A stretch of 64,000 nucleotides of DNA from Marine Group III euryarchaeote CG-Epi1 (GTDB lineage: Archaea; Thermoplasmatota; Poseidoniia; MGIII; CG-Epi1), in assembly GCA_001875345.1 (NCBI GenBank), contig MIZA01000020.1:1-64000 (forward strand), given 5' to 3'. A program made the position numbers and the translations under genes. The notes below the pieces were generated by a model. It worked only from the letters and a program-made list of their open reading frames with translations, was not told the origin of the DNA and ran no database searches. Shown here in pieces: positions 1-64,000 of this stretch. The first letter of the stretch is position 1; each line of letters opens with the position of its first letter.

Positions 1-9
1 TGCCTCAGA

Positions 10-819
10 ATGACTAAAGATTACAAGAGAATTACAACAAACGTTCTTCAGGAAATGAAAGACAATAAAGAAAAAATTTCGATGTTGACTTCATATGACT
101 TCACTTTAGCTAAAATAGTTGATAACGCAGGAATTGACGTCATTTTAGTTGGAGACTCTGCATCAAATGTAATGGCAGGTCACGAGACAACTTTGCCGAT
201 AACACTAGATCACATGATTTATCATGCAAGTTCAGTAGTTAAGGCAGCTAGTAGGGCATTAGTAGTTGTTGACTTACCTTTCGGTTCATATCAAGGTGAT
301 TCGAAAAAAGCACTACGATCATCAATCAGAATAATGAAAGAGTCTGGCGCACATGCAGTAAAGCTTGAGGGAGGAGATGAAATAATTGATTCAGTACAAA
401 GAATACTGACGGCAGGAATTCCAGTAATGGGTCATTTGGGACTTACACCCCAGTCGATATACAAATTTGGAACTTACACTGTGAGAGCTAAGCAAGATAC
501 TGAAGCTGAAAAACTAATTGAAGACGCTAAATTATTGCAAGAGGCTGGATGCTTTGCAATTGTTTTAGAAAAAATACCTGCAGATCTAGCCAAAAAAGTC
601 TCAAATGAACTAGAAATACCAATAATAGGAATTGGGGCTGGAAACGGAGTCGACGGACAAGTTCTTGTTCTACATGACATGTTGGGAATGACACATGAAT
701 TCAATCCTAGATTCCTGAGAAGATATCTTAATTTATACGAGGACATAAATCAAGCTGTTAAAAATTACGTTGATGACGTGAAGAATCAAGACTTCCCGAA
801 CGAAAACGAAGAATATTAA
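10..819 (+). CDS. panB: 3-methyl-2-oxobutanoate hydroxymethyltransferase (ketopantoate hydroxymethyltransferase)
   Basis: ORF with PanB motifs ([60 protein letters not shown]). Confidence 0.95.
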
Positions 820-875
820 TTACTCATAAACGAGTACTTACTCATTTTATTTAATGCATGCCCTAATGGAAAAGT

Positions 876-1511
876 GTGGATACAAAAATTGTCATAAACT
901 GTGCAATGTCTGCAGACGGAAAAATAGCACTTCCTGACAGGAGCCAAATTAGACTTTCTAACAAGGAAGACATGGAAAGAGTTAACAAATTAAGAAAAGA
1001 ATCAGATGCTATTCTAGTAGGAATAGGGACTGTAATTGAAGATAATCCAAGACTAATAATTAAGAATAATAAAAATTTATCCACAAATCCAGTCAGAGTC
1101 GTCCTCGACACTAATGGTAGAACGCCAATAAATTCAAACGTACTTGATGATAAATCTAGAACAATCATTGCAGTAGGAAATCATTTTGCTGGAGAAATCC
1201 CAGGGAATTCGGAAGTTATTAAATGTGGAGACGAACAAATCGACATTGAATTGTTAATGGAAAAATTGTACGAAAGAGGATTAAAAAATATTTTGGTTGA
1301 AGGTGGCGAAAACGTGCTTTGGTCATTCTTAAATCAAAACTTATTCGATGAGATAAATATTTTTGTTGCAAGTCTGATTGTTGGTGGAGCAAAAACGCCG
1401 ACCGTAGCGGGAGGATCCGGTTTTACAAACAAGATTGATACTTTACAGCTCAAATTGAAAGAAGCTGAAAAAATCGGAAATGGAATTCTACTAAAATATT
1501 GCAAAAAATAA
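876..1511 (+). CDS. RibD C-terminal-like pyrimidine reductase (2,5-diamino-6-ribosylamino-pyrimidinone phosphate reductase type), GTG start
   Basis: CAMSADGKIALPDRSQIRLSN, DAILVGIGTVIEDNPRL, ILVEGGENVLWSFL motifs of the RibD_C family. Confidence 0.85.
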   Translation: MDTKIVINCAMSADGKIALPDRSQIRLSNKEDMERVNKLRKESDAILVGIGTVIEDNPRLIIKNNKNLSTNPVRVVLDTNGRTPINSNVLDDKSRTIIAVGNHFAGEIPGNSEVIKCGDEQIDIELLMEKLYERGLKNILVEGGENVLWSFLNQNLFDEINIFVASLIVGGAKTPTVAGGSGFTNKIDTLQLKLKEAEKIGNGILLKYCKK

Positions 1512-1542
1512 TCATAAAAAGGGTGACTAAATCACTGTGACA

Positions 1543-2148
1543 ATGAGAGTAGCTGTTTTAGCTTCCGGAAGAGGTAGTAATTTTCAATCTATAATAGATG
1601 CGTCTAAAGAAAATAAATTACCCAATTGCAAGTTAGAATTACTCATTGTTAACAAAAAAGAAGCATATGCTGTGGAAAGAGCGAAAAAACACAATATAGC
1701 TTATAAGATAATAGAATCAAAAAATAAAAAAAGGGAAGACTTTGATCATGAAATGCTAGAGGTTCTAGCTAAAAATAAAATTGAAATAGTTGTTCTAGCA
1801 GGATTTATGAGAATACTGTCTAAACCTTTCATCACAAAATACAAAAATCGAATCATTAACATTCACCCTTCTCTATTGCCGTTACATCCCGGAGCCCATG
1901 CACATAGAGACGTTATCAAATCTGGAGCGAAAGAAAGCGGCTGTACTGTTCACTTTGTGGATGAAGGAGTTGATACCGGACCGATTATAATGCAAGAAAC
2001 TGTAGTAGTCGACAAAAATGATAATGAAGAAACTCTGGCTGCAAAAATATTGCCTCTCGAACATCAAATATTTCCAAAAGCTCTACATCTTTTAACCTCT
2101 AAAAAATTAGAAATAAAAGAAGGTAAAGTAACAATTAGGTCCGACTAA
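1543..2148 (+). CDS. purN: phosphoribosylglycinamide formyltransferase
   Basis: AVLASGRGSNFQSIIDA; NIHPSLLP..HPGAHAHRDV; GCTVHFVDEGVDTGPII; ORF track start 1537, internal ATG at 1543 preferred. Confidence 0.93.
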   Translation: MRVAVLASGRGSNFQSIIDASKENKLPNCKLELLIVNKKEAYAVERAKKHNIAYKIIESKNKKREDFDHEMLEVLAKNKIEIVVLAGFMRILSKPFITKYKNRIINIHPSLLPLHPGAHAHRDVIKSGAKESGCTVHFVDEGVDTGPIIMQETVVVDKNDNEETLAAKILPLEHQIFPKALHLLTSKKLEIKEGKVTIRSD

Positions 2149-2150
2149 TA

Positions 2151-2160
2151 CTTTAAATAC
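2151..2160 (+). promoter_or_regulatory. putative archaeal TATA box (cTTTAAATAc) of the L18e-L13-S9-RpoN operon
   Basis: CTTTAAATAC about 40 nt upstream of the L18e ATG; same TTTAAATA element at similar spacing upstream of S6e and tyrS. Confidence 0.6.
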
Positions 2161-2198
2161 GGCACAGTCTGGCCGCCAATCTGACTTTAAGAAAGACT

Positions 2199-2570
2199 AT
2201 GTCAAAGAAGCAAATTTCAAGGAAAAGCAACTCAGAATTAGTCAAAACTATCGACGAGTTAAAGGCAGCGTCAAGAAAAAATGATGCACCTATCTGGAAA
2301 AGTATAGCTAAAAAATTAGAAGGACCTAGTCGTAACTGGCCTATTGTAAATGTAAGTAAAATTGAATATAATGCTGCTAAAAATGGTAAAGTAGTAATTC
2401 CTGGTAAAATAATGGGAAGTGGCACTTTAAGTAAGAAAGTTACAGTTTCAGCATACAGTTTTACAAAAACTGCAATTCAAAAAATTGAAAACGCAGGTGG
2501 AAAATGTATGATTTATAATGACTTCATTAAGAAGAATCCAACTGGAAAAGATGTAGTGGTGATTGGATAA
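2199..2570 (+). CDS. rpl18e: 50S ribosomal protein L18e
   Basis: archaeal L18e sequence (APIWKSIAKKLEGPSRNWPIVNVSKIE..VVIPGKIMGSG) and operon context. Confidence 0.95.
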   Translation: MSKKQISRKSNSELVKTIDELKAASRKNDAPIWKSIAKKLEGPSRNWPIVNVSKIEYNAAKNGKVVIPGKIMGSGTLSKKVTVSAYSFTKTAIQKIENAGGKCMIYNDFIKKNPTGKDVVVIG

Positions 2571-2983
2571 TGAAAATATTAGACGCAAGTGGTTGTATAA
2601 TGGGAAGATTGGCAAGTCATGCTGCAAAAAGTTTACTTAATGGGGATGAAATACACATAATTAATGCAGAAGAAGCTGTAATTTCAGGAAATAAGGATAG
2701 CGTTATGGGTGAGTACATTGAAAAAAGACAATTAAATCATCCAAGAAAAGGACCATTCTACCCTAGGATGCCACATCTTATGCTAAAAAGAGCAGTTAGA
2801 GGTATGATTCCATACCAGAAGCCTCGTGGAAGGGAAGCCTTCAAAAGATTAAGAGTTGATATCGGAAAACCAGCTTCAATTGACGAAAAAAATATTGAAA
2901 CTGTACAAAAAGCCCAAATGAATGATAATACTAAATATGTATCACTTGGTGAAGTTTCGAAGATACTAGGAGCTAAATTCTAA
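2570..2983 (+). CDS. rpl13: 50S ribosomal protein L13
   Basis: archaeal L13 sequence ([53 protein letters not shown]). Confidence 0.96.
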
Positions 2984-2984
2984 A

Positions 2985-3386
2985 ATGGCAAAAGTGATTC
3001 ATACTAGTGGTAAGAGAAAAACAGCTATCGCACGAGCTACTTTCAAATCTGGAAAAGGACGTGTAAGGATTAATAATAAGCCTGTTGAATTCTACCAACC
3101 TGAATTAGCAAGACTAAAGATTCAAGAACCTCTAGAACTAGCTGGTAAACAAAAAAACCGTGTCGACATAAATGTTAGTGTCGCAGGAGGTGGCGTAATG
3201 GGTCAAGCCGAAGCTACCAGAACTGCTATCGCTAGAGGGATTATAGAGTGGTTCGGAGACGAAGATTTACAAAACTTATTCCAAAGTTATGATCGTGCCC
3301 TTTTGGTAAATGACACCAGGCGTAAAGAGCCTAAACATCCGCTTGGACGCGGAGCAAGAAAGAAGAGGCAGAAGTCTTACAGGTGA
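2985..3386 (+). CDS. rps9: 30S ribosomal protein S9
   Basis: S9 sequence with C-terminal [22 protein letters not shown]. Confidence 0.97.
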
Positions 3387-3393
3387 TCCAAAA

Positions 3394-3585
3394 ATGTTAG
3401 TACCAGTCCGATGTTTCAGTTGTAATAAAATAGTTGGCGGAGCTTACGAAGAATTTGTCGAAAGACAAGAGAGTGGCGAAGATCCGGCTAAAGTTATGGA
3501 CGATTTAGGAATAAAGAGATACTGCTGCCGTAAAATCTATGTATCTCACTTAGATTTGATTGACGAATTACTACCATACGATTAA
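3394..3585 (+). CDS. rpoN: DNA-directed RNA polymerase subunit N
   Basis: MLVPVRCFSCNKIVGGAYEEF...RYCCRKIYVSHLDLIDELLPYD; start moved from 3310 to ATG 3394 because the RpoN fold begins there. Confidence 0.97.
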   Translation: MLVPVRCFSCNKIVGGAYEEFVERQESGEDPAKVMDDLGIKRYCCRKIYVSHLDLIDELLPYD

Positions 3586-3617
3586 TTTTTTTAATATCTT
3601 GCAGAATTTATTCTCAA

Positions 3618-3690
3618 GGTCCCGTGGGGTAGCTTGGCATCCTTGTACCTTGGGGTGGTATAGACTCCAGTTCAAATCTGGGCGGGACCA
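3618..3690 (+). tRNA. tRNA-Pro (GGG); CCA encoded at 3691-3693
   Basis: acceptor GGTCCCG/CGGGACC, anticodon loop TTGGGGT (anticodon GGG), T-arm TCCAG-TTCAAAT-CTGGG, A discriminator + CCA. Confidence 0.95.
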
Positions 3691-3697
3691 CCATAAA

Positions 3698-4534
3698 TCA
3701 ACATACCAGAGATAATGAGCCAATTATTCCTGAATCCTTTCCCAAAACTGGCTTAGTAATTAAATTGGAAAGATTAACTAAAGGAGTGAAGTTGTTCCAA
3801 ATTTTAGCTATATTGTTCCTTATCATTGGAAGCAAATGCTCTTGGGACATTACTCCTCCGCCCAAAATAATCTTATCTGGAGAATGATTACTTATTATAT
3901 TAATCAGACCCAACGACAATAATTCCGCTTCAATTTCCCAAGCCTCATGATCTTTTGGCAGTTCTACAGGATCAATACCCCACCTAGCCCTCATCGATGG
4001 GCCACTTGCCAATCCTTCCCAACAGTCTCCATGTAACTTACACACACCAGGATAATTGTTAGTATTTGGAATCCTCATGTGTCCAGCTTCCAAGTGAAAA
4101 TTTCCTCTGTAAGGCCTTCCATCTAAAAGAATACCAACACCTATGCCAGTTCCTACAGTAACATAAGCTAGAGTTTGATATTTGTCTTCTAATCCATAAT
4201 TGTATTCACCAATTGCTGCTGCATTCACATCAGTGTCAATTGAAACATCCGAGCAAATATCCGCCAAATAATTTACTACATTAACATCTTTCCAACCATC
4301 CTTACTTTCAGCAACAATTATACCGTAGTTTTCTGATTCTGAATTTAAAACAATTGGGCCAAAAGAACCCACACCTAGCTTCTTTACGGGATAATTGCTG
4401 AAAAAAGAATAAATTTCAGAAAAAGTTTTTTCTGGAGTGCTAGTACCAATAATTTTTTTTGAAATAATGTCTAAAGGATCATTAGCAACTGCAAGAACAC
4501 ACTTAGTTCCGCCTAATTCTATGCCGCCAATCAT
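3698..4534 (-). CDS. ROK family sugar kinase (fructokinase-like)
   Basis: MIGGIELGGTKCVLAV N-terminus; YVTVGTGIGVGILLDG; zinc-site-like CKLHGDCWEGLASGPS. Confidence 0.88.
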   Translation of the reverse strand: MIGGIELGGTKCVLAVANDPLDIISKKIIGTSTPEKTFSEIYSFFSNYPVKKLGVGSFGPIVLNSESENYGIIVAESKDGWKDVNVVNYLADICSDVSIDTDVNAAAIGEYNYGLEDKYQTLAYVTVGTGIGVGILLDGRPYRGNFHLEAGHMRIPNTNNYPGVCKLHGDCWEGLASGPSMRARWGIDPVELPKDHEAWEIEAELLSLGLINIISNHSPDKIILGGGVMSQEHLLPMIRNNIAKIWNNFTPLVNLSNLITKPVLGKDSGIIGSLSLVC

Positions 4535-4608
4535 AACTCAATCCTCTTTTTGTTAGGACCTGCAGAATCTCTTTCCATAATGGTCTAGAATAAGAAGAAT
4601 ATAAATGG

Positions 4609-4692
4609 TGCGGGGGGAGGGATTTGAACCCTCGTACCACTAAGGACTGGGACCTAAACCCAGCGCAATTGGCCTGGCTATGCGACCCCCGC
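4609..4692 (-). tRNA. tRNA-Leu (UAG); CCA encoded at 4606-4608
   Basis: acceptor GCGGGGG/CCCCCGC, anticodon arm CTGGG-TTTAGGT-CCCAG (anticodon UAG), long variable arm, T-arm with GTTCAAAT. Confidence 0.95.
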
Positions 4693-4807
4693 TTGAAATA
4701 CCTCTGGAAAGATGAATTAATAATAGAATTGGTCTACAAAGTTTATAAATAAGAACGCCATAGTTCAAATAAAATATTAACTGATAAATTAAGGACAAAA
4801 AGATAAT

Positions 4808-5551
4808 ATGGAAGCGGAAAAACACTTTTCAGAATTAGAAATTGAAAATCTAGAAGACATCTACAGAGATTTTGTTGCAAAAAGTTCTCTATTCGCCTTA
4901 CTCGCTATTATAATTCTTTTCCTAATAAACCCTAATTTCTTTGACAGATTACAATATGAAGATGGGTACATTGAGAACTTAACTGTTTTCTTCCTTTTTA
5001 TTGCAGTTATAGGTATCGGAAAGTACATACTAAACGAATTAAAGCACAAGCGTATTACAAATTTAAAACGTTTATTTGTAACCATACAACTACTTGCCTT
5101 TTTCTCAGTTGCTCTATATGCGTCACTCCAAGAATTAGAATTTGGCCAAAGAGCTATAGGCTATGAATTGTCAGATTCCTCTAAAGATGTCACTAAAGGA
5201 GATGCAATGAATCTTCACCACCGAGAGAATATGGAAATTTTTCTTGCATTTGGAGCAATAGTATTTTCTATTTATACTTCTATAATTCCACATGCATTTC
5301 GAAAGCCTTTGAGTGAAATATTAATACCTACCAAATTTTCACATTCAAGTACTTGGATATTGAAAATTCCAAGATCAATTGTTCCTGCTTTTATTGTTGG
5401 AATAATATTTAGTCTTATAGAAGTACTATCACCAATTGTAACTGACGAATTAGAAGAATTCAACGAATATTCTGAAGTATGTTTTGCCTATGCTTTAGCC
5501 TTACTTGGGACATATCTTTGGAGAGCTGTCGAGCAGGGCAGATTTAATTAA
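4808..5551 (+). CDS. polytopic membrane protein of unknown function (QELEFGQRAIG...NLHHRE motif)
   Basis: several hydrophobic segments; central motif resembles the EEISWGQR...NLHN motif of uncharacterised bacterial membrane proteins. Confidence 0.75.
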   Translation: MEAEKHFSELEIENLEDIYRDFVAKSSLFALLAIIILFLINPNFFDRLQYEDGYIENLTVFFLFIAVIGIGKYILNELKHKRITNLKRLFVTIQLLAFFSVALYASLQELEFGQRAIGYELSDSSKDVTKGDAMNLHHRENMEIFLAFGAIVFSIYTSIIPHAFRKPLSEILIPTKFSHSSTWILKIPRSIVPAFIVGIIFSLIEVLSPIVTDELEEFNEYSEVCFAYALALLGTYLWRAVEQGRFN

Positions 5552-5571
5552 CATAAATAGAATAGTATAAT

Positions 5572-5967
5572 ATGCTTGAAGATATAAAGAATAAAATTAA
5601 TCAAAATGCAAAGGGAATAAGTAATGAAATTAACAATTCCGCATCTGCAGCATCAAAAATGGCAAAAAATAAAGCTGATTCCGTAGTCTTAGGATTAGCA
5701 ACAAAGATTATTATTTCATCTATGAATGGAATAGCCACTAAAGGTTTTTCATATATTAATAATGACAAAAAATATCAAAATATAATTGATAAAACCTGGG
5801 AAATGCTACCCTTGCCTATGAGGCTAGTAGGAAAAGATACACTTAATTATGAAGATAACATGTTTTTTCTAAGAAAAAGTATTTTTGGAAAGGACAAAGA
5901 AAGACCTGAAGTGGATTCGAAGGACGAGAGTATTATCTCTAAAACTATTAGAAAAATGTTTTCTTAA
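5572..5967 (+). CDS. hypothetical protein upstream of an ABC transporter
   Basis: ORF of 131 aa, stop adjacent to the ABC ATPase ATG. Confidence 0.65.
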   Translation: MLEDIKNKINQNAKGISNEINNSASAASKMAKNKADSVVLGLATKIIISSMNGIATKGFSYINNDKKYQNIIDKTWEMLPLPMRLVGKDTLNYEDNMFFLRKSIFGKDKERPEVDSKDESIISKTIRKMFS

Positions 5968-5968
5968 G

Positions 5969-6670
5969 ATGTCAGTAATAAAATGTAGTAATCTTTCAAA
6001 AAACTATGATGAAGTTGAAGCCCTAAAGAAAATAAACTTAGAAGTAAATGAGGGGGAATTTTTTGGATTATTGGGCCCAAACGGTGCAGGTAAAACTACT
6101 CTTCTGAAAATTCTTACATGTCAACTAAAATCATCAAAAGGTAAAGCTGATGTTTTTGGAATGGATACATTTAGTAATTTTAGTAGTATAAAGCCTAAAA
6201 TTTCAATAGTCCCGGAACAGGAATCTCCCCCTAGCTTTTTAACGCCTCGTGAAGTATTGGAATTAGTAGTAAATATAAGGCAGATTACAGATTCAAATAT
6301 AGATTATTGGCTGGAATTTTTTGAGCTGGAAACAATGGAAGGAAGAGTTTGTCGAAATTTATCAAGGGGTCAAAAACAAAAAGTAATGTTGGCCTCAGCA
6401 TTCATATCTGAGACCAAGCTAATGTTCCTAGATGAACCCTTCATAAATCTTGATCCCTTAGTTCAAGCTAAAGTTAGAGAATGGCTTAAAGAATACGTAA
6501 AAAAAGGAGGGACTGTTTTTATCAACACTCATTTGCTCGAAAATGCTGAAAGATTGTGTGATAGAGCTGCTATTATTCACCAAGGTCAGATACAATCACT
6601 CATTAACCTTAGTGATTTAAGAAAACAGAATCTTACTCTTGAAGAATTATTTCATGAGATTGTTAAATGA
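5969..6670 (+). CDS. ABC transporter ATP-binding protein
   Basis: Walker A GPNGAGKTTLLK, signature LSRGQKQKVMLA, Walker B LMFLDEPFINLDP; internal ATG 5969 chosen over 5885 to avoid overlap. Confidence 0.93.
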   Translation: MSVIKCSNLSKNYDEVEALKKINLEVNEGEFFGLLGPNGAGKTTLLKILTCQLKSSKGKADVFGMDTFSNFSSIKPKISIVPEQESPPSFLTPREVLELVVNIRQITDSNIDYWLEFFELETMEGRVCRNLSRGQKQKVMLASAFISETKLMFLDEPFINLDPLVQAKVREWLKEYVKKGGTVFINTHLLENAERLCDRAAIIHQGQIQSLINLSDLRKQNLTLEELFHEIVK

Positions 6671-8103
6671 ATAGACTAATTTTAATTCGAATGCTTCAAG
6701 AAGAAGTCCGATTAAATACTAGTTTTGCAAGTGGAAGAGGATTTTTTTCGTTCCCTATATTAGTGCTCATTTCTGGTTTAATTTCGATAGTATTCTCAGA
6801 CGTTATGATAGAGGATATGGGCTATAATGACTACTTACAAATACTCCACATTTCTGCAATATTTTACGGTCTTTTTGCAGGGTCACTAGCCTTTTTTGGA
6901 AATGAATTTCTAGAAAGAATATTTGGGTACTTTGGATTAATACTTGGACTTTCTACAACACAACCAATAACCCAAAGGAAGATTACACTTTTATATTTTT
7001 GTAAAGAAATTATATTTTATACTTTGTTCACAATGTTACCTGCTTTATTAGGCGCAATTCTCGGAACTTTTTACACGGACATCAGTCTAGTAAATTTATT
7101 AATTTTTAGCATTACACTTTACATCTCATTTTGCACTGGAATCTCATTTTCATATTATATTTCAAGTTTTTACAGAGTTTCCTTAGGTCAAACAATTTTC
7201 TCAGCCATGTTCTTCATAATTTGCTACTCTGCCATTTTCTACAAATATGAAATAACTGGAAGTCTTGATTGGTATTTACACGGAGATATGCGTCTGCTTG
7301 TTGTAGGAATGATAGTTCCAATTGCATTGTCTTCTATTGCAACTTGGAATATTAGAGAGCACAACAACACGAGCAGCATAAATATTATCGGATACAAAAA
7401 CAGGTTCAAAGAATATAACCAAAAGTATTACTGGGCAAATAAAATGAGTATGCCTGGAATTATTGCAAAAGAGAGAATAGATTTAGAAAGAAGTAAAACA
7501 GGAACGAAAATGTTCTTTTCATTCCTATTTCCCCTTGGCTTCCTAACATTTATGAATTGGTTTCTCGACCGAGGACTACCAATTCAGATTGATTTTAACA
7601 CAATATTTTATGGAGTAATGATCGGATTTTTTGGAACCATGCTGTATTCTTGGTTAAATTCTATAGATACTCCCCATTTTTATTCAACATTACCCATACA
7701 AGTATCGGACATAATAAGAGCAAGATTGTTTCTATTTGGTACTATAACTTGGTGGATTCCACTTGTTTTTATGGCCATTATTTCTTACATGAGCAACGAA
7801 TTAAATTTGCTTCCTATTGGATTAATAGTAATGATAACCGTTGGAATTTACATAGTTAATTACACTGCAATGTCAACAGGATTAAAAACAAATTCAGCCC
7901 TATTCGATGCATTTGTTTTCATTAAATTCTTTTTGATATCTGTGCCTCCTATGATTGCTATGACTATACTAAGTTTAGCAATAAATCACAGACCCTCTAC
8001 AATTCTAGTTGCATTATCTATTATATGCGGAGTTTTATCATTATTCAGTCTAATATTTTATAGGCGAATAGATTCTAAATGGACTGGCGAAAGTTTTGAT
8101 TAG
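6667..8103 (+). CDS. ABC transporter permease (multi-TM, ABC-2-like)
   Basis: overlaps the ATPase by 4 nt; many hydrophobic segments. Confidence 0.75.
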   Translation: MNRLILIRMLQEEVRLNTSFASGRGFFSFPILVLISGLISIVFSDVMIEDMGYNDYLQILHISAIFYGLFAGSLAFFGNEFLERIFGYFGLILGLSTTQPITQRKITLLYFCKEIIFYTLFTMLPALLGAILGTFYTDISLVNLLIFSITLYISFCTGISFSYYISSFYRVSLGQTIFSAMFFIICYSAIFYKYEITGSLDWYLHGDMRLLVVGMIVPIALSSIATWNIREHNNTSSINIIGYKNRFKEYNQKYYWANKMSMPGIIAKERIDLERSKTGTKMFFSFLFPLGFLTFMNWFLDRGLPIQIDFNTIFYGVMIGFFGTMLYSWLNSIDTPHFYSTLPIQVSDIIRARLFLFGTITWWIPLVFMAIISYMSNELNLLPIGLIVMITVGIYIVNYTAMSTGLKTNSALFDAFVFIKFFLISVPPMIAMTILSLAINHRPSTILVALSIICGVLSLFSLIFYRRIDSKWTGESFD

Positions 8104-8132
8104 CAATATATAGCTACATCAATTATTAATAT

Positions 8133-8534
8133 ATGGCTGAAAAGAAAGGTAATGAAAAGAAAGAAAATACCAAAAAAAAGAATAAAACTTCAAGGCCAAA
8201 GAGAAGATTTAGAATCAATAAAAAAATTGAAGGTAAGACTGGTACAATATTCATTGGTCACGAAGACCCCTTCCTTTATTTTCCAGACATGATGTCTTAC
8301 TTTAGTCGAGATGAAATTGAAAAAGTACATTTGAAGGCAAGAGGAAAATCAATCTCAAATGCAGTTAATGTAGCTGAACAATTTAAAAATAGATTTAGTA
8401 AAGAAGTAAAGGTTGAAGTGAAAAATGTTGACATTGGGACTGAAGAAGTTCCACGTAAAGATCGAAAAGGTAAGATTAAAATGTCTTTTATCGATATAAT
8501 GATGACAAAATTACAAGACAGTGAATCTAACTAG
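8133..8534 (+). CDS. Alba-family DNA/RNA-binding protein with lysine-rich N-terminal tail
   Basis: FIGHEDPFLYFPDMMSYFSRDEIEKVHLKARGKSISNAVNVAEQFKNRF aligns by eye with the Alba pattern (IGKKPVMNYV...I.I+ARG+AISKAVD..E..+NRF); about 30-aa Lys-rich N-terminus. Confidence 0.75.
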   Translation: MAEKKGNEKKENTKKKNKTSRPKRRFRINKKIEGKTGTIFIGHEDPFLYFPDMMSYFSRDEIEKVHLKARGKSISNAVNVAEQFKNRFSKEVKVEVKNVDIGTEEVPRKDRKGKIKMSFIDIMMTKLQDSESN

Positions 8535-9042
8535 AGTCTTTCATCTCTCTATGAGTAGCTGAAGGTATTACTGATAACTTTCCGTCGAACTCAGTATTGT
8601 AGCTGTTTGGATATAATTTGTTCATAGCAATCGCAAGAGCAGCCACTTCCGAATGTGGTTGATTACCAATTGCAATGTTATAATCAGACAGCTCAAAGAC
8701 CCAAGCTGGTACTTTCTCAGCTCCAACTATGAAGAGTATATCTCTTCCTTCAGTTATTATATCTTCTACTTTAGTATCGATAGGTAAACCGAACATAGTC
8801 AAGTGAACAATTAGTAAATTCGAAGAAGATGCTACTTTTTTAGGATTGGGGGTCGACTCTATCGAAAAGTCTCCGCCGAACTTATCAACAACTTCCTCGA
8901 CGGATTTTATCACACGACTATCAGGATTGGAAAGGTAAATCCTCGAAGCACCGAATGCTCTAGCTGTTAGTGCGACATGAGTAGTAATACGCTTATCTCT
9001 TTCTGGCCTATGACCTATCCGTAATACTTCACAAATAGACAT
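8527..9042 (-). CDS. trm56: tRNA (cytidine(56)-2'-O)-methyltransferase (aTrm56)
   Basis: EVLRIGHRPERDKRITTHVALTARAFGA; IGNQPHSEVAALAI SPOUT knot region. Confidence 0.92.
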   Translation of the reverse strand: MSICEVLRIGHRPERDKRITTHVALTARAFGASRIYLSNPDSRVIKSVEEVVDKFGGDFSIESTPNPKKVASSSNLLIVHLTMFGLPIDTKVEDIITEGRDILFIVGAEKVPAWVFELSDYNIAIGNQPHSEVAALAIAMNKLYPNSYNTEFDGKLSVIPSATHREMKDSS

Positions 9043-9045
9043 TAA

Positions 9046-10143
9046 TTATTCTTCGGATGCAACAGATACATCATCCACTCTTCCACGGATACTGTCGTGA
9101 ACCAATAAACCAATAAATTGCAAAATTAGCCCACTAAGAATGTAAGTGACATTCTCTGAGTTGAAATTGTCTTTAACGAATATGTCATCGACAATTTCCA
9201 CGATTCCTGCGAAAATAAGGCCCATACTTGCAACTGTAAAAATGAATCTAACTATATTGATATTGAAAACTCCGTCGCGCAAATAAGTATCAATTGTGCG
9301 TGCAACTTCAATAATAACTAATGCAAATAGAAATAGTAAAAGAACACCATCTAAAGACAGAAATGCAAGAACCATTCCTAAAATTCCTCCACCAACATTA
9401 GCAGCTTCTTGCATTTGGTCAAGACCTCTAGTAAGGCCAACTATCATCATCAAAGCTGCAATTAGCCAAGCATAGGAATAGAGAGGAACTCTTTCACTTG
9501 TAACTGTTAGTAAATCTGTGTAGAACTTTTTAATTGCCTCTTCCCAACCTGCAACTTTAACTAACAAATACCCTCCTAATATTACCCAAATAGCCCCTGA
9601 AGCTATCTCAGAAGATCCTAGTAAACTGGCTAAACCCCAAGCTAAAGCTATCAGTGCCATGGGAAGTATGAACTGCCTTTGAATTTTAGGATCTTCCATC
9701 TTGTGGACTATAGTGTACAGAGTATCTTCAATCGGCCTTGATTGCTGAACGACAACCATTCTAGTAGAGTCAATACGAAGACGTGAACGTATGATAGGTT
9801 CTAGCTCCCTATCTTCAGCACCATCGCTAACAAGAATTGCTCTTTTAGCTCCAGTTTTAGAAATCACTTGGTCAAGCGTGTTAGCTATCTTCATGTCAGA
9901 TTTCGTACCGACTCTGACATCTCCACAAATTGTAACTACTTCAACCTTTTTACCTTTTTCAAGCAACTGATCATATGTTTTTATAGCTGCGAGCATTGTG
10001 TTAGTATCACTTTCTTCAGGGTCAGAGAGTCCCAATTCGAGACTGGCTCTAATATTAGCTTCTCGACCTAAAACAGGACTTCGAATCCCTGTCTTCCTAC
10101 CCAAATCATTGTCCCGATCAATGGCAATAACGAGTAGACTCAT
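9046..10143 (-). CDS. DUF373 family membrane protein
   Basis: N-terminal AIDRDNDLGRKTGIRSPVLGR and multi-TM C-terminus typical of archaeal DUF373. Confidence 0.85.
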   Translation of the reverse strand: MSLLVIAIDRDNDLGRKTGIRSPVLGREANIRASLELGLSDPEESDTNTMLAAIKTYDQLLEKGKKVEVVTICGDVRVGTKSDMKIANTLDQVISKTGAKRAILVSDGAEDRELEPIIRSRLRIDSTRMVVVQQSRPIEDTLYTIVHKMEDPKIQRQFILPMALIALAWGLASLLGSSEIASGAIWVILGGYLLVKVAGWEEAIKKFYTDLLTVTSERVPLYSYAWLIAALMMIVGLTRGLDQMQEAANVGGGILGMVLAFLSLDGVLLLFLFALVIIEVARTIDTYLRDGVFNINIVRFIFTVASMGLIFAGIVEIVDDIFVKDNFNSENVTYILSGLILQFIGLLVHDSIRGRVDDVSVASEE

Positions 10144-10191
10144 ACCAGTTATGTAATTACTCAGTATATTAATGTTACTTTGAGACGATTC

Positions 10192-10199
10192 TTTAAATA
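10192..10199 (+). promoter_or_regulatory. putative TATA box (TTTAAATA) of the S6e-aIF2gamma operon
   Basis: TTTAAATA 36 nt upstream of the ATG; GAGGAG Shine-Dalgarno-like element between. Confidence 0.6.
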
Positions 10200-10219
10200 T
10201 TAGCGTTTGTGCGCTAATA
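10198..10219. repeat. inverted repeat TATTAGCG-tttgtg-CGCTAATA between TATA box and start codon
   Basis: perfect 8-bp arms read directly, 6-nt spacer. Confidence 0.85.
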
Positions 10220-10234
10220 CAACTGAGGAGTTAA

Positions 10235-10624
10235 ATGGCAGAATTCAAAACAGTTATAGCTGACCCGAAAGAAAAGAAAGCTTACCAAAAAGTTCTTGCA
10301 GAAGATAAATCTAACGCTCTTGTTGGAAAATCTGTAGGTGAAGAAATTGACGGAATTTTCTTGGACTTACCTGGATATCGCTTAAAAATAACCGGAGGAT
10401 CAGATAATTCTGGTGTCCCGCTTAGAGGAGATATCGATGGAAATCAGAGACGAAAGATTTTAATGAGAAAATCGGTAGGTTTTCATCCTGTTAGAGACGG
10501 TCAAAGACGCAGGAAGTTGATACGAGGAAGAAATTTGAACAGTGAAGTTTCACAAATTAATCTAAAGGTTATTGAATATGGTCCAAAATCCATAGAGGAG
10601 TTACTACAGCCAGAGGAGGCTTAA
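10235..10624 (+). CDS. rps6e: 30S ribosomal protein S6e
   Basis: GEEIDGIFLDLPGYRLKITGGSDNSGVPLRGDIDG and operon context with aIF2gamma. Confidence 0.95.
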   Translation: MAEFKTVIADPKEKKAYQKVLAEDKSNALVGKSVGEEIDGIFLDLPGYRLKITGGSDNSGVPLRGDIDGNQRRKILMRKSVGFHPVRDGQRRRKLIRGRNLNSEVSQINLKVIEYGPKSIEELLQPEEA

Positions 10625-10625
10625 T

Positions 10626-11846
10626 TTGAGCACTGCCCCCCAAGCCGAAATAAATATCGGAATGGTAGGGCATGTAGATCACGGAAAAACCACCCTTACA
10701 CAAGCACTTACCGGGAAATGGACCGATCAACATAGTGAAGAATTAAAGAGAGGAATCTCTATTAAGTTAGGATATGCCGATGCTGAGTTTTATAAAGTTA
10801 CTGAAAAAAAGAATGTAACTTATACTTCCGAACCAAATTTAAAGAATTATGAAAATGCAAAAAGTGAGCACCTAAGAACAGTTAGCTTTGTAGATGCTCC
10901 CGGTCACGAAACACTGATGGCTGTAATGCTAAGTGGAGCTGCAATAATGGATGCTGCAATTTTGATTATCGCGGCAAACGAGAAATGCCCACAACCACAA
11001 ACTAGAGAGCATCTTTCAGCTCTCGAAATAATGGGCTTCGATAAATTCATAGTTGTTCAAAGTAAGATTGACATATGTACTAAAGAAAGAGCTCTCGAAT
11101 CTTACAAGGAAATTAAAGAATTTTTGAAAGGTTCACTTCTAGAAGATGCGCCTATTGTTCCTGTATCTGCTCACCATAACAAGAACATTGACCTATTAAT
11201 TGAAGTTATCGAAACTCTTTTTCCAACTCCAGACAAAAATACAGACGATGACTTTCAAATGGATATAGCACGCTCATTTGATATTAATAAACCCGGAACA
11301 CTCCCTAAAAATATAAAAGGTGGAATTTTGGGAGGCACCATCAAAAAAGGTAAAATTAATATTGGTGATAGTATAGAAATAAGGCCAGGAAGAAATACAA
11401 AGAAAGGATTAGAGCCAATAAAAACGAAAGTAACTACACTTCATAGCGGTACTTCAAGAAAAGAAATCAAGCCAGGCGGACTTGTAGCCATTGGAACTAG
11501 TCTAGATCCTTCTATTACTAAATCCGATTCATTACTAGGCAATGTTATTGGTAAGCCAGAAACTTTACCTCCTGTTTGGGAACGATTTAACGTAAATGCC
11601 ACATTGTTAGAGAGAGTTGTCGGAACTAAGAACGTTAAAGACATGGACGAAATAAAAACAAAAGAACCATTAATGATTACAGTAGGTACGCGTACTACTG
11701 TTGGAGTTCCCGTCACTGTAAAGGATAACATAGTCGACATCAAATTAACAATACCTGTTTGTGCACCTGTAGGCCAAAGAATAGCTCTGAGCAGAAGAGC
11801 GGATGGTAAATGGCATCTGATAGGTTACGGTATTATTGAAGAATGA
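10626..11846 (+). CDS. eif2g: translation initiation factor aIF2 gamma subunit (TTG start)
   Basis: GMVGHVDHGKTTLTQALTGKWTDQHSEELKRGISIKLGYADAE; DAPGHETLMAVMLSGAAIMDAAILIIAANE. Confidence 0.97.
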   Translation: MSTAPQAEINIGMVGHVDHGKTTLTQALTGKWTDQHSEELKRGISIKLGYADAEFYKVTEKKNVTYTSEPNLKNYENAKSEHLRTVSFVDAPGHETLMAVMLSGAAIMDAAILIIAANEKCPQPQTREHLSALEIMGFDKFIVVQSKIDICTKERALESYKEIKEFLKGSLLEDAPIVPVSAHHNKNIDLLIEVIETLFPTPDKNTDDDFQMDIARSFDINKPGTLPKNIKGGILGGTIKKGKINIGDSIEIRPGRNTKKGLEPIKTKVTTLHSGTSRKEIKPGGLVAIGTSLDPSITKSDSLLGNVIGKPETLPPVWERFNVNATLLERVVGTKNVKDMDEIKTKEPLMITVGTRTTVGVPVTVKDNIVDIKLTIPVCAPVGQRIALSRRADGKWHLIGYGIIEE

Positions 11847-12199
11847 AAATTGTATTGCCAGACACAAACATAATTCTTTGGACATTTAACGGAGGCATAG
11901 ACTTTAGAGAGGCTATAGCACGCGTTGCACCGGACTATGAAATAAAAATACCAACGTGTGTTATTAATGAATTAAAGAAACTGAAAACTAAACAAAGTAT
12001 TGCAGCTCTAGCATTCTGCTCCAAAATTAAATCAATAGACATAGGAGTAGGGTATGCTGATGATTTACTGATAGAATCTGCAAAAAAAGGTTATTTAATT
12101 GCTACAAATGATAAAGAAATTTTACTGAGCTTAAAAAAAAATGGCATTAAAGCACTTAGAATTAGAGAAAAAAATAAATTAATAATGATGGAGAATTAA
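11843..12199 (+). CDS. PIN-domain protein (Fcf1/VapC-like)
   Basis: LPDTNIILW, PTCVINELKKL, ADDLLIESA, ATNDKEI acidic motifs; 4-nt overlap with aIF2gamma. Confidence 0.85.
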   Translation: MKIVLPDTNIILWTFNGGIDFREAIARVAPDYEIKIPTCVINELKKLKTKQSIAALAFCSKIKSIDIGVGYADDLLIESAKKGYLIATNDKEILLSLKKNGIKALRIREKNKLIMMEN

Positions 12200-12200
12200 T

Positions 12201-13283
12201 ATGAAAAAAAATCTTTTCCCTGAAAAGCCAACCTCACAATTCACGATTGAACAAATATCACAAAGAAATGAAATACTAAGCGAAGAAGTTAAGCATATTA
12301 CATTTGATGATATAAAAAATTCTTCTCAATTAATAGAAGCCTTTAGCAAAAGTAGTTTTCAAGCTCGTCAAATCGGAACTGGTGCAAAACTTTACAAAAA
12401 GGAACTTGAAGGGAAAACAACAATAATATGGTCTTTAGCTGGAAGCATATTTAGTGCTGGATTACGCCAACTAGTTATAGACTCAGTACGAAAAAATTTA
12501 GTAGACTGCTTGGTTTGCACAGGTGCTTTGTTTGAGCAAGATATGCTTGAAGCGCTGGGTTACAAGCATTATGTACTAAATGAACAAGTTGAGGATAGAA
12601 AACTTCAAAATTTAATGATTGACAGAATATACGACCATGTTTTAGATGAACTAGAGTTACAGCATGTAGATTTAACATATAAAAAAATTGCAAAAGAAAT
12701 GAAACCCGGAAATTACTCAAGTAGAGAATTTATGTACATTTGTGGTCGATGGTTGTCCAGGGCTGAAGATTCACAAGATAGCGTAATGCAATCTGCATAT
12801 GAGATGAATGTACCCATTTTTATTCCTGCTATTAACGATTGCTCAATAGGAATTGGCCTTGCCATGAATCAAGTTGAAGAAGAAAATAGTGTAAGTATCG
12901 ATTCAATCAAGGATTTGAGAGAAATTGCTATGATGAAAAACATTTCTGGAGATTCAGGATTAGTGATAGTAGGCGGTGGAGTACCGAAAAATTATTCGCA
13001 GGACTCTGTTGTTATGGCTGAAATGCTTGGGTACAGCGTTAAGAAGCATAATTTTGGAATTCAAATTAGTACTGCAGATCCAAGAGACGGAGGTTTATCT
13101 GGATCTACACTAAAAGAGGCCATATCTTGGGGTAAAAATGACAGTCATATGGATGAGGTAATGATCTGGGGAGAAGCTTCTGTTTACTTTCCATTATTGC
13201 TATCCTATATTCAAAATATAAATAGAAAAGGTAAAAAAGAGTTAAATAAACACATCAATACAAACATGTTGCAGGACCAATAA
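12201..13283 (+). CDS. dys: deoxyhypusine synthase
   Basis: SGDSGLVIVGGGVPKNY; ISTADPRDGGLSGSTLKEAISWGK; length. Confidence 0.92.
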   Translation: MKKNLFPEKPTSQFTIEQISQRNEILSEEVKHITFDDIKNSSQLIEAFSKSSFQARQIGTGAKLYKKELEGKTTIIWSLAGSIFSAGLRQLVIDSVRKNLVDCLVCTGALFEQDMLEALGYKHYVLNEQVEDRKLQNLMIDRIYDHVLDELELQHVDLTYKKIAKEMKPGNYSSREFMYICGRWLSRAEDSQDSVMQSAYEMNVPIFIPAINDCSIGIGLAMNQVEEENSVSIDSIKDLREIAMMKNISGDSGLVIVGGGVPKNYSQDSVVMAEMLGYSVKKHNFGIQISTADPRDGGLSGSTLKEAISWGKNDSHMDEVMIWGEASVYFPLLLSYIQNINRKGKKELNKHINTNMLQDQ

Positions 13284-13285
13284 TA

Positions 13286-15946
13286 ATGGAAAAAGGATAT
13301 CGACAACAGTTACCGGATAGAGACCCACAAGAAACTGAAGAGTGGATTGAGTCAATAGCCGCTATAATAGACCTCAAGGGTGAAGAAAGAGCAAGATATC
13401 TTTTACAAACATTAATTAGAGAAGCTAGAACTAGAAATATCTCAATACCGTTGTTAACAAATAGTCCATATGTCAATACTATTCCTCCTGAATCCGAATC
13501 TGAATACCCTGGTGATGAAGCTATAGAAAAGAAGATAAGAAGAATTATTAGGTGGAATGCAGCGATGATGGTTTCAAAGGCAAATAAAAATTTTGCCGGA
13601 CTTGGAGGTCATATCTCTACATATGCATCTGCTGCAAGCTTGTATGAGGTTGGATTTAACCATTTTTTTAAGGGAAAGGAAAATGGAATTGGAGATTTCA
13701 TTTACTATCAAGGTCATTCCTCCCCAGGAATATATTCAAGAGCTTTTTTGGAAGGAAGACTTACAAAAGAACAGCTTAATCACTTTAGAAGAGAAGCATT
13801 TACTGATGGGTTATCTAGTTATCCACATCCAAGATTAATGCCAGACTTTTGGGAATTTCCCACAGTCTCAATGGGACTAGGACCTACAAATGCTATATAC
13901 CATGCAAGATTCCTACGTTACTTACACGAGAGGGGGATTGCCGACACATCCAAAAGCAGAGTATGGGCCTTCTTAGGCGACGGTGAATGTGATGAACCTG
14001 AAACTCTACATGCCTTACACTTAGCTCACAGAGAAAAATTAGATAATTTAACATTTGTAATCAATTGTAACTTACAAAGATTAGATGGTCCCGTAAGAGG
14101 AAATGGGAAAATAGTTCAAGAGCTTGAGGCAATCTTTAGAGGTTCTGGTTGGAATGTACTTAAAGTTCTTTGGGGGAGAGACTGGGACGAACTATTGCAG
14201 AAAGATGAAATGGGACATCTACTGCGTAAAATGGAAAATACTGTGGATGGAGATTTTCAAAATTTAGCAGCCTCAACTGGAGATTACATAAGAGAAAACT
14301 TTTTTGGACCAGAAGATGAGCTAAAAAAATTAGTTAAGCATTTAGATGACAAAGCATTAACTAAATTGAGAAGAGGAGGCCACGATTCAGTGAAGCTATT
14401 CTCTGCTTACAATGAAGCTACAAAACACATTGGACAGCCCTCAGTAATTCTAGCTAAAACCGTGAAAGGGTGGGCTCTGGGGAAGGGATTTGAAGCACGT
14501 AATATGACTCACCAAAAGAAATCACTGGAAAAATCTGACTGGGCATATTTTAGAGATTTGCTAGAAATTCCATTTACAGATTCTGAACTTGAAGAAATGC
14601 CTTACTACAAACCATCTTCTGACAGTGAAGAAATAAAATACCTCAGAGATAGACGTAACGCGTTAGGCGGCTATTTACCAACAAGAAAAAGTACATACAG
14701 CGGATTTCATATGCCTAAAGATAGTGCTTTTACTGAATTCGACAAAGGAACACCGAAGGAACAAGAGGTTTCGACCACGATGGCATTTGTAAGACTACTT
14801 AGAAACCTTATGAAAGATGACAAGATTGGTAACCTGATAGTTCCTATAGTACCCGACGAAGCCAGAACTTTTGGAATGGAAGCTTTGTTTACAGAATTCA
14901 AAATATACAATGCACAAGGCCAAATTTACACTCCAGTTGATTCTCAATTATTATTAAGTTATAAAGAATCTGAAAGCGGCCAAATTTTAGAAGAAGGAAT
15001 ATCTGAAGCTGGCGCAATGAGTAGCTTTACTGCTGCAGGTATGGCTTATTCAACAGTTGGTAAGCCTACTATACCATTCTACATTTACTATTCAATGTTT
15101 GGATTTCAAAGAGTTGGTGATCAAATATGGTGCGCAGCAGATTCTAGAACTAAAGGTTTTTTATTGGGAGCTACGGCAGGAAGGACGACGTTAAACGGAG
15201 AGGGACTTCAGCACCAAGATGGACACAGTCTTCTAACATCCACCACAGTACCAAATTGTCTATCATATGATGCAGCTTTCGCATACGAGATTGGAATAAT
15301 CGTTAAAGAAGGTTTAAGAAGAATGTATGATAATAATGAAGATATTTTTTACTACTTAACTCTCTATAATGAAAATTACCAAATGCCAGCTATTCCAAAG
15401 AATTGTGAAGAGGGTGTTTTGAAAGGAATATACAAATTTAAGGGTTCGTCAGAGGCACAAGTTAGGCTGATAGGTAGTGGACCGATAATGCGACAAGTTT
15501 TGAAAGCTGAGAAAATTTTGAACGATTTAGGAATTAATTGTGATATATGGAGTGCCACAAGCTTTGGTGGTCTCCGAAGAGAAGCGATTGAATGTGAAAG
15601 ATGGAATAATTTAAATCCAATGAAAAAAGCCAAAATACCTTACATAACTAAGGTTATGAAAAATAAGGAAATGACCACTGTTGCAGCTACTGACCATATG
15701 AAAGCTGTACCTGATATGATAAGAAGTTGGATCCCTGGAAAATATACAACACTTGGAACTGATGGTTTTGGAAGAAGCGATACTAGAGAAAATTTGAGAA
15801 AATATTTTGAAATAGATGATCAATACATTGCCGCCGCTGCAATTAGTTCTCTTCTTCGTGAAGGGAAAATAAGTAAAAGTAAGGCTGAAAAAGCTATGGA
15901 AAATCTGAATGTCAATCCAGATGCTCCGGAACCCTCACGTAACTAA
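13286..15946 (+). CDS. aceE: pyruvate dehydrogenase E1 component, homodimeric (AceE) type
   Basis: 886 aa; WAFLGDGECDEPETLHALHLAHREKLDNLTFVINCNLQRLDGPVRGNGKIVQELE; GLGGHISTYASAASLYEVGFNHFF. Confidence 0.96.
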   Translation: MEKGYRQQLPDRDPQETEEWIESIAAIIDLKGEERARYLLQTLIREARTRNISIPLLTNSPYVNTIPPESESEYPGDEAIEKKIRRIIRWNAAMMVSKANKNFAGLGGHISTYASAASLYEVGFNHFFKGKENGIGDFIYYQGHSSPGIYSRAFLEGRLTKEQLNHFRREAFTDGLSSYPHPRLMPDFWEFPTVSMGLGPTNAIYHARFLRYLHERGIADTSKSRVWAFLGDGECDEPETLHALHLAHREKLDNLTFVINCNLQRLDGPVRGNGKIVQELEAIFRGSGWNVLKVLWGRDWDELLQKDEMGHLLRKMENTVDGDFQNLAASTGDYIRENFFGPEDELKKLVKHLDDKALTKLRRGGHDSVKLFSAYNEATKHIGQPSVILAKTVKGWALGKGFEARNMTHQKKSLEKSDWAYFRDLLEIPFTDSELEEMPYYKPSSDSEEIKYLRDRRNALGGYLPTRKSTYSGFHMPKDSAFTEFDKGTPKEQEVSTTMAFVRLLRNLMKDDKIGNLIVPIVPDEARTFGMEALFTEFKIYNAQGQIYTPVDSQLLLSYKESESGQILEEGISEAGAMSSFTAAGMAYSTVGKPTIPFYIYYSMFGFQRVGDQIWCAADSRTKGFLLGATAGRTTLNGEGLQHQDGHSLLTSTTVPNCLSYDAAFAYEIGIIVKEGLRRMYDNNEDIFYYLTLYNENYQMPAIPKNCEEGVLKGIYKFKGSSEAQVRLIGSGPIMRQVLKAEKILNDLGINCDIWSATSFGGLRREAIECERWNNLNPMKKAKIPYITKVMKNKEMTTVAATDHMKAVPDMIRSWIPGKYTTLGTDGFGRSDTRENLRKYFEIDDQYIAAAAISSLLREGKISKSKAEKAMENLNVNPDAPEPSRN

Positions 15947-15948
15947 TT

Positions 15949-17595
15949 TTACATCATTCCTGGGCCCATTCCGCCCATGCCATCGCTACCGTCAGGCTCA
16001 GGACCTTCTGGTTGCTTTGACGCAATAACATCATCAATTCTCAAAATCATTGTAGCTACATCTGTAGCGCTGCTCACAGCTTGTGTCTTAACTCTCAAAG
16101 GTTCGACTACGTTTCTTGATTGCATGTTAACAACTTTTCCTGAAAATGCATCTAGACCGGCATGTTGATTGCGCCCCTTTTTTGTATGTGATTTTCTTAA
16201 TCCCATTAATGTATCAATTACATCTAATCCTGCATTTTCAGCCAAGGTACTTGGAACAACTTCAATCGCATTGGCAAAAGCCTCGATTGCCATTTGCTCT
16301 CGACCGCCGACTCTAGGAGCAAACTTTCTCAATTTCAAAGCTAACTCAATTTCTGCAGCCCCTCCTCCAGTAACAATTTTGCCGTCCTTAAATACTAAAG
16401 AAACAACACCAATTGCATCGTCAAGATTTCGCTCAATTTCATCAGCCACATGTTCGCTTCCGGCCCTAACCAAAATACTGACAGCTTTAGGATTTTTACA
16501 ATCGGTTACAAAGGTCATATCGTCATCTCCTATTTTCCTAACTTCGACCAAACCTGCAAAACCAAGATCTTTCTTGCTCATTGAATCAATATTAGATATA
16601 ACTCTACCACCCGTTGCCTTAGACAATGCGTCAATATCCGATTTCTTAGCACGTCTAATGGCCATAATGTTATTTTTAGCAAGGAAATGTTGAGCCAGAT
16701 CATCAATACCCTTTTGACAAATCAAAACATTAGCTCCTGATTTTGAAATCGTGTCAACCATCTTCTTGATAGTAGATTCTTCTTGGTCCAAAAACGCCTG
16801 AATCTGGGAAGGGTCGTTAATTTGAATTTTAGATTCAATTTCAGTCTTTTTAATTTCTAGAGGTGCGTCAATCAGAGCCACCTTGGCTTTCTTAACATTT
16901 CTAGGCATGTCTGTATGAACTGGTTCTTTATCCATTATTATCCCTGAAACTTGCTCAGTATCTGCAATAGAACCTCCTTGCTTTTTCTGAATTTTAATGT
17001 TAGACCTATCAACCTCAACACGATTTTTATCTTTATTCTCTGCAACAGCCTTAATCGAATTTACAGTTAAATCTGCCAAAAAATCTGCGTTAGCTTCAGA
17101 GGATTTACCAGTCATTGAAGTTATAGCAATTGATTTCAATGTCTTAACATCGGAGCGACTAACTTTTCTAGAGATTTTGTCTAGAAGCTCCAGGGATTCA
17201 TTAGAGGCTCTTCGATAACCATTCGATATAGCCGTTGGATGAACTCCCTTATCCATTAATTCTTCAGCGTTTTTCAAAAGTTCACCTGCAAGAATAACTG
17301 CAGTAGTAGTTCCATCACCACATTCAGAGTCTTGTGTTTTAGCAATCTCAACAATCATTTTAGCTGCAGGATGTTGAACTTCCACTTCTTTCAAGATAGT
17401 AACTCCGTCATTAGTTATTATCACATCACCCATAGAATCAACTAGCATTTTGTCCATACCCTTAGGACCTAGTGTGGATCTAACTGCTTCTGCAATAGCT
17501 TTAGCTGCTGCAATATTATTCTGTGTGGCTTTTTTTCCGCTATCTCTTTGAGTTCCTTCTTTCAGAATGACTACTGGTGAATTTCCTGGTAACAT
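15949..17595 (-). CDS. thsA: thermosome subunit (group II chaperonin)
   Basis: [57 protein letters not shown] tail. Confidence 0.98.
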
Positions 17596-17648
17596 TTATA
17601 TCTTCACACGAGTCAAGAGACGAATATATAAAAATACGTTCAAAAAAA

Positions 17649-18425
17649 CTAAAGAACTTCGAAAAAAGCTAGTGAAAGCAGAACTGAAATTGAAATTGAA
17701 GCTAAATTAACTCCATTATTTGTTAAAATTCCTCTATTCTGTAACGTTGCACCAAGAAAAGAATCAATTACACTACCAAAAAAACCAAAAAATACAGAAA
17801 TAAAAAGATAATTTAATTCAATTGATGCAGAAAAGGCGTGATTTTCTTCAATTAACACAAGAAAACCAGCATAAGCTAGCATGGAAATTGACACTGATGA
17901 CAGAAAAGATGCTGTCAAACCTTCGAAAGAAATGCCTCCATCGACTCCGGGTTCAACCACTTTACCAGGATTGGTAATCAAAACAGGAGATGGAGAAAGA
18001 ACACCTATTTCACTAGCCATGGTATCTGCGCTTGCAGCAGCCATGGAAGTCGTGAAAGCCACCAAAGCCTGTTCAGGGGAAAGAAGTCCAAAACTATATG
18101 CTAAGGCAATAAGAGGCGGCAATATTCCATTTGAAATCACATTTGAACCGCCACGGGTACCTTCATCACTTTCCTCTACACCTAGAGCTTTTTTGTAAAC
18201 TATAGCGAATCTAGTAGCTAAAAAGGAACTTCCAACAAATAGAAGGAGAATTAAGAGCCAACTCCAATGTCCAAAAACACCAGAAATAAAGCAAATCAAA
18301 AATGCAAGGACAGAACCTCCTTTATCTAAAACTTTAGAGAAATTAGCATAAAAGGCCAAAGAAAAACTTACAATTACTATAAACAAAATAGTAAAAGTGC
18401 TTGGAAGAACTAAGTCTTCAATCAA
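17649..18425 (-). CDS. DUF92 family membrane protein (VTE6/phytyl-phosphate kinase-like)
   Basis: LDKGGSVLAFLI...GTRGGSNVISNGILPPLIAL...SMAAASADTMASEIGVLS motifs of DUF92. Confidence 0.82.
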   Translation of the reverse strand: MIEDLVLPSTFTILFIVIVSFSLAFYANFSKVLDKGGSVLAFLICFISGVFGHWSWLLILLLFVGSSFLATRFAIVYKKALGVEESDEGTRGGSNVISNGILPPLIALAYSFGLLSPEQALVAFTTSMAAASADTMASEIGVLSPSPVLITNPGKVVEPGVDGGISFEGLTASFLSSVSISMLAYAGFLVLIEENHAFSASIELNYLFISVFFGFFGSVIDSFLGATLQNRGILTNNGVNLASISISVLLSLAFFEVL

Positions 18426-19809
18426 TAAACTTTTCTACAGATTTATCAAAATAGTTTTTAAATTCACTCTTTATTTCCATTAATCTATTACTATCCGTAG
18501 CCTCTACAAACATACGTATTACTGGTTGAGTATTTGATGGTCTCAACAAGACCCAACCACCTTCGAGCCAAATTTTGACTCCATCAATTGTTTCAACTTT
18601 ATATCCCATATCGGTAAATGTTTTCTCAAGATCTTCGTTTACATTAAATTTTATAGAATCGGGACACTTGAATTTTAATTCTTCATATGGATATGATGGA
18701 ATTTCATTAGAAAAATCTCCAAGAGTTTTAGATGAATTGTTTATAAATTCTGCCAATTTCAAGCTGAATATAATTGGATCATCAAATATGAATTCTGTCA
18801 AACCTGGTGCAAAAAAGTGAGCGGAAATCTCCATAGCGATTGCTGCATTATGCTTTTTCAATTCCTCACAAACGAAAACATCCCCTACTCGTATCCAAAT
18901 TAGCTCTCCTCCAATCTTAGGAATTTCCTTCTCTAAAATCATAGAACAAGGTACACCAGCAAGTACCTTGTTTGAATCTGGAGTTATCAGGCTTTTCGAA
19001 ACTATAATACCTATTTTTTCAGCTGAAACTGGATTTGATTTTTCATCAATAAACACACACCGATCTGCATCTCCATCAAAGGCAACTGCAAAATCAAATT
19101 TACCATTGTTCATAACTTCAATTAAATCCCCTAGATTCTTTGGAGCAGGCTCAGATGGCCTGTTAGGAAAAGTACCATCAGGAGTATTGTTAATGCTGAA
19201 AGTTTCAGCACCCAACCTCTCAAAAATCTTATCGACTACGACACAGCCAACTCCATTACCTGGATCTAAAGCAACCTTAATGCCTGTCAAATTTCCAACC
19301 TTAGTTGAAACGAATCTCATGTAATCCTCTAAAACTTCTTCAGATGATAAATCACTAATTGTTCCGTTATCATATTCAATTAATTTTTCTTCGAAAAATA
19401 TTCTTTTAATTTCTACGTTTCCTTCAGTGAAGCCAGTTCCATCAGGATGTCGAAACCTTATCCCATTATATTCTGCAGGGTTGTGGCTTGCAGTTATGTA
19501 AACTCCGGCAACATATTCCTCTGAATTAAGATTAGATTTCCATGTGAAATAGTTTGCAACGGGAATTGGAACCATGCCAATAATATCTACATCAAAACCA
19601 GCCCTAGAAACTCCTTTTGAGACTGCCATCTGCAGTTCCGGAGAACTTACTCTCGCGTCACAGCCAATAGAGATTTTTCCACCATTGTACTGTTTTCTCA
19701 AAAAATTACCGAAAGCTAAGCCTACTCTCTCACCAATTTCTGCGTCCAATTCTTCACCATAAACGCCTCGGATGTCGTATGCACGAAATATGTCTTCAGT
19801 AGCTTTCAT
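18418..19809 (-). CDS. phosphomannomutase/phosphoglucomutase family
   Basis: FRAYDIRGVYGEEL; GVYITASHNPAEYNGIRF; FAVAFDGDADRCVFID; LLRPSNTQPVIRMFVEA; internal Met at 19809 preferred. Confidence 0.92.
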   Translation of the reverse strand: MKATEDIFRAYDIRGVYGEELDAEIGERVGLAFGNFLRKQYNGGKISIGCDARVSSPELQMAVSKGVSRAGFDVDIIGMVPIPVANYFTWKSNLNSEEYVAGVYITASHNPAEYNGIRFRHPDGTGFTEGNVEIKRIFFEEKLIEYDNGTISDLSSEEVLEDYMRFVSTKVGNLTGIKVALDPGNGVGCVVVDKIFERLGAETFSINNTPDGTFPNRPSEPAPKNLGDLIEVMNNGKFDFAVAFDGDADRCVFIDEKSNPVSAEKIGIIVSKSLITPDSNKVLAGVPCSMILEKEIPKIGGELIWIRVGDVFVCEELKKHNAAIAMEISAHFFAPGLTEFIFDDPIIFSLKLAEFINNSSKTLGDFSNEIPSYPYEELKFKCPDSIKFNVNEDLEKTFTDMGYKVETIDGVKIWLEGGWVLLRPSNTQPVIRMFVEATDSNRLMEIKSEFKNYFDKSVEKFID

Positions 19810-19873
19810 ATTACATGCGGTATTTAGCATGGTTTAAAAGAAATACTCTTAATACCTCTCTTAATGCAATATT

Positions 19874-20419
19874 ATGGCATTAACTGAATCAACTATGGTT
19901 AACTTGGGCTCAAAAGCCCCTTATTTTAACTTACCAAATATAGATGGAAAGGACTTATCCATTGAAGATTTTACTAATGAAGTTCTAGTAGTCATATTTA
20001 CTTGCAATCACTGCCCATATGCAATGGCTGTAGAAGATCGAATAATCGAACTGGCTAATAATTACTCTTCGAATGTAGATTTTGTTCTAATTAGTTCAAA
20101 CGACGCTGATAACTACCCTGCAGATTCACCTGAAAAAATGGCTGAACAGGCTAAGAACAAAAATTATCCCTTTCCATATCTATTTGATGAAACGCAAGAT
20201 ATTGCAAAATCATACAGCGCAGTTTGCACTCCTGATATTTTCCTTTATGACGCAGATAGAAAATTAAAATATCGAGGAAGACTCGATGATAACTGGAAAG
20301 AGCCAGAAGGCGTTACTCGTGAGGAATTAAAGATGGCTATAGAAGCTACATTGAGAGGTAACGAAATAGAATTTATGCAAATACCTTCCATGGGCTGTAA
20401 CATCAAGTGGAAGAACTAA
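19874..20419 (+). CDS. thioredoxin/AhpC-TSA family protein
   Basis: GSKAPYFNLPNIDGKDLSIEDF, active-site-like FTCNHCPYA. Confidence 0.85.
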   Translation: MALTESTMVNLGSKAPYFNLPNIDGKDLSIEDFTNEVLVVIFTCNHCPYAMAVEDRIIELANNYSSNVDFVLISSNDADNYPADSPEKMAEQAKNKNYPFPYLFDETQDIAKSYSAVCTPDIFLYDADRKLKYRGRLDDNWKEPEGVTREELKMAIEATLRGNEIEFMQIPSMGCNIKWKN

Positions 20420-20652
20420 TCCTTATCAAACATTTTTTTAGTCTGTTTAATAGTTTCACCTGCAGAAATCAAGGCATCCCCGGTTGAATCTACAATGTCC
20501 CCAACTTTGTCAGTAACTCCTTCCGCATTATCTACTGCTTTTTTTGCTAAATCTTTAGACATGTCGGAAACTTTCTGAGCTAAGGATTTTAAATCTGCGA
20601 GTGCTTCGTCCAAACCTAGAGACTGAATTCCTTCTTTTTTCTTTTCTGACAT
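20416..20652 (-). CDS. small hypothetical LEA/amphipathic-helix-like protein
   Basis: 78-aa ORF filling the gap between two genes; repeated amphipathic K/D/A-rich heptads. Confidence 0.6.
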   Translation of the reverse strand: MSEKKKEGIQSLGLDEALADLKSLAQKVSDMSKDLAKKAVDNAEGVTDKVGDIVDSTGDALISAGETIKQTKKMFDKD

Positions 20653-20684
20653 ATCAATGCTAAATGATGCTTATACTTAAAGCA

Positions 20685-22447
<1,763 letters not shown>

Positions 22448-23203
22448 TTAATCTCTATCTATTCTAGGAGCAAGTAAAAACTTAACATTACCTTGGGCGC
22501 CTGTAACATCATCAACAGCCAAATCGGCATCAATCTTAACTGGGAGATCAGAACCTAACATTATATGAAGTATGCGATCCGCTGGAAGCGAATTAACCAT
22601 CAAGGAAAAATATTCCAGTGAAAATAATGAAGTACAATCTTCTGAGGAACTTAACTTTTCGAGCTGGTCTACTCCAAGTGATAAATCTACCCTGTTCTGA
22701 TTATCGCCTTCACATACTAACCTAAAATTATCTTTTGAAGTTGAGAGTGCAATGTGATCAGAAACTGCCTTTGAAGCCTTGATTCCCTGTCCTATTTCGC
22801 CGGAAGCAACACTTACCTTGGCAGGCAAATCAAGCGAAGGAACCTTTGGATCAGGCATGCCTGAAGTGTCAAGTAAAGGCATAGCTCTCGTTAAATTTCC
22901 GATATTGACTACTAACCTATTTAGCTCATCATCCTTCTCAAGAATAACCATTTCATCTTTACCAGCCATGGTTAACACACTCTTAAACTTATCAATATCT
23001 AAGCCCATTTGAATATCTGAAACTTCAAAGCTATCAAATGCAGTTTTCATAAGGTTAGCTTCAATCATCGCTACATGTGAAGGATCTACGGCTTTCACTT
23101 GAAGACCGTCTTCACTAACATTTATTTTTGCTTCATCGACTAATGATCCTACTGTTCCGATAAATTCTTTCAGGCTATCTGCTTTAATTCTGGCTTTAAA
23201 CAC
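22448..23203 (-). CDS. pcn: DNA polymerase sliding clamp (PCNA)
   Basis: GLQVKAVDPSHVAMIEANL; C-terminal NVKFLLAPRID; length. Confidence 0.95.
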   Translation of the reverse strand: MFKARIKADSLKEFIGTVGSLVDEAKINVSEDGLQVKAVDPSHVAMIEANLMKTAFDSFEVSDIQMGLDIDKFKSVLTMAGKDEMVILEKDDELNRLVVNIGNLTRAMPLLDTSGMPDPKVPSLDLPAKVSVASGEIGQGIKASKAVSDHIALSTSKDNFRLVCEGDNQNRVDLSLGVDQLEKLSSSEDCTSLFSLEYFSLMVNSLPADRILHIMLGSDLPVKIDADLAVDDVTGAQGNVKFLLAPRIDRD

Positions 23204-23323
23204 TACTTACCTCTGGTGTCGATTGGTGACCGATATTTAACTATTGTTTATGATTTTACTACTAGCATTAATCTAATATACTTGGTTCCGATGAATCATT
23301 AGTTTTACTCGTGGAGGAGTTTT

Positions 23324-23950
23324 TTGTCAGAAAAAGATTTGAAAAAAGGTACAACAACCATAGGATTAGTTTGTAAGGACGGTATAGTGATGGCTACAGA
23401 GATGAGAGCTACAATGGGAAACCTCATCGGTCATAAAACAACGAAGAAGCTTTTCAGAATATCAGATAACATGGGATTAACCGTTGCTGGTTTAGTAGGG
23501 GATGCGCAAATGCTTGCAAGATGGCTTTCCGCTGAAGTCAAACTCTATGAACTAAAGAATGGTACACACATGTCTCTAAAAGCTGCATCAACTTTGATGG
23601 CTAATATAATGAACGGAAGAAGATACATGCCATTTTGGGTTCAATTATTACTCGGAGGAATAGATTCTGAAGGTGGTCACGTTTACTCACTTGATGCTGC
23701 AGGAGGATCAATACCTGATAAGTTCCAGACAACAGGATCCGGATCACCCTTTGTATATGGTGTTTTAGAAGACAGATTTAAAGAAAATATGTCTGTCAAA
23801 GAAGGAAAAGAATTGGGAGTAAGAGCATTAACTGCAGCCATGAAAAGAGATTCAGCTTCAGGAGATGGCATCTCAATGTGTGTTATTGATTCAAAAGGAT
23901 ACCACAGTGTTTCATTTGAAGAAATAGAAAAAATTCAAGCTAACTTGTAG
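23324..23950 (+). CDS. psmB: proteasome subunit beta (TTG start, propeptide before T of GTTTIGL)
   Basis: KKGTTTIGLVCKDGIVMATEMRATMGNLI; TGSGSPFVYGVLED. Confidence 0.95.
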   Translation: MSEKDLKKGTTTIGLVCKDGIVMATEMRATMGNLIGHKTTKKLFRISDNMGLTVAGLVGDAQMLARWLSAEVKLYELKNGTHMSLKAASTLMANIMNGRRYMPFWVQLLLGGIDSEGGHVYSLDAAGGSIPDKFQTTGSGSPFVYGVLEDRFKENMSVKEGKELGVRALTAAMKRDSASGDGISMCVIDSKGYHSVSFEEIEKIQANL

Positions 23951-23978
23951 ACGAAAGTCAACAATTAAGGAAGGTCAA

Positions 23979-25901
23979 ATGGCCGTAGAGGACGTAATTA
24001 AATTAGTAAAGAAAGTCGCAACCGAAGTTATTCCAGACACTATCACATTCACTGATGTGAAAGTAGAAGCTTCTAACGTAGTACTGTATACACCTAATCT
24101 GGAAATATTTTCCGACAATAATGATTTAATCCGGAAATTAGCCCAAAATGTAAGGAAAAGAATAGTGATTAAGGCTGATTCTAGTGTTAGAAAGCCAATT
24201 ATAGCTGCTAAACAGAAACTTAAGGAAATATTGCCAGACGAAGCTGGCATTGTTGATACTAGGTTTGACGAAATAAATGGTGATGTAATTTTAGAAGCAA
24301 CTAATCCTGGAAGAGCTATCGGAAAACACGGCGTTGTTTTGAATCAGATTAGAAGGGAAATAGGCTGGAATCCCGTTATAATAAGATCATCACCAATGGA
24401 GTCTCGAACCTTAAAAGATATAAGAAATTATATGTTAGAAGATAAAGTGGCTGAAGGGCGAAAGAAATTCTTAACAAGGGTTGGCAAAAAAATATTCAGG
24501 GATACGATTCCAGGAGAGCAACACGTAAGAGTAACGGCTCTGGGAGGATATCGAGAAGTTGGAAGGTCGTGTCATCTTTTGATGACAAAAGATAGTAAAG
24601 TTTTGGTAGACTGTGGATTTAACCCCGGTAACGAAAAAGAACCGAGTCCATTTTTAAGTGCTCCTGAAGTAACACCTCTAGAAGGAATTGATGCTGTTGT
24701 ACTTACACATGCACATTTAGATCATTCAGCACTTTTACCTATGCTTTTCGTTTATGGCTTCGATGGGCCGATTTACTGCACCCCACCAACAAGAGAATTA
24801 TCTTCATTACTGCAAAATGATTTTATTAAGATTCAAAATTCTGAAGGTAAAAAAGTTCCCTACAATACCGAACAAATACGACAAGCAATAAGAAACACCA
24901 TACCCCTAAACTATGGAGACACTACTGATGTTTCACCGGATTTAAAGCTAACTTTTCACAATTCAGGACATATATTAGGTTCTGCTGCAGCCCATTTTCA
25001 CGTAGGTGACGGACAGTACAACCTTGTATTTTCAGGAGATATTAAATTTGAAAATACTTGGCTTTTCGACAGAGCAGTAAATCATTTTCCAAGACTAGAA
25101 GGATTAATTATGGAATCCACCTACGGAGGTTACAACGATTTTCAACCCGCTAGAGAGGAAGGTTCCCGTACGCTATATGAAATAATTAATAGAACCGTGG
25201 AGAAAAAAGGTAAAATTTTGATTCCTGTATTTGCTGTGGGAAGGTCACAAGAAGTTATGCTTGTTTTAGAGAAGCTTCATTCGGAAGGGAAATTGAAAGA
25301 TATGCCAGTTTATCTTGACGGAATGATATGGGAAGCTACTGCCTTACATTCAGCCTATCCAGAATACTTGAATAATAATTTAAGAAATAAGGTTTACCAA
25401 AATCAAGACAACCCTTTTAGATCTGAAATTTTTAATAAGGTAGAAAGCACCGAAATGAGACAAGAAATATGTGGTAGAGAAGAACCTGCTATTGTCTTGG
25501 CAACATCTGGCATGGTTAATGGTGGACCTGTAATGGAATATCTAAGGCACTGGGCACCAGATTTCAACAGTACTATGGTGTTTGTTGGATACCAAGCTGC
25601 CGGAACAATGGGTCAAAGAGTGCAGCAGGGTGCAAAAGAGATACACTTACATGATCGTGAGAAGGGAGGCACTATTCCAGTGAAAGTGAATATGAACATA
25701 GAAACTTGTGAAGGTTTCTCCGGACACAGTGATAAAAGGCAATTAATGAGATATTTAAGAACAATTCGACCAAGACCTAAGATTGTTCTGTTAAACCATG
25801 GAGACCCTCAAAAATGTGAGCAGTTTGCCAATGATATTAGAAGAAAGGTGAGGCTTGATGCTAGGGTCCCTAGTAATCTAGAAACTATAAGGTTCATGTA
25901 A
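23979..25901 (+). CDS. aCPSF1-type beta-CASP ribonuclease with N-terminal KH domains
   Basis: GRAIGKHGVVLNQI (KH); VVLTHAHLDHSALLP; SGHILGSAAAHFH; FSGDIKF; ATSGMVNGGPV; GFSGHSDKRQL. Confidence 0.96.
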   Translation: MAVEDVIKLVKKVATEVIPDTITFTDVKVEASNVVLYTPNLEIFSDNNDLIRKLAQNVRKRIVIKADSSVRKPIIAAKQKLKEILPDEAGIVDTRFDEINGDVILEATNPGRAIGKHGVVLNQIRREIGWNPVIIRSSPMESRTLKDIRNYMLEDKVAEGRKKFLTRVGKKIFRDTIPGEQHVRVTALGGYREVGRSCHLLMTKDSKVLVDCGFNPGNEKEPSPFLSAPEVTPLEGIDAVVLTHAHLDHSALLPMLFVYGFDGPIYCTPPTRELSSLLQNDFIKIQNSEGKKVPYNTEQIRQAIRNTIPLNYGDTTDVSPDLKLTFHNSGHILGSAAAHFHVGDGQYNLVFSGDIKFENTWLFDRAVNHFPRLEGLIMESTYGGYNDFQPAREEGSRTLYEIINRTVEKKGKILIPVFAVGRSQEVMLVLEKLHSEGKLKDMPVYLDGMIWEATALHSAYPEYLNNNLRNKVYQNQDNPFRSEIFNKVESTEMRQEICGREEPAIVLATSGMVNGGPVMEYLRHWAPDFNSTMVFVGYQAAGTMGQRVQQGAKEIHLHDREKGGTIPVKVNMNIETCEGFSGHSDKRQLMRYLRTIRPRPKIVLLNHGDPQKCEQFANDIRRKVRLDARVPSNLETIRFM

Positions 25902-25902
25902 T

Positions 25903-26127
25903 ATGAAAAGTGTTGAGGATAAGATTATTGAAGTTCTAAATGAATTAGAGAAATGGGAAAATCGAAGAGAAAAAGTAAAAGAACGTTATGATAGGGGAGA
26001 TGCCGATAAAACTGAGATCGAAAGAATAAATGAACAAATCTCACACTACAAGAATCTATTAAGCGACATGAAAAAGAAAATGAATAGTACTGACATCTCA
26101 AGAACTATAGCTAGAAGTGGTAACTAA
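25903..26127 (+). CDS. small coiled-coil hypothetical protein
   Basis: 74-aa ORF starting 1 nt after the aCPSF1 stop codon; charged heptads. Confidence 0.65.
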   Translation: MKSVEDKIIEVLNELEKWENRREKVKERYDRGDADKTEIERINEQISHYKNLLSDMKKKMNSTDISRTIARSGN

Positions 26128-26161
26128 TAATTAATATCCTACCTTTACTGGATAAATACTA

Positions 26162-26235
26162 GGTGAGGTGGCAGAGCCCGGCTATGCACGCGACTGCAGA
26201 TCGCGACCACGGGAGTTCGAATCTCTCCCTCACCA
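26162..26235 (+). tRNA. tRNA-Cys (GCA); CCA encoded at 26236-26238
   Basis: acceptor GGTGAGG/CCTCACC, anticodon arm CGCGA-CTGCAGA-TCGCG (anticodon GCA), T-arm GGGAG-TTCGAAT-CTCTC. Confidence 0.96.
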
Positions 26236-26238
26236 CCA

Positions 26239-27918
26239 CTACATTCTGTCTGGAGCTTCAACTCCCAGAATGTCTAATGCATCAAATAAAATTCTTTTGG
26301 AACTGCTTACTAAATTAATTCTAAGAGCTTCATTAGTATCTCCAATTACCTTACAATCACGATAAAAATTATTAAATTTTGAAGATAATTGATGGACATA
26401 ATTTGGGATAATATGAATTGCAAACTTATCTACTGCAGATTCAACCGTTTTTGGCCATTTAGCCATTGTTCTAATAAGTTCTATTTCAGACTCAACTAAA
26501 TCGCTGTCAAGCTTGGAATTAGGAATACTAGCTTCATATCTGCGTAAAATTGAAGACATCCTAGCATGAGAATACATTGCAAAAGGTGCTGAATCGCCCT
26601 GTATGCTTAATGCATCATCTATGCTAAATGTGAACCCTTTCTCAGGTTGAACTTTAAGTACATTATATCTCAGTGAACCTATTCCTATTTTCTCTGAAAG
26701 CAACCGTTTTTGGTTATCAGACATGTCCACCTCTCTTAGTCTTTCAAGGGATGCGTCGACAATTTGATCCATCATATCATCTAAGTATACAACACGACCT
26801 GCTCTAGTCGACATCTTTCCTCCAGGAAGATTAACAAATGAATAAAATAGATTGTCAGGCTTATTAGAATCCAATTCTTCAAGTGCTATATTCAGTAAAT
26901 TACTTTGGAGTTTGTGATCTTCTCCCAAAATGTTGAGTGCTTTATTGAATCTAGTAAATTTATTAAGATGATAGGCTATGTCTCTAGTAGTGTACAAGCT
27001 TAAACCATTATTTCGAGTAAAGAAAAACTTTTGATTCCTACCTGCTATATTCTTCCCTTCTAAATCTAAGTAAAAAGCACCTTTTTCTTCAGAACATATG
27101 TTACTCTTCTTTAGAGATTTGATCACGACATTAACGCTACCATCAAGAATTAAATCTGATTCATGGAAATATGAATCTGCCTCAGCATTCAATCGCTTAA
27201 GTGAGGACTTCATACCAGAAAGCATCATTTCTGCAGCCTCTTTGACTTCCATTAAAGATTCTTTATCTCCGCTTTCAATGAGTTCCATTTTCTTATAAAT
27301 TTCAGATTTAATGTCATCGTCGCTCTTTAAAGCGTCAGAAGCCTGTCTATAACATTCGACCAATTTATGATCTTGCTTCTTCGAATCTCCGCCCTTAAAA
27401 TTTTTAATTCCGTAAGCCACAGTAGCTGCTTGCCTACCTGTATCATTTACATAATATTCTGTTGAAACTTCATACCCATAATACTTAAGAAGTCTGGAAA
27501 CACTGTCCCCAATAATTGGATTTCGTGCCCTACCCATATGAAAAGGGCCTGTTGCATTAGCTGAAGTGTGTTCTAATAAGATGGAATCGGGCTTTGAAAC
27601 TCCTCTTCCGTATTCACTATTATTAATCTCACCAAATATGTCTTCAAATAAAAAATCCCAATCTAGCACTATATTACAAAAAGCCTTAACCACAAAAGTT
27701 TCTTTGATTAATTTGATATGAGATATCATCTCAGAAACATTTTTTGCAACTTCTTCAGGACTTTTCTTTAGAGATTGTGCCCCAGGAAAGCAGATTATAG
27801 ATATATCACCTTGAATTGGATTCTCATCTATGGGGAGTATCGGGTATTTATTCTCCTTAAATATTTTATTAATATCTGAAATTACTGAAAGTTTAGCTTC
27901 CTCTAAATTTCTGCTCAC
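26239..27918 (-). CDS. argS: arginyl-tRNA synthetase
   Basis: EHTSANATGPFHMGRARNPIIGDSVSRLLKYYG; YVNDTGRQ; FVNLPGGKMSTRAGRVV. Confidence 0.95.
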   Translation of the reverse strand: MSRNLEEAKLSVISDINKIFKENKYPILPIDENPIQGDISIICFPGAQSLKKSPEEVAKNVSEMISHIKLIKETFVVKAFCNIVLDWDFLFEDIFGEINNSEYGRGVSKPDSILLEHTSANATGPFHMGRARNPIIGDSVSRLLKYYGYEVSTEYYVNDTGRQAATVAYGIKNFKGGDSKKQDHKLVECYRQASDALKSDDDIKSEIYKKMELIESGDKESLMEVKEAAEMMLSGMKSSLKRLNAEADSYFHESDLILDGSVNVVIKSLKKSNICSEEKGAFYLDLEGKNIAGRNQKFFFTRNNGLSLYTTRDIAYHLNKFTRFNKALNILGEDHKLQSNLLNIALEELDSNKPDNLFYSFVNLPGGKMSTRAGRVVYLDDMMDQIVDASLERLREVDMSDNQKRLLSEKIGIGSLRYNVLKVQPEKGFTFSIDDALSIQGDSAPFAMYSHARMSSILRRYEASIPNSKLDSDLVESEIELIRTMAKWPKTVESAVDKFAIHIIPNYVHQLSSKFNNFYRDCKVIGDTNEALRINLVSSSKRILFDALDILGVEAPDRM

Positions 27919-27948
27919 AATTATATGTAAATATATGTTGTTTTAAAC

Positions 27949-28707
27949 TTATCCAATATATCTTGGAACTGAATTATTAGTATCTGATGGAACTTGTTCA
28001 GTCACTTTCTGTAATTCTTTTTCAAGAGAGGCCGCTTCCTCTAGAAGTGGCTTAGGATCTAAGTCAATCTCTAATAATAATTTATCTATTGCCTCAATAA
28101 TCTTAGAAGCAGCAAGTGCATCTGGAATATCCTCTTCAACTTCAGCAAGAAGACCTAAAACGTTTACCGAGCGCAATCTTCCCTGATTCAACATAACTCC
28201 AGTGAAACCTCCAATAGTTCCAAATTCAAAAGGAGTTACTTTAGCATTACTTATCCAATCTTTTGAGGCCTCCGTGGAACTTACTCCGTAAACAATACTA
28301 TCCTTATCCTCGTTTTTCTGGGGAATCGAAAATCCTTCGCCAATTATAAAACTCGTACATCCTTTTTCTTTAGCCCAATCAAAAATACAGTCAACCAAGT
28401 CTTTCGTTACAGAAACTGGTGGAACAAAATCACTTACGCATATGACTATTTGGTTACATTTCCCATCGTTACAAATCTGCTCGCCGGCGTAAAGCCTCAT
28501 AGGATGATTAGGAATACCATCCTTAACTACAGATATTGAAGGGAATGCTGGACCATCGATAATTCCTACTTGCTTAAGCTTAAGATTATTAACCAAAAAG
28601 TTTGCTACTATATTACCAACTAGGCCAACCCCAGGTAGACCACAAATAAATGTCGAACCCTTAAAATTTTTACCAGAGGTTTGGTGTATTATTATATTGC
28701 TACTCAT
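27949..28707 (-). CDS. PAC2 family (proteasome assembly chaperone-like) protein
   Basis: STFICGLPGVGLVGNIVANFLVNNLKLKQVG; length and archaeal PAC2 features. Confidence 0.88.
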   Translation of the reverse strand: MSSNIIIHQTSGKNFKGSTFICGLPGVGLVGNIVANFLVNNLKLKQVGIIDGPAFPSISVVKDGIPNHPMRLYAGEQICNDGKCNQIVICVSDFVPPVSVTKDLVDCIFDWAKEKGCTSFIIGEGFSIPQKNEDKDSIVYGVSSTEASKDWISNAKVTPFEFGTIGGFTGVMLNQGRLRSVNVLGLLAEVEEDIPDALAASKIIEAIDKLLLEIDLDPKPLLEEAASLEKELQKVTEQVPSDTNNSVPRYIG

Positions 28708-29048
28708 AGAAGTTCATCTAAATCTGCATCTTCCTCAAGATCAGGTAAATCAGAATCATCATCTAACAAGTCGCCCAGGTCATCGTCTATTTCCTCTTCA
28801 TCATCAGAATCATTAAAATCTTCTTTAAGTGAACCTCCACCAACAACTTTCAACCTTGTCCAAAGTGAAAATTCAGTAATATCGCTGCGACTTGCAAACC
28901 TTTTCGCATCGCTTACTGTTCTAAATTTTCCAAGAACAGGGTCACCTTCACCTGGCTCTGCAGGTAACATTACGTATCTCTCTTTATTTACGATATCGCC
29001 AACAAGAAGACGGACAGCTTTGAGTACTTCGGGATTCGATTCAGACAT
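28704..29048 (-). CDS. hypothetical protein with strongly acidic C-terminus, coupled to PAC2 gene
   Basis: 114-aa ORF overlapping the PAC2 start by 4 nt; tail DDEEEIDDDLGDLLDDDSDLPDLEEDADLDELL. Confidence 0.75.
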   Translation of the reverse strand: MSESNPEVLKAVRLLVGDIVNKERYVMLPAEPGEGDPVLGKFRTVSDAKRFASRSDITEFSLWTRLKVVGGGSLKEDFNDSDDEEEIDDDLGDLLDDDSDLPDLEEDADLDELL

Positions 29049-29124
29049 ATTAACTCTAGCATACCTAGCTAACCACGTTTAAATACTTTTTTGGTAACTC
29101 CAATAAAACCAAAGCAGTTAATTA

Positions 29125-30168
29125 ATGGCTCGTTTCGGTACAAATATGTCTGATCGTAAATCACTAGTAATGAGAGGAGTTTCAGAATGTGTTACTGAGG
29201 ATGAATTAGATAATTTGCTAACAAATAAAGAAACACCAAGAGCTTACGTCGGATTTGAGCCCTCAGGATTATTGCATGCTGGATCTCTGGTTCCCATGCT
29301 AAAATGTAAGGAACTTGTTGATGCAGGGTTTGAAGTGACAATTCTTTTGGCTGATTGGCACGGATACATTAATGATAAACTTGGAGGTAGTTGGGATAAC
29401 TTGAATGCAGGTGTAGAGTATCAAAGGCAAATGTTTTCCGTTTTTTGTCCAGGCGTTAAGTTCAAAACTGCAAGTGAAATCGTTAGTGAAGACGGTTACT
29501 GGGAAATGGTTCTACGTATTTCTAAAGCAAGTAGCTTGAAGAGAATGCGAAGAGCATTATCAATAATGGGAAGAGATGAAAAAGATGGCGATAAAGACAT
29601 GTCTAAATTTTTCTATCCTGCGATGCAAGCTGCAGACATCTACGCTTTAGAGGCTGATTTGGCTCTCGGTGGGATGGATCAAAGGCACGCGCACATGTTG
29701 GCGAGAGACGCTGCAGATAAATTGAAATTGCGTAAACCTGTTGCACTTCATACGCCACTCCTTGGATCGTTATCTGGACCTGGTAGAATGGATACTGATG
29801 TTAAAATGTCTAAATCAGACCCAAGAGGAACCTTGTTAATTCATGATGATAAGAAAAAGCTGACTAAGAAATTGTCAAAAGCATACTGTCCCCCAGAAAG
29901 AGAAGGAAATCCAGTTCTTGACCTCTGGCAACATTTGCTTGAACCAGCACTTGGTAAAATAGTAATTGAAAGGCCTGAAAAGTTTGGAGGAAATTTAGAA
30001 TTTAAATCGTACGAAAAATTAGAGTTGGCGTATACATCTGGCTCATTACACCCTCTCGATTTAAAAAATGGAACCGCAGCAGCCCTATTCGAAATAGTAA
30101 AACCATTACAGGATTCTTGTGCGGCAGAACCTGCAAACTACGAAAAATTACTATCTGCAATTCAATAG
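29125..30168 (+). CDS. tyrS: tyrosyl-tRNA synthetase
   Basis: AYVGFEPSGLLHAGSLVPMLK; ALGGMDQRHAHMLARD; KMSKS; TTTAAATA box at 29078-29085. Confidence 0.94.
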   Translation: MARFGTNMSDRKSLVMRGVSECVTEDELDNLLTNKETPRAYVGFEPSGLLHAGSLVPMLKCKELVDAGFEVTILLADWHGYINDKLGGSWDNLNAGVEYQRQMFSVFCPGVKFKTASEIVSEDGYWEMVLRISKASSLKRMRRALSIMGRDEKDGDKDMSKFFYPAMQAADIYALEADLALGGMDQRHAHMLARDAADKLKLRKPVALHTPLLGSLSGPGRMDTDVKMSKSDPRGTLLIHDDKKKLTKKLSKAYCPPEREGNPVLDLWQHLLEPALGKIVIERPEKFGGNLEFKSYEKLELAYTSGSLHPLDLKNGTAAALFEIVKPLQDSCAAEPANYEKLLSAIQ

Positions 30169-30522
30169 TTTAGGAGGCACTTTACTTGATATTCCAGAAA
30201 TATCTGGTGTATTTGGAATTGTCAAAATCATTTCAGCAATCCACTCTCTAAATTCTATTAAATTAATTTTCCTGTAATCTTCTGGAAATGTATGCAATAA
30301 TTCAGGTAACTGCCTCATTAGTCTCTGAGCGGCTCCCAAATTTCCTGTTTCAATATGTACTGCGAGAGCATCTGCTTGAGCTAATGTTTGAACTGTATCT
30401 TTCTCATCACGATTATCTAATTCAAGCCAAATATCTTCAAAAATTTCATGAGCTTCGTGATAATCTCCCCTGTTATGCTCCTTTATTGCCCTTTCCCAAA
30501 GTTCGTTTATAAATTCAGACAT
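30151..30522 (-). CDS. DUF309 family protein
   Basis: RAIKEHNRGDYHEAHEIFEDIWLEL motif (F/YxxHExxExxW-like). Confidence 0.75.
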   Translation of the reverse strand: MSEFINELWERAIKEHNRGDYHEAHEIFEDIWLELDNRDEKDTVQTLAQADALAVHIETGNLGAAQRLMRQLPELLHTFPEDYRKINLIEFREWIAEMILTIPNTPDISGISSKVPPKLLNCR

Positions 30523-30525
30523 TAA

Positions 30526-31104
30526 TCAATGCCAGCGATGATATGCGGGGTGGCCTTCTTTTACAGCAACAAATAAGCCCCGACCCGTCGCACATGTCTT
30601 GCCATCTGCTTTTAACTCGATTATAACTTCAGCCCGGTCTTCCTGCAAAGCTAAAACTCTACTGTTTAATTTTAACTTTATTCCTAGAGGAGTTGGTCGC
30701 TTTAACTTAATTTCATACTGGGCAGTTACCGTACACTGTGGCTTTTCCCAATCGTTCTTATCCATTATTGCCATTGCTGCCGTCCAATTACCGTGACAGT
30801 CAATCAGCGAACCTATAATGCCACCATTAATCACTCCAGGAAAAGCTTGATGTTTTTCTTCACATTTAAACTCTGCTATTAGACCGCCGTTGGAACGATA
30901 AGACTTAAGCTGTAGACCGTCTTTGTTGGAGGGGCCACAGCCGAAACATATAGAATTGGGGGCAAATTCATCTTGTACAGGAAGGCCACTCAAAACCAGA
31001 TTTTTATTATCAGTCTTAATTTGTATGTCTACCTTATCTGATGGACTGCAATTAGAGCAGCTGTGATCTGAAGAAAAGGAATCTTCAACCGAATTATCGC
31101 TCAT
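30526..31104 (-). CDS. PaaI-like hotdog-fold thioesterase
   Basis: CFGCGPSNKDGLQLKSY...KHQAFPGVINGGIIGSLIDCHGNWTA. Confidence 0.82.
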   Translation of the reverse strand: MSDNSVEDSFSSDHSCSNCSPSDKVDIQIKTDNKNLVLSGLPVQDEFAPNSICFGCGPSNKDGLQLKSYRSNGGLIAEFKCEEKHQAFPGVINGGIIGSLIDCHGNWTAAMAIMDKNDWEKPQCTVTAQYEIKLKRPTPLGIKLKLNSRVLALQEDRAEVIIELKADGKTCATGRGLFVAVKEGHPAYHRWH

Positions 31105-32804
31105 GATAATTCCTTAATTTGTTCCTCTATTAAGCTTGCTGCGTACTCTAGAGTCTCATCATCGAAGCTAAACTTAGCTCCTGCTGCCTCATATAACTCA
31201 GGTAATGTAGCATTACCGCCAAGGCCCAACGCAGCTTTGTAATCCTTAATAGCTTTTTTTTCATCATCCAACGAATTACCCCATATTTGTATTGCACCTA
31301 GCTGAGCCATTCCATACTCAACATAATAGAATGGTACATGATAAATATGCAATTTATTGTGCCAACCTGTAGCTATTATATCATCACATCCGCTGTAATC
31401 TATATGTTCAGACATTTGGAACCTTTCCCAAAGATTAGTCCACTCTTCATCACAGTTGCTTGGATCTAACGCTTTTTCGGGATTTGTATAGGCCCAGTGC
31501 TGAAATGCATCCACGACTGCCATATATGGCCAAAACATAATTACTTTTTCTAAATGCTCAATTCTTGCCCTTGCAGAATCTTCTTCAGAGTAAAAGCCTC
31601 CATCTTTCTTAGTCAAAAAGGGAGAAGCTAGAAGCTCCATAGCCATTGAAGCAACCTCAGCAAATTCCATTCCGACATCTCTCTGACTCGTATAGGGCAA
31701 ATCAGAAGATTCAAACACATGGAACGCATGTCCACCCTCATGAATCATCGTCTGAACATCGCTATGTGTTCCAACGGCATTCATAAAGATAAAAGGTAGG
31801 CGTTGATAGGGATATTCAGTACAATAACCACCGGGAGCCTTGCCCTTACGATTCCCTAAATCCAATAAGCCCTTCTCTCTCATTATCTCAAAATGATTGC
31901 CTAAGTCAGAATCTACTGAGCTAAATATATTATGACATTTTTCTTCTAATTCACTAGCATCTTCAAAAGGAACAAGAGCATCTCTTCCAAATATATCTAC
32001 ACTTAAGTCCCATGGTTTTAGTTTGTCGAGACCAAGTGCTTCCTTACGCTTTTGAAGTAATTTACTTGCTAAGGGTACAATAATCTTCTCGATAGAATCA
32101 TGAAATGTTAAGCAATCATCAGGAGTGTAATCAAATCTTTTCAAATATTCCCATCTCCAAGCTCTGTAGTCGTCATAACCTGAATTCTTAGCAATGGACA
32201 TACGAATCTTGAGAATCTTCTTCCAAATTTGGTTTATTTCATCTCTATCCTTAAGTCTTCTGGCTGAAGCTAGTTTCCAAGCTTTTTCACGTTTATTTCT
32301 ATCTGTTTCTAGCATGACAGGAGATAATCGAGTTAACGTAACCTCTTCATCATCCCAATTAACTGTTTGGGAACCAATAATCGCATCATATTCTTTTGAT
32401 AGTTTCGCGTCGGAAGTGTGAAGAGGAAGATTATCTTTTGAAAATAACTCCACTTCACTTTTCATTCCTCTCAAGGGAATTTCAAAATTGTCGGGTGATA
32501 ATTCGGACTCTAAAAATTTTATTTTAAGTGTTTGGTTTCTAGAACTTACATTTTCACTTATGTCTTCAAGAAATCTGTGATATCTGGACTTAGCTTCTTC
32601 ATCTGCAGTGTCCACAGTAGTAGAAACATATACTGAGGTTCCAACTTCCCCTATTAGTTCAGATAAATCAGACCAATACTTCATCCAGTCTGAAATGTTT
32701 TCTGAAGTTAGACCTGAATTCTCTAAATAATCGAAAAAAGGAATATATTTATCCCAAGACCAATCCATCATTTGGCTGCTATCTTTTGGTAAGACATGAT
32801 TCAT
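31101..32804 (-). CDS. M3 family oligoendopeptidase (PepF-like)
   Basis: zinc motif MIHEGGHAFHVF; length and C-terminal M3 features. Confidence 0.92.
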   Translation of the reverse strand: MNHVLPKDSSQMMDWSWDKYIPFFDYLENSGLTSENISDWMKYWSDLSELIGEVGTSVYVSTTVDTADEEAKSRYHRFLEDISENVSSRNQTLKIKFLESELSPDNFEIPLRGMKSEVELFSKDNLPLHTSDAKLSKEYDAIIGSQTVNWDDEEVTLTRLSPVMLETDRNKREKAWKLASARRLKDRDEINQIWKKILKIRMSIAKNSGYDDYRAWRWEYLKRFDYTPDDCLTFHDSIEKIIVPLASKLLQKRKEALGLDKLKPWDLSVDIFGRDALVPFEDASELEEKCHNIFSSVDSDLGNHFEIMREKGLLDLGNRKGKAPGGYCTEYPYQRLPFIFMNAVGTHSDVQTMIHEGGHAFHVFESSDLPYTSQRDVGMEFAEVASMAMELLASPFLTKKDGGFYSEEDSARARIEHLEKVIMFWPYMAVVDAFQHWAYTNPEKALDPSNCDEEWTNLWERFQMSEHIDYSGCDDIIATGWHNKLHIYHVPFYYVEYGMAQLGAIQIWGNSLDDEKKAIKDYKAALGLGGNATLPELYEAAGAKFSFDDETLEYAASLIEEQIKELS

Positions 32805-32840
32805 ACCATGTCAAAAAGAATGCTCTATTTTAGGACCACT

Positions 32841-35210
32841 TTAATTGACTTTAAGAACTTTAAAAGTTGTTGGACCTACTTTTACTTCATCGCCTTCCTT
32901 TGAACCCTCGAGTGATTTACCTATAGGGTTTGATAAAGGAATTTTTCCTTGCGGAATATTTGCATCTTCTTGGTTAACTAATTCAAATGTGTGCTCTGTT
33001 TCCTTTGTCAAATTCTTGACTGTAAGGCTAGTTCCTATGGAAGCTCCTGTTGATGAAGACGATTCTGTTGCTACAGGTTTATTCAAACTTTCAATACGAG
33101 CATCCTTAATTTTTTCTTCCAACTCTTTATTGCTGTCTGAAAGACTTTGAGCTTCTGCATTCATTTCATCGGCCATTTCTTTTTCTTTAGGTATTTCAAT
33201 TTCCATTGCTTTGATCTTTCGCTCGGTATCCTCTTCGCTACCTATAGTTGTTCCCTGAAGAAATTCTAGATCTTCTTTCAACTTTTCATGCTCTGTCTTC
33301 TCAGCTTCAAGTAACCTTTCAGCCTTGTTTCTATCATCAATACTGATATTTAGTTCTGCTTTAGCATCCTCGAATTGCTTCTTGAGTGTTTGCATAACTT
33401 TACTAACTTGCTGTGAAGCATTTTCTAAGGCTGCTAAATCTTTCTGAGTTTTTTCCTTACTCTTAACTTCGATCTTTAATTCGTCGTCAATTTTCTTGTT
33501 GGATTCCTTTTGATTATCAACCTGCTCTTGCAATTCCTTGAGTGAATCAGTCATACCAAGTATTTCATTTTCTTTTTGCCTAAATTGTTCACTACTTTGC
33601 TCGAGTTCAATTATTGTTTGCCTTTCAATATCTAATTCATTCATAGTTAATGATGCCTTTTCTCTTGCGTCATTAAGCTCTTTTTTCGCCTTTTCCAAAT
33701 TTGTAGTCAATGTCGTAAATTTATCATTTATTCTTTTCTTATTCTTTTCCATTAGTTTGACCTCTCTATCCAATTCTTTTCTTCTGTTAATAGCCTCGTT
33801 TCTTTCCGCAAGGGCAGATTTTTCCCTTTCATTAGCTTCTAAGGTATGCTGTTCCAATTCCATAATCTCTTTTTCTAAATTATTCTTTTCCTGAACAGTT
33901 TTATCGTATGAAGCTTTAACAGAATCATAAGACTCTAAAGCATTAACTGTATCTGGCTTCTCTAACTTCAGTTTCCTCTCAGCGTCAACTGCTTTAGTTT
34001 CGGCATCGTCACTCATCGTCCTTAGAGAACCTATTTCTCTTGTCATTCTATCACTAAGACGCATATCGTTTTCGTGTTTAGCTCTCAAATCTTCAATTTC
34101 TTTTTCAAGATTATTCTTTGCGGAAAGATCGTCTAACAACTCCTTTTCAGCCATTCTAGCTCTCTTCTCAACTTCTGATGTTGCGACTCTTGCAGTTTTC
34201 AATTTGGATTCTAGGGAACTATTTAGTGTATTGACACTCTGATTAAGGGCCGTAATACGATCTAATTCGTTTTCTAAGTCATCAATTCCGTCATAATCTA
34301 TGTCGTTAGTTGAAGCTCGAACGTCTTCGATTCTTTTCTCAGCCTCTTTCAACCTTTCTTCGGTATCTTCAAATTCTTGCATTAGTTCCTTGCTTTTTTC
34401 TAACTCTCCGTCATGGATCTTTTGCTGCCTTTCAATTAATTCCTGCTTTTTCAAAATCGCTTGCCATTCTTCATCGATATTCCCTAATATGTAGAGTGTT
34501 CCTCCTCCAGTAAGAGCAGTACCTATCAAAACAATAAAAAAACCTATTCCTGGACTCCATGAAACAGGCCCTAATCTTCCAGTGATTCTATCTGCTTCAC
34601 CTGCTTGTAACTGAACATATTCCTCACAATTTCCCTCACCGTAAAAAGTCAACAAATTTTTGATACACCCCAGTTCTTTATTCGAATCAGAACCTTCTGT
34701 ATTTGTTGATGAAAGTGCAACTTCATCTTGTATTAATGCATCTGACCAAGTAGTGTAAAACAAGAATGTAGACAAAAACCCTACTATGAGGACAATAATT
34801 GCAAAATATTTCAAATTTTTAAGCGCACTTCGCAAAGTATTCTGATGAAGACTACTCACTGCATTATTTGCCATGTAGGCAACAACCAAAGCCAGAAGAC
34901 CAGCTGCGTACGCTGTCATTTTTGCATTATTGGCTGAATCAACTTTATTTAGACAATAAACGCAATCTTGACTCTCATAGGTAACTGAGTTACTATTTCC
35001 TGTGGTATCGGTCAACAAATATGAATCTAAATAATAATGATATTGGAATGTATTATATTGAGTGACATTTCCAGTTTCTGGGTCTACTGTTTCTCTTGCT
35101 CCGTCAACTACAAACCATTTCCCGTAATCTCCAGTACTATTAACGGAAATTAGAATACAAAGAAATGTAACAACTGCTACCGCTTGTATTTGTTGTAATT
35201 GCTCTTTCAT
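32841..35210 (-). CDS. membrane protein: about 4 TM helices, long coiled coil, C-terminal GreA/GreB-like domain
   Basis: hydrophobic segments in the N-terminal about 250 aa; about 450 aa heptad-rich charged region; C-terminus TSLTVKNLTKETEHTFELVNQEDANIPQGKIPLSNPIGKSLEGSKEGDEVKV matches the GreA/B C-domain pattern. Confidence 0.8.
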   Translation of the reverse strand: MKEQLQQIQAVAVVTFLCILISVNSTGDYGKWFVVDGARETVDPETGNVTQYNTFQYHYYLDSYLLTDTTGNSNSVTYESQDCVYCLNKVDSANNAKMTAYAAGLLALVVAYMANNAVSSLHQNTLRSALKNLKYFAIIVLIVGFLSTFLFYTTWSDALIQDEVALSSTNTEGSDSNKELGCIKNLLTFYGEGNCEEYVQLQAGEADRITGRLGPVSWSPGIGFFIVLIGTALTGGGTLYILGNIDEEWQAILKKQELIERQQKIHDGELEKSKELMQEFEDTEERLKEAEKRIEDVRASTNDIDYDGIDDLENELDRITALNQSVNTLNSSLESKLKTARVATSEVEKRARMAEKELLDDLSAKNNLEKEIEDLRAKHENDMRLSDRMTREIGSLRTMSDDAETKAVDAERKLKLEKPDTVNALESYDSVKASYDKTVQEKNNLEKEIMELEQHTLEANEREKSALAERNEAINRRKELDREVKLMEKNKKRINDKFTTLTTNLEKAKKELNDAREKASLTMNELDIERQTIIELEQSSEQFRQKENEILGMTDSLKELQEQVDNQKESNKKIDDELKIEVKSKEKTQKDLAALENASQQVSKVMQTLKKQFEDAKAELNISIDDRNKAERLLEAEKTEHEKLKEDLEFLQGTTIGSEEDTERKIKAMEIEIPKEKEMADEMNAEAQSLSDSNKELEEKIKDARIESLNKPVATESSSSTGASIGTSLTVKNLTKETEHTFELVNQEDANIPQGKIPLSNPIGKSLEGSKEGDEVKVGPTTFKVLKVN

Positions 35211-35317
35211 AGAGTTGATTTTACCAGACCTTCTATTTAAAGTTTTTGATTTTTACTGAGTACGATTATGAACAAAACTATGAGATAACATTTTAATGGA
35301 GTAGTCTGTGAACGGCT

Positions 35318-38300
35318 ATGAAGGTCTGCCCAGTATGTGAAATGGAAGAGGAGGATAGTGCTCTTACATGTAGCATGTGTGGATCTGATTTTGAACCCTC
35401 TGTTAAAGAGGCTCCACCACAAGACTCTCCAGCTGATGTTCCTAACGATCTTTCTTCAGATATAGCTGAGATGAATCTAGACGAGGTAGAAAATACTGAA
35501 CCTGACTCAGAAGAGATAAGTGAATTAAGTGAAGAAGAAAAATTATTGGAAGAGACTCTAAGTGCTACTGAAACTGAAGCTTCAGAGGAAAAATCTGAAA
35601 GCAGTTTCACCAAATTTACTGAACAGTTCTCAGACATGGGAAAAATATTTGGCGACTTAAACAAAAGACTTGATGGAATATTCCTATCAAAAGGAGAATT
35701 GAATTACATTGCACCTTTAACTATAGTTGTAATTTCTATTTTATTACTTTCAGGAGTAATTGGATTAGCTGTATCTAGTGTACCTGGAACGGATCAAGAA
35801 TCTTCAGATGGATACAAACCTACTACACCCTACAATAAGGAAATAAATGGAATTACTGTACTAATTGGAAGAGGAGTTGCAGAACCTTTCTCAGGAGAAC
35901 CATTCAACTGTGAAATTTGGGATAGTCAAGTATATGAAGAATTTCAAGAAGTTAATGATGAAGGGTATTATATTCAATTAACTGACCGTAACGAAAATGG
36001 TACTGTCGATGATGAAGAAAGATACGGTTGTCCAGTCAACATGAAATTTATTAGTACTTTTTCGTTTATTATTCTTAATCTTCTTCTTTTAACTACTGCA
36101 TTTTATATCTACAATAAAGTTTCAAACACTGCAATAATCATACCAGTTATAGGTTTCGCGGTTGTTGAAACTATCTTATTTGCAATATACGGTGGATTGT
36201 TGAATAAAGTTATTTTTGCATTGCCTCTAACTATTGGCCTTGTTTGTACTGTAGGATTAATTGTAGCTTCTGGTGTTTTACTAATAAGAACTTCTCTAGG
36301 GCGTTCACTGAATGATCCACCTAGTCTTACATTCTACATATTCATCATAGCTGCTGCATTATTGTTTTCCTCTGTATTCTATAATTACTCACTTGGCCCT
36401 TATGCAATTTGTGACGGAGAATATACTCCATCAGAGCTTCTAGATTTAAAAAATAATGTCCCAGAAGATTTAAGGACAGAATGTCAAAATAAAGGTTATA
36501 AGAATTTACAAGCCGTACCTTTTGACTTAGGAAATGGAAGTAACATGATACTACTGTTATCTGCGACGTTCCTCTTCATAGGAGTTGCTAATTCGCTGAT
36601 TTCCAATACTAAGATTAACGACATTGATGAAGCAAAATACTTCTCTATGATTCTCTCCGGTCTTGGTTTACAATTTCTCATACTAGTTTTCAATGTAGTA
36701 ACTAGTGAAGATGGAGGCCTAGGATTTGACGAGAATGATACTGCACTAACTATCATGGCTCTTGGAGTAGCAACCATTGGAATGGTTTCATTTTATCGTA
36801 AAAGAAGAGGTGAAGCTGGATCTATGGGTGTCGCCTATTTCGTAATTTTTGCATCCGGAATTTTCGCTCTTTTCGGAACATTTATTGCCCCAGTAGTTCT
36901 TGGTGGTAATGATATTGAATGGCCAGAGGACGGGGATGAGCAATTTAATCTCGTCTTATCTGCTTTAGTAACTGCCGTAGGTTTCTGGCTAAGCTATAGA
37001 TTTGGATCTCAAAAACTACGTGAACTTTCAATCGCTAGTGATGCAGCAATGCCTAATCGTCAGGATGCTTTTGCGCCATCAGTTCCGGGTGAACAAAAGG
37101 CAATGCCCGAATGGACCGTTGACTCGGCTATGGAATTTTTGATGAACGAGTATGGTGATGAATTCCAAGTTGAACTCAAACACACTACAGAACATACACC
37201 CGATCTAGAATTAGTTGAAAAAACAATGATGGATACTGTAGATCAATCTGTTGAAATCAGACAAGCAATCGAAGTTGACTACGATGTGGATTTCCATGAA
37301 ATAGCTGAAGCATACTCTACTACGCAAGAAACTGTTGATGAAGTAATAACTCATTTAACTTCTGGTAAGAACATTATGCTTTTCGGAGAACCTGGAACTG
37401 GTAAAACTGCATTATCAAACATATTATTAACAAAATTATGTGGTGAAATTGAACAACCAAATGGTAGCATGGCTCCAAACTATACTATTGTTACAGCAAA
37501 TGCAGAATGGTCAAATTTCGATGTTATTGGTGGTATCTCTCCTGATGATTCTGGAGGGTACTACTTCAAGGATGGATATGTAGCTGAGGCTGCAAAATTA
37601 TGTGAAAAATCGATTCGTGAAAGAGGTAAACCTCACTATCTTGTTATTGATGAGTTTAACCGAGCTAATATTGATGAAGCGTTTGGTAAATTGTTTACAG
37701 TTTTTGAGTATCGAGATAAGCAACCTTTACTAACGCACAAAGAAACTGGAGGCGCTCCATTCATGATGCCGCCAGAATTCCGTATTATAGGAACTATGAA
37801 TACTCAGGATAAAAATACATTATTCAACGTTGGTTTTGCTCTAATGCGACGTTTTGCTTTTGTTGAAATTGGATTACCACTTCCTGAGGATGAATACCAC
37901 CGTATGCCTGTTTTTGTTTATTTTAAGCTCAAAAAACTTGGACTAGTTCCGGACAGGCCTGATGGCGATGGCTTGTGGAAATTTGGAGAAAAATGCCGCC
38001 ATTTTCCACAAAAGAAATTTGACTTCTACGACGAAGATGGAAATATGTACGCTTGTCACGAAAAACTGGTTAAATTCTTAACTCCTGGCGAAACCCCTAA
38101 GCGTGGTGACGAAACGCCTCTTGGAGTACGCACATTTAGGAAAATTGGACCTGCATTACTTATCGATTCAATGGTAACTATATTTAATTCGATTAAGAAG
38201 TATGGGCCAGAATTAGCCTTGGACAGAGTCATTAGATCCAACATAATGCCTTCACTTGAAGGTTTAGAAAGAAATGAAATAAGATGCATGTTCCTACATG

Positions 38301-38383
38301 CGAAGGAAGTGCTTGGCCCTACCTCAATAGTTACTGAAACTCTAGATAGAATGGCTAATTCAGACAGTCTAAGTTTATTCTAG
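35318..38383 (+). CDS. zinc-ribbon, multi-TM, C-terminal McrB/MoxR-like AAA+ ATPase fusion protein
   Basis: CPVCEMEEEDSALTCSMC; about 10 hydrophobic segments; GEPGTGKTA, LVIDEFNRANIDEAFGKLF, GTMNTQDKNTLFNVGFALMRRFAFVEI. Confidence 0.88.
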   Translation: MKVCPVCEMEEEDSALTCSMCGSDFEPSVKEAPPQDSPADVPNDLSSDIAEMNLDEVENTEPDSEEISELSEEEKLLEETLSATETEASEEKSESSFTKFTEQFSDMGKIFGDLNKRLDGIFLSKGELNYIAPLTIVVISILLLSGVIGLAVSSVPGTDQESSDGYKPTTPYNKEINGITVLIGRGVAEPFSGEPFNCEIWDSQVYEEFQEVNDEGYYIQLTDRNENGTVDDEERYGCPVNMKFISTFSFIILNLLLLTTAFYIYNKVSNTAIIIPVIGFAVVETILFAIYGGLLNKVIFALPLTIGLVCTVGLIVASGVLLIRTSLGRSLNDPPSLTFYIFIIAAALLFSSVFYNYSLGPYAICDGEYTPSELLDLKNNVPEDLRTECQNKGYKNLQAVPFDLGNGSNMILLLSATFLFIGVANSLISNTKINDIDEAKYFSMILSGLGLQFLILVFNVVTSEDGGLGFDENDTALTIMALGVATIGMVSFYRKRRGEAGSMGVAYFVIFASGIFALFGTFIAPVVLGGNDIEWPEDGDEQFNLVLSALVTAVGFWLSYRFGSQKLRELSIASDAAMPNRQDAFAPSVPGEQKAMPEWTVDSAMEFLMNEYGDEFQVELKHTTEHTPDLELVEKTMMDTVDQSVEIRQAIEVDYDVDFHEIAEAYSTTQETVDEVITHLTSGKNIMLFGEPGTGKTALSNILLTKLCGEIEQPNGSMAPNYTIVTANAEWSNFDVIGGISPDDSGGYYFKDGYVAEAAKLCEKSIRERGKPHYLVIDEFNRANIDEAFGKLFTVFEYRDKQPLLTHKETGGAPFMMPPEFRIIGTMNTQDKNTLFNVGFALMRRFAFVEIGLPLPEDEYHRMPVFVYFKLKKLGLVPDRPDGDGLWKFGEKCRHFPQKKFDFYDEDGNMYACHEKLVKFLTPGETPKRGDETPLGVRTFRKIGPALLIDSMVTIFNSIKKYGPELALDRVIRSNIMPSLEGLERNEIRCMFLHAKEVLGPTSIVTETLDRMANSDSLSLF

Positions 38384-38399
38384 AATTAAGATTTATAGA

Positions 38400-38864
38400 T
38401 TAACTAAGTGATTGTGCAAAAGAAACTATCTCATCATAATCGGGTTCTACGCCAGGATTCTCAGCTACCCACCTGTGCCTAACTATGCCTTCTTTATCAA
38501 TAACAACAACTACTCTATTAGCACTTTCGTAACCTTCGATACCGCCAAGACCGACAAATTTAGCATCATATGCCTCAACAACTTCTCTGTCTATATCAGA
38601 CAATAATTCAAATTTAAGGTTATACTTAGATGCAAATTCAGCGTTAGCCCATGGAGAATCAACGCTTATGCCAATTACATCTGAATTAGATTCATTTAAC
38701 TTTGACAAATTGTCTTGAAATGAACACATTTCAGTATCGCAAACCCCTGTAAATGCACCTGGATAAAATGCTAAAATAACAGTTTTTCCTGCATAATCTG
38801 CCAATGATACATCTTCCTTAGACGTATTTTTCAATGTAAAATTAGGTGCAGACTCGCCAATCAT
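38400..38864 (-). CDS. peroxiredoxin (AhpC/TSA, BCP-like)
   Basis: FTLKNTSKEDVSLADYAGKTVILAFYPGAFTGVCDTEMCSF. Confidence 0.93.
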   Translation of the reverse strand: MIGESAPNFTLKNTSKEDVSLADYAGKTVILAFYPGAFTGVCDTEMCSFQDNLSKLNESNSDVIGISVDSPWANAEFASKYNLKFELLSDIDREVVEAYDAKFVGLGGIEGYESANRVVVVIDKEGIVRHRWVAENPGVEPDYDEIVSFAQSLS

Positions 38865-38949
38865 AGGACATCACTTCTTTTGATATTAATGTGTTGTAAC
38901 ATAAATTATTATCAAGATAGTTACTTATAAAATATTCACAAAAAACTTC

Positions 38950-39873
38950 TTACTCACTAATTAAGCTTTCAATATATCTTTTTTTAAACTTAAAACCATT
39001 CACCTTTGCAAGTCTTAATATTGCTTTATCGAATCCACTTCCATATTGAGCACCCTTCTTCTTGCGATTAGAAAATTCCTTTGGTATCCCCAAGTCCAAA
39101 GCAATATTTCGAAGAATCTTTTTATTGCTTAATGAATCAATCTTCTGATAATTTCCCATATTCATAGCCTGAATAATTACGTCATCCGCTAAGTAAGGAG
39201 CTAATAATGATTTTGAAATGTGAGAAGAAATTAACTTATCTCTCTCAAAAACAAGATTGTACATTCTCTTAAGTCCACTTATGCTTTCATCTTTCAGATC
39301 TCCAATTCTTATGCCTCTCCAAGTTCCTCCTCCTTTGACAGCTTTCGAATGTCTTTCGTATCCTGCAAAGAGTTCTTCAGCTCCAATTCCAGACAAGAAC
39401 AGCCCTTCACTACCAAGCCTCATAGAACCTAAGTTGACTGCAGAAACAGTAAGCTTGACGATGTATTCAATGTAATTATCTTCCTCTATAGCAGGTATCG
39501 GCAGAACATCAATCACTTCTTTTAGCAATAACTCTACCTCACCTAAAGAATACTCTTTAACAACTAAATCTAGACTAAAGTAATCTGAAACTTTTCGGGC
39601 GTGAAAAATATCTTTTGAACCACTGATACCAACACAAAAACATCGAAACTCTCTACCCAAGTCTTTGCATATCTTAGCAATAATAGAAGAATCAACCCCT
39701 CCTGATAAAAGAACTCCAAAATTAACACCTTCTGTCTTTTCAGAAATTTCCCTTTTTAATGATAAATATAGGTTCTTTTTTGTTGGAATTATTTTGTGAT
39801 TATTAATCAAATAATCTATGTGTTCATCCCAATCAACTTTAGAGATATCCTGGCTGAAACTAGATAGGGTCAT
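38950..39873 (-). CDS. asparagine synthase C-terminal (PP-loop) domain protein, no glutaminase domain
   Basis: FGVLLSGGVDSSIIAKICKDLG; LFLSGIGAEELFAGYERH; LAPYLADDVIIQAM. Confidence 0.85.
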   Translation of the reverse strand: MTLSSFSQDISKVDWDEHIDYLINNHKIIPTKKNLYLSLKREISEKTEGVNFGVLLSGGVDSSIIAKICKDLGREFRCFCVGISGSKDIFHARKVSDYFSLDLVVKEYSLGEVELLLKEVIDVLPIPAIEEDNYIEYIVKLTVSAVNLGSMRLGSEGLFLSGIGAEELFAGYERHSKAVKGGGTWRGIRIGDLKDESISGLKRMYNLVFERDKLISSHISKSLLAPYLADDVIIQAMNMGNYQKIDSLSNKKILRNIALDLGIPKEFSNRKKKGAQYGSGFDKAILRLAKVNGFKFKKRYIESLISE

Positions 39874-39876
39874 AAA

Positions 39877-41376
39877 TTAAGGCAAGTCTTTAACCATGTA
39901 ATAATCTTGCAATTCATACCCTAATTTTTCATAATATAGTCTCGTACCTGGCCCATGTGTTACTCGAATTTTTGAATAAGCTGCAGCTTTTTCTTCAGCT
40001 ATCTTCATTAACTTACTACCTAGCCCCATATGTTGGACGCCAGTCCCTGTTTTACCTATATTTGCCGCCTGCCCGGTAACTTTTAACTCACGAACTGTAG
40101 CATTTTCATCTAATCTCAAACGCAGATATCCCAATAGTTTGGTACCTGATTCGAAAGACAAGAAATATTCGTCACCTCCACTAGATCTGTACTTAATCTC
40201 TTTTAATTCAGCAGTTGAAGGATCTATCTGGGCTCTCCATAACTCTCTACAATTAATACAATTACATTTCTTGCCTCTTGCTTTCAACTCTCTTCTTGCA
40301 TATTGCCGTAAATTCGAATTCATAACTCCTGCAATAATCTGAGGCTTAGGAATATCTCTTTGAATTCTTTGTATTCTAACATACGGAGGAACTATCTCTT
40401 TAAGGTCTGCAATTAAGCTGGCAGCTGTTTCAGTATCGTAAGGAACGAAATCACCGGGGTCACGGGCCAAAGCTGAACCCTTGACCAAAAGAGTAGGATA
40501 CAATTTCAGCATATCCGGTTGAAACTCTTCTTCTTCAAATAATCTTTTAAAATCTCTTAAATCTTTTTCAGGATTCATACCTGGTAATCCTGGCATTAAA
40601 TGATAGACAACTTTCAAACCGGCTTCTTTTAGCAATTTAGTAGCCTTAACTACATCTTCAACAAGCTGTTTTCGATTTAATTTACCGTGTACTTCATCAT
40701 CCAGACACTGGACACCAATCTCAACTCGTGTGGCTCCTTGCTTTCGCATTTGAAAAACTGACCATGGTGTACATTCTGTTGGCCTAGTTTCAATTGTCAA
40801 GGCTACACATTTATGTTTAGCATCGCCATTCACTTGAAGTGCCTCTTCAAGAGGCAATTCTTTACCATTAAGTGTCGAAAAAGCTCCCTTTAAAAATTCG
40901 TCTTGATAGTCAGGGGCTCTTGATGTAAATGTACCTCCCATTACTATTATTTCTATTTTATCTGTAGGGTGCCCGTTTCTAGTGTATTGCTCTAATCTTG
41001 ATTCAACCTGTGACTTTGAATTATAGTTGTGCCTTTTACCTCTCCTCGCTGCAGGTTCGTGTCCTGTATATGATTGAGGACTGTCATTCTTTGGCCCTCC
41101 GGGACAAAAAGTACACGTACCATGTGGGCAAGGGGCTGGCGAAGTCATAATTGCGACGGGAGTAACTCCTGCACTTGTGCGCATTGGTTTTACTCTTAAC
41201 AGTTTAGCTAACTCAGGCTCTTCTTTAGCATCTATTTCAGCTAGAAGTTGATTATTTGGAGGTATTGCATCGAATTTTTCTTCTCTTGCAACTTCCAACT
41301 TAATTAGTTGTATATCTTGTCTAGTCTTTGGCTTCTTTTCAAGAAGTCTTTTAACAACCAAACTTGCGGCTGACAC
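39877..41376 (-). CDS. elp3: Elp3-type tRNA uridine(34) 5-carboxymethyl/acetyltransferase (radical SAM + GNAT)
   Basis: CPHGTCTFCPGGP; GGTFTSRAPDYQDEF; C-terminal GNAT HMGLGSKLMKIAEEKA. Confidence 0.95.
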   Translation of the reverse strand: MSAASLVVKRLLEKKPKTRQDIQLIKLEVAREEKFDAIPPNNQLLAEIDAKEEPELAKLLRVKPMRTSAGVTPVAIMTSPAPCPHGTCTFCPGGPKNDSPQSYTGHEPAARRGKRHNYNSKSQVESRLEQYTRNGHPTDKIEIIVMGGTFTSRAPDYQDEFLKGAFSTLNGKELPLEEALQVNGDAKHKCVALTIETRPTECTPWSVFQMRKQGATRVEIGVQCLDDEVHGKLNRKQLVEDVVKATKLLKEAGLKVVYHLMPGLPGMNPEKDLRDFKRLFEEEEFQPDMLKLYPTLLVKGSALARDPGDFVPYDTETAASLIADLKEIVPPYVRIQRIQRDIPKPQIIAGVMNSNLRQYARRELKARGKKCNCINCRELWRAQIDPSTAELKEIKYRSSGGDEYFLSFESGTKLLGYLRLRLDENATVRELKVTGQAANIGKTGTGVQHMGLGSKLMKIAEEKAAAYSKIRVTHGPGTRLYYEKLGYELQDYYMVKDLP

Positions 41377-42473
41377 TAATATATCTCCTTTTTAGCCTTA
41401 GTTAACACTATAGGATCGGAACCGTGTGGCAAAACATCGTCTTCTATACGAATACCGCCTTTTCCTGGAATGTAAATTCCGGGCTCAATAGTAACTGCCA
41501 TTGAATTTTCAATTTTAACTCTTGATTTGTAAGTTATCGAAGGATATTCGTGAATCTCTAATCCGAAGCCATGTCCCGTACCATGTACAAAATTAGCTCC
41601 ATATCCTTTCTTTCTAATGAAATCACGTCCTGCTTTATCAACTTTATGACCTGTGCTACCTTCAATCAAAGCTTCAGTAGATCTCGTATTAGCTTCCATA
41701 ACAATATTATATATTTTTTTCCACTCTTCCGATGGAGAACCTCCAACAAAGTAAGTCCTAGTTATATCTGAACAGTATCCGTCCCAGAAAACACCAAAAT
41801 CACAGATAACGGGATCTCCCAATTCTAATTTTCGATCTGTATTTGAATGATGAGAATGTGCTGAGTTAGGGCCCGAAGCTACGATGGTACCAAATGAATT
41901 CTCTTGTATTCCCTTTCTTGCCATAAAATAATCTATTTCAGATCTAACTTCTTTCTCTGTGAGACCCTCACCTGACTCGACCAAATTATGTGCAAATGAT
42001 TGCCCGGAATCTGAATGCTTAATAGCTTTCTTAATTCTATCAAGCTCTTCATTAGATTTGATTGATCTCAATTCATTTATCTTTGAACTAACTGAAATAC
42101 CAATAGATCTACCTAGTCTTATCTTGGTATCTGCAAATATTTTTTTAGCCTTGATATCAGAAAGTGTTGATTTAAGAACATCTAAAGAACTTTTACCGTC
42201 GGATTCAATATCTGGGTAAGTCGTCCAACACCTTACGTCTTTCACAGAAGACTCATGCCGACATCTATGTTCTTCAAGAGATGAAGTTATAGCTATGGGC
42301 TCTCCTCTCTTCGGAATAACAACATAATTCATTGTTGAACTAGGTGGACTGCCTGGAGGGGAATCAGAATTAGCGAGATATCTTGTATTTCCTGGCAGTG
42401 CAGATACAAATGCATCCATTTCGCCAAGATTACTTTGAATATTATCCCATCGGTTTTTGTAATTAATTTTCAT
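41376..42473 (-). CDS. M24 family Xaa-Pro dipeptidase/aminopeptidase
   Basis: VASGPNSAHSHHSNTDRKLELGDPVICDFGVFWDGYCSDITRTYFVG; HGTGHGFGLEIHEYP; TIEPGIYIPGKGGIRIEDDVL. Confidence 0.94.
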   Translation of the reverse strand: MKINYKNRWDNIQSNLGEMDAFVSALPGNTRYLANSDSPPGSPPSSTMNYVVIPKRGEPIAITSSLEEHRCRHESSVKDVRCWTTYPDIESDGKSSLDVLKSTLSDIKAKKIFADTKIRLGRSIGISVSSKINELRSIKSNEELDRIKKAIKHSDSGQSFAHNLVESGEGLTEKEVRSEIDYFMARKGIQENSFGTIVASGPNSAHSHHSNTDRKLELGDPVICDFGVFWDGYCSDITRTYFVGGSPSEEWKKIYNIVMEANTRSTEALIEGSTGHKVDKAGRDFIRKKGYGANFVHGTGHGFGLEIHEYPSITYKSRVKIENSMAVTIEPGIYIPGKGGIRIEDDVLPHGSDPIVLTKAKKEIY

Positions 42474-42630
42474 GCTTCACCATCAATGATAACGCTAATT
42501 TATAGCCTGGCAACATGTTGCCAAGAATCAATAAGGAAGCTATGATATAATAATTATTTAAGTAAAATATGATTGAGCAAATAATCAGTACTGTGTACAA
42601 AATTCCAATATAAAATTTAGTGAATTCCAT
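42463..42630 (-). CDS. 55-aa membrane microprotein (MEFTKFYIGILYTVLIICSIIFYLNNYYIIASLLILGNMLPGYKLALSLMVKHEN)
   Basis: hand-translated; ATG abuts the upstream gene's stop (TAA at 42633-42631) and its 3' end overlaps the M24 start by 11 nt; hydrophobic. Confidence 0.65.
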   Translation of the reverse strand: MEFTKFYIGILYTVLIICSIIFYLNNYYIIASLLILGNMLPGYKLALSLMVKHEN

Positions 42631-43218
42631 TTAATCACTCCCTAAAGAAACTTGTAAATCTGGACCTAATCCAGAAACATAAAAAATTGTCATAATTAGT
42701 ATAGGGAAAATTTGCATTAACAAATCATCGTCTAACCATTTGAACTTAGGTCTTTCGACTAAAACTGCCACTAGCCCCCCTATTAGCGAATAAAATAAAG
42801 AACCAATAATTAGCTGATAAATCAACACACTAGCAATAAATCCTGCGAAAAAACCCTGCAAGTCTCCATACTTTTTGTTACATTCTCCAATTAGAGGGTC
42901 AACAAGTGAGGCCATTATGATAGTTGAAACTGCAAATATTTCGGGGAAAACGCCGATTTCATAAAAAAATAAGATCGCACAAGTTCCGGTTGCAAACCAA
43001 ACGAAACCGGCAATTCTACTACTTTCATAGTCTCTCATTCCATCTAATGCGAAGACTCCAGACAGTCTAAAATATTCAATTAATACGATACTAAGCCAAA
43101 AAACAACAACAAGGTACAATCTATCAACACCAAGTATATATTCTGGAAAAAGAAAATATATTACAAAACAAGAAGCTACAGTGTGATTGAAACGTCTGTA
43201 TATAGCTTGATCAATCAT
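42631..43218 (-). CDS. polytopic membrane protein, possibly dolichol kinase/CTP-dependent polyprenol kinase-like
   Basis: multi-TM; RRFNHTVAS, ALVDPLIGECNKKYG and late VERPKFKWLDDDLLMQIFP resemble this superfamily's layout. Confidence 0.6.
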   Translation of the reverse strand: MIDQAIYRRFNHTVASCFVIYFLFPEYILGVDRLYLVVVFWLSIVLIEYFRLSGVFALDGMRDYESSRIAGFVWFATGTCAILFFYEIGVFPEIFAVSTIIMASLVDPLIGECNKKYGDLQGFFAGFIASVLIYQLIIGSLFYSLIGGLVAVLVERPKFKWLDDDLLMQIFPILIMTIFYVSGLGPDLQVSLGSD

Positions 43219-43222
43219 TAAA

Positions 43223-44158
43223 TTAGATATGTATATCTATATTCAAAAATTGTGCCATTTCCTTATATCTACTTCTAATTGTAACTTCAGTTAAATCTGC
43301 CGCTCTTGCAACATCTTTTTGCTTTCTTCTCTCATTATTTACAATAGAAGCTATGTAAACTGCTGCAGCTGCAAGGGAAATTGGAACTGAATTAGTAAGT
43401 GGAACATCTTGTGCAGCTCTTAACAAATCTCTAGCAGCCCCTTCAACCTTAGGAGACAATTCTAATTTAGAACAAATACGTGGTAAGTAATCTTCTGGTA
43501 AAGGCGGCATCGAATGCATCTTCAAAGCTTTAACCATTACCTGATATGTTCTGGAAATTTCTTTTCTTGAATAACGGCTGTGCCTACTAATTTCGGTAAG
43601 AGTTCTAGGAACTCCTTCTTGCCTACATGCTGCATATAGAGCCGCACAGGCGACCATTTCAATTGCCCTACCACTCAAAGATTGTTCTTGTATGGCCCTT
43701 CTGTAAATGAAAGCAGCTGTTTCTTGTATTCTTCTTGGTAGCTTCAAATTCGTGGCTACGGCCTGCATTTCACGCATAGCTACAGCCATGTTTCTCTCTG
43801 CAGACTTGGACGCACGAGCTCTTCTTTGCCATTTTCTCATTCTGAAAAGCATTGACTGATTCTTGTTTGAAATTGATCTTCCATAATAATCTCTGTTAGT
43901 TGGGGAAATCTCAGTTGACAATCCTTTATCAGGAAGTGTAGTCGACATTGGAGGTCCAGCCCTTGCAAGTGCATTTTCTTGTTGCATATCAAATGCTCTC
44001 CATTCAGGACCTGTATCAACAATATTATCCTCTAAAACCAAACCACAATCTGCACAGACAATTTCTGCATGATCATAATCACGTTTCAAATGTGTTCCCT
44101 TACAATCTGGACAAGCTGTTATTTCATCAACACTACCGTCTTCGTTTTTGTCTGCCAT
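43223..44158 (-). CDS. tfb: transcription initiation factor TFB
   Basis: CPDCKGTHLKRDYDHAEIVCADCGLVLEDNIVDTGPEWRAFD; two cyclin-like repeats. Confidence 0.97.
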   Translation of the reverse strand: MADKNEDGSVDEITACPDCKGTHLKRDYDHAEIVCADCGLVLEDNIVDTGPEWRAFDMQQENALARAGPPMSTTLPDKGLSTEISPTNRDYYGRSISNKNQSMLFRMRKWQRRARASKSAERNMAVAMREMQAVATNLKLPRRIQETAAFIYRRAIQEQSLSGRAIEMVACAALYAACRQEGVPRTLTEISRHSRYSRKEISRTYQVMVKALKMHSMPPLPEDYLPRICSKLELSPKVEGAARDLLRAAQDVPLTNSVPISLAAAAVYIASIVNNERRKQKDVARAADLTEVTIRSRYKEMAQFLNIDIHI

Positions 44159-44229
44159 GGTTAATTCCCTCAGTGGGAGTCTCGTTGATTTAGGGGTGTA
44201 TAAAAAGACTTGCTTACTCTTGCGTGTAG

Positions 44230-44661
44230 CTAAATTTGCTTCTCCATCACTATTCCGTCACAGCCATCTTGATAATAACATGGTAATACATCTACGCTAG
44301 AAAAATTTAATTTACGGTAAAAATATATTGCTGACGAATCTTTTCTTACTTCTAGTGTTACCTTCTTTACACCATAACTAAGACTTCTTTCAATCATCAT
44401 ATTTAAAAGGTTACGACCGTAACCCTTCCTCCTAAAATCTTTTGCTAGAGCTATAATTAGAATCCTTAGCTTAGAATTAGGCTGGATAGCACCACAAGCC
44501 ACGCCAACAATATTATCATCAGATCTCACAACCAAAAAACCCTCTGGCCATCGTTTCATGATTGTGAGAAATACTCCCTTTTCATAATTTTCAGTAATAT
44601 TATCATCTAAAAATAACATTAAATTGTCCAAATCCTCCTCTAAAAATCTATTTACTATCAT
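44230..44661 (-). CDS. GNAT family N-acetyltransferase
   Basis: ALAKDFRRKGYGRNLLNMMIERSLSYGVKKVTLEVRKDSSAIYFYRKLNF. Confidence 0.88.
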   Translation of the reverse strand: MIVNRFLEEDLDNLMLFLDDNITENYEKGVFLTIMKRWPEGFLVVRSDDNIVGVACGAIQPNSKLRILIIALAKDFRRKGYGRNLLNMMIERSLSYGVKKVTLEVRKDSSAIYFYRKLNFSSVDVLPCYYQDGCDGIVMEKQI

Positions 44662-45878
44662 AAATCCAAATCTAGTTCTGTTAGCTTAATCTCTCCTTTG
44701 ACTTGACACTCAGAAACATATGAATTCTCCAAATAGGTTGCCTGTGAATTGATTCCTTTACTGCTAAAAAGATAATAGTATGAATCTAAGTCATCTCCAT
44801 TACCGTTATCCACCCAATCAGATATTCGATATGGAGGTAGCCACATGAAATACGAATTAGCAAGATCAATGTTTACAACAGTAAAGGTCCCATCATTGAG
44901 AGGTACAACTGCATTAACCCAAGCGTGCCCACCCCAATCTCGTAAATCACAACCAGAACTTGCATCAATAAATGCTGGAATTATCCCTAGTTCAAGCCAA
45001 GCGGGGATGCCTGCAGCTCTAGCTATAGAGCTGAAGAGAATCGAAAAATCATCGCAATCTCCTACTTTTCCTACAATTGTATCTGGACAACTTTTAGGAA
45101 CGGATGATTTTTGGTACTTGTAATTATTTTCAATATAATCAAAAATATTTTTTAATATCATTATCACATTTCCATCGGTTCCGTTAGATAATTGCAATGC
45201 CAATTGTTGAACCTGCTCGTTACTAGGTTCAATCAACCACTCATCTTCTAAATAGTTGTCAAACTGAGCAGGAATATCGCTCACTTTACCCGAATTAGAA
45301 ATCTTAATATCTGGACGTATAAGATTTATTGTTGCTGTATATTCCAAGCTAATGTAATCTCGTTCTGAACCTGTTAAATTATTCCTCCATTCCATTCTTC
45401 CTTCTGGAGTAAGATTATACATTGGACTAACTTGTAAATTTTCTATAATCTGCCAATCTGTTATATCTGACTGAGGACCTGAAGGACGACTTTCTGGAAC
45501 GCTGAGCGTTAGTGTATACTCAGCTTCATCACCTTCATCTAAGAAAACTTCAAAATTTCTGATATAAGTCAATGTTATCTGCTCAGGTATTGTGTAATAT
45601 GGAGTATTTATTTCATCCCAATAATCCATTCCATCGCTTATCAAAACTTGTGTTTGAGGCGAAGCAAAAAGGCCGACAACAAGTAAAAGAGCTATTAGCT
45701 TCTTTGGAATATAACTCGAAATACCTCGATGTGGTAATGGTGATTTAGACTCCAACTTCGTCGTTTCAACTTTAGGAGGAGTAAACATAGCCTCTCTTCC
45801 TGGGACCATCATTCTACAATTAGAACACTTCGCGTCTTGTTCTTTGATTACAAAACCACAAAAATCACAAAGCTTCAT
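44658..45878 (-). CDS. membrane-anchored transglutaminase-like protein with N-terminal zinc ribbon
   Basis: CDFCGFVIKEQDAKCSNC; TM LIALLLVVGLFASP; VGDCDDFSILFSSIARAAGIPAWLELG, GGHAWVNAVV, VVNIDLANS triad motifs. Confidence 0.85.
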   Translation of the reverse strand: MKLCDFCGFVIKEQDAKCSNCRMMVPGREAMFTPPKVETTKLESKSPLPHRGISSYIPKKLIALLLVVGLFASPQTQVLISDGMDYWDEINTPYYTIPEQITLTYIRNFEVFLDEGDEAEYTLTLSVPESRPSGPQSDITDWQIIENLQVSPMYNLTPEGRMEWRNNLTGSERDYISLEYTATINLIRPDIKISNSGKVSDIPAQFDNYLEDEWLIEPSNEQVQQLALQLSNGTDGNVIMILKNIFDYIENNYKYQKSSVPKSCPDTIVGKVGDCDDFSILFSSIARAAGIPAWLELGIIPAFIDASSGCDLRDWGGHAWVNAVVPLNDGTFTVVNIDLANSYFMWLPPYRISDWVDNGNGDDLDSYYYLFSSKGINSQATYLENSYVSECQVKGEIKLTELDLDL

Positions 45879-45908
45879 AATTCCTGATTTAGAAAAACGT
45901 TAATAAAA

Positions 45909-46154
45909 TTATACAGAACCTGAGCGGCTATTTCGTATCTCGTTTAAAATCAAAACAACCACACCTACAGCAAGAACGTATGCACTTGTTTCTCGACCTA
46001 CAGCTTCTGCCAACTCAACAACAATTATAGCAAGCAAACAGGCCAGCATAACTCCCCAACGAGAAATCTGAATGGCATTACTATCTTCTGCATCAAAGTA
46101 ACGAATTAAACCTGCTGCAGACTGAAAACCTTGTGTCTTCTTTTCTTTTGCCAT
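45909..46154 (-). CDS. small membrane protein (81 aa)
   Basis: two hydrophobic segments, K-rich N-terminus. Confidence 0.65.
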   Translation of the reverse strand: MAKEKKTQGFQSAAGLIRYFDAEDSNAIQISRWGVMLACLLAIIVVELAEAVGRETSAYVLAVGVVVLILNEIRNSRSGSV

Positions 46155-46235
46155 AATTTTTCGACTCGCTAGTCTTATTTAAAATTAATCAGCATAACTA
46201 TAATACCACATTTCCAGTAAATCATATGGTATAAC

Positions 46236-46490
46236 ATGTATTGTAGAATGTGTGTCGATGTTCACGGATTAACTCCGACTAAATTAAATCAGCCTTCCGA
46301 AGCTGAGTTCTTAGTATCACACTGCTATGAAGGAGATTTAAGACATAAACATGATGAAAACCAGGGTTTTATACAACCAATGTGTGGCTCATGTGTCGAA
46401 AGAATAAAGAAAAATCCTGATTTATTTATATTTTCAGTATACGACATAAGTCTTAAGGAAAAGAATGTTATTGAGGAAAAAGATGAGTGA
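46236..46490 (+). CDS. small Cys/His-rich putative zinc-binding protein
   Basis: MYCRMC...SHCYEGDLRHKH...PMCGSC spacing. Confidence 0.65.
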   Translation: MYCRMCVDVHGLTPTKLNQPSEAEFLVSHCYEGDLRHKHDENQGFIQPMCGSCVERIKKNPDLFIFSVYDISLKEKNVIEEKDE

Positions 46491-46788
46491 TTTTAAAGAA
46501 AATGTTGAAAAATTAAATGTTAGAGGTATAGTTTTGTCCTCGGTAATGACTGCTTTTGGTCTTGTGGTCGCTTTGGTCTGGAAAGACACAATAATTGCTA
46601 CAGTAGAATACATATTGCCAAATACCGATGACGGAACTCTACAAGGAATGTATATCAGCGCTATTGCTGTTACGGTACTAGTAATGGTACTTGCTAAATT
46701 TGCAATTAATTTAAATCATAGGGTTGAAAAAGAAATTGAAAGAGTTCAATCCTATTTTGATGATGACGATGATGAGAACGAAAATTAA
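46483..46788 (+). CDS. DUF5654-like small two-TM protein
   Basis: SSVMTAFGLVVALVWKDTIIATVEYILP + second TM + acidic tail; internal Met 46483 preferred over 46465. Confidence 0.65.
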   Translation: MSDFKENVEKLNVRGIVLSSVMTAFGLVVALVWKDTIIATVEYILPNTDDGTLQGMYISAIAVTVLVMVLAKFAINLNHRVEKEIERVQSYFDDDDDENEN

Positions 46789-46795
46789 CCTATAG

Positions 46796-50931
<4,136 letters not shown>

Positions 50932-51004
50932 AGTAACTATTATGCATTAAAGAGGTGATAATAAATAGTTCTTCTCATGTAAATATCAAACCTTTATTAT
51001 AGAT

Positions 51005-54000
51005 ATGTACATGATTCGAGACGTGAAATGGAAAAAAAACTTTGTTGTTTTGGCGATTTTAGCCTTAGCAATTACATTTTACATGCCAACTTCTGAGGCT
51101 CAGGAAGACCCTTATATTGAAAATGTCATATACTCTAAAGGGTCAGAGGAGAGCTCCACAATAGTTCTAAGTGGGAGAGATAATGCTACATTTTACAAAT
51201 ATTTGATTTTAGATGACTATTCACAAGCACCCACAAACTGGTTTGAATCTGACTTTAATGATTCTTCATGGAGTTTTGGTGCAGCTCCTTTCGGCGATAG
51301 ATCAGTCAGTGGGGTTGAACCAAATTTAATTTGGAATACTCAGGGAAATTCTCCTTATGAAGATGATGTCATATTAGTCCGTCATAAATTCCAATTGAGT
51401 GGAATCGTAACATCTGCACAAATTGATGTGGCTTTTGCAAACTACTGTACACCATATCTAAACGGAAACATAATCTATGAAGAAAGAGGAGACAATAACC
51501 ATGCACAAGAATACTGGAATGACGATGGAACTGAAGAAATAAGTGCGTCATCCTTTGAAATGGGCCAAAACGTATTAGCTGTTTATGCCAGAGACACCGG
51601 GCAAGGTACTTGGGGAAATAACAATAGACAATGGGTTGATCTTCAAATAACTGCCAGTGTCTTCCAACCTACTAATGATTCAATTATCTTTGGCGATACT
51701 GTTACTGTTGCCGTGAAAGGAGGAAATAAAGGCAATGTAAGCGCAGAAGAAGTAATCATTGAATCTTTCACTAATGAAAGCACTGTCAGTTCCACAATAT
51801 TGTCTACAACGGAGCCTAATTTTGAAGATTTAATTTTCTTCACGTGGACTCCAAGTTATATTGGTGAAAATAGTCTCAATTTATATATTTCGTGCAACTG
51901 CAGTGACGGAAATTCATCAAATAATAATTTAACTCTGAATATTACAACAAAAATTTACCGGCTAAAAACTGAGATTGAAAATAATTTACAATATGTAAAT
52001 CAAAGTCGAAATTTAGTGAAAATAATTAGTATCACAAACAATGGTGGATTAACAGACAATGTTACTCTAATTCCATCTAATGGAGAAATTAATTCTCAAC
52101 TAACATTTAGCCCTAACAATTTCATTCTTAATCCTGGAGAATCGAAGAACGTTACCATAAGTGCACAATTGCCGTTATCAATTGAAGATGGTTTTCATAA
52201 TATTTCATTTCAAGTAAAGACTCAGCACGATTATACAATAAGCGAATACCTAGTTAATAACGGAATAAATACTGAAGTTGCCTGGAAATGGATAGAATCC
52301 GATGGCTATGAAGAATTGTATGGTAATGCCAACTGGACTACTCTTGGATTTAATGATACCAATTGGTCAAATGCTAGTACACCTTTTGGAGATAGTTCTG
52401 TTGACGGAGTGAATTACAGAACTTTATGGGATGAAGATAATTACGCCTACTTTAGGTATATTTTGAACATAAGTGATATTGGAATTTATAAAAATGGCAT
52501 AATGAACATTAATGTTGCCAGCAACAATTTCGGCGACCACTACATCAATGGAATATTTGTTTTCGGGGACATGGATGAAGGTAATGGGCATGGTGCAGAG
52601 TACTGGAATGATGAAGTACAAGTTTTCACTAATTATCTTTCGGAGGGGGATAATGTAATTGCAAGTGTAATTGGAAATCCGCAAAATTCACAGTGGTTTG
52701 ACCAAGAAATAATAGTTACATTTCCGCAAGCTAACCTATGGAATTACGAAGATGCTACATACAACGTACCAATATTCGTAGATACAACTGCACCTACAAC
52801 TAAAGTAAATGAAAATGGATTCTACAAAAATTCAACAAGTATACCTTTAACGTGGAAAGAAATATCTGATGATGGTGATCTCGAAGGATTTTACTTGTAC
52901 TATCAAATGAAAGATGGAAGTGCATTAGGAGATTGGATGCTTTACGGTTATTACGATACAATATTCGCTACGAATTTTTCAGCAGAAAATGGAAAGATTT
53001 ATCGATTTAGAACCATAGGTATCGACGTTTACGGAAATAAAGAAATAAAGGGAACGTATGATACAGAAGTTAAAATTGATATGGATCTACCTAGATCAGA
53101 ACTTTGGCTAAGCGAAGGAGACATTCAATACACAAACCTAGATGGAGTAACGATTAATTGGAAAGAAAATGAAACTTCAGACATTCAAGGATATCTAATA
53201 GAATATAAAAAAATAGATGAGACTTCTTGGGAAAACTATGGGCTATTTACAGGAATAGGTGAATATTGGTTCGAGCCTGAATCTGATGGAACATACCAAA
53301 TCAGGTCTAGGAGTATTGACTATTCGGGTAATAAAGAGGTCAAAGCAGTTCCAGACATAACTATAACGTTTGATAGAATGAAGCCTTTAGTAAGCTTAAA
53401 TCAGATTAATATTTTAAGAGATACAGGAGATTTAACACTATCAATAAAAGAAAGGTCCGAAAATTTATCTTCACTGGATATTGAGTTTGCCAGACTAGAC
53501 GAGAATAACGAAGATATCTTAGAATGGAAGTCGTTCGACGAGGAATGGTTGAATGAGGAGTTCATAATCAGAAATCTTGTTGACGGTTATACTTATTATT
53601 TTAGAATAAACCCTGAAGATTACGCCGGAAACAATTACCCTAGAGAGGAATTTGAGTTTATATTCAATTATGAAGATAATAGTACGAAAGAAATTTTACT
53701 TCCAACTATACCCCTCAAACCTGTAATGACTGGTAAGATAAAAAATGTTGAAATTACTGTAGACGAAAATTCAAACGGAATCTACGATAAGATTCTCCAA
53801 GAATACAATGGTAATGATTTATCTGGAATGAAAGCAAATCAATATTGGATTGATTATGAAGAAGGTAAACTAGTATTTGGAAATGGGGATGTTGGCTACC
53901 TACCACCTGTAAACTCATCTATATCTATAACTTACTCAGGTTATGACTTGGTGACTACGATCGATAACAATCCTCCAATGGCTGTTCAAAACGTAGAATA

Positions 54001-54637
54001 CCAAATCGACAACGAAAATAATCTGACTATTGAGTGGAATGAACCAGATGATGCAGTTTCTTACATAATTGAGAGTAGAGACAATTTCTCGAGACCATGG
54101 GAAATATTAGAGAATATTAACTACACAAAAAATAAGATGGTTTATGAGATTTCCAATCTCAGTGGAGGATTTCATTATTACAGAATTATTTCTGTCGATC
54201 GAATGGGGTATCAGAATGCTGACATGGAAGGCGAATTACTTGAAATATTTATCGAATTTGAAAACATTAACAGTGCTACAAGTGATGGCAGTAGTTCTAC
54301 AGTAATTAACAATTACATAATTGCTACAAGTCTTCTAGTTTTAACTGCTATTGCCTCAGCTGCTTATGCTTTCAGAAATAAAAAAGAAGAAGTTGCAATT
54401 GATGTAAATAATTCAAATATTCTTGTTCCTGTTGAATTACTAAATGAAGAACAAATTAATTCTGCTGAAGAGGATAAACCTACCTTTAGTGTTGTTCAAG
54501 GAAGCCAGTTTTCGCGTACGACTGTTTTTGTGTGCGTTGGGGGATGTCAAAGTGAATTTGAAAATGTGAACGACGGCGAAGATGGAAATGAAATTATGTG
54601 CCCGCATTGTGGATTAATCGGAGATTCACCACTTTAG
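51005..54637 (+). CDS. large surface protein with duplicated beta-sandwich modules, CARDB/FN3-like repeats, C-terminal TM and zinc ribbon
   Basis: N-terminal hydrophobic signal; two related NW...FND(S/T)(S/N)W...PFGD..V.GV modules; C-terminal TM then CVGGCQSEF...IMCPHCGL. Confidence 0.82.
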   Translation: MYMIRDVKWKKNFVVLAILALAITFYMPTSEAQEDPYIENVIYSKGSEESSTIVLSGRDNATFYKYLILDDYSQAPTNWFESDFNDSSWSFGAAPFGDRSVSGVEPNLIWNTQGNSPYEDDVILVRHKFQLSGIVTSAQIDVAFANYCTPYLNGNIIYEERGDNNHAQEYWNDDGTEEISASSFEMGQNVLAVYARDTGQGTWGNNNRQWVDLQITASVFQPTNDSIIFGDTVTVAVKGGNKGNVSAEEVIIESFTNESTVSSTILSTTEPNFEDLIFFTWTPSYIGENSLNLYISCNCSDGNSSNNNLTLNITTKIYRLKTEIENNLQYVNQSRNLVKIISITNNGGLTDNVTLIPSNGEINSQLTFSPNNFILNPGESKNVTISAQLPLSIEDGFHNISFQVKTQHDYTISEYLVNNGINTEVAWKWIESDGYEELYGNANWTTLGFNDTNWSNASTPFGDSSVDGVNYRTLWDEDNYAYFRYILNISDIGIYKNGIMNINVASNNFGDHYINGIFVFGDMDEGNGHGAEYWNDEVQVFTNYLSEGDNVIASVIGNPQNSQWFDQEIIVTFPQANLWNYEDATYNVPIFVDTTAPTTKVNENGFYKNSTSIPLTWKEISDDGDLEGFYLYYQMKDGSALGDWMLYGYYDTIFATNFSAENGKIYRFRTIGIDVYGNKEIKGTYDTEVKIDMDLPRSELWLSEGDIQYTNLDGVTINWKENETSDIQGYLIEYKKIDETSWENYGLFTGIGEYWFEPESDGTYQIRSRSIDYSGNKEVKAVPDITITFDRMKPLVSLNQINILRDTGDLTLSIKERSENLSSLDIEFARLDENNEDILEWKSFDEEWLNEEFIIRNLVDGYTYYFRINPEDYAGNNYPREEFEFIFNYEDNSTKEILLPTIPLKPVMTGKIKNVEITVDENSNGIYDKILQEYNGNDLSGMKANQYWIDYEEGKLVFGNGDVGYLPPVNSSISITYSGYDLVTTIDNNPPMAVQNVEYQIDNENNLTIEWNEPDDAVSYIIESRDNFSRPWEILENINYTKNKMVYEISNLSGGFHYYRIISVDRMGYQNADMEGELLEIFIEFENINSATSDGSSSTVINNYIIATSLLVLTAIASAAYAFRNKKEEVAIDVNNSNILVPVELLNEEQINSAEEDKPTFSVVQGSQFSRTTVFVCVGGCQSEFENVNDGEDGNEIMCPHCGLIGDSPL

Positions 54638-54674
54638 AACCAGTTATCTTTAATTTGTACTCCTTTAACCGTAC

Positions 54675-55949
54675 ATGACAAAAAGCTCAGAAGCTCCAGG
54701 TTTTTACAAAAAAGACCCATCTGAAAGATTAGATTTTGTTAAGAATTTTGCAAACTTAACTGAAGACGAAATGAAAACAATTAGCGGATACGGAGCTCTT
54801 GGAAAGGAAACTGCAAATCGAATGATTGAAAACGTAGTCGGTACATTTCCACTTCCTCTAGGTTTTGCTCCAAATTTTCAAATTAATGATAAAGACTACA
54901 TCGTTCCGATGGCAGTTGAAGAACCATCCGTTGTAGCTGCTGCTACACATATGGCAAAAGGTGCACGTAAAATGGGAGGAATATCTGCAAGTTCTGATGA
55001 ACCTGTGATGATAGGCCAAATTCAACTTGTAAATCTAAAAGATCCTTTCAAGGCAAAAGAAGATATATTAAATAAAAAAGATGAAATCGTTAAACTTGCA
55101 AACGAACAAGACCCTATCTTAGTAAAATTCGGTGGAGGATGCAAGGGAATTGAAGTAAGAGTTTTAGATTCACAAACCGGACCTATGGTGATAACACATT
55201 TGTTAGTTGATTGTAGAGATGCAATGGGTGCTAATGCGGTGAATACAATGGCTGAAGCTGTTGCTCCAAGGTTAGAAACCATAACTGGTGGAAGAGTTTA
55301 CTTGCGAATTATTTCAAACCTAGCAATATACCGCAAGACTAAGGCTACTGCAATTTGGCCAGCTGAATTTTTAGGCGGAGAAGAAATTGTTGATGGAATT
55401 ATAGAAGCTTTTGCGTTTGCTTGCGCTGATCCATTCCGTGTAGCTACTCACAATAAAGGTATAATGAATGGAATAGATCCTGTTGTAATTGCTACCGGAA
55501 ATGATTGGAGAGCCATCGAGGCTGGTGCACATACATATTCTAATTGGAAAGAAGGGCATTCCTCTTTTACTGATTGGGAAAAAACAGATGATGGAGACTT
55601 AAAAGGAACAATCGAAATTCCTATGGCTATTGGGCTAGTTGGAGGAGCTACAGCTACACATCCAACGGCCAAAACTTGCGTTAAAATATTAGATGTTAAG
55701 ATTCCTGGAGGTGCAGCAGAGCTATCTCAGGTAATCTGTGCAGTAGGATTATGTCAAAACTTAGGTGCACTTAGGGCTCTTGCGTCAGAAGGAATTCAGA
55801 GAGGACACATGGGATTACACGCAAGAAACTTAGCAGTACAGGCTGGTGCTGAAGGAAATGAAATTGATATCCTAGCTGAAAAACTAAAGCAATCTGGAAA
55901 AGTAAGGGCTGACATAGCTGAAAAACTATTAGCTGAAATAAGAAAATAA
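54675..55949 (+). CDS. hmgA: hydroxymethylglutaryl-CoA reductase, class II type
   Basis: NVVGTFPLPLGFAPNFQINDKDYIVPMAVEEPSVVAAATHMAK; DAMGANAVNTMAEA; GHMGLHARNLAVQAGA. Confidence 0.94.
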   Translation: MTKSSEAPGFYKKDPSERLDFVKNFANLTEDEMKTISGYGALGKETANRMIENVVGTFPLPLGFAPNFQINDKDYIVPMAVEEPSVVAAATHMAKGARKMGGISASSDEPVMIGQIQLVNLKDPFKAKEDILNKKDEIVKLANEQDPILVKFGGGCKGIEVRVLDSQTGPMVITHLLVDCRDAMGANAVNTMAEAVAPRLETITGGRVYLRIISNLAIYRKTKATAIWPAEFLGGEEIVDGIIEAFAFACADPFRVATHNKGIMNGIDPVVIATGNDWRAIEAGAHTYSNWKEGHSSFTDWEKTDDGDLKGTIEIPMAIGLVGGATATHPTAKTCVKILDVKIPGGAAELSQVICAVGLCQNLGALRALASEGIQRGHMGLHARNLAVQAGAEGNEIDILAEKLKQSGKVRADIAEKLLAEIRK

Positions 55950-56429
55950 ATGACTGTACTATCCGATAAAAGTATTATCAAATTAATTGCAAATAAAGAA
56001 ATTATTATTGAACCATTTAAGGAGACAAATCTCACTCCAAACGGATATGATTTAACAGTCAGTGAGATTGAAATACCTAATGGAGAAAAAACATCCAAAG
56101 GGAAACTCAGAATTCCTCCTAACCATAGATTTGCAATTTCAACAAAAGAAATTATATCTTGTGGACAGAATCACTGTGCGCAATTATGGCTAAGGACAAG
56201 TTGGGCTAGGAAAGGACTCATTTGCAGCTTTGGAAAGATAGATTCTGGTTTCAAAGGTAACTTAACTCTTCTAGGACTAAATTCTAGTGAAGATGAAGTA
56301 AATATTGAGATTGGCAATACATTTGCACAAATTGTTTTTGAAAAACTTTCTACTCCTGCTGATGAATTGTACTCAGATAGAAGCGGAAATTATCAAAATC
56401 AAAAGGGAATTACTTGGTCGAAAGAATAG
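55950..56429 (+). CDS. dCTP deaminase/dUTPase family protein
   Basis: LTPNGYDLTVSEIEI; AQLWLRTSWARKGL; DSGFKGNLTLLGLNSS; AQIVFEKL. Confidence 0.85.
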   Translation: MTVLSDKSIIKLIANKEIIIEPFKETNLTPNGYDLTVSEIEIPNGEKTSKGKLRIPPNHRFAISTKEIISCGQNHCAQLWLRTSWARKGLICSFGKIDSGFKGNLTLLGLNSSEDEVNIEIGNTFAQIVFEKLSTPADELYSDRSGNYQNQKGITWSKE

Positions 56430-57180
56430 AATCTACTAAATCTTCAAAGCCTTGATTGCCATCTCTCTCAGTCACATATGAGGGGTAATCTTTCATAAAA
56501 TCCGAATAATCTAAAACTGATTTGACACCAACTGAAATTGGAAATTTTTTAAACATTGGTGAATCATTTGGTGAATCACCTACATACACACATTCATCAA
56601 TCTTTACATTCCAATTATCCAGAATTTTTAAGGCCATATCGCACTTTGTGTATTCACCATACCAAACATTCAGATGTATATTGGAGATAGCTGCATTAGC
56701 ACCTCTACTTATGCAAAAATCATAGATTTCTCGGACTTTATTCGGAGGCAGACTATTCTCTTCAGATATATCTAAAGCTAAATCCCACTGCCTGAAGGGT
56801 TGATCGGCAGCTAAGTAAATCTCTCCAAACTTTGCCTTAATCTCATTCAGAAGAGAATCTAAAAGTTCTTTAGATTTCTCTAAACTGACTGCATCATCAT
56901 AAAATTGTCTATTCATCTTTCCATTTAGCATTGAGTAAGACAGAGCGCCATTTTCGCCAATTACTGAATTAACTGGCCACCATCTGGCGATTAGGTCGCA
57001 CCAACCTGCAGGTCTACCTGTTACAACCACTGTTTTGATCTTATTATCTCTCAACTTTTCTAAATATCTATACGTTGAAGATTTAAGGCTATCATTACTT
57101 ATAAATGTCCCATCTAAATCGAACAATAAAATTTTAATTTTTCTCAAATATTTTTCTTTCAGTTCCGACAGTGGTTTCAT
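56410..57180 (-). CDS. HAD-superfamily phosphatase (Cof/MPGP/phosphoglycolate phosphatase-like)
   Basis: ILLFDLDGTFISND; VVVTGRP; ECVYVGDSPNDSPMF; start moved to Met 57180. Confidence 0.85.
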   Translation of the reverse strand: MKPLSELKEKYLRKIKILLFDLDGTFISNDSLKSSTYRYLEKLRDNKIKTVVVTGRPAGWCDLIARWWPVNSVIGENGALSYSMLNGKMNRQFYDDAVSLEKSKELLDSLLNEIKAKFGEIYLAADQPFRQWDLALDISEENSLPPNKVREIYDFCISRGANAAISNIHLNVWYGEYTKCDMALKILDNWNVKIDECVYVGDSPNDSPMFKKFPISVGVKSVLDYSDFMKDYPSYVTERDGNQGFEDLVDSILSTK

Positions 57181-57245
57181 TAAACTTCCAAAAAACCTAA
57201 TTTTAAATACGCTTCGGCAAGTTACGAAGTCCCAAAAAGGTAAAC

Positions 57246-58262
57246 ATGCCATCACTATACGGAGCAGTCAAAAGCAAAACTGGAGAGCTTTTACAAGATA
57301 GTATGGAATACTGTAAAGGGGCATTACAGTCTGTCTCTAGATCATTTGCTTTAACAATCCCGTTAGTTGAAGAAAACATTCTTGGTCCAATAATGGTAGG
57401 CTACCTAGAAGCTAGAATTTTGGACACCTTTGAAGATGATATCGGAAGAAGAGAAATAACATTAGAAGAAAGAATCGAAGCTATGAATATGTTAATGGAA
57501 ATTTTAGAAAATCCTAACTCTGAAAGCACAAAAGAAAAGATTGACATTTTAACCGGTTCTGCTGATGAAATGGTCCAAAATCCAAAATATAGAGATTTGG
57601 TCAAAAATATGAAAAGTGTCTTGGCAGTCCACAGTAGTTTTGATGAAGCCACAAAAGAATGTATGGTTAGATGGCTTAAAGAAATGAATTTTGGAATGCA
57701 AAAATTTCTGAAACAAGAAGTTTATTCCTTCGATGATTTAGATGAATATTGTTACTATGTTGCAGGTACTCCATCAGGATTTTTAACTGAACTCATAAGG
57801 AAAAGATCAAAAGATTTATCCGAAGAAAATTCATCAATACTTAAAGAGAATGAAAGAGATTTTGGACTATTCCTTCAAAAAGTCAATATTATTAGAGATT
57901 TCAGGGAGGATATTCTGGACAATGAAAAAATATTCTGGCCAGGTTTCCTATTTGAAAAATACCAAGTTATGCCTGAGAAATTGCTTGATGAAGCTAACAA
58001 AGAAAAATCAATGGAAATACTAGATTACATGCTAGACAATGCATGTAAACATATTGAGCCTGTCAAGGCATATCTCAACTCAATACCTGATGAATATGCC
58101 GGTTTCCGTGCTGGAGCTGCAGTTAACTTTGCAATGGGAGTAGCTACTCTTGATACGATGAGAAATAATAGTGAAGTATTTTTTGGAGACAAACCTGTTA
58201 AGATTTCGCATGAGTCAAGAGATAACATTATCTCAGACCCTCTAGGCTTTGTGTCAAACTGA
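57246..58262 (+). CDS. squalene synthase/phytoene synthase family protein (squalene-synthase-like)
   Basis: SVSRSFALTIPLVEENILGPIMVGYLEARILDTFEDD; GLFLQKVNIIRDFREDILDNEKIFWP. Confidence 0.88.
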   Translation: MPSLYGAVKSKTGELLQDSMEYCKGALQSVSRSFALTIPLVEENILGPIMVGYLEARILDTFEDDIGRREITLEERIEAMNMLMEILENPNSESTKEKIDILTGSADEMVQNPKYRDLVKNMKSVLAVHSSFDEATKECMVRWLKEMNFGMQKFLKQEVYSFDDLDEYCYYVAGTPSGFLTELIRKRSKDLSEENSSILKENERDFGLFLQKVNIIRDFREDILDNEKIFWPGFLFEKYQVMPEKLLDEANKEKSMEILDYMLDNACKHIEPVKAYLNSIPDEYAGFRAGAAVNFAMGVATLDTMRNNSEVFFGDKPVKISHESRDNIISDPLGFVSN

Positions 58263-58294
58263 AGTTTAATATCTAAGCTATTAATTACCTAAAT

Positions 58295-61200
58295 GTGAGT
58301 GCAAGATATTTATCGGTAATCGGATTATTATTTTTAGCCATACTGGCAGTTAACTCAGCAAGTGCAGCTCCTACAAGCGGAAACATAAGCGTAGCTTTCA
58401 TAATGGCTGGATTTGAAGATCAAGATTTTCAGGAAGAATATGATCAGGATTATTTTGAAGACACCGCATTTGCAAACACTAATTCAATGTGGGATTATTT
58501 TGATGAAGTTTCTAAAGGTGCTCTAAATATTGAAGGTAATGTTTATGGCCCATATACTCTGGACGGAGACGCTGCTGATTATTCTAGCGGTTCTAGCTTT
58601 GTTAGAGATAGTGTGGAGATTGCTGATGATGATATTTATTATCCTGATTATGATGCAGTAGTAGCAATACACTCTGGCCCAGGAGGAGAATCATCTGGAA
58701 ACAGTAATGACATTTGGTCAGCGCATTGGCCGACTTTAACAATTAGTACTGATGACGAAGATGAAAACGGTAATGATCACTTTGTAGACGGAATAAGTCA
58801 AGTTCCAGAATATCAGTTATCAAATGGAGAAAAAAATCCCCTAGGAGTTTGGTGCCATGAATTTGGTCATGAACTAGGCCTGCCAGATTACTATGACACT
58901 GACGGAAGTTCAGAGGGCGTGGGTAATTGGGCTGTGATGGCAGCTGGATCTTGGGGAAACAATGGTGAAACACCTGTGTACTTTAGTGCCTATTCACGAT
59001 ATTGGTTGGGTTGGGATGAGCCTATACTTGTTCAAGGCGATATTGCTAATCTTGTCATCGAACCGGTTTCAGAAGGCGGTAAAATTTACAAACTGCCAAT
59101 ACCAGGTAACTGGACAGACTCAGAACAATATTTCTTACTAGAAAATAGGCAGCAAACAAAATATGATACATATTTACCAGGTGAGGGACTTTTAATCTGG
59201 CACATTGACGAAGAAGTAATGTTTTCCAAATGGAGCTCAAATACTGTTAACAACGATGAAGATCATAAGGGAATGGATCTAGAGGAAGCAGATGGTGATG
59301 ATGATTTGGACTCGGGAGCAAATAGAGGAGACAGCGGTGACCCTTACAGGTCCGGATCATTTACTAAAGATACATATCCTAATTCTCTAGCATACAATGG
59401 ATCTGAATCCGGTTGGAAAATAGATAATATAGAAGTAGATGGTGATAATATTGTTGTAGATATTAGTTTTCTATCAAAACCACATGCCATTGCAGACGCT
59501 GATGAGGCTGTAGTAGCCGAGGGGGAGGCCTTACAATTCTATGGAAATGAGTCATGGGATGAAGACGGTCAGATAGTAAATTATACTTGGAATTTTGGAG
59601 ATGGTAAATACAACTATACTGACAACCCAGTTCACATATTTACTGAAAACGGTGAATACAATGTAACACTAACTGTTAGAGATAATAATGGACTTGAGGA
59701 TACATACATACTCAACATATTTGTTAACAAACCACCTGTTGCTAGTATCAGCATTTCAAAAACAGTAATTATGCTTGGTGAAAGTATAACATTTGATGCC
59801 TCTAATTCATATGATTTAGATGGTGAAATTGATTTTTATTATTGGAATTTTGACGACGGAAGAACCTCCAACCAAATCATGAAAGAACATACTTACAGTG
59901 ATTCAGGCATATTCAATGTATCTTTGAAATTAATAGATAATCTGAATGATATTAGCACTACATATTACACAATTGAAGTTATTAATTCATTGCCCGAAAT
60001 ATCCTTTGATGTAAATCCGAATGATGGTAACACACTAACATTGTTTGAATTCATTGATTCATCTACTGACGCTGATGGAGAAATCGAAGAATGGCTTTGG
60101 TTATTTGGCGATGGAAATACATCAAATGAAGTCAGTCCTAGCCATTATTATTCATTTCCTGGATACTACAATGTAACACTAACCTTGACTGATGACCAAA
60201 ATGGAGTAAACTCATCAACTATCATAATTTTTGTTAATAATTCACCACCAAATCCAGATATAGTTATTGAGGAAGGAATTATATCAGGAGAAAATCAATG
60301 GATAATTCCTACAAATAGAGAAGTACGTATTGATGGTGGTGTATCATTAGATAACGACAATACAGTACTTACATATCAGTGGCAGTATGACTCAGCAACT
60401 TACTATGGACAACATTTAGATCTTTTGTTTGTAGAAGGTGAACATAACATAGAATTAACTGTAAGTGATCCAAGGGGAGCAAACACAACTGAAACGTTTA
60501 TTTTGACTGGAACAAATTTACCTATCCTTAACTTAAATTATGAAGAAATCAATCTTGTTGTTAACCAAGATGCTGAAATAATCACATCTACTTTCGGGGA
60601 AGTAAATCTTTACGAATGGAAAATATACCAAGTCAGTTCATCTAATCTGATCTTACTTTCTGACGAAGTAAATGTGAACTTATCCAAAACTATCAAATTT
60701 AATGAACGCGGAGATTACAAGCTAATTGCTAGTGCCAGAGATTCAGAAAGTAATTTGTGGACAAATGATATTGAACTAGATGTAACTGTGTACGACAAAC
60801 CAACTTCTTACTTTGAGTTTGACAGTGACATTAACGAAGATACGTGGATTGGCTTCAATGGCAGTAAGTCTACTGGATTAGGCTTGAATTATGTATGGAA
60901 ACTGGATGGAAATATTTTAGATAGCAATAATGCTATAATTTCAACATTTATCGACTCTGGAGGGTATCATGTTATGAACCTAACAGTTGAACAAGAGCCA
61001 GTGGGCATTGCATATTATGAATCTGAAATCTATCTTAACTCAAAACCAACCGGAGTTTTGCAAACCAGTCCTACAACTCCTCGAGTTGGAGAAGACTTTG
61101 AAATTTATTTAAATGCATTCGACGTCGAAACTGATGCCAATATTGAATATCTTAAAATTAAAATAATAGATAATAAAGATAATGAAAGAGCTGAATTTGA

Positions 61201-61762
61201 ATACATTAATCAAGGTGCTAACTTCAATTTAATATTTGAAGTTGAATACGCTGGAGAGATTATCTTAGAATATTCTTTAATTGATGAAAGTGGGAATAAA
61301 AATGAAAGTATAAATTCTGTTAACGTCATAGGCTGGGCTGATATATTCATTAGCGACATCAAGATAAGTGGCTCAAAAGAGAAGGGAGCGAAACATCAAA
61401 TTGAAACTATTTTAACTAATTACAATGAGACGTACAATAGTACAAACTACAACGGATATACTGCTACAGGTTACTACGAACTTTTCATAGACTCTGAACT
61501 AGTACACACCTCCTCATTCAGTATAGAGCCTGAGAGTAGCGAGAGTTTCAAGTTCGAGTGGACAGCTACAGGCAATTACCATGAGTTTAATGTCAAAGCT
61601 TATGTTAATGACGGTGAAATTAATAAAGAAAACAATGAGTATACTAAGGAGCAAGTTTTCGAATCTGAAAGAAAGAGTGGATTCTTACCAAGCTTATCAT
61701 TATTATCCTGTATTGTTGTCATGTGCATTATTGTTTCATTCAACCGTAGCAAACCTAATTAA
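58295..61762 (+). CDS. secreted M6-family metalloprotease with PKD domains and C-terminal TM (GTG start)
   Basis: signal peptide; zinc motif HEFGHELGLPDYYD; repeated PKD units (NYTWNFGDGKYN...YNVTLTVRDN); terminal hydrophobic segment. Confidence 0.93.
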   Translation: MSARYLSVIGLLFLAILAVNSASAAPTSGNISVAFIMAGFEDQDFQEEYDQDYFEDTAFANTNSMWDYFDEVSKGALNIEGNVYGPYTLDGDAADYSSGSSFVRDSVEIADDDIYYPDYDAVVAIHSGPGGESSGNSNDIWSAHWPTLTISTDDEDENGNDHFVDGISQVPEYQLSNGEKNPLGVWCHEFGHELGLPDYYDTDGSSEGVGNWAVMAAGSWGNNGETPVYFSAYSRYWLGWDEPILVQGDIANLVIEPVSEGGKIYKLPIPGNWTDSEQYFLLENRQQTKYDTYLPGEGLLIWHIDEEVMFSKWSSNTVNNDEDHKGMDLEEADGDDDLDSGANRGDSGDPYRSGSFTKDTYPNSLAYNGSESGWKIDNIEVDGDNIVVDISFLSKPHAIADADEAVVAEGEALQFYGNESWDEDGQIVNYTWNFGDGKYNYTDNPVHIFTENGEYNVTLTVRDNNGLEDTYILNIFVNKPPVASISISKTVIMLGESITFDASNSYDLDGEIDFYYWNFDDGRTSNQIMKEHTYSDSGIFNVSLKLIDNLNDISTTYYTIEVINSLPEISFDVNPNDGNTLTLFEFIDSSTDADGEIEEWLWLFGDGNTSNEVSPSHYYSFPGYYNVTLTLTDDQNGVNSSTIIIFVNNSPPNPDIVIEEGIISGENQWIIPTNREVRIDGGVSLDNDNTVLTYQWQYDSATYYGQHLDLLFVEGEHNIELTVSDPRGANTTETFILTGTNLPILNLNYEEINLVVNQDAEIITSTFGEVNLYEWKIYQVSSSNLILLSDEVNVNLSKTIKFNERGDYKLIASARDSESNLWTNDIELDVTVYDKPTSYFEFDSDINEDTWIGFNGSKSTGLGLNYVWKLDGNILDSNNAIISTFIDSGGYHVMNLTVEQEPVGIAYYESEIYLNSKPTGVLQTSPTTPRVGEDFEIYLNAFDVETDANIEYLKIKIIDNKDNERAEFEYINQGANFNLIFEVEYAGEIILEYSLIDESGNKNESINSVNVIGWADIFISDIKISGSKEKGAKHQIETILTNYNETYNSTNYNGYTATGYYELFIDSELVHTSSFSIEPESSESFKFEWTATGNYHEFNVKAYVNDGEINKENNEYTKEQVFESERKSGFLPSLSLLSCIVVMCIIVSFNRSKPN

Positions 61763-61782
61763 CATACATTGAATGAGAATAC

Positions 61783-62139
61783 ATGAGTGCAGCACCACCA
61801 CAAATGAGACGGATTCCTGATGAACAGTTTTTTGATTTAAGAAGTTGGAGTGCTGATAAAGCCGAAGATTACGGTGAAAAAGCATCAATGATAGTTCATA
61901 CCATTTTGCTTAGTAAAAGAGACCAAGTTAATCGAATAACTTCAGAACTACATGATGGCAACATAGTTCTAATTGATTTTACGCCATTAACCTCAGACCA
62001 AGAGACTTTACACAAGGTTTTAGCCGAATTAGAGAGAGCTATTGCAGATATTGATGGAGATTTAGTTGGTGTGAGTCAAAAATGGATACTAGCGACACCT
62101 AATGGTGTAAGAGTCTCTAGAGAAAAATTAAAAGTTTAA
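61783..62139 (+). CDS. sepF: SepF-like cell division protein (DUF552)
   Basis: NGIVLIDFTPL-type core (GNIVLIDFTPLTSDQETLHKVLAELERAIADIDGDLVGVSQKWILATPNGVRV). Confidence 0.82.
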   Translation: MSAAPPQMRRIPDEQFFDLRSWSADKAEDYGEKASMIVHTILLSKRDQVNRITSELHDGNIVLIDFTPLTSDQETLHKVLAELERAIADIDGDLVGVSQKWILATPNGVRVSREKLKV

Positions 62140-63269
62140 TGAACATTGCAGTAATAGGAACTGGAATGGTAGGAAGATTGATTGCAGTTGAATTATCTAG
62201 GGATCATCAAGTTTATGCCATTGATAATAATTCAGACAATTTGATTTTATTAAATAAATACGATCCTAAAATAATTACAAACAGAATTGACATCGTTAAA
62301 GAAGATTTTCTGGCAGATTTAAATGCCGATCTAATTGTTAATTGCGTTCCAGGTTTTATGGGGTTTGATACTTCCAAAAAAATACTAAAAGAAAAAACAT
62401 GTGTAGACATTTCATTTATGCCTGAAGACTGTTACGATTTGGAAGATTATGCTAATAAGGCTAATACAGCGCTATATCCTGATGCTGGAGTTGCCCCTGG
62501 ATTAAGCAACATAATTGTAGGAAATCTAATTTCTAATTACGATATAGATGAAATAAAAATAATGGTTGGTGGATTGCCAAAAGAAAAAAACCCCCCTTGG
62601 AATTATAAAGCTCCTTTTTCACCAATTGATGTAATTGAGGAATATACAAGGCCCGCAAGAATTAAAGAAAATGGTCAAATTAAAACTGTAAAAGCTCTCA
62701 CTGGAAAAATTAACTTTGAAGTAGAGGAAATTGGGAAATTAGAAGCATTTTTAACTGATGGCCTAAGAACTTTACTAAATTCCAAACTAACGAATGACAT
62801 ACCAACTCTACTGGAATATACAATTAGATATCCTGGACATTCTAATATGGTTTCAGAGCTGATTAATAGCGGTAAACTAGATAATATTACAATATCTCAC
62901 AACGGAAAGACGGTTAATCAAAAGGAATTTACCACTAAGAAATTGTTCAAGGAATGGGAATTAGCCGAAACAGACAAAGAATTCACACTTTTAATAATTA
63001 CAGCTAAAACTATGGACTCTAGAGAAATTTCTTGCGTTGTTTATGATGAATGGAGAAATGGATGGAGTAGCATGTCAAGAACAACCGGATTAACTGCTTG
63101 TGCTATCGCCAATCTTGTTTTAGAAAAAGGACTGAAAAATACAGGAGTTATTCCTCCTGAACAATTGGGGTCAAATCAAGATTACTTTGATTATATCATT
63201 AATTATCTTAAAGAAAAGAAAATAAGCATTAGTTTTTCAAATGAGAAAAATCCTTTAGTGATAAAATAA
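62139..63269 (+). CDS. saccharopine dehydrogenase-like NAD(P)-binding protein
   Basis: MNIAVIGTGMVGRLIAVELS; DAGVAPGLSNIIVGNL; LEYTIRYPGH. Confidence 0.85.
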   Translation: MNIAVIGTGMVGRLIAVELSRDHQVYAIDNNSDNLILLNKYDPKIITNRIDIVKEDFLADLNADLIVNCVPGFMGFDTSKKILKEKTCVDISFMPEDCYDLEDYANKANTALYPDAGVAPGLSNIIVGNLISNYDIDEIKIMVGGLPKEKNPPWNYKAPFSPIDVIEEYTRPARIKENGQIKTVKALTGKINFEVEEIGKLEAFLTDGLRTLLNSKLTNDIPTLLEYTIRYPGHSNMVSELINSGKLDNITISHNGKTVNQKEFTTKKLFKEWELAETDKEFTLLIITAKTMDSREISCVVYDEWRNGWSSMSRTTGLTACAIANLVLEKGLKNTGVIPPEQLGSNQDYFDYIINYLKEKKISISFSNEKNPLVIK

Positions 63270-64000
63270 AAGCAATTGAAGCAATTAAAGCTCCAAAAAG
63301 AAATACTTGCTGCTCATCATAATTAAGCAATAGTTCCCCTACAATTAAACTTCCAAGCCCGCTGCCAAGTAGGCTAAAAGAGCTAAGTAAACCCATCATT
63401 CTTGCTCTTAAATCATAAGGTACCGTATCGGCAACAATAGTCCTAGCTCCGAGAAAGAAAGTCATGTAAATGGGAATTGTGAATACTAAGGTTATAGCAT
63501 AGAGATTTACTGTGAAAGAATAAGCTAACATTGAGAAAATTACAAATGCTGATGCTATACGAATAGCTGTCTCCCTTGGATATTTATCAATTAAATTTCC
63601 TGCGTAAGGGGCAGTTATTGCATGTATAAGACCACTACACAAAACAATCCATCCCATTCTGTTGCTAGACCCTGCAATGTCTGTCAAATAAACTGGTGAT
63701 ATGGTTAGGAAAAATATATAACCCATAAATAAAATAAACGTAATAATAAACAATCGAGATAATCTTTTAAAATAAAAGAAAAAATCATCTTTGGCCTTCA
63801 AAATTTCTCTTTTCTTTTCAGTGGAAGACATGTAACCAATTACCGAGATTAATCCCAAAAAAGCTGTGAAGAAAAAGGAAAATACTACAGGACCACTGCC
63901 GAGACCATAGTCGTCTTCACTTACGAGATATGCACCTGCAAATGCACCTACACCCCATCCCAATCCCAGTACAGCTTCTAGCCGCCCCATAAACGAACCT
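63229..64000 (-). CDS. MFS transporter, C-terminal part; 5' end lies beyond the window
   Basis: frame open through window edge; multi-TM with GNLIDKYPRETAIRIASAF and late TM pattern. Confidence 0.8.
   Translation of the reverse strand, partial: GSFMGRLEAVLGLGWGVGAFAGAYLVSEDDYGLGSGPVVFSFFFTAFLGLISVIGYMSSTEKKREILKAKDDFFFYFKRLSRLFIITFILFMGYIFFLTISPVYLTDIAGSSNRMGWIVLCSGLIHAITAPYAGNLIDKYPRETAIRIASAFVIFSMLAYSFTVNLYAITLVFTIPIYMTFFLGARTIVADTVPYDLRARMMGLLSSFSLLGSGLGSLIVGELLLNYDEQQVFLFGALIASIAFILSLKDFSHLKN

Follow-up and report, generated by a model that had tools for sequence, protein, structure and literature searches.

A membrane-anchored coiled-coil protein of Marine Group III archaea ends in a GreA/GreB C-terminal domain and is co-inherited with an McrB-like AAA+ gene

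We describe a protein from a Marine Group III archaeon (Poseidoniia) in which a four-helix membrane domain and a long coiled-coil rod are joined to a C-terminal domain of the GreA/GreB type (Gre_C), and whose gene is paired with a gene for a membrane-embedded McrB-like AAA+ protein. The gene lies at 32841-35210 on the minus strand of the window (the whole 64,000-nucleotide stretch that was analysed); its open reading frame starts with ATG, encodes 789 amino acids and was delimited using Pfam and orthologues. On the reading we prefer, to which we assign a probability of about 0.4, the protein would be a tether in the membrane, docking on RNA polymerase (RNAP) through its Gre_C tip and worked by the membrane AAA+ partner. 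The domains are known ones; their architecture and partnership had not been seen before.

The Gre_C domain spans residues 723-789 (32844-33044, minus strand), as placed by profile and fold comparisons. In a Pfam scan, residues 723-788 matched PF01272 with E=1.5e-10 and 41.4 bits (gathering cut-off, 26.9 bits), and the last 63 amino acids alone matched it with E=3.3e-11. E. coli GreA (1grj) was retrieved both by phmmer (E=7e-5) and by a profile search (2.9e-8), and a profile-profile comparison with bacterial GreA/GreB, represented by ten diverse bacterial sequences, yielded 98% probability, E=2.6e-14 and 33% identity over 69 columns. The AlphaFold2 (AF2) model of the domain (pLDDT about 90) has the FKBP-like fold and superimposes on 1grj at 1.3 Å, with a TM-score of 0.80 (query-normalised, TMq); its next structural matches include Gfh1, Rnk and GreB. 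The initial annotation, made from the sequence by eye, had proposed a Gre_C end for this protein, and both the Pfam score and the predicted fold bear this out. That the C terminus is a true GreA/GreB C-terminal domain is therefore firmly supported.

The N-terminal half of a Gre factor is a different matter. The Gre_N hairpin (PF03449) had no match anywhere in the host genome (87% complete), the 111 amino acids upstream of Gre_C gave no alignment with Gre_N, and the protein holds no counterpart of the GDLSENAEY stretch with its acidic tip pair, D41 and E44. The same genome encodes a TFS-type protein of 104 amino acids with an ADE acidic stretch, as expected from the earlier remark that archaea normally use TFS for this role. 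Given the absence of Gre_N and the presence of an ordinary TFS, we regard the protein as a Gre_C protein and not as a Gre cleavage factor. We did consider a complete Gre factor at the C terminus, as NCBIfam GreA models reach into residues 638-722 and the stretch EKLKEDLEFLQ resembles the start of Gre_N; this was ruled out, since those 111 amino acids on their own gave no Gre match and hhalign aligned only 13 residues.

At the other end of the protein, residues 1-245 (34476-35210, minus strand) make up a four-TM domain with a predicted claudin-like fold, delineated by TM scan, AF2, Foldseek and paralogue alignment. The four hydrophobic segments that had been noticed in the first third of the protein were recovered by the TM scan at residues 5-23, 96-114, 133-151 and 224-242. 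In the full-length AF2 model, TM1 is followed by a beta-stranded loop, TM2, TM3, a second beta-stranded loop and TM4, which runs directly into the rod; four TM helices with beta strands from loops 1 and 2, as in a claudin-like fold, are thus present in the model, at moderate confidence. In Foldseek, with E about 1e-4 and TMt up to 0.57, the membrane domain matched claudins, AMPA-receptor TARPs and DUOXA1; separately, the C terminus of the full-length model matched GreA/Gfh1. Claudin-clan Pfam models had no match in eight members of the four-TM domain, and we accordingly claim only a resemblance of fold. Four cysteines (Cys83, Cys86, Cys182 and Cys195), two in each predicted outside loop, are invariant. 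The even number of TM segments, together with the cysteine pairs in loops 1 and 2, suggests that both termini of the membrane domain lie inside, which would place the rod and Gre_C in the cytoplasm.

The paralogue alignment also brought out four-TM proteins of the same genus in which the four cysteines are likewise invariant and a DxDxDG calcium-binding-type repeat takes the place of the rod. In two of these (L016:979-2250 and L015:997-2112), found in the same genus only, the repeat stands before the claudin-like domain, and an ALxxDE motif is shared along with the four cysteines; their genes follow one for a metallopeptidase-like membrane protein and a small gene with a CxxC. The sister genus (genome G017, contig 2, L106:6272-7042) encodes a distant four-TM protein that stands alone and shows a similar pattern of W / C.C / PG; its gene adjoins a peptide ABC transporter operon.

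Residues 246-709 (33084-34475, minus strand) form the predicted cytoplasmic coiled-coil rod, defined by a heptad test, AF2 helices and conservation. Heptad periodicity was assessed over residues 223-709, where the best period was 3.50 with a power of 0.98 (0.31 +/- 0.06 in 300 shuffles); at 487 amino acids, this stretch is slightly longer than the roughly 450 residues of heptad-like sequence first estimated. Were the rod one continuous helix, its length would be about 72 nm (487 x 0.1485 nm), a figure that is only an upper limit because AF2 predicts helix breaks at about 302-306, 416-422, 621-629 and 652-675. Conservation, taken as mean pairwise identity among divergent orthologues, was 0.47 and 0.56 in the outside loops and 0.65-0.86 in the rod. 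It was 0.22 in the linker that joins the rod to Gre_C (residues 710-722; 33045-33083, minus strand; placed by conservation and by an AF2 pLDDT below 50), versus 0.82 in Gre_C itself, which is among the best-conserved parts of the protein. Between residues 307 and 520 of the rod, core positions reached 0.90-0.96 and non-core positions 0.80-0.86. A plain spacer would not need conserved non-core positions, and we infer that the rod surface probably binds something. The anchor and coiled coil of the initial annotation are thus both present, although that description was less specific than a claudin-like fold and a rod with a conserved surface.

Ten genomes of the genus, including the window's own, yielded full-length orthologues whose parts stand in the same order (64-100% identity), further ones being truncated at contig ends; the domain arrangement is therefore neither a chance event nor an assembly artefact. 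The Gre_C protein was present in 12 of the genus's 14 genomes, and the two without it are 54% and 60% complete. Source records of the orthologues name a marine group III euryarchaeote or Candidatus Poseidoniia, and the window itself carries archaeal genes (FttA, aIF2-gamma and a thermosome subunit). Among 392 genomes of the phylum, PF01272 was found in this genus only, and a separate search of the family's genomes added G017, in which only the Gre_C end was found, at a contig edge and in the same gene order. The PF01272 cut-off was also passed in nine other family genomes, and four archaeal control genomes from outside the phylum were not among the nine controls with PF01272. The GC-rich G017 contig was examined as a possible contaminant or chimera; this was rejected, as the contig shares its gene order with the window (class I tRNA synthetase, DUF309, thioesterase-like and M3 peptidase genes), which marks its gene as a real sister-genus orthologue truncated at the contig end. 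Within the phylum sample, Gre_C was thus found to be confined to one small lineage. Elsewhere in the window, two large genes lie on the plus strand: one encodes a probably secreted 1155-amino-acid protein that combines an M6 (immune inhibitor A-like) peptidase domain with three PKD stretches (58295-61762), the other a 1210-amino-acid protein with a weak fn3 match only (51005-54637).

The AAA+ partner gene (35318-38383, plus strand; ORF, Pfam and TM scan) is divergent from the Gre_C gene and back to back with it, across a spacer of 107 bp. The initial annotation had left the strand unstated and overlooked both this opposite-strand gene and the gene unit. An alignment of nine loci revealed two conserved TATA-like elements in the spacer, which may serve as promoters: TTTAAATAG, about 23 nt before the start codon of the Gre_C gene (35233-35241, minus strand), and TTTTAAT, upstream of the AAA+ gene (35291-35297, plus strand). 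The partner, 1021 amino acids long, has a zinc-ribbon-like N terminus (CPVC/CSMC), about ten TM segments (nine above threshold and one just below it, by eye) and an AAA_5 / McrB-like domain at residues 685-846 (37370-37855, plus strand), identified by Pfam, nearest structure and motifs. The solved structure nearest to this domain is E. coli McrB (6hz4, E=6.9e-20), and Walker A (GEPGTGKT), Walker B (LVIDEF) and an N-T-Q-D signature are all present, as is characteristic of McrB-like AAA+ domains. The signature corresponds to the NxxD of canonical McrB, unlike the NxD of CoCoNuTs (PMC11090510). A match to PRK11331 (E=1.1e-18) fell under the equivalog cut-off. In some species (L019, L020, L022 and L023) the membrane part of the partner is strongly divergent, at about 40-44% identity, with the AAA+ domain near 90%; some Gre_C-linked AAA+ proteins are 1158 amino acids long.

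The locus is syntenic across the whole genus (about 62-97% identity), the pair being flanked by genes for a peroxiredoxin (AhpC/TSA), an Asn-synthase-like protein, Elp3 and an M3 peptidase. When 21 genomes of the family were compared, both genes were present in 13, neither in eight, and one alone in none. In one genome lacking the pair (G019), the Elp3 - M3 peptidase block is intact, with only a PAP2-like gene between, and two other genomes (G014 and G015) likewise have no Gre_C upstream of the M3 peptidase. This both-or-neither distribution, together with the G019 site, indicates that the pair was gained or lost as a unit, which in turn makes it most likely that the two proteins act together. 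Physical contact between them would fit this pattern, although co-inheritance of adjacent genes is no proof of contact and the independent gains and losses are few. The PAP2-like gene is common to the G019 empty site and the G017 locus, where it lies with a 2-oxoglutarate/isopenicillin-N-synthase-like gene between Gre_C and the M3 peptidase (contig 100, L030:4106-5726).

Marine Group III genomes carry two AAA+ paralogues. The Gre_C-linked copies form one clade with the second G017 copy (support 100/99; the G017 branch is long), and the second paralogue stands directly upstream of a gene for a protein of 692-697 amino acids (L102:7825-12697 on contig 8 of G000; L103:6243-10966). That protein has a beta-rich-looking N-terminal stretch and a C-terminal PEI...FYFETKY that, by eye, is like an McrC-type PD-(D/E)XK nuclease. 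It had no Pfam, PADLOC or PDB match, the by-eye stretch being the only feature that would make it a candidate McrC. The second paralogue and its neighbor may possibly constitute a membrane-bound McrBC-like system conserved across Marine Group III.

In the mechanism we favor, the claudin-like four-TM domain would serve as the membrane anchor, the rod with its conserved surface would extend into the cytoplasm, and the flexible linker would present Gre_C at the rod tip. This tip would most likely sit on the rim helices of the nucleotide-entry funnel of RNAP, as GreA, Gfh1 and Rnk do, and, once docked, would keep transcription complexes at or near the membrane. The 10-TM McrB-like AAA+ protein would be a dedicated partner that probably remodels, releases or loads the rod's cargo. 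The protein does not cleave transcripts, lacking as it does the N-terminal hairpin that bears the two acidic residues in Gre factors. RNAP as the target is an uncertain element of this mechanism. Rim helices do exist in archaeal RNAP, where TFS4 contacts them (PMC8448823), and the RpoA-prime of relatives contains the corresponding stretch. We also considered an adaptation of the rim helices to Gre_C and rejected it, for a comparison of RpoA-prime between Gre_C-bearing and Gre_C-lacking genomes disclosed no change specific to the bearers.

The residues of Gre_C itself give a warning, and docking on RNAP is uncertain on this account. Two positions nearly invariant in the GreA set are altered in this genus, E. 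coli GreA S121 to Pro and S124 to Asn, and the TPxG loop is missing altogether. The S121P change in E. coli GreA renders RNAP binding defective or reduced, and S124L keeps binding but abolishes antipause activity (PMC7527559). The sister-genus G017 still has Ser at the S121 position; the change to Pro therefore probably took place within the genus. Such alterations at positions important for RNAP binding (PMC7527559) lend weight to a rival reading, in which a Gre_C of bacterial derivation now docks a protein that is not RNAP, in the simplest case the neighboring AAA+ protein or else another cytoplasmic protein, with the rod as scaffold or stimulator of the AAA+ ring. The inheritance of the Gre_C gene with an AAA+ gene fits this reading, as does the second AAA+ paralogue beside a different protein, which would allow the two AAA+ copies to have separate partners; known McrB-type rings are, moreover, stimulated by McrC (PMC11090510). 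Yet the core of Gre_C (VxNL, PIxxxL, GD-V) is well preserved, its predicted fold is unaltered, and characterised relatives with this fold bind RNAP; we rate this rival close behind the RNAP tether, at less than even odds.

Two further readings are improbable. The locus might encode a membrane defence module, with Gre_C sensing transcription complexes and the McrB-like AAA+ protein setting off a response, as the domain occurs with TPR and PIN domains in a proposed conflict system that is bacterial and sporadically archaeal (PMC8195603), and the AAA+ domain is closest to McrB, a restriction GTPase. However, no effector domain, whether nuclease, TIR, PIN or another, was found in either protein, the locus is syntenic and fixed genus-wide whereas defence loci are patchy, and PADLOC matches were limited to coiled-coil and generic AAA; weak matches to LmuB (PADLOC) and SMC (NCBIfam) were dismissed as coiled-coil cross-matches. 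The protein might otherwise be structural, a rod or spacer running from membrane to chromosome in the envelope or nucleoid, with Gre_C as a stable end cap only. The length of the rod and its conserved mid-rod surface would suit such a role, but a mere cap has no need of so conserved a Gre_C behind a fast-evolving, flexible linker, and we rate this reading as the most improbable.

Returning to the RNAP tether, its most explicit form, in which archaeal RNAP is held at the membrane by a rod-borne Gre_C gripping the funnel rim and an McrB-type AAA+ ring that loads or releases it, strikes us as doubtful. If true, it would be a physical link between membrane and transcription for which we found no earlier description in archaea. 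Binding of RNAP by Gre_C would make the protein a dedicated transcription tether at the membrane and would mean that a docking domain from bacteria has been adapted to the archaeal enzyme; if Gre_C binds something else, it would exemplify a fold recruited for another partner. The predicted claudin-like fold in archaea is of interest by itself. The literature we covered, which is part of the whole, describes neither a membrane-anchored Gre_C protein nor an archaeal claudin-like fold.

Among known systems, GreA and GreB share with the archaeal protein a C-terminal FKBP-like Gre_C (about 33% identical, same predicted fold), but the latter lacks the Gre_N hairpin and acidic tip, has S121 and S124 changed and the TPxG loop lost, adds 700 residues that make up the membrane domain and rod, and occurs in a host with TFS. 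Rnk and Gfh1 likewise have a Gre_C that is free of cleavage function, and in Rnk Gre_C and a short coil suffice for RNAP binding; both are small, soluble bacterial proteins with neither a membrane part nor an AAA+ partner. The claudin/TARP/DUOXA1 fold is matched in the predicted four-TM bundle and its outside-loop beta strands, but without above-threshold sequence similarity, and the cysteine pattern differs, loop 1 here having a CxxC and loop 2 a second cysteine pair; we take the likeness as one of fold, without implying common descent. Beyond transcription factors, the closest use of Gre_C in the literature we covered is in the TPR/Gre_C/PIN conflict system, which is reported to be sporadic in archaea (PMC8195603). 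Its EAD10/TPR/GreA-B-C/PIN proteins also embed Gre_C within a large multidomain protein (PMC8195603); unlike them, the archaeal protein is membrane anchored, syntenic and conserved, and a Pfam scan found neither TPR nor PIN beside its Gre_C. McrBC and CoCoNuT systems similarly combine an McrB-like AAA+ with long coiled coils (PMC11090510), but here the rod belongs to a separate membrane protein that carries Gre_C, the AAA+ protein has about 10 TM and, unlike in CoCoNuTs, the NxxD-type AAA+ gene adjoins no McrC-type gene. Finally, ShdA of the Shield system resembles the archaeal protein in joining a membrane helix, a long coiled coil and a globular domain (PMC11090510), but it is bacterial (Pseudomonas), and its globular domain is an RmuC-like nuclease instead of Gre_C.
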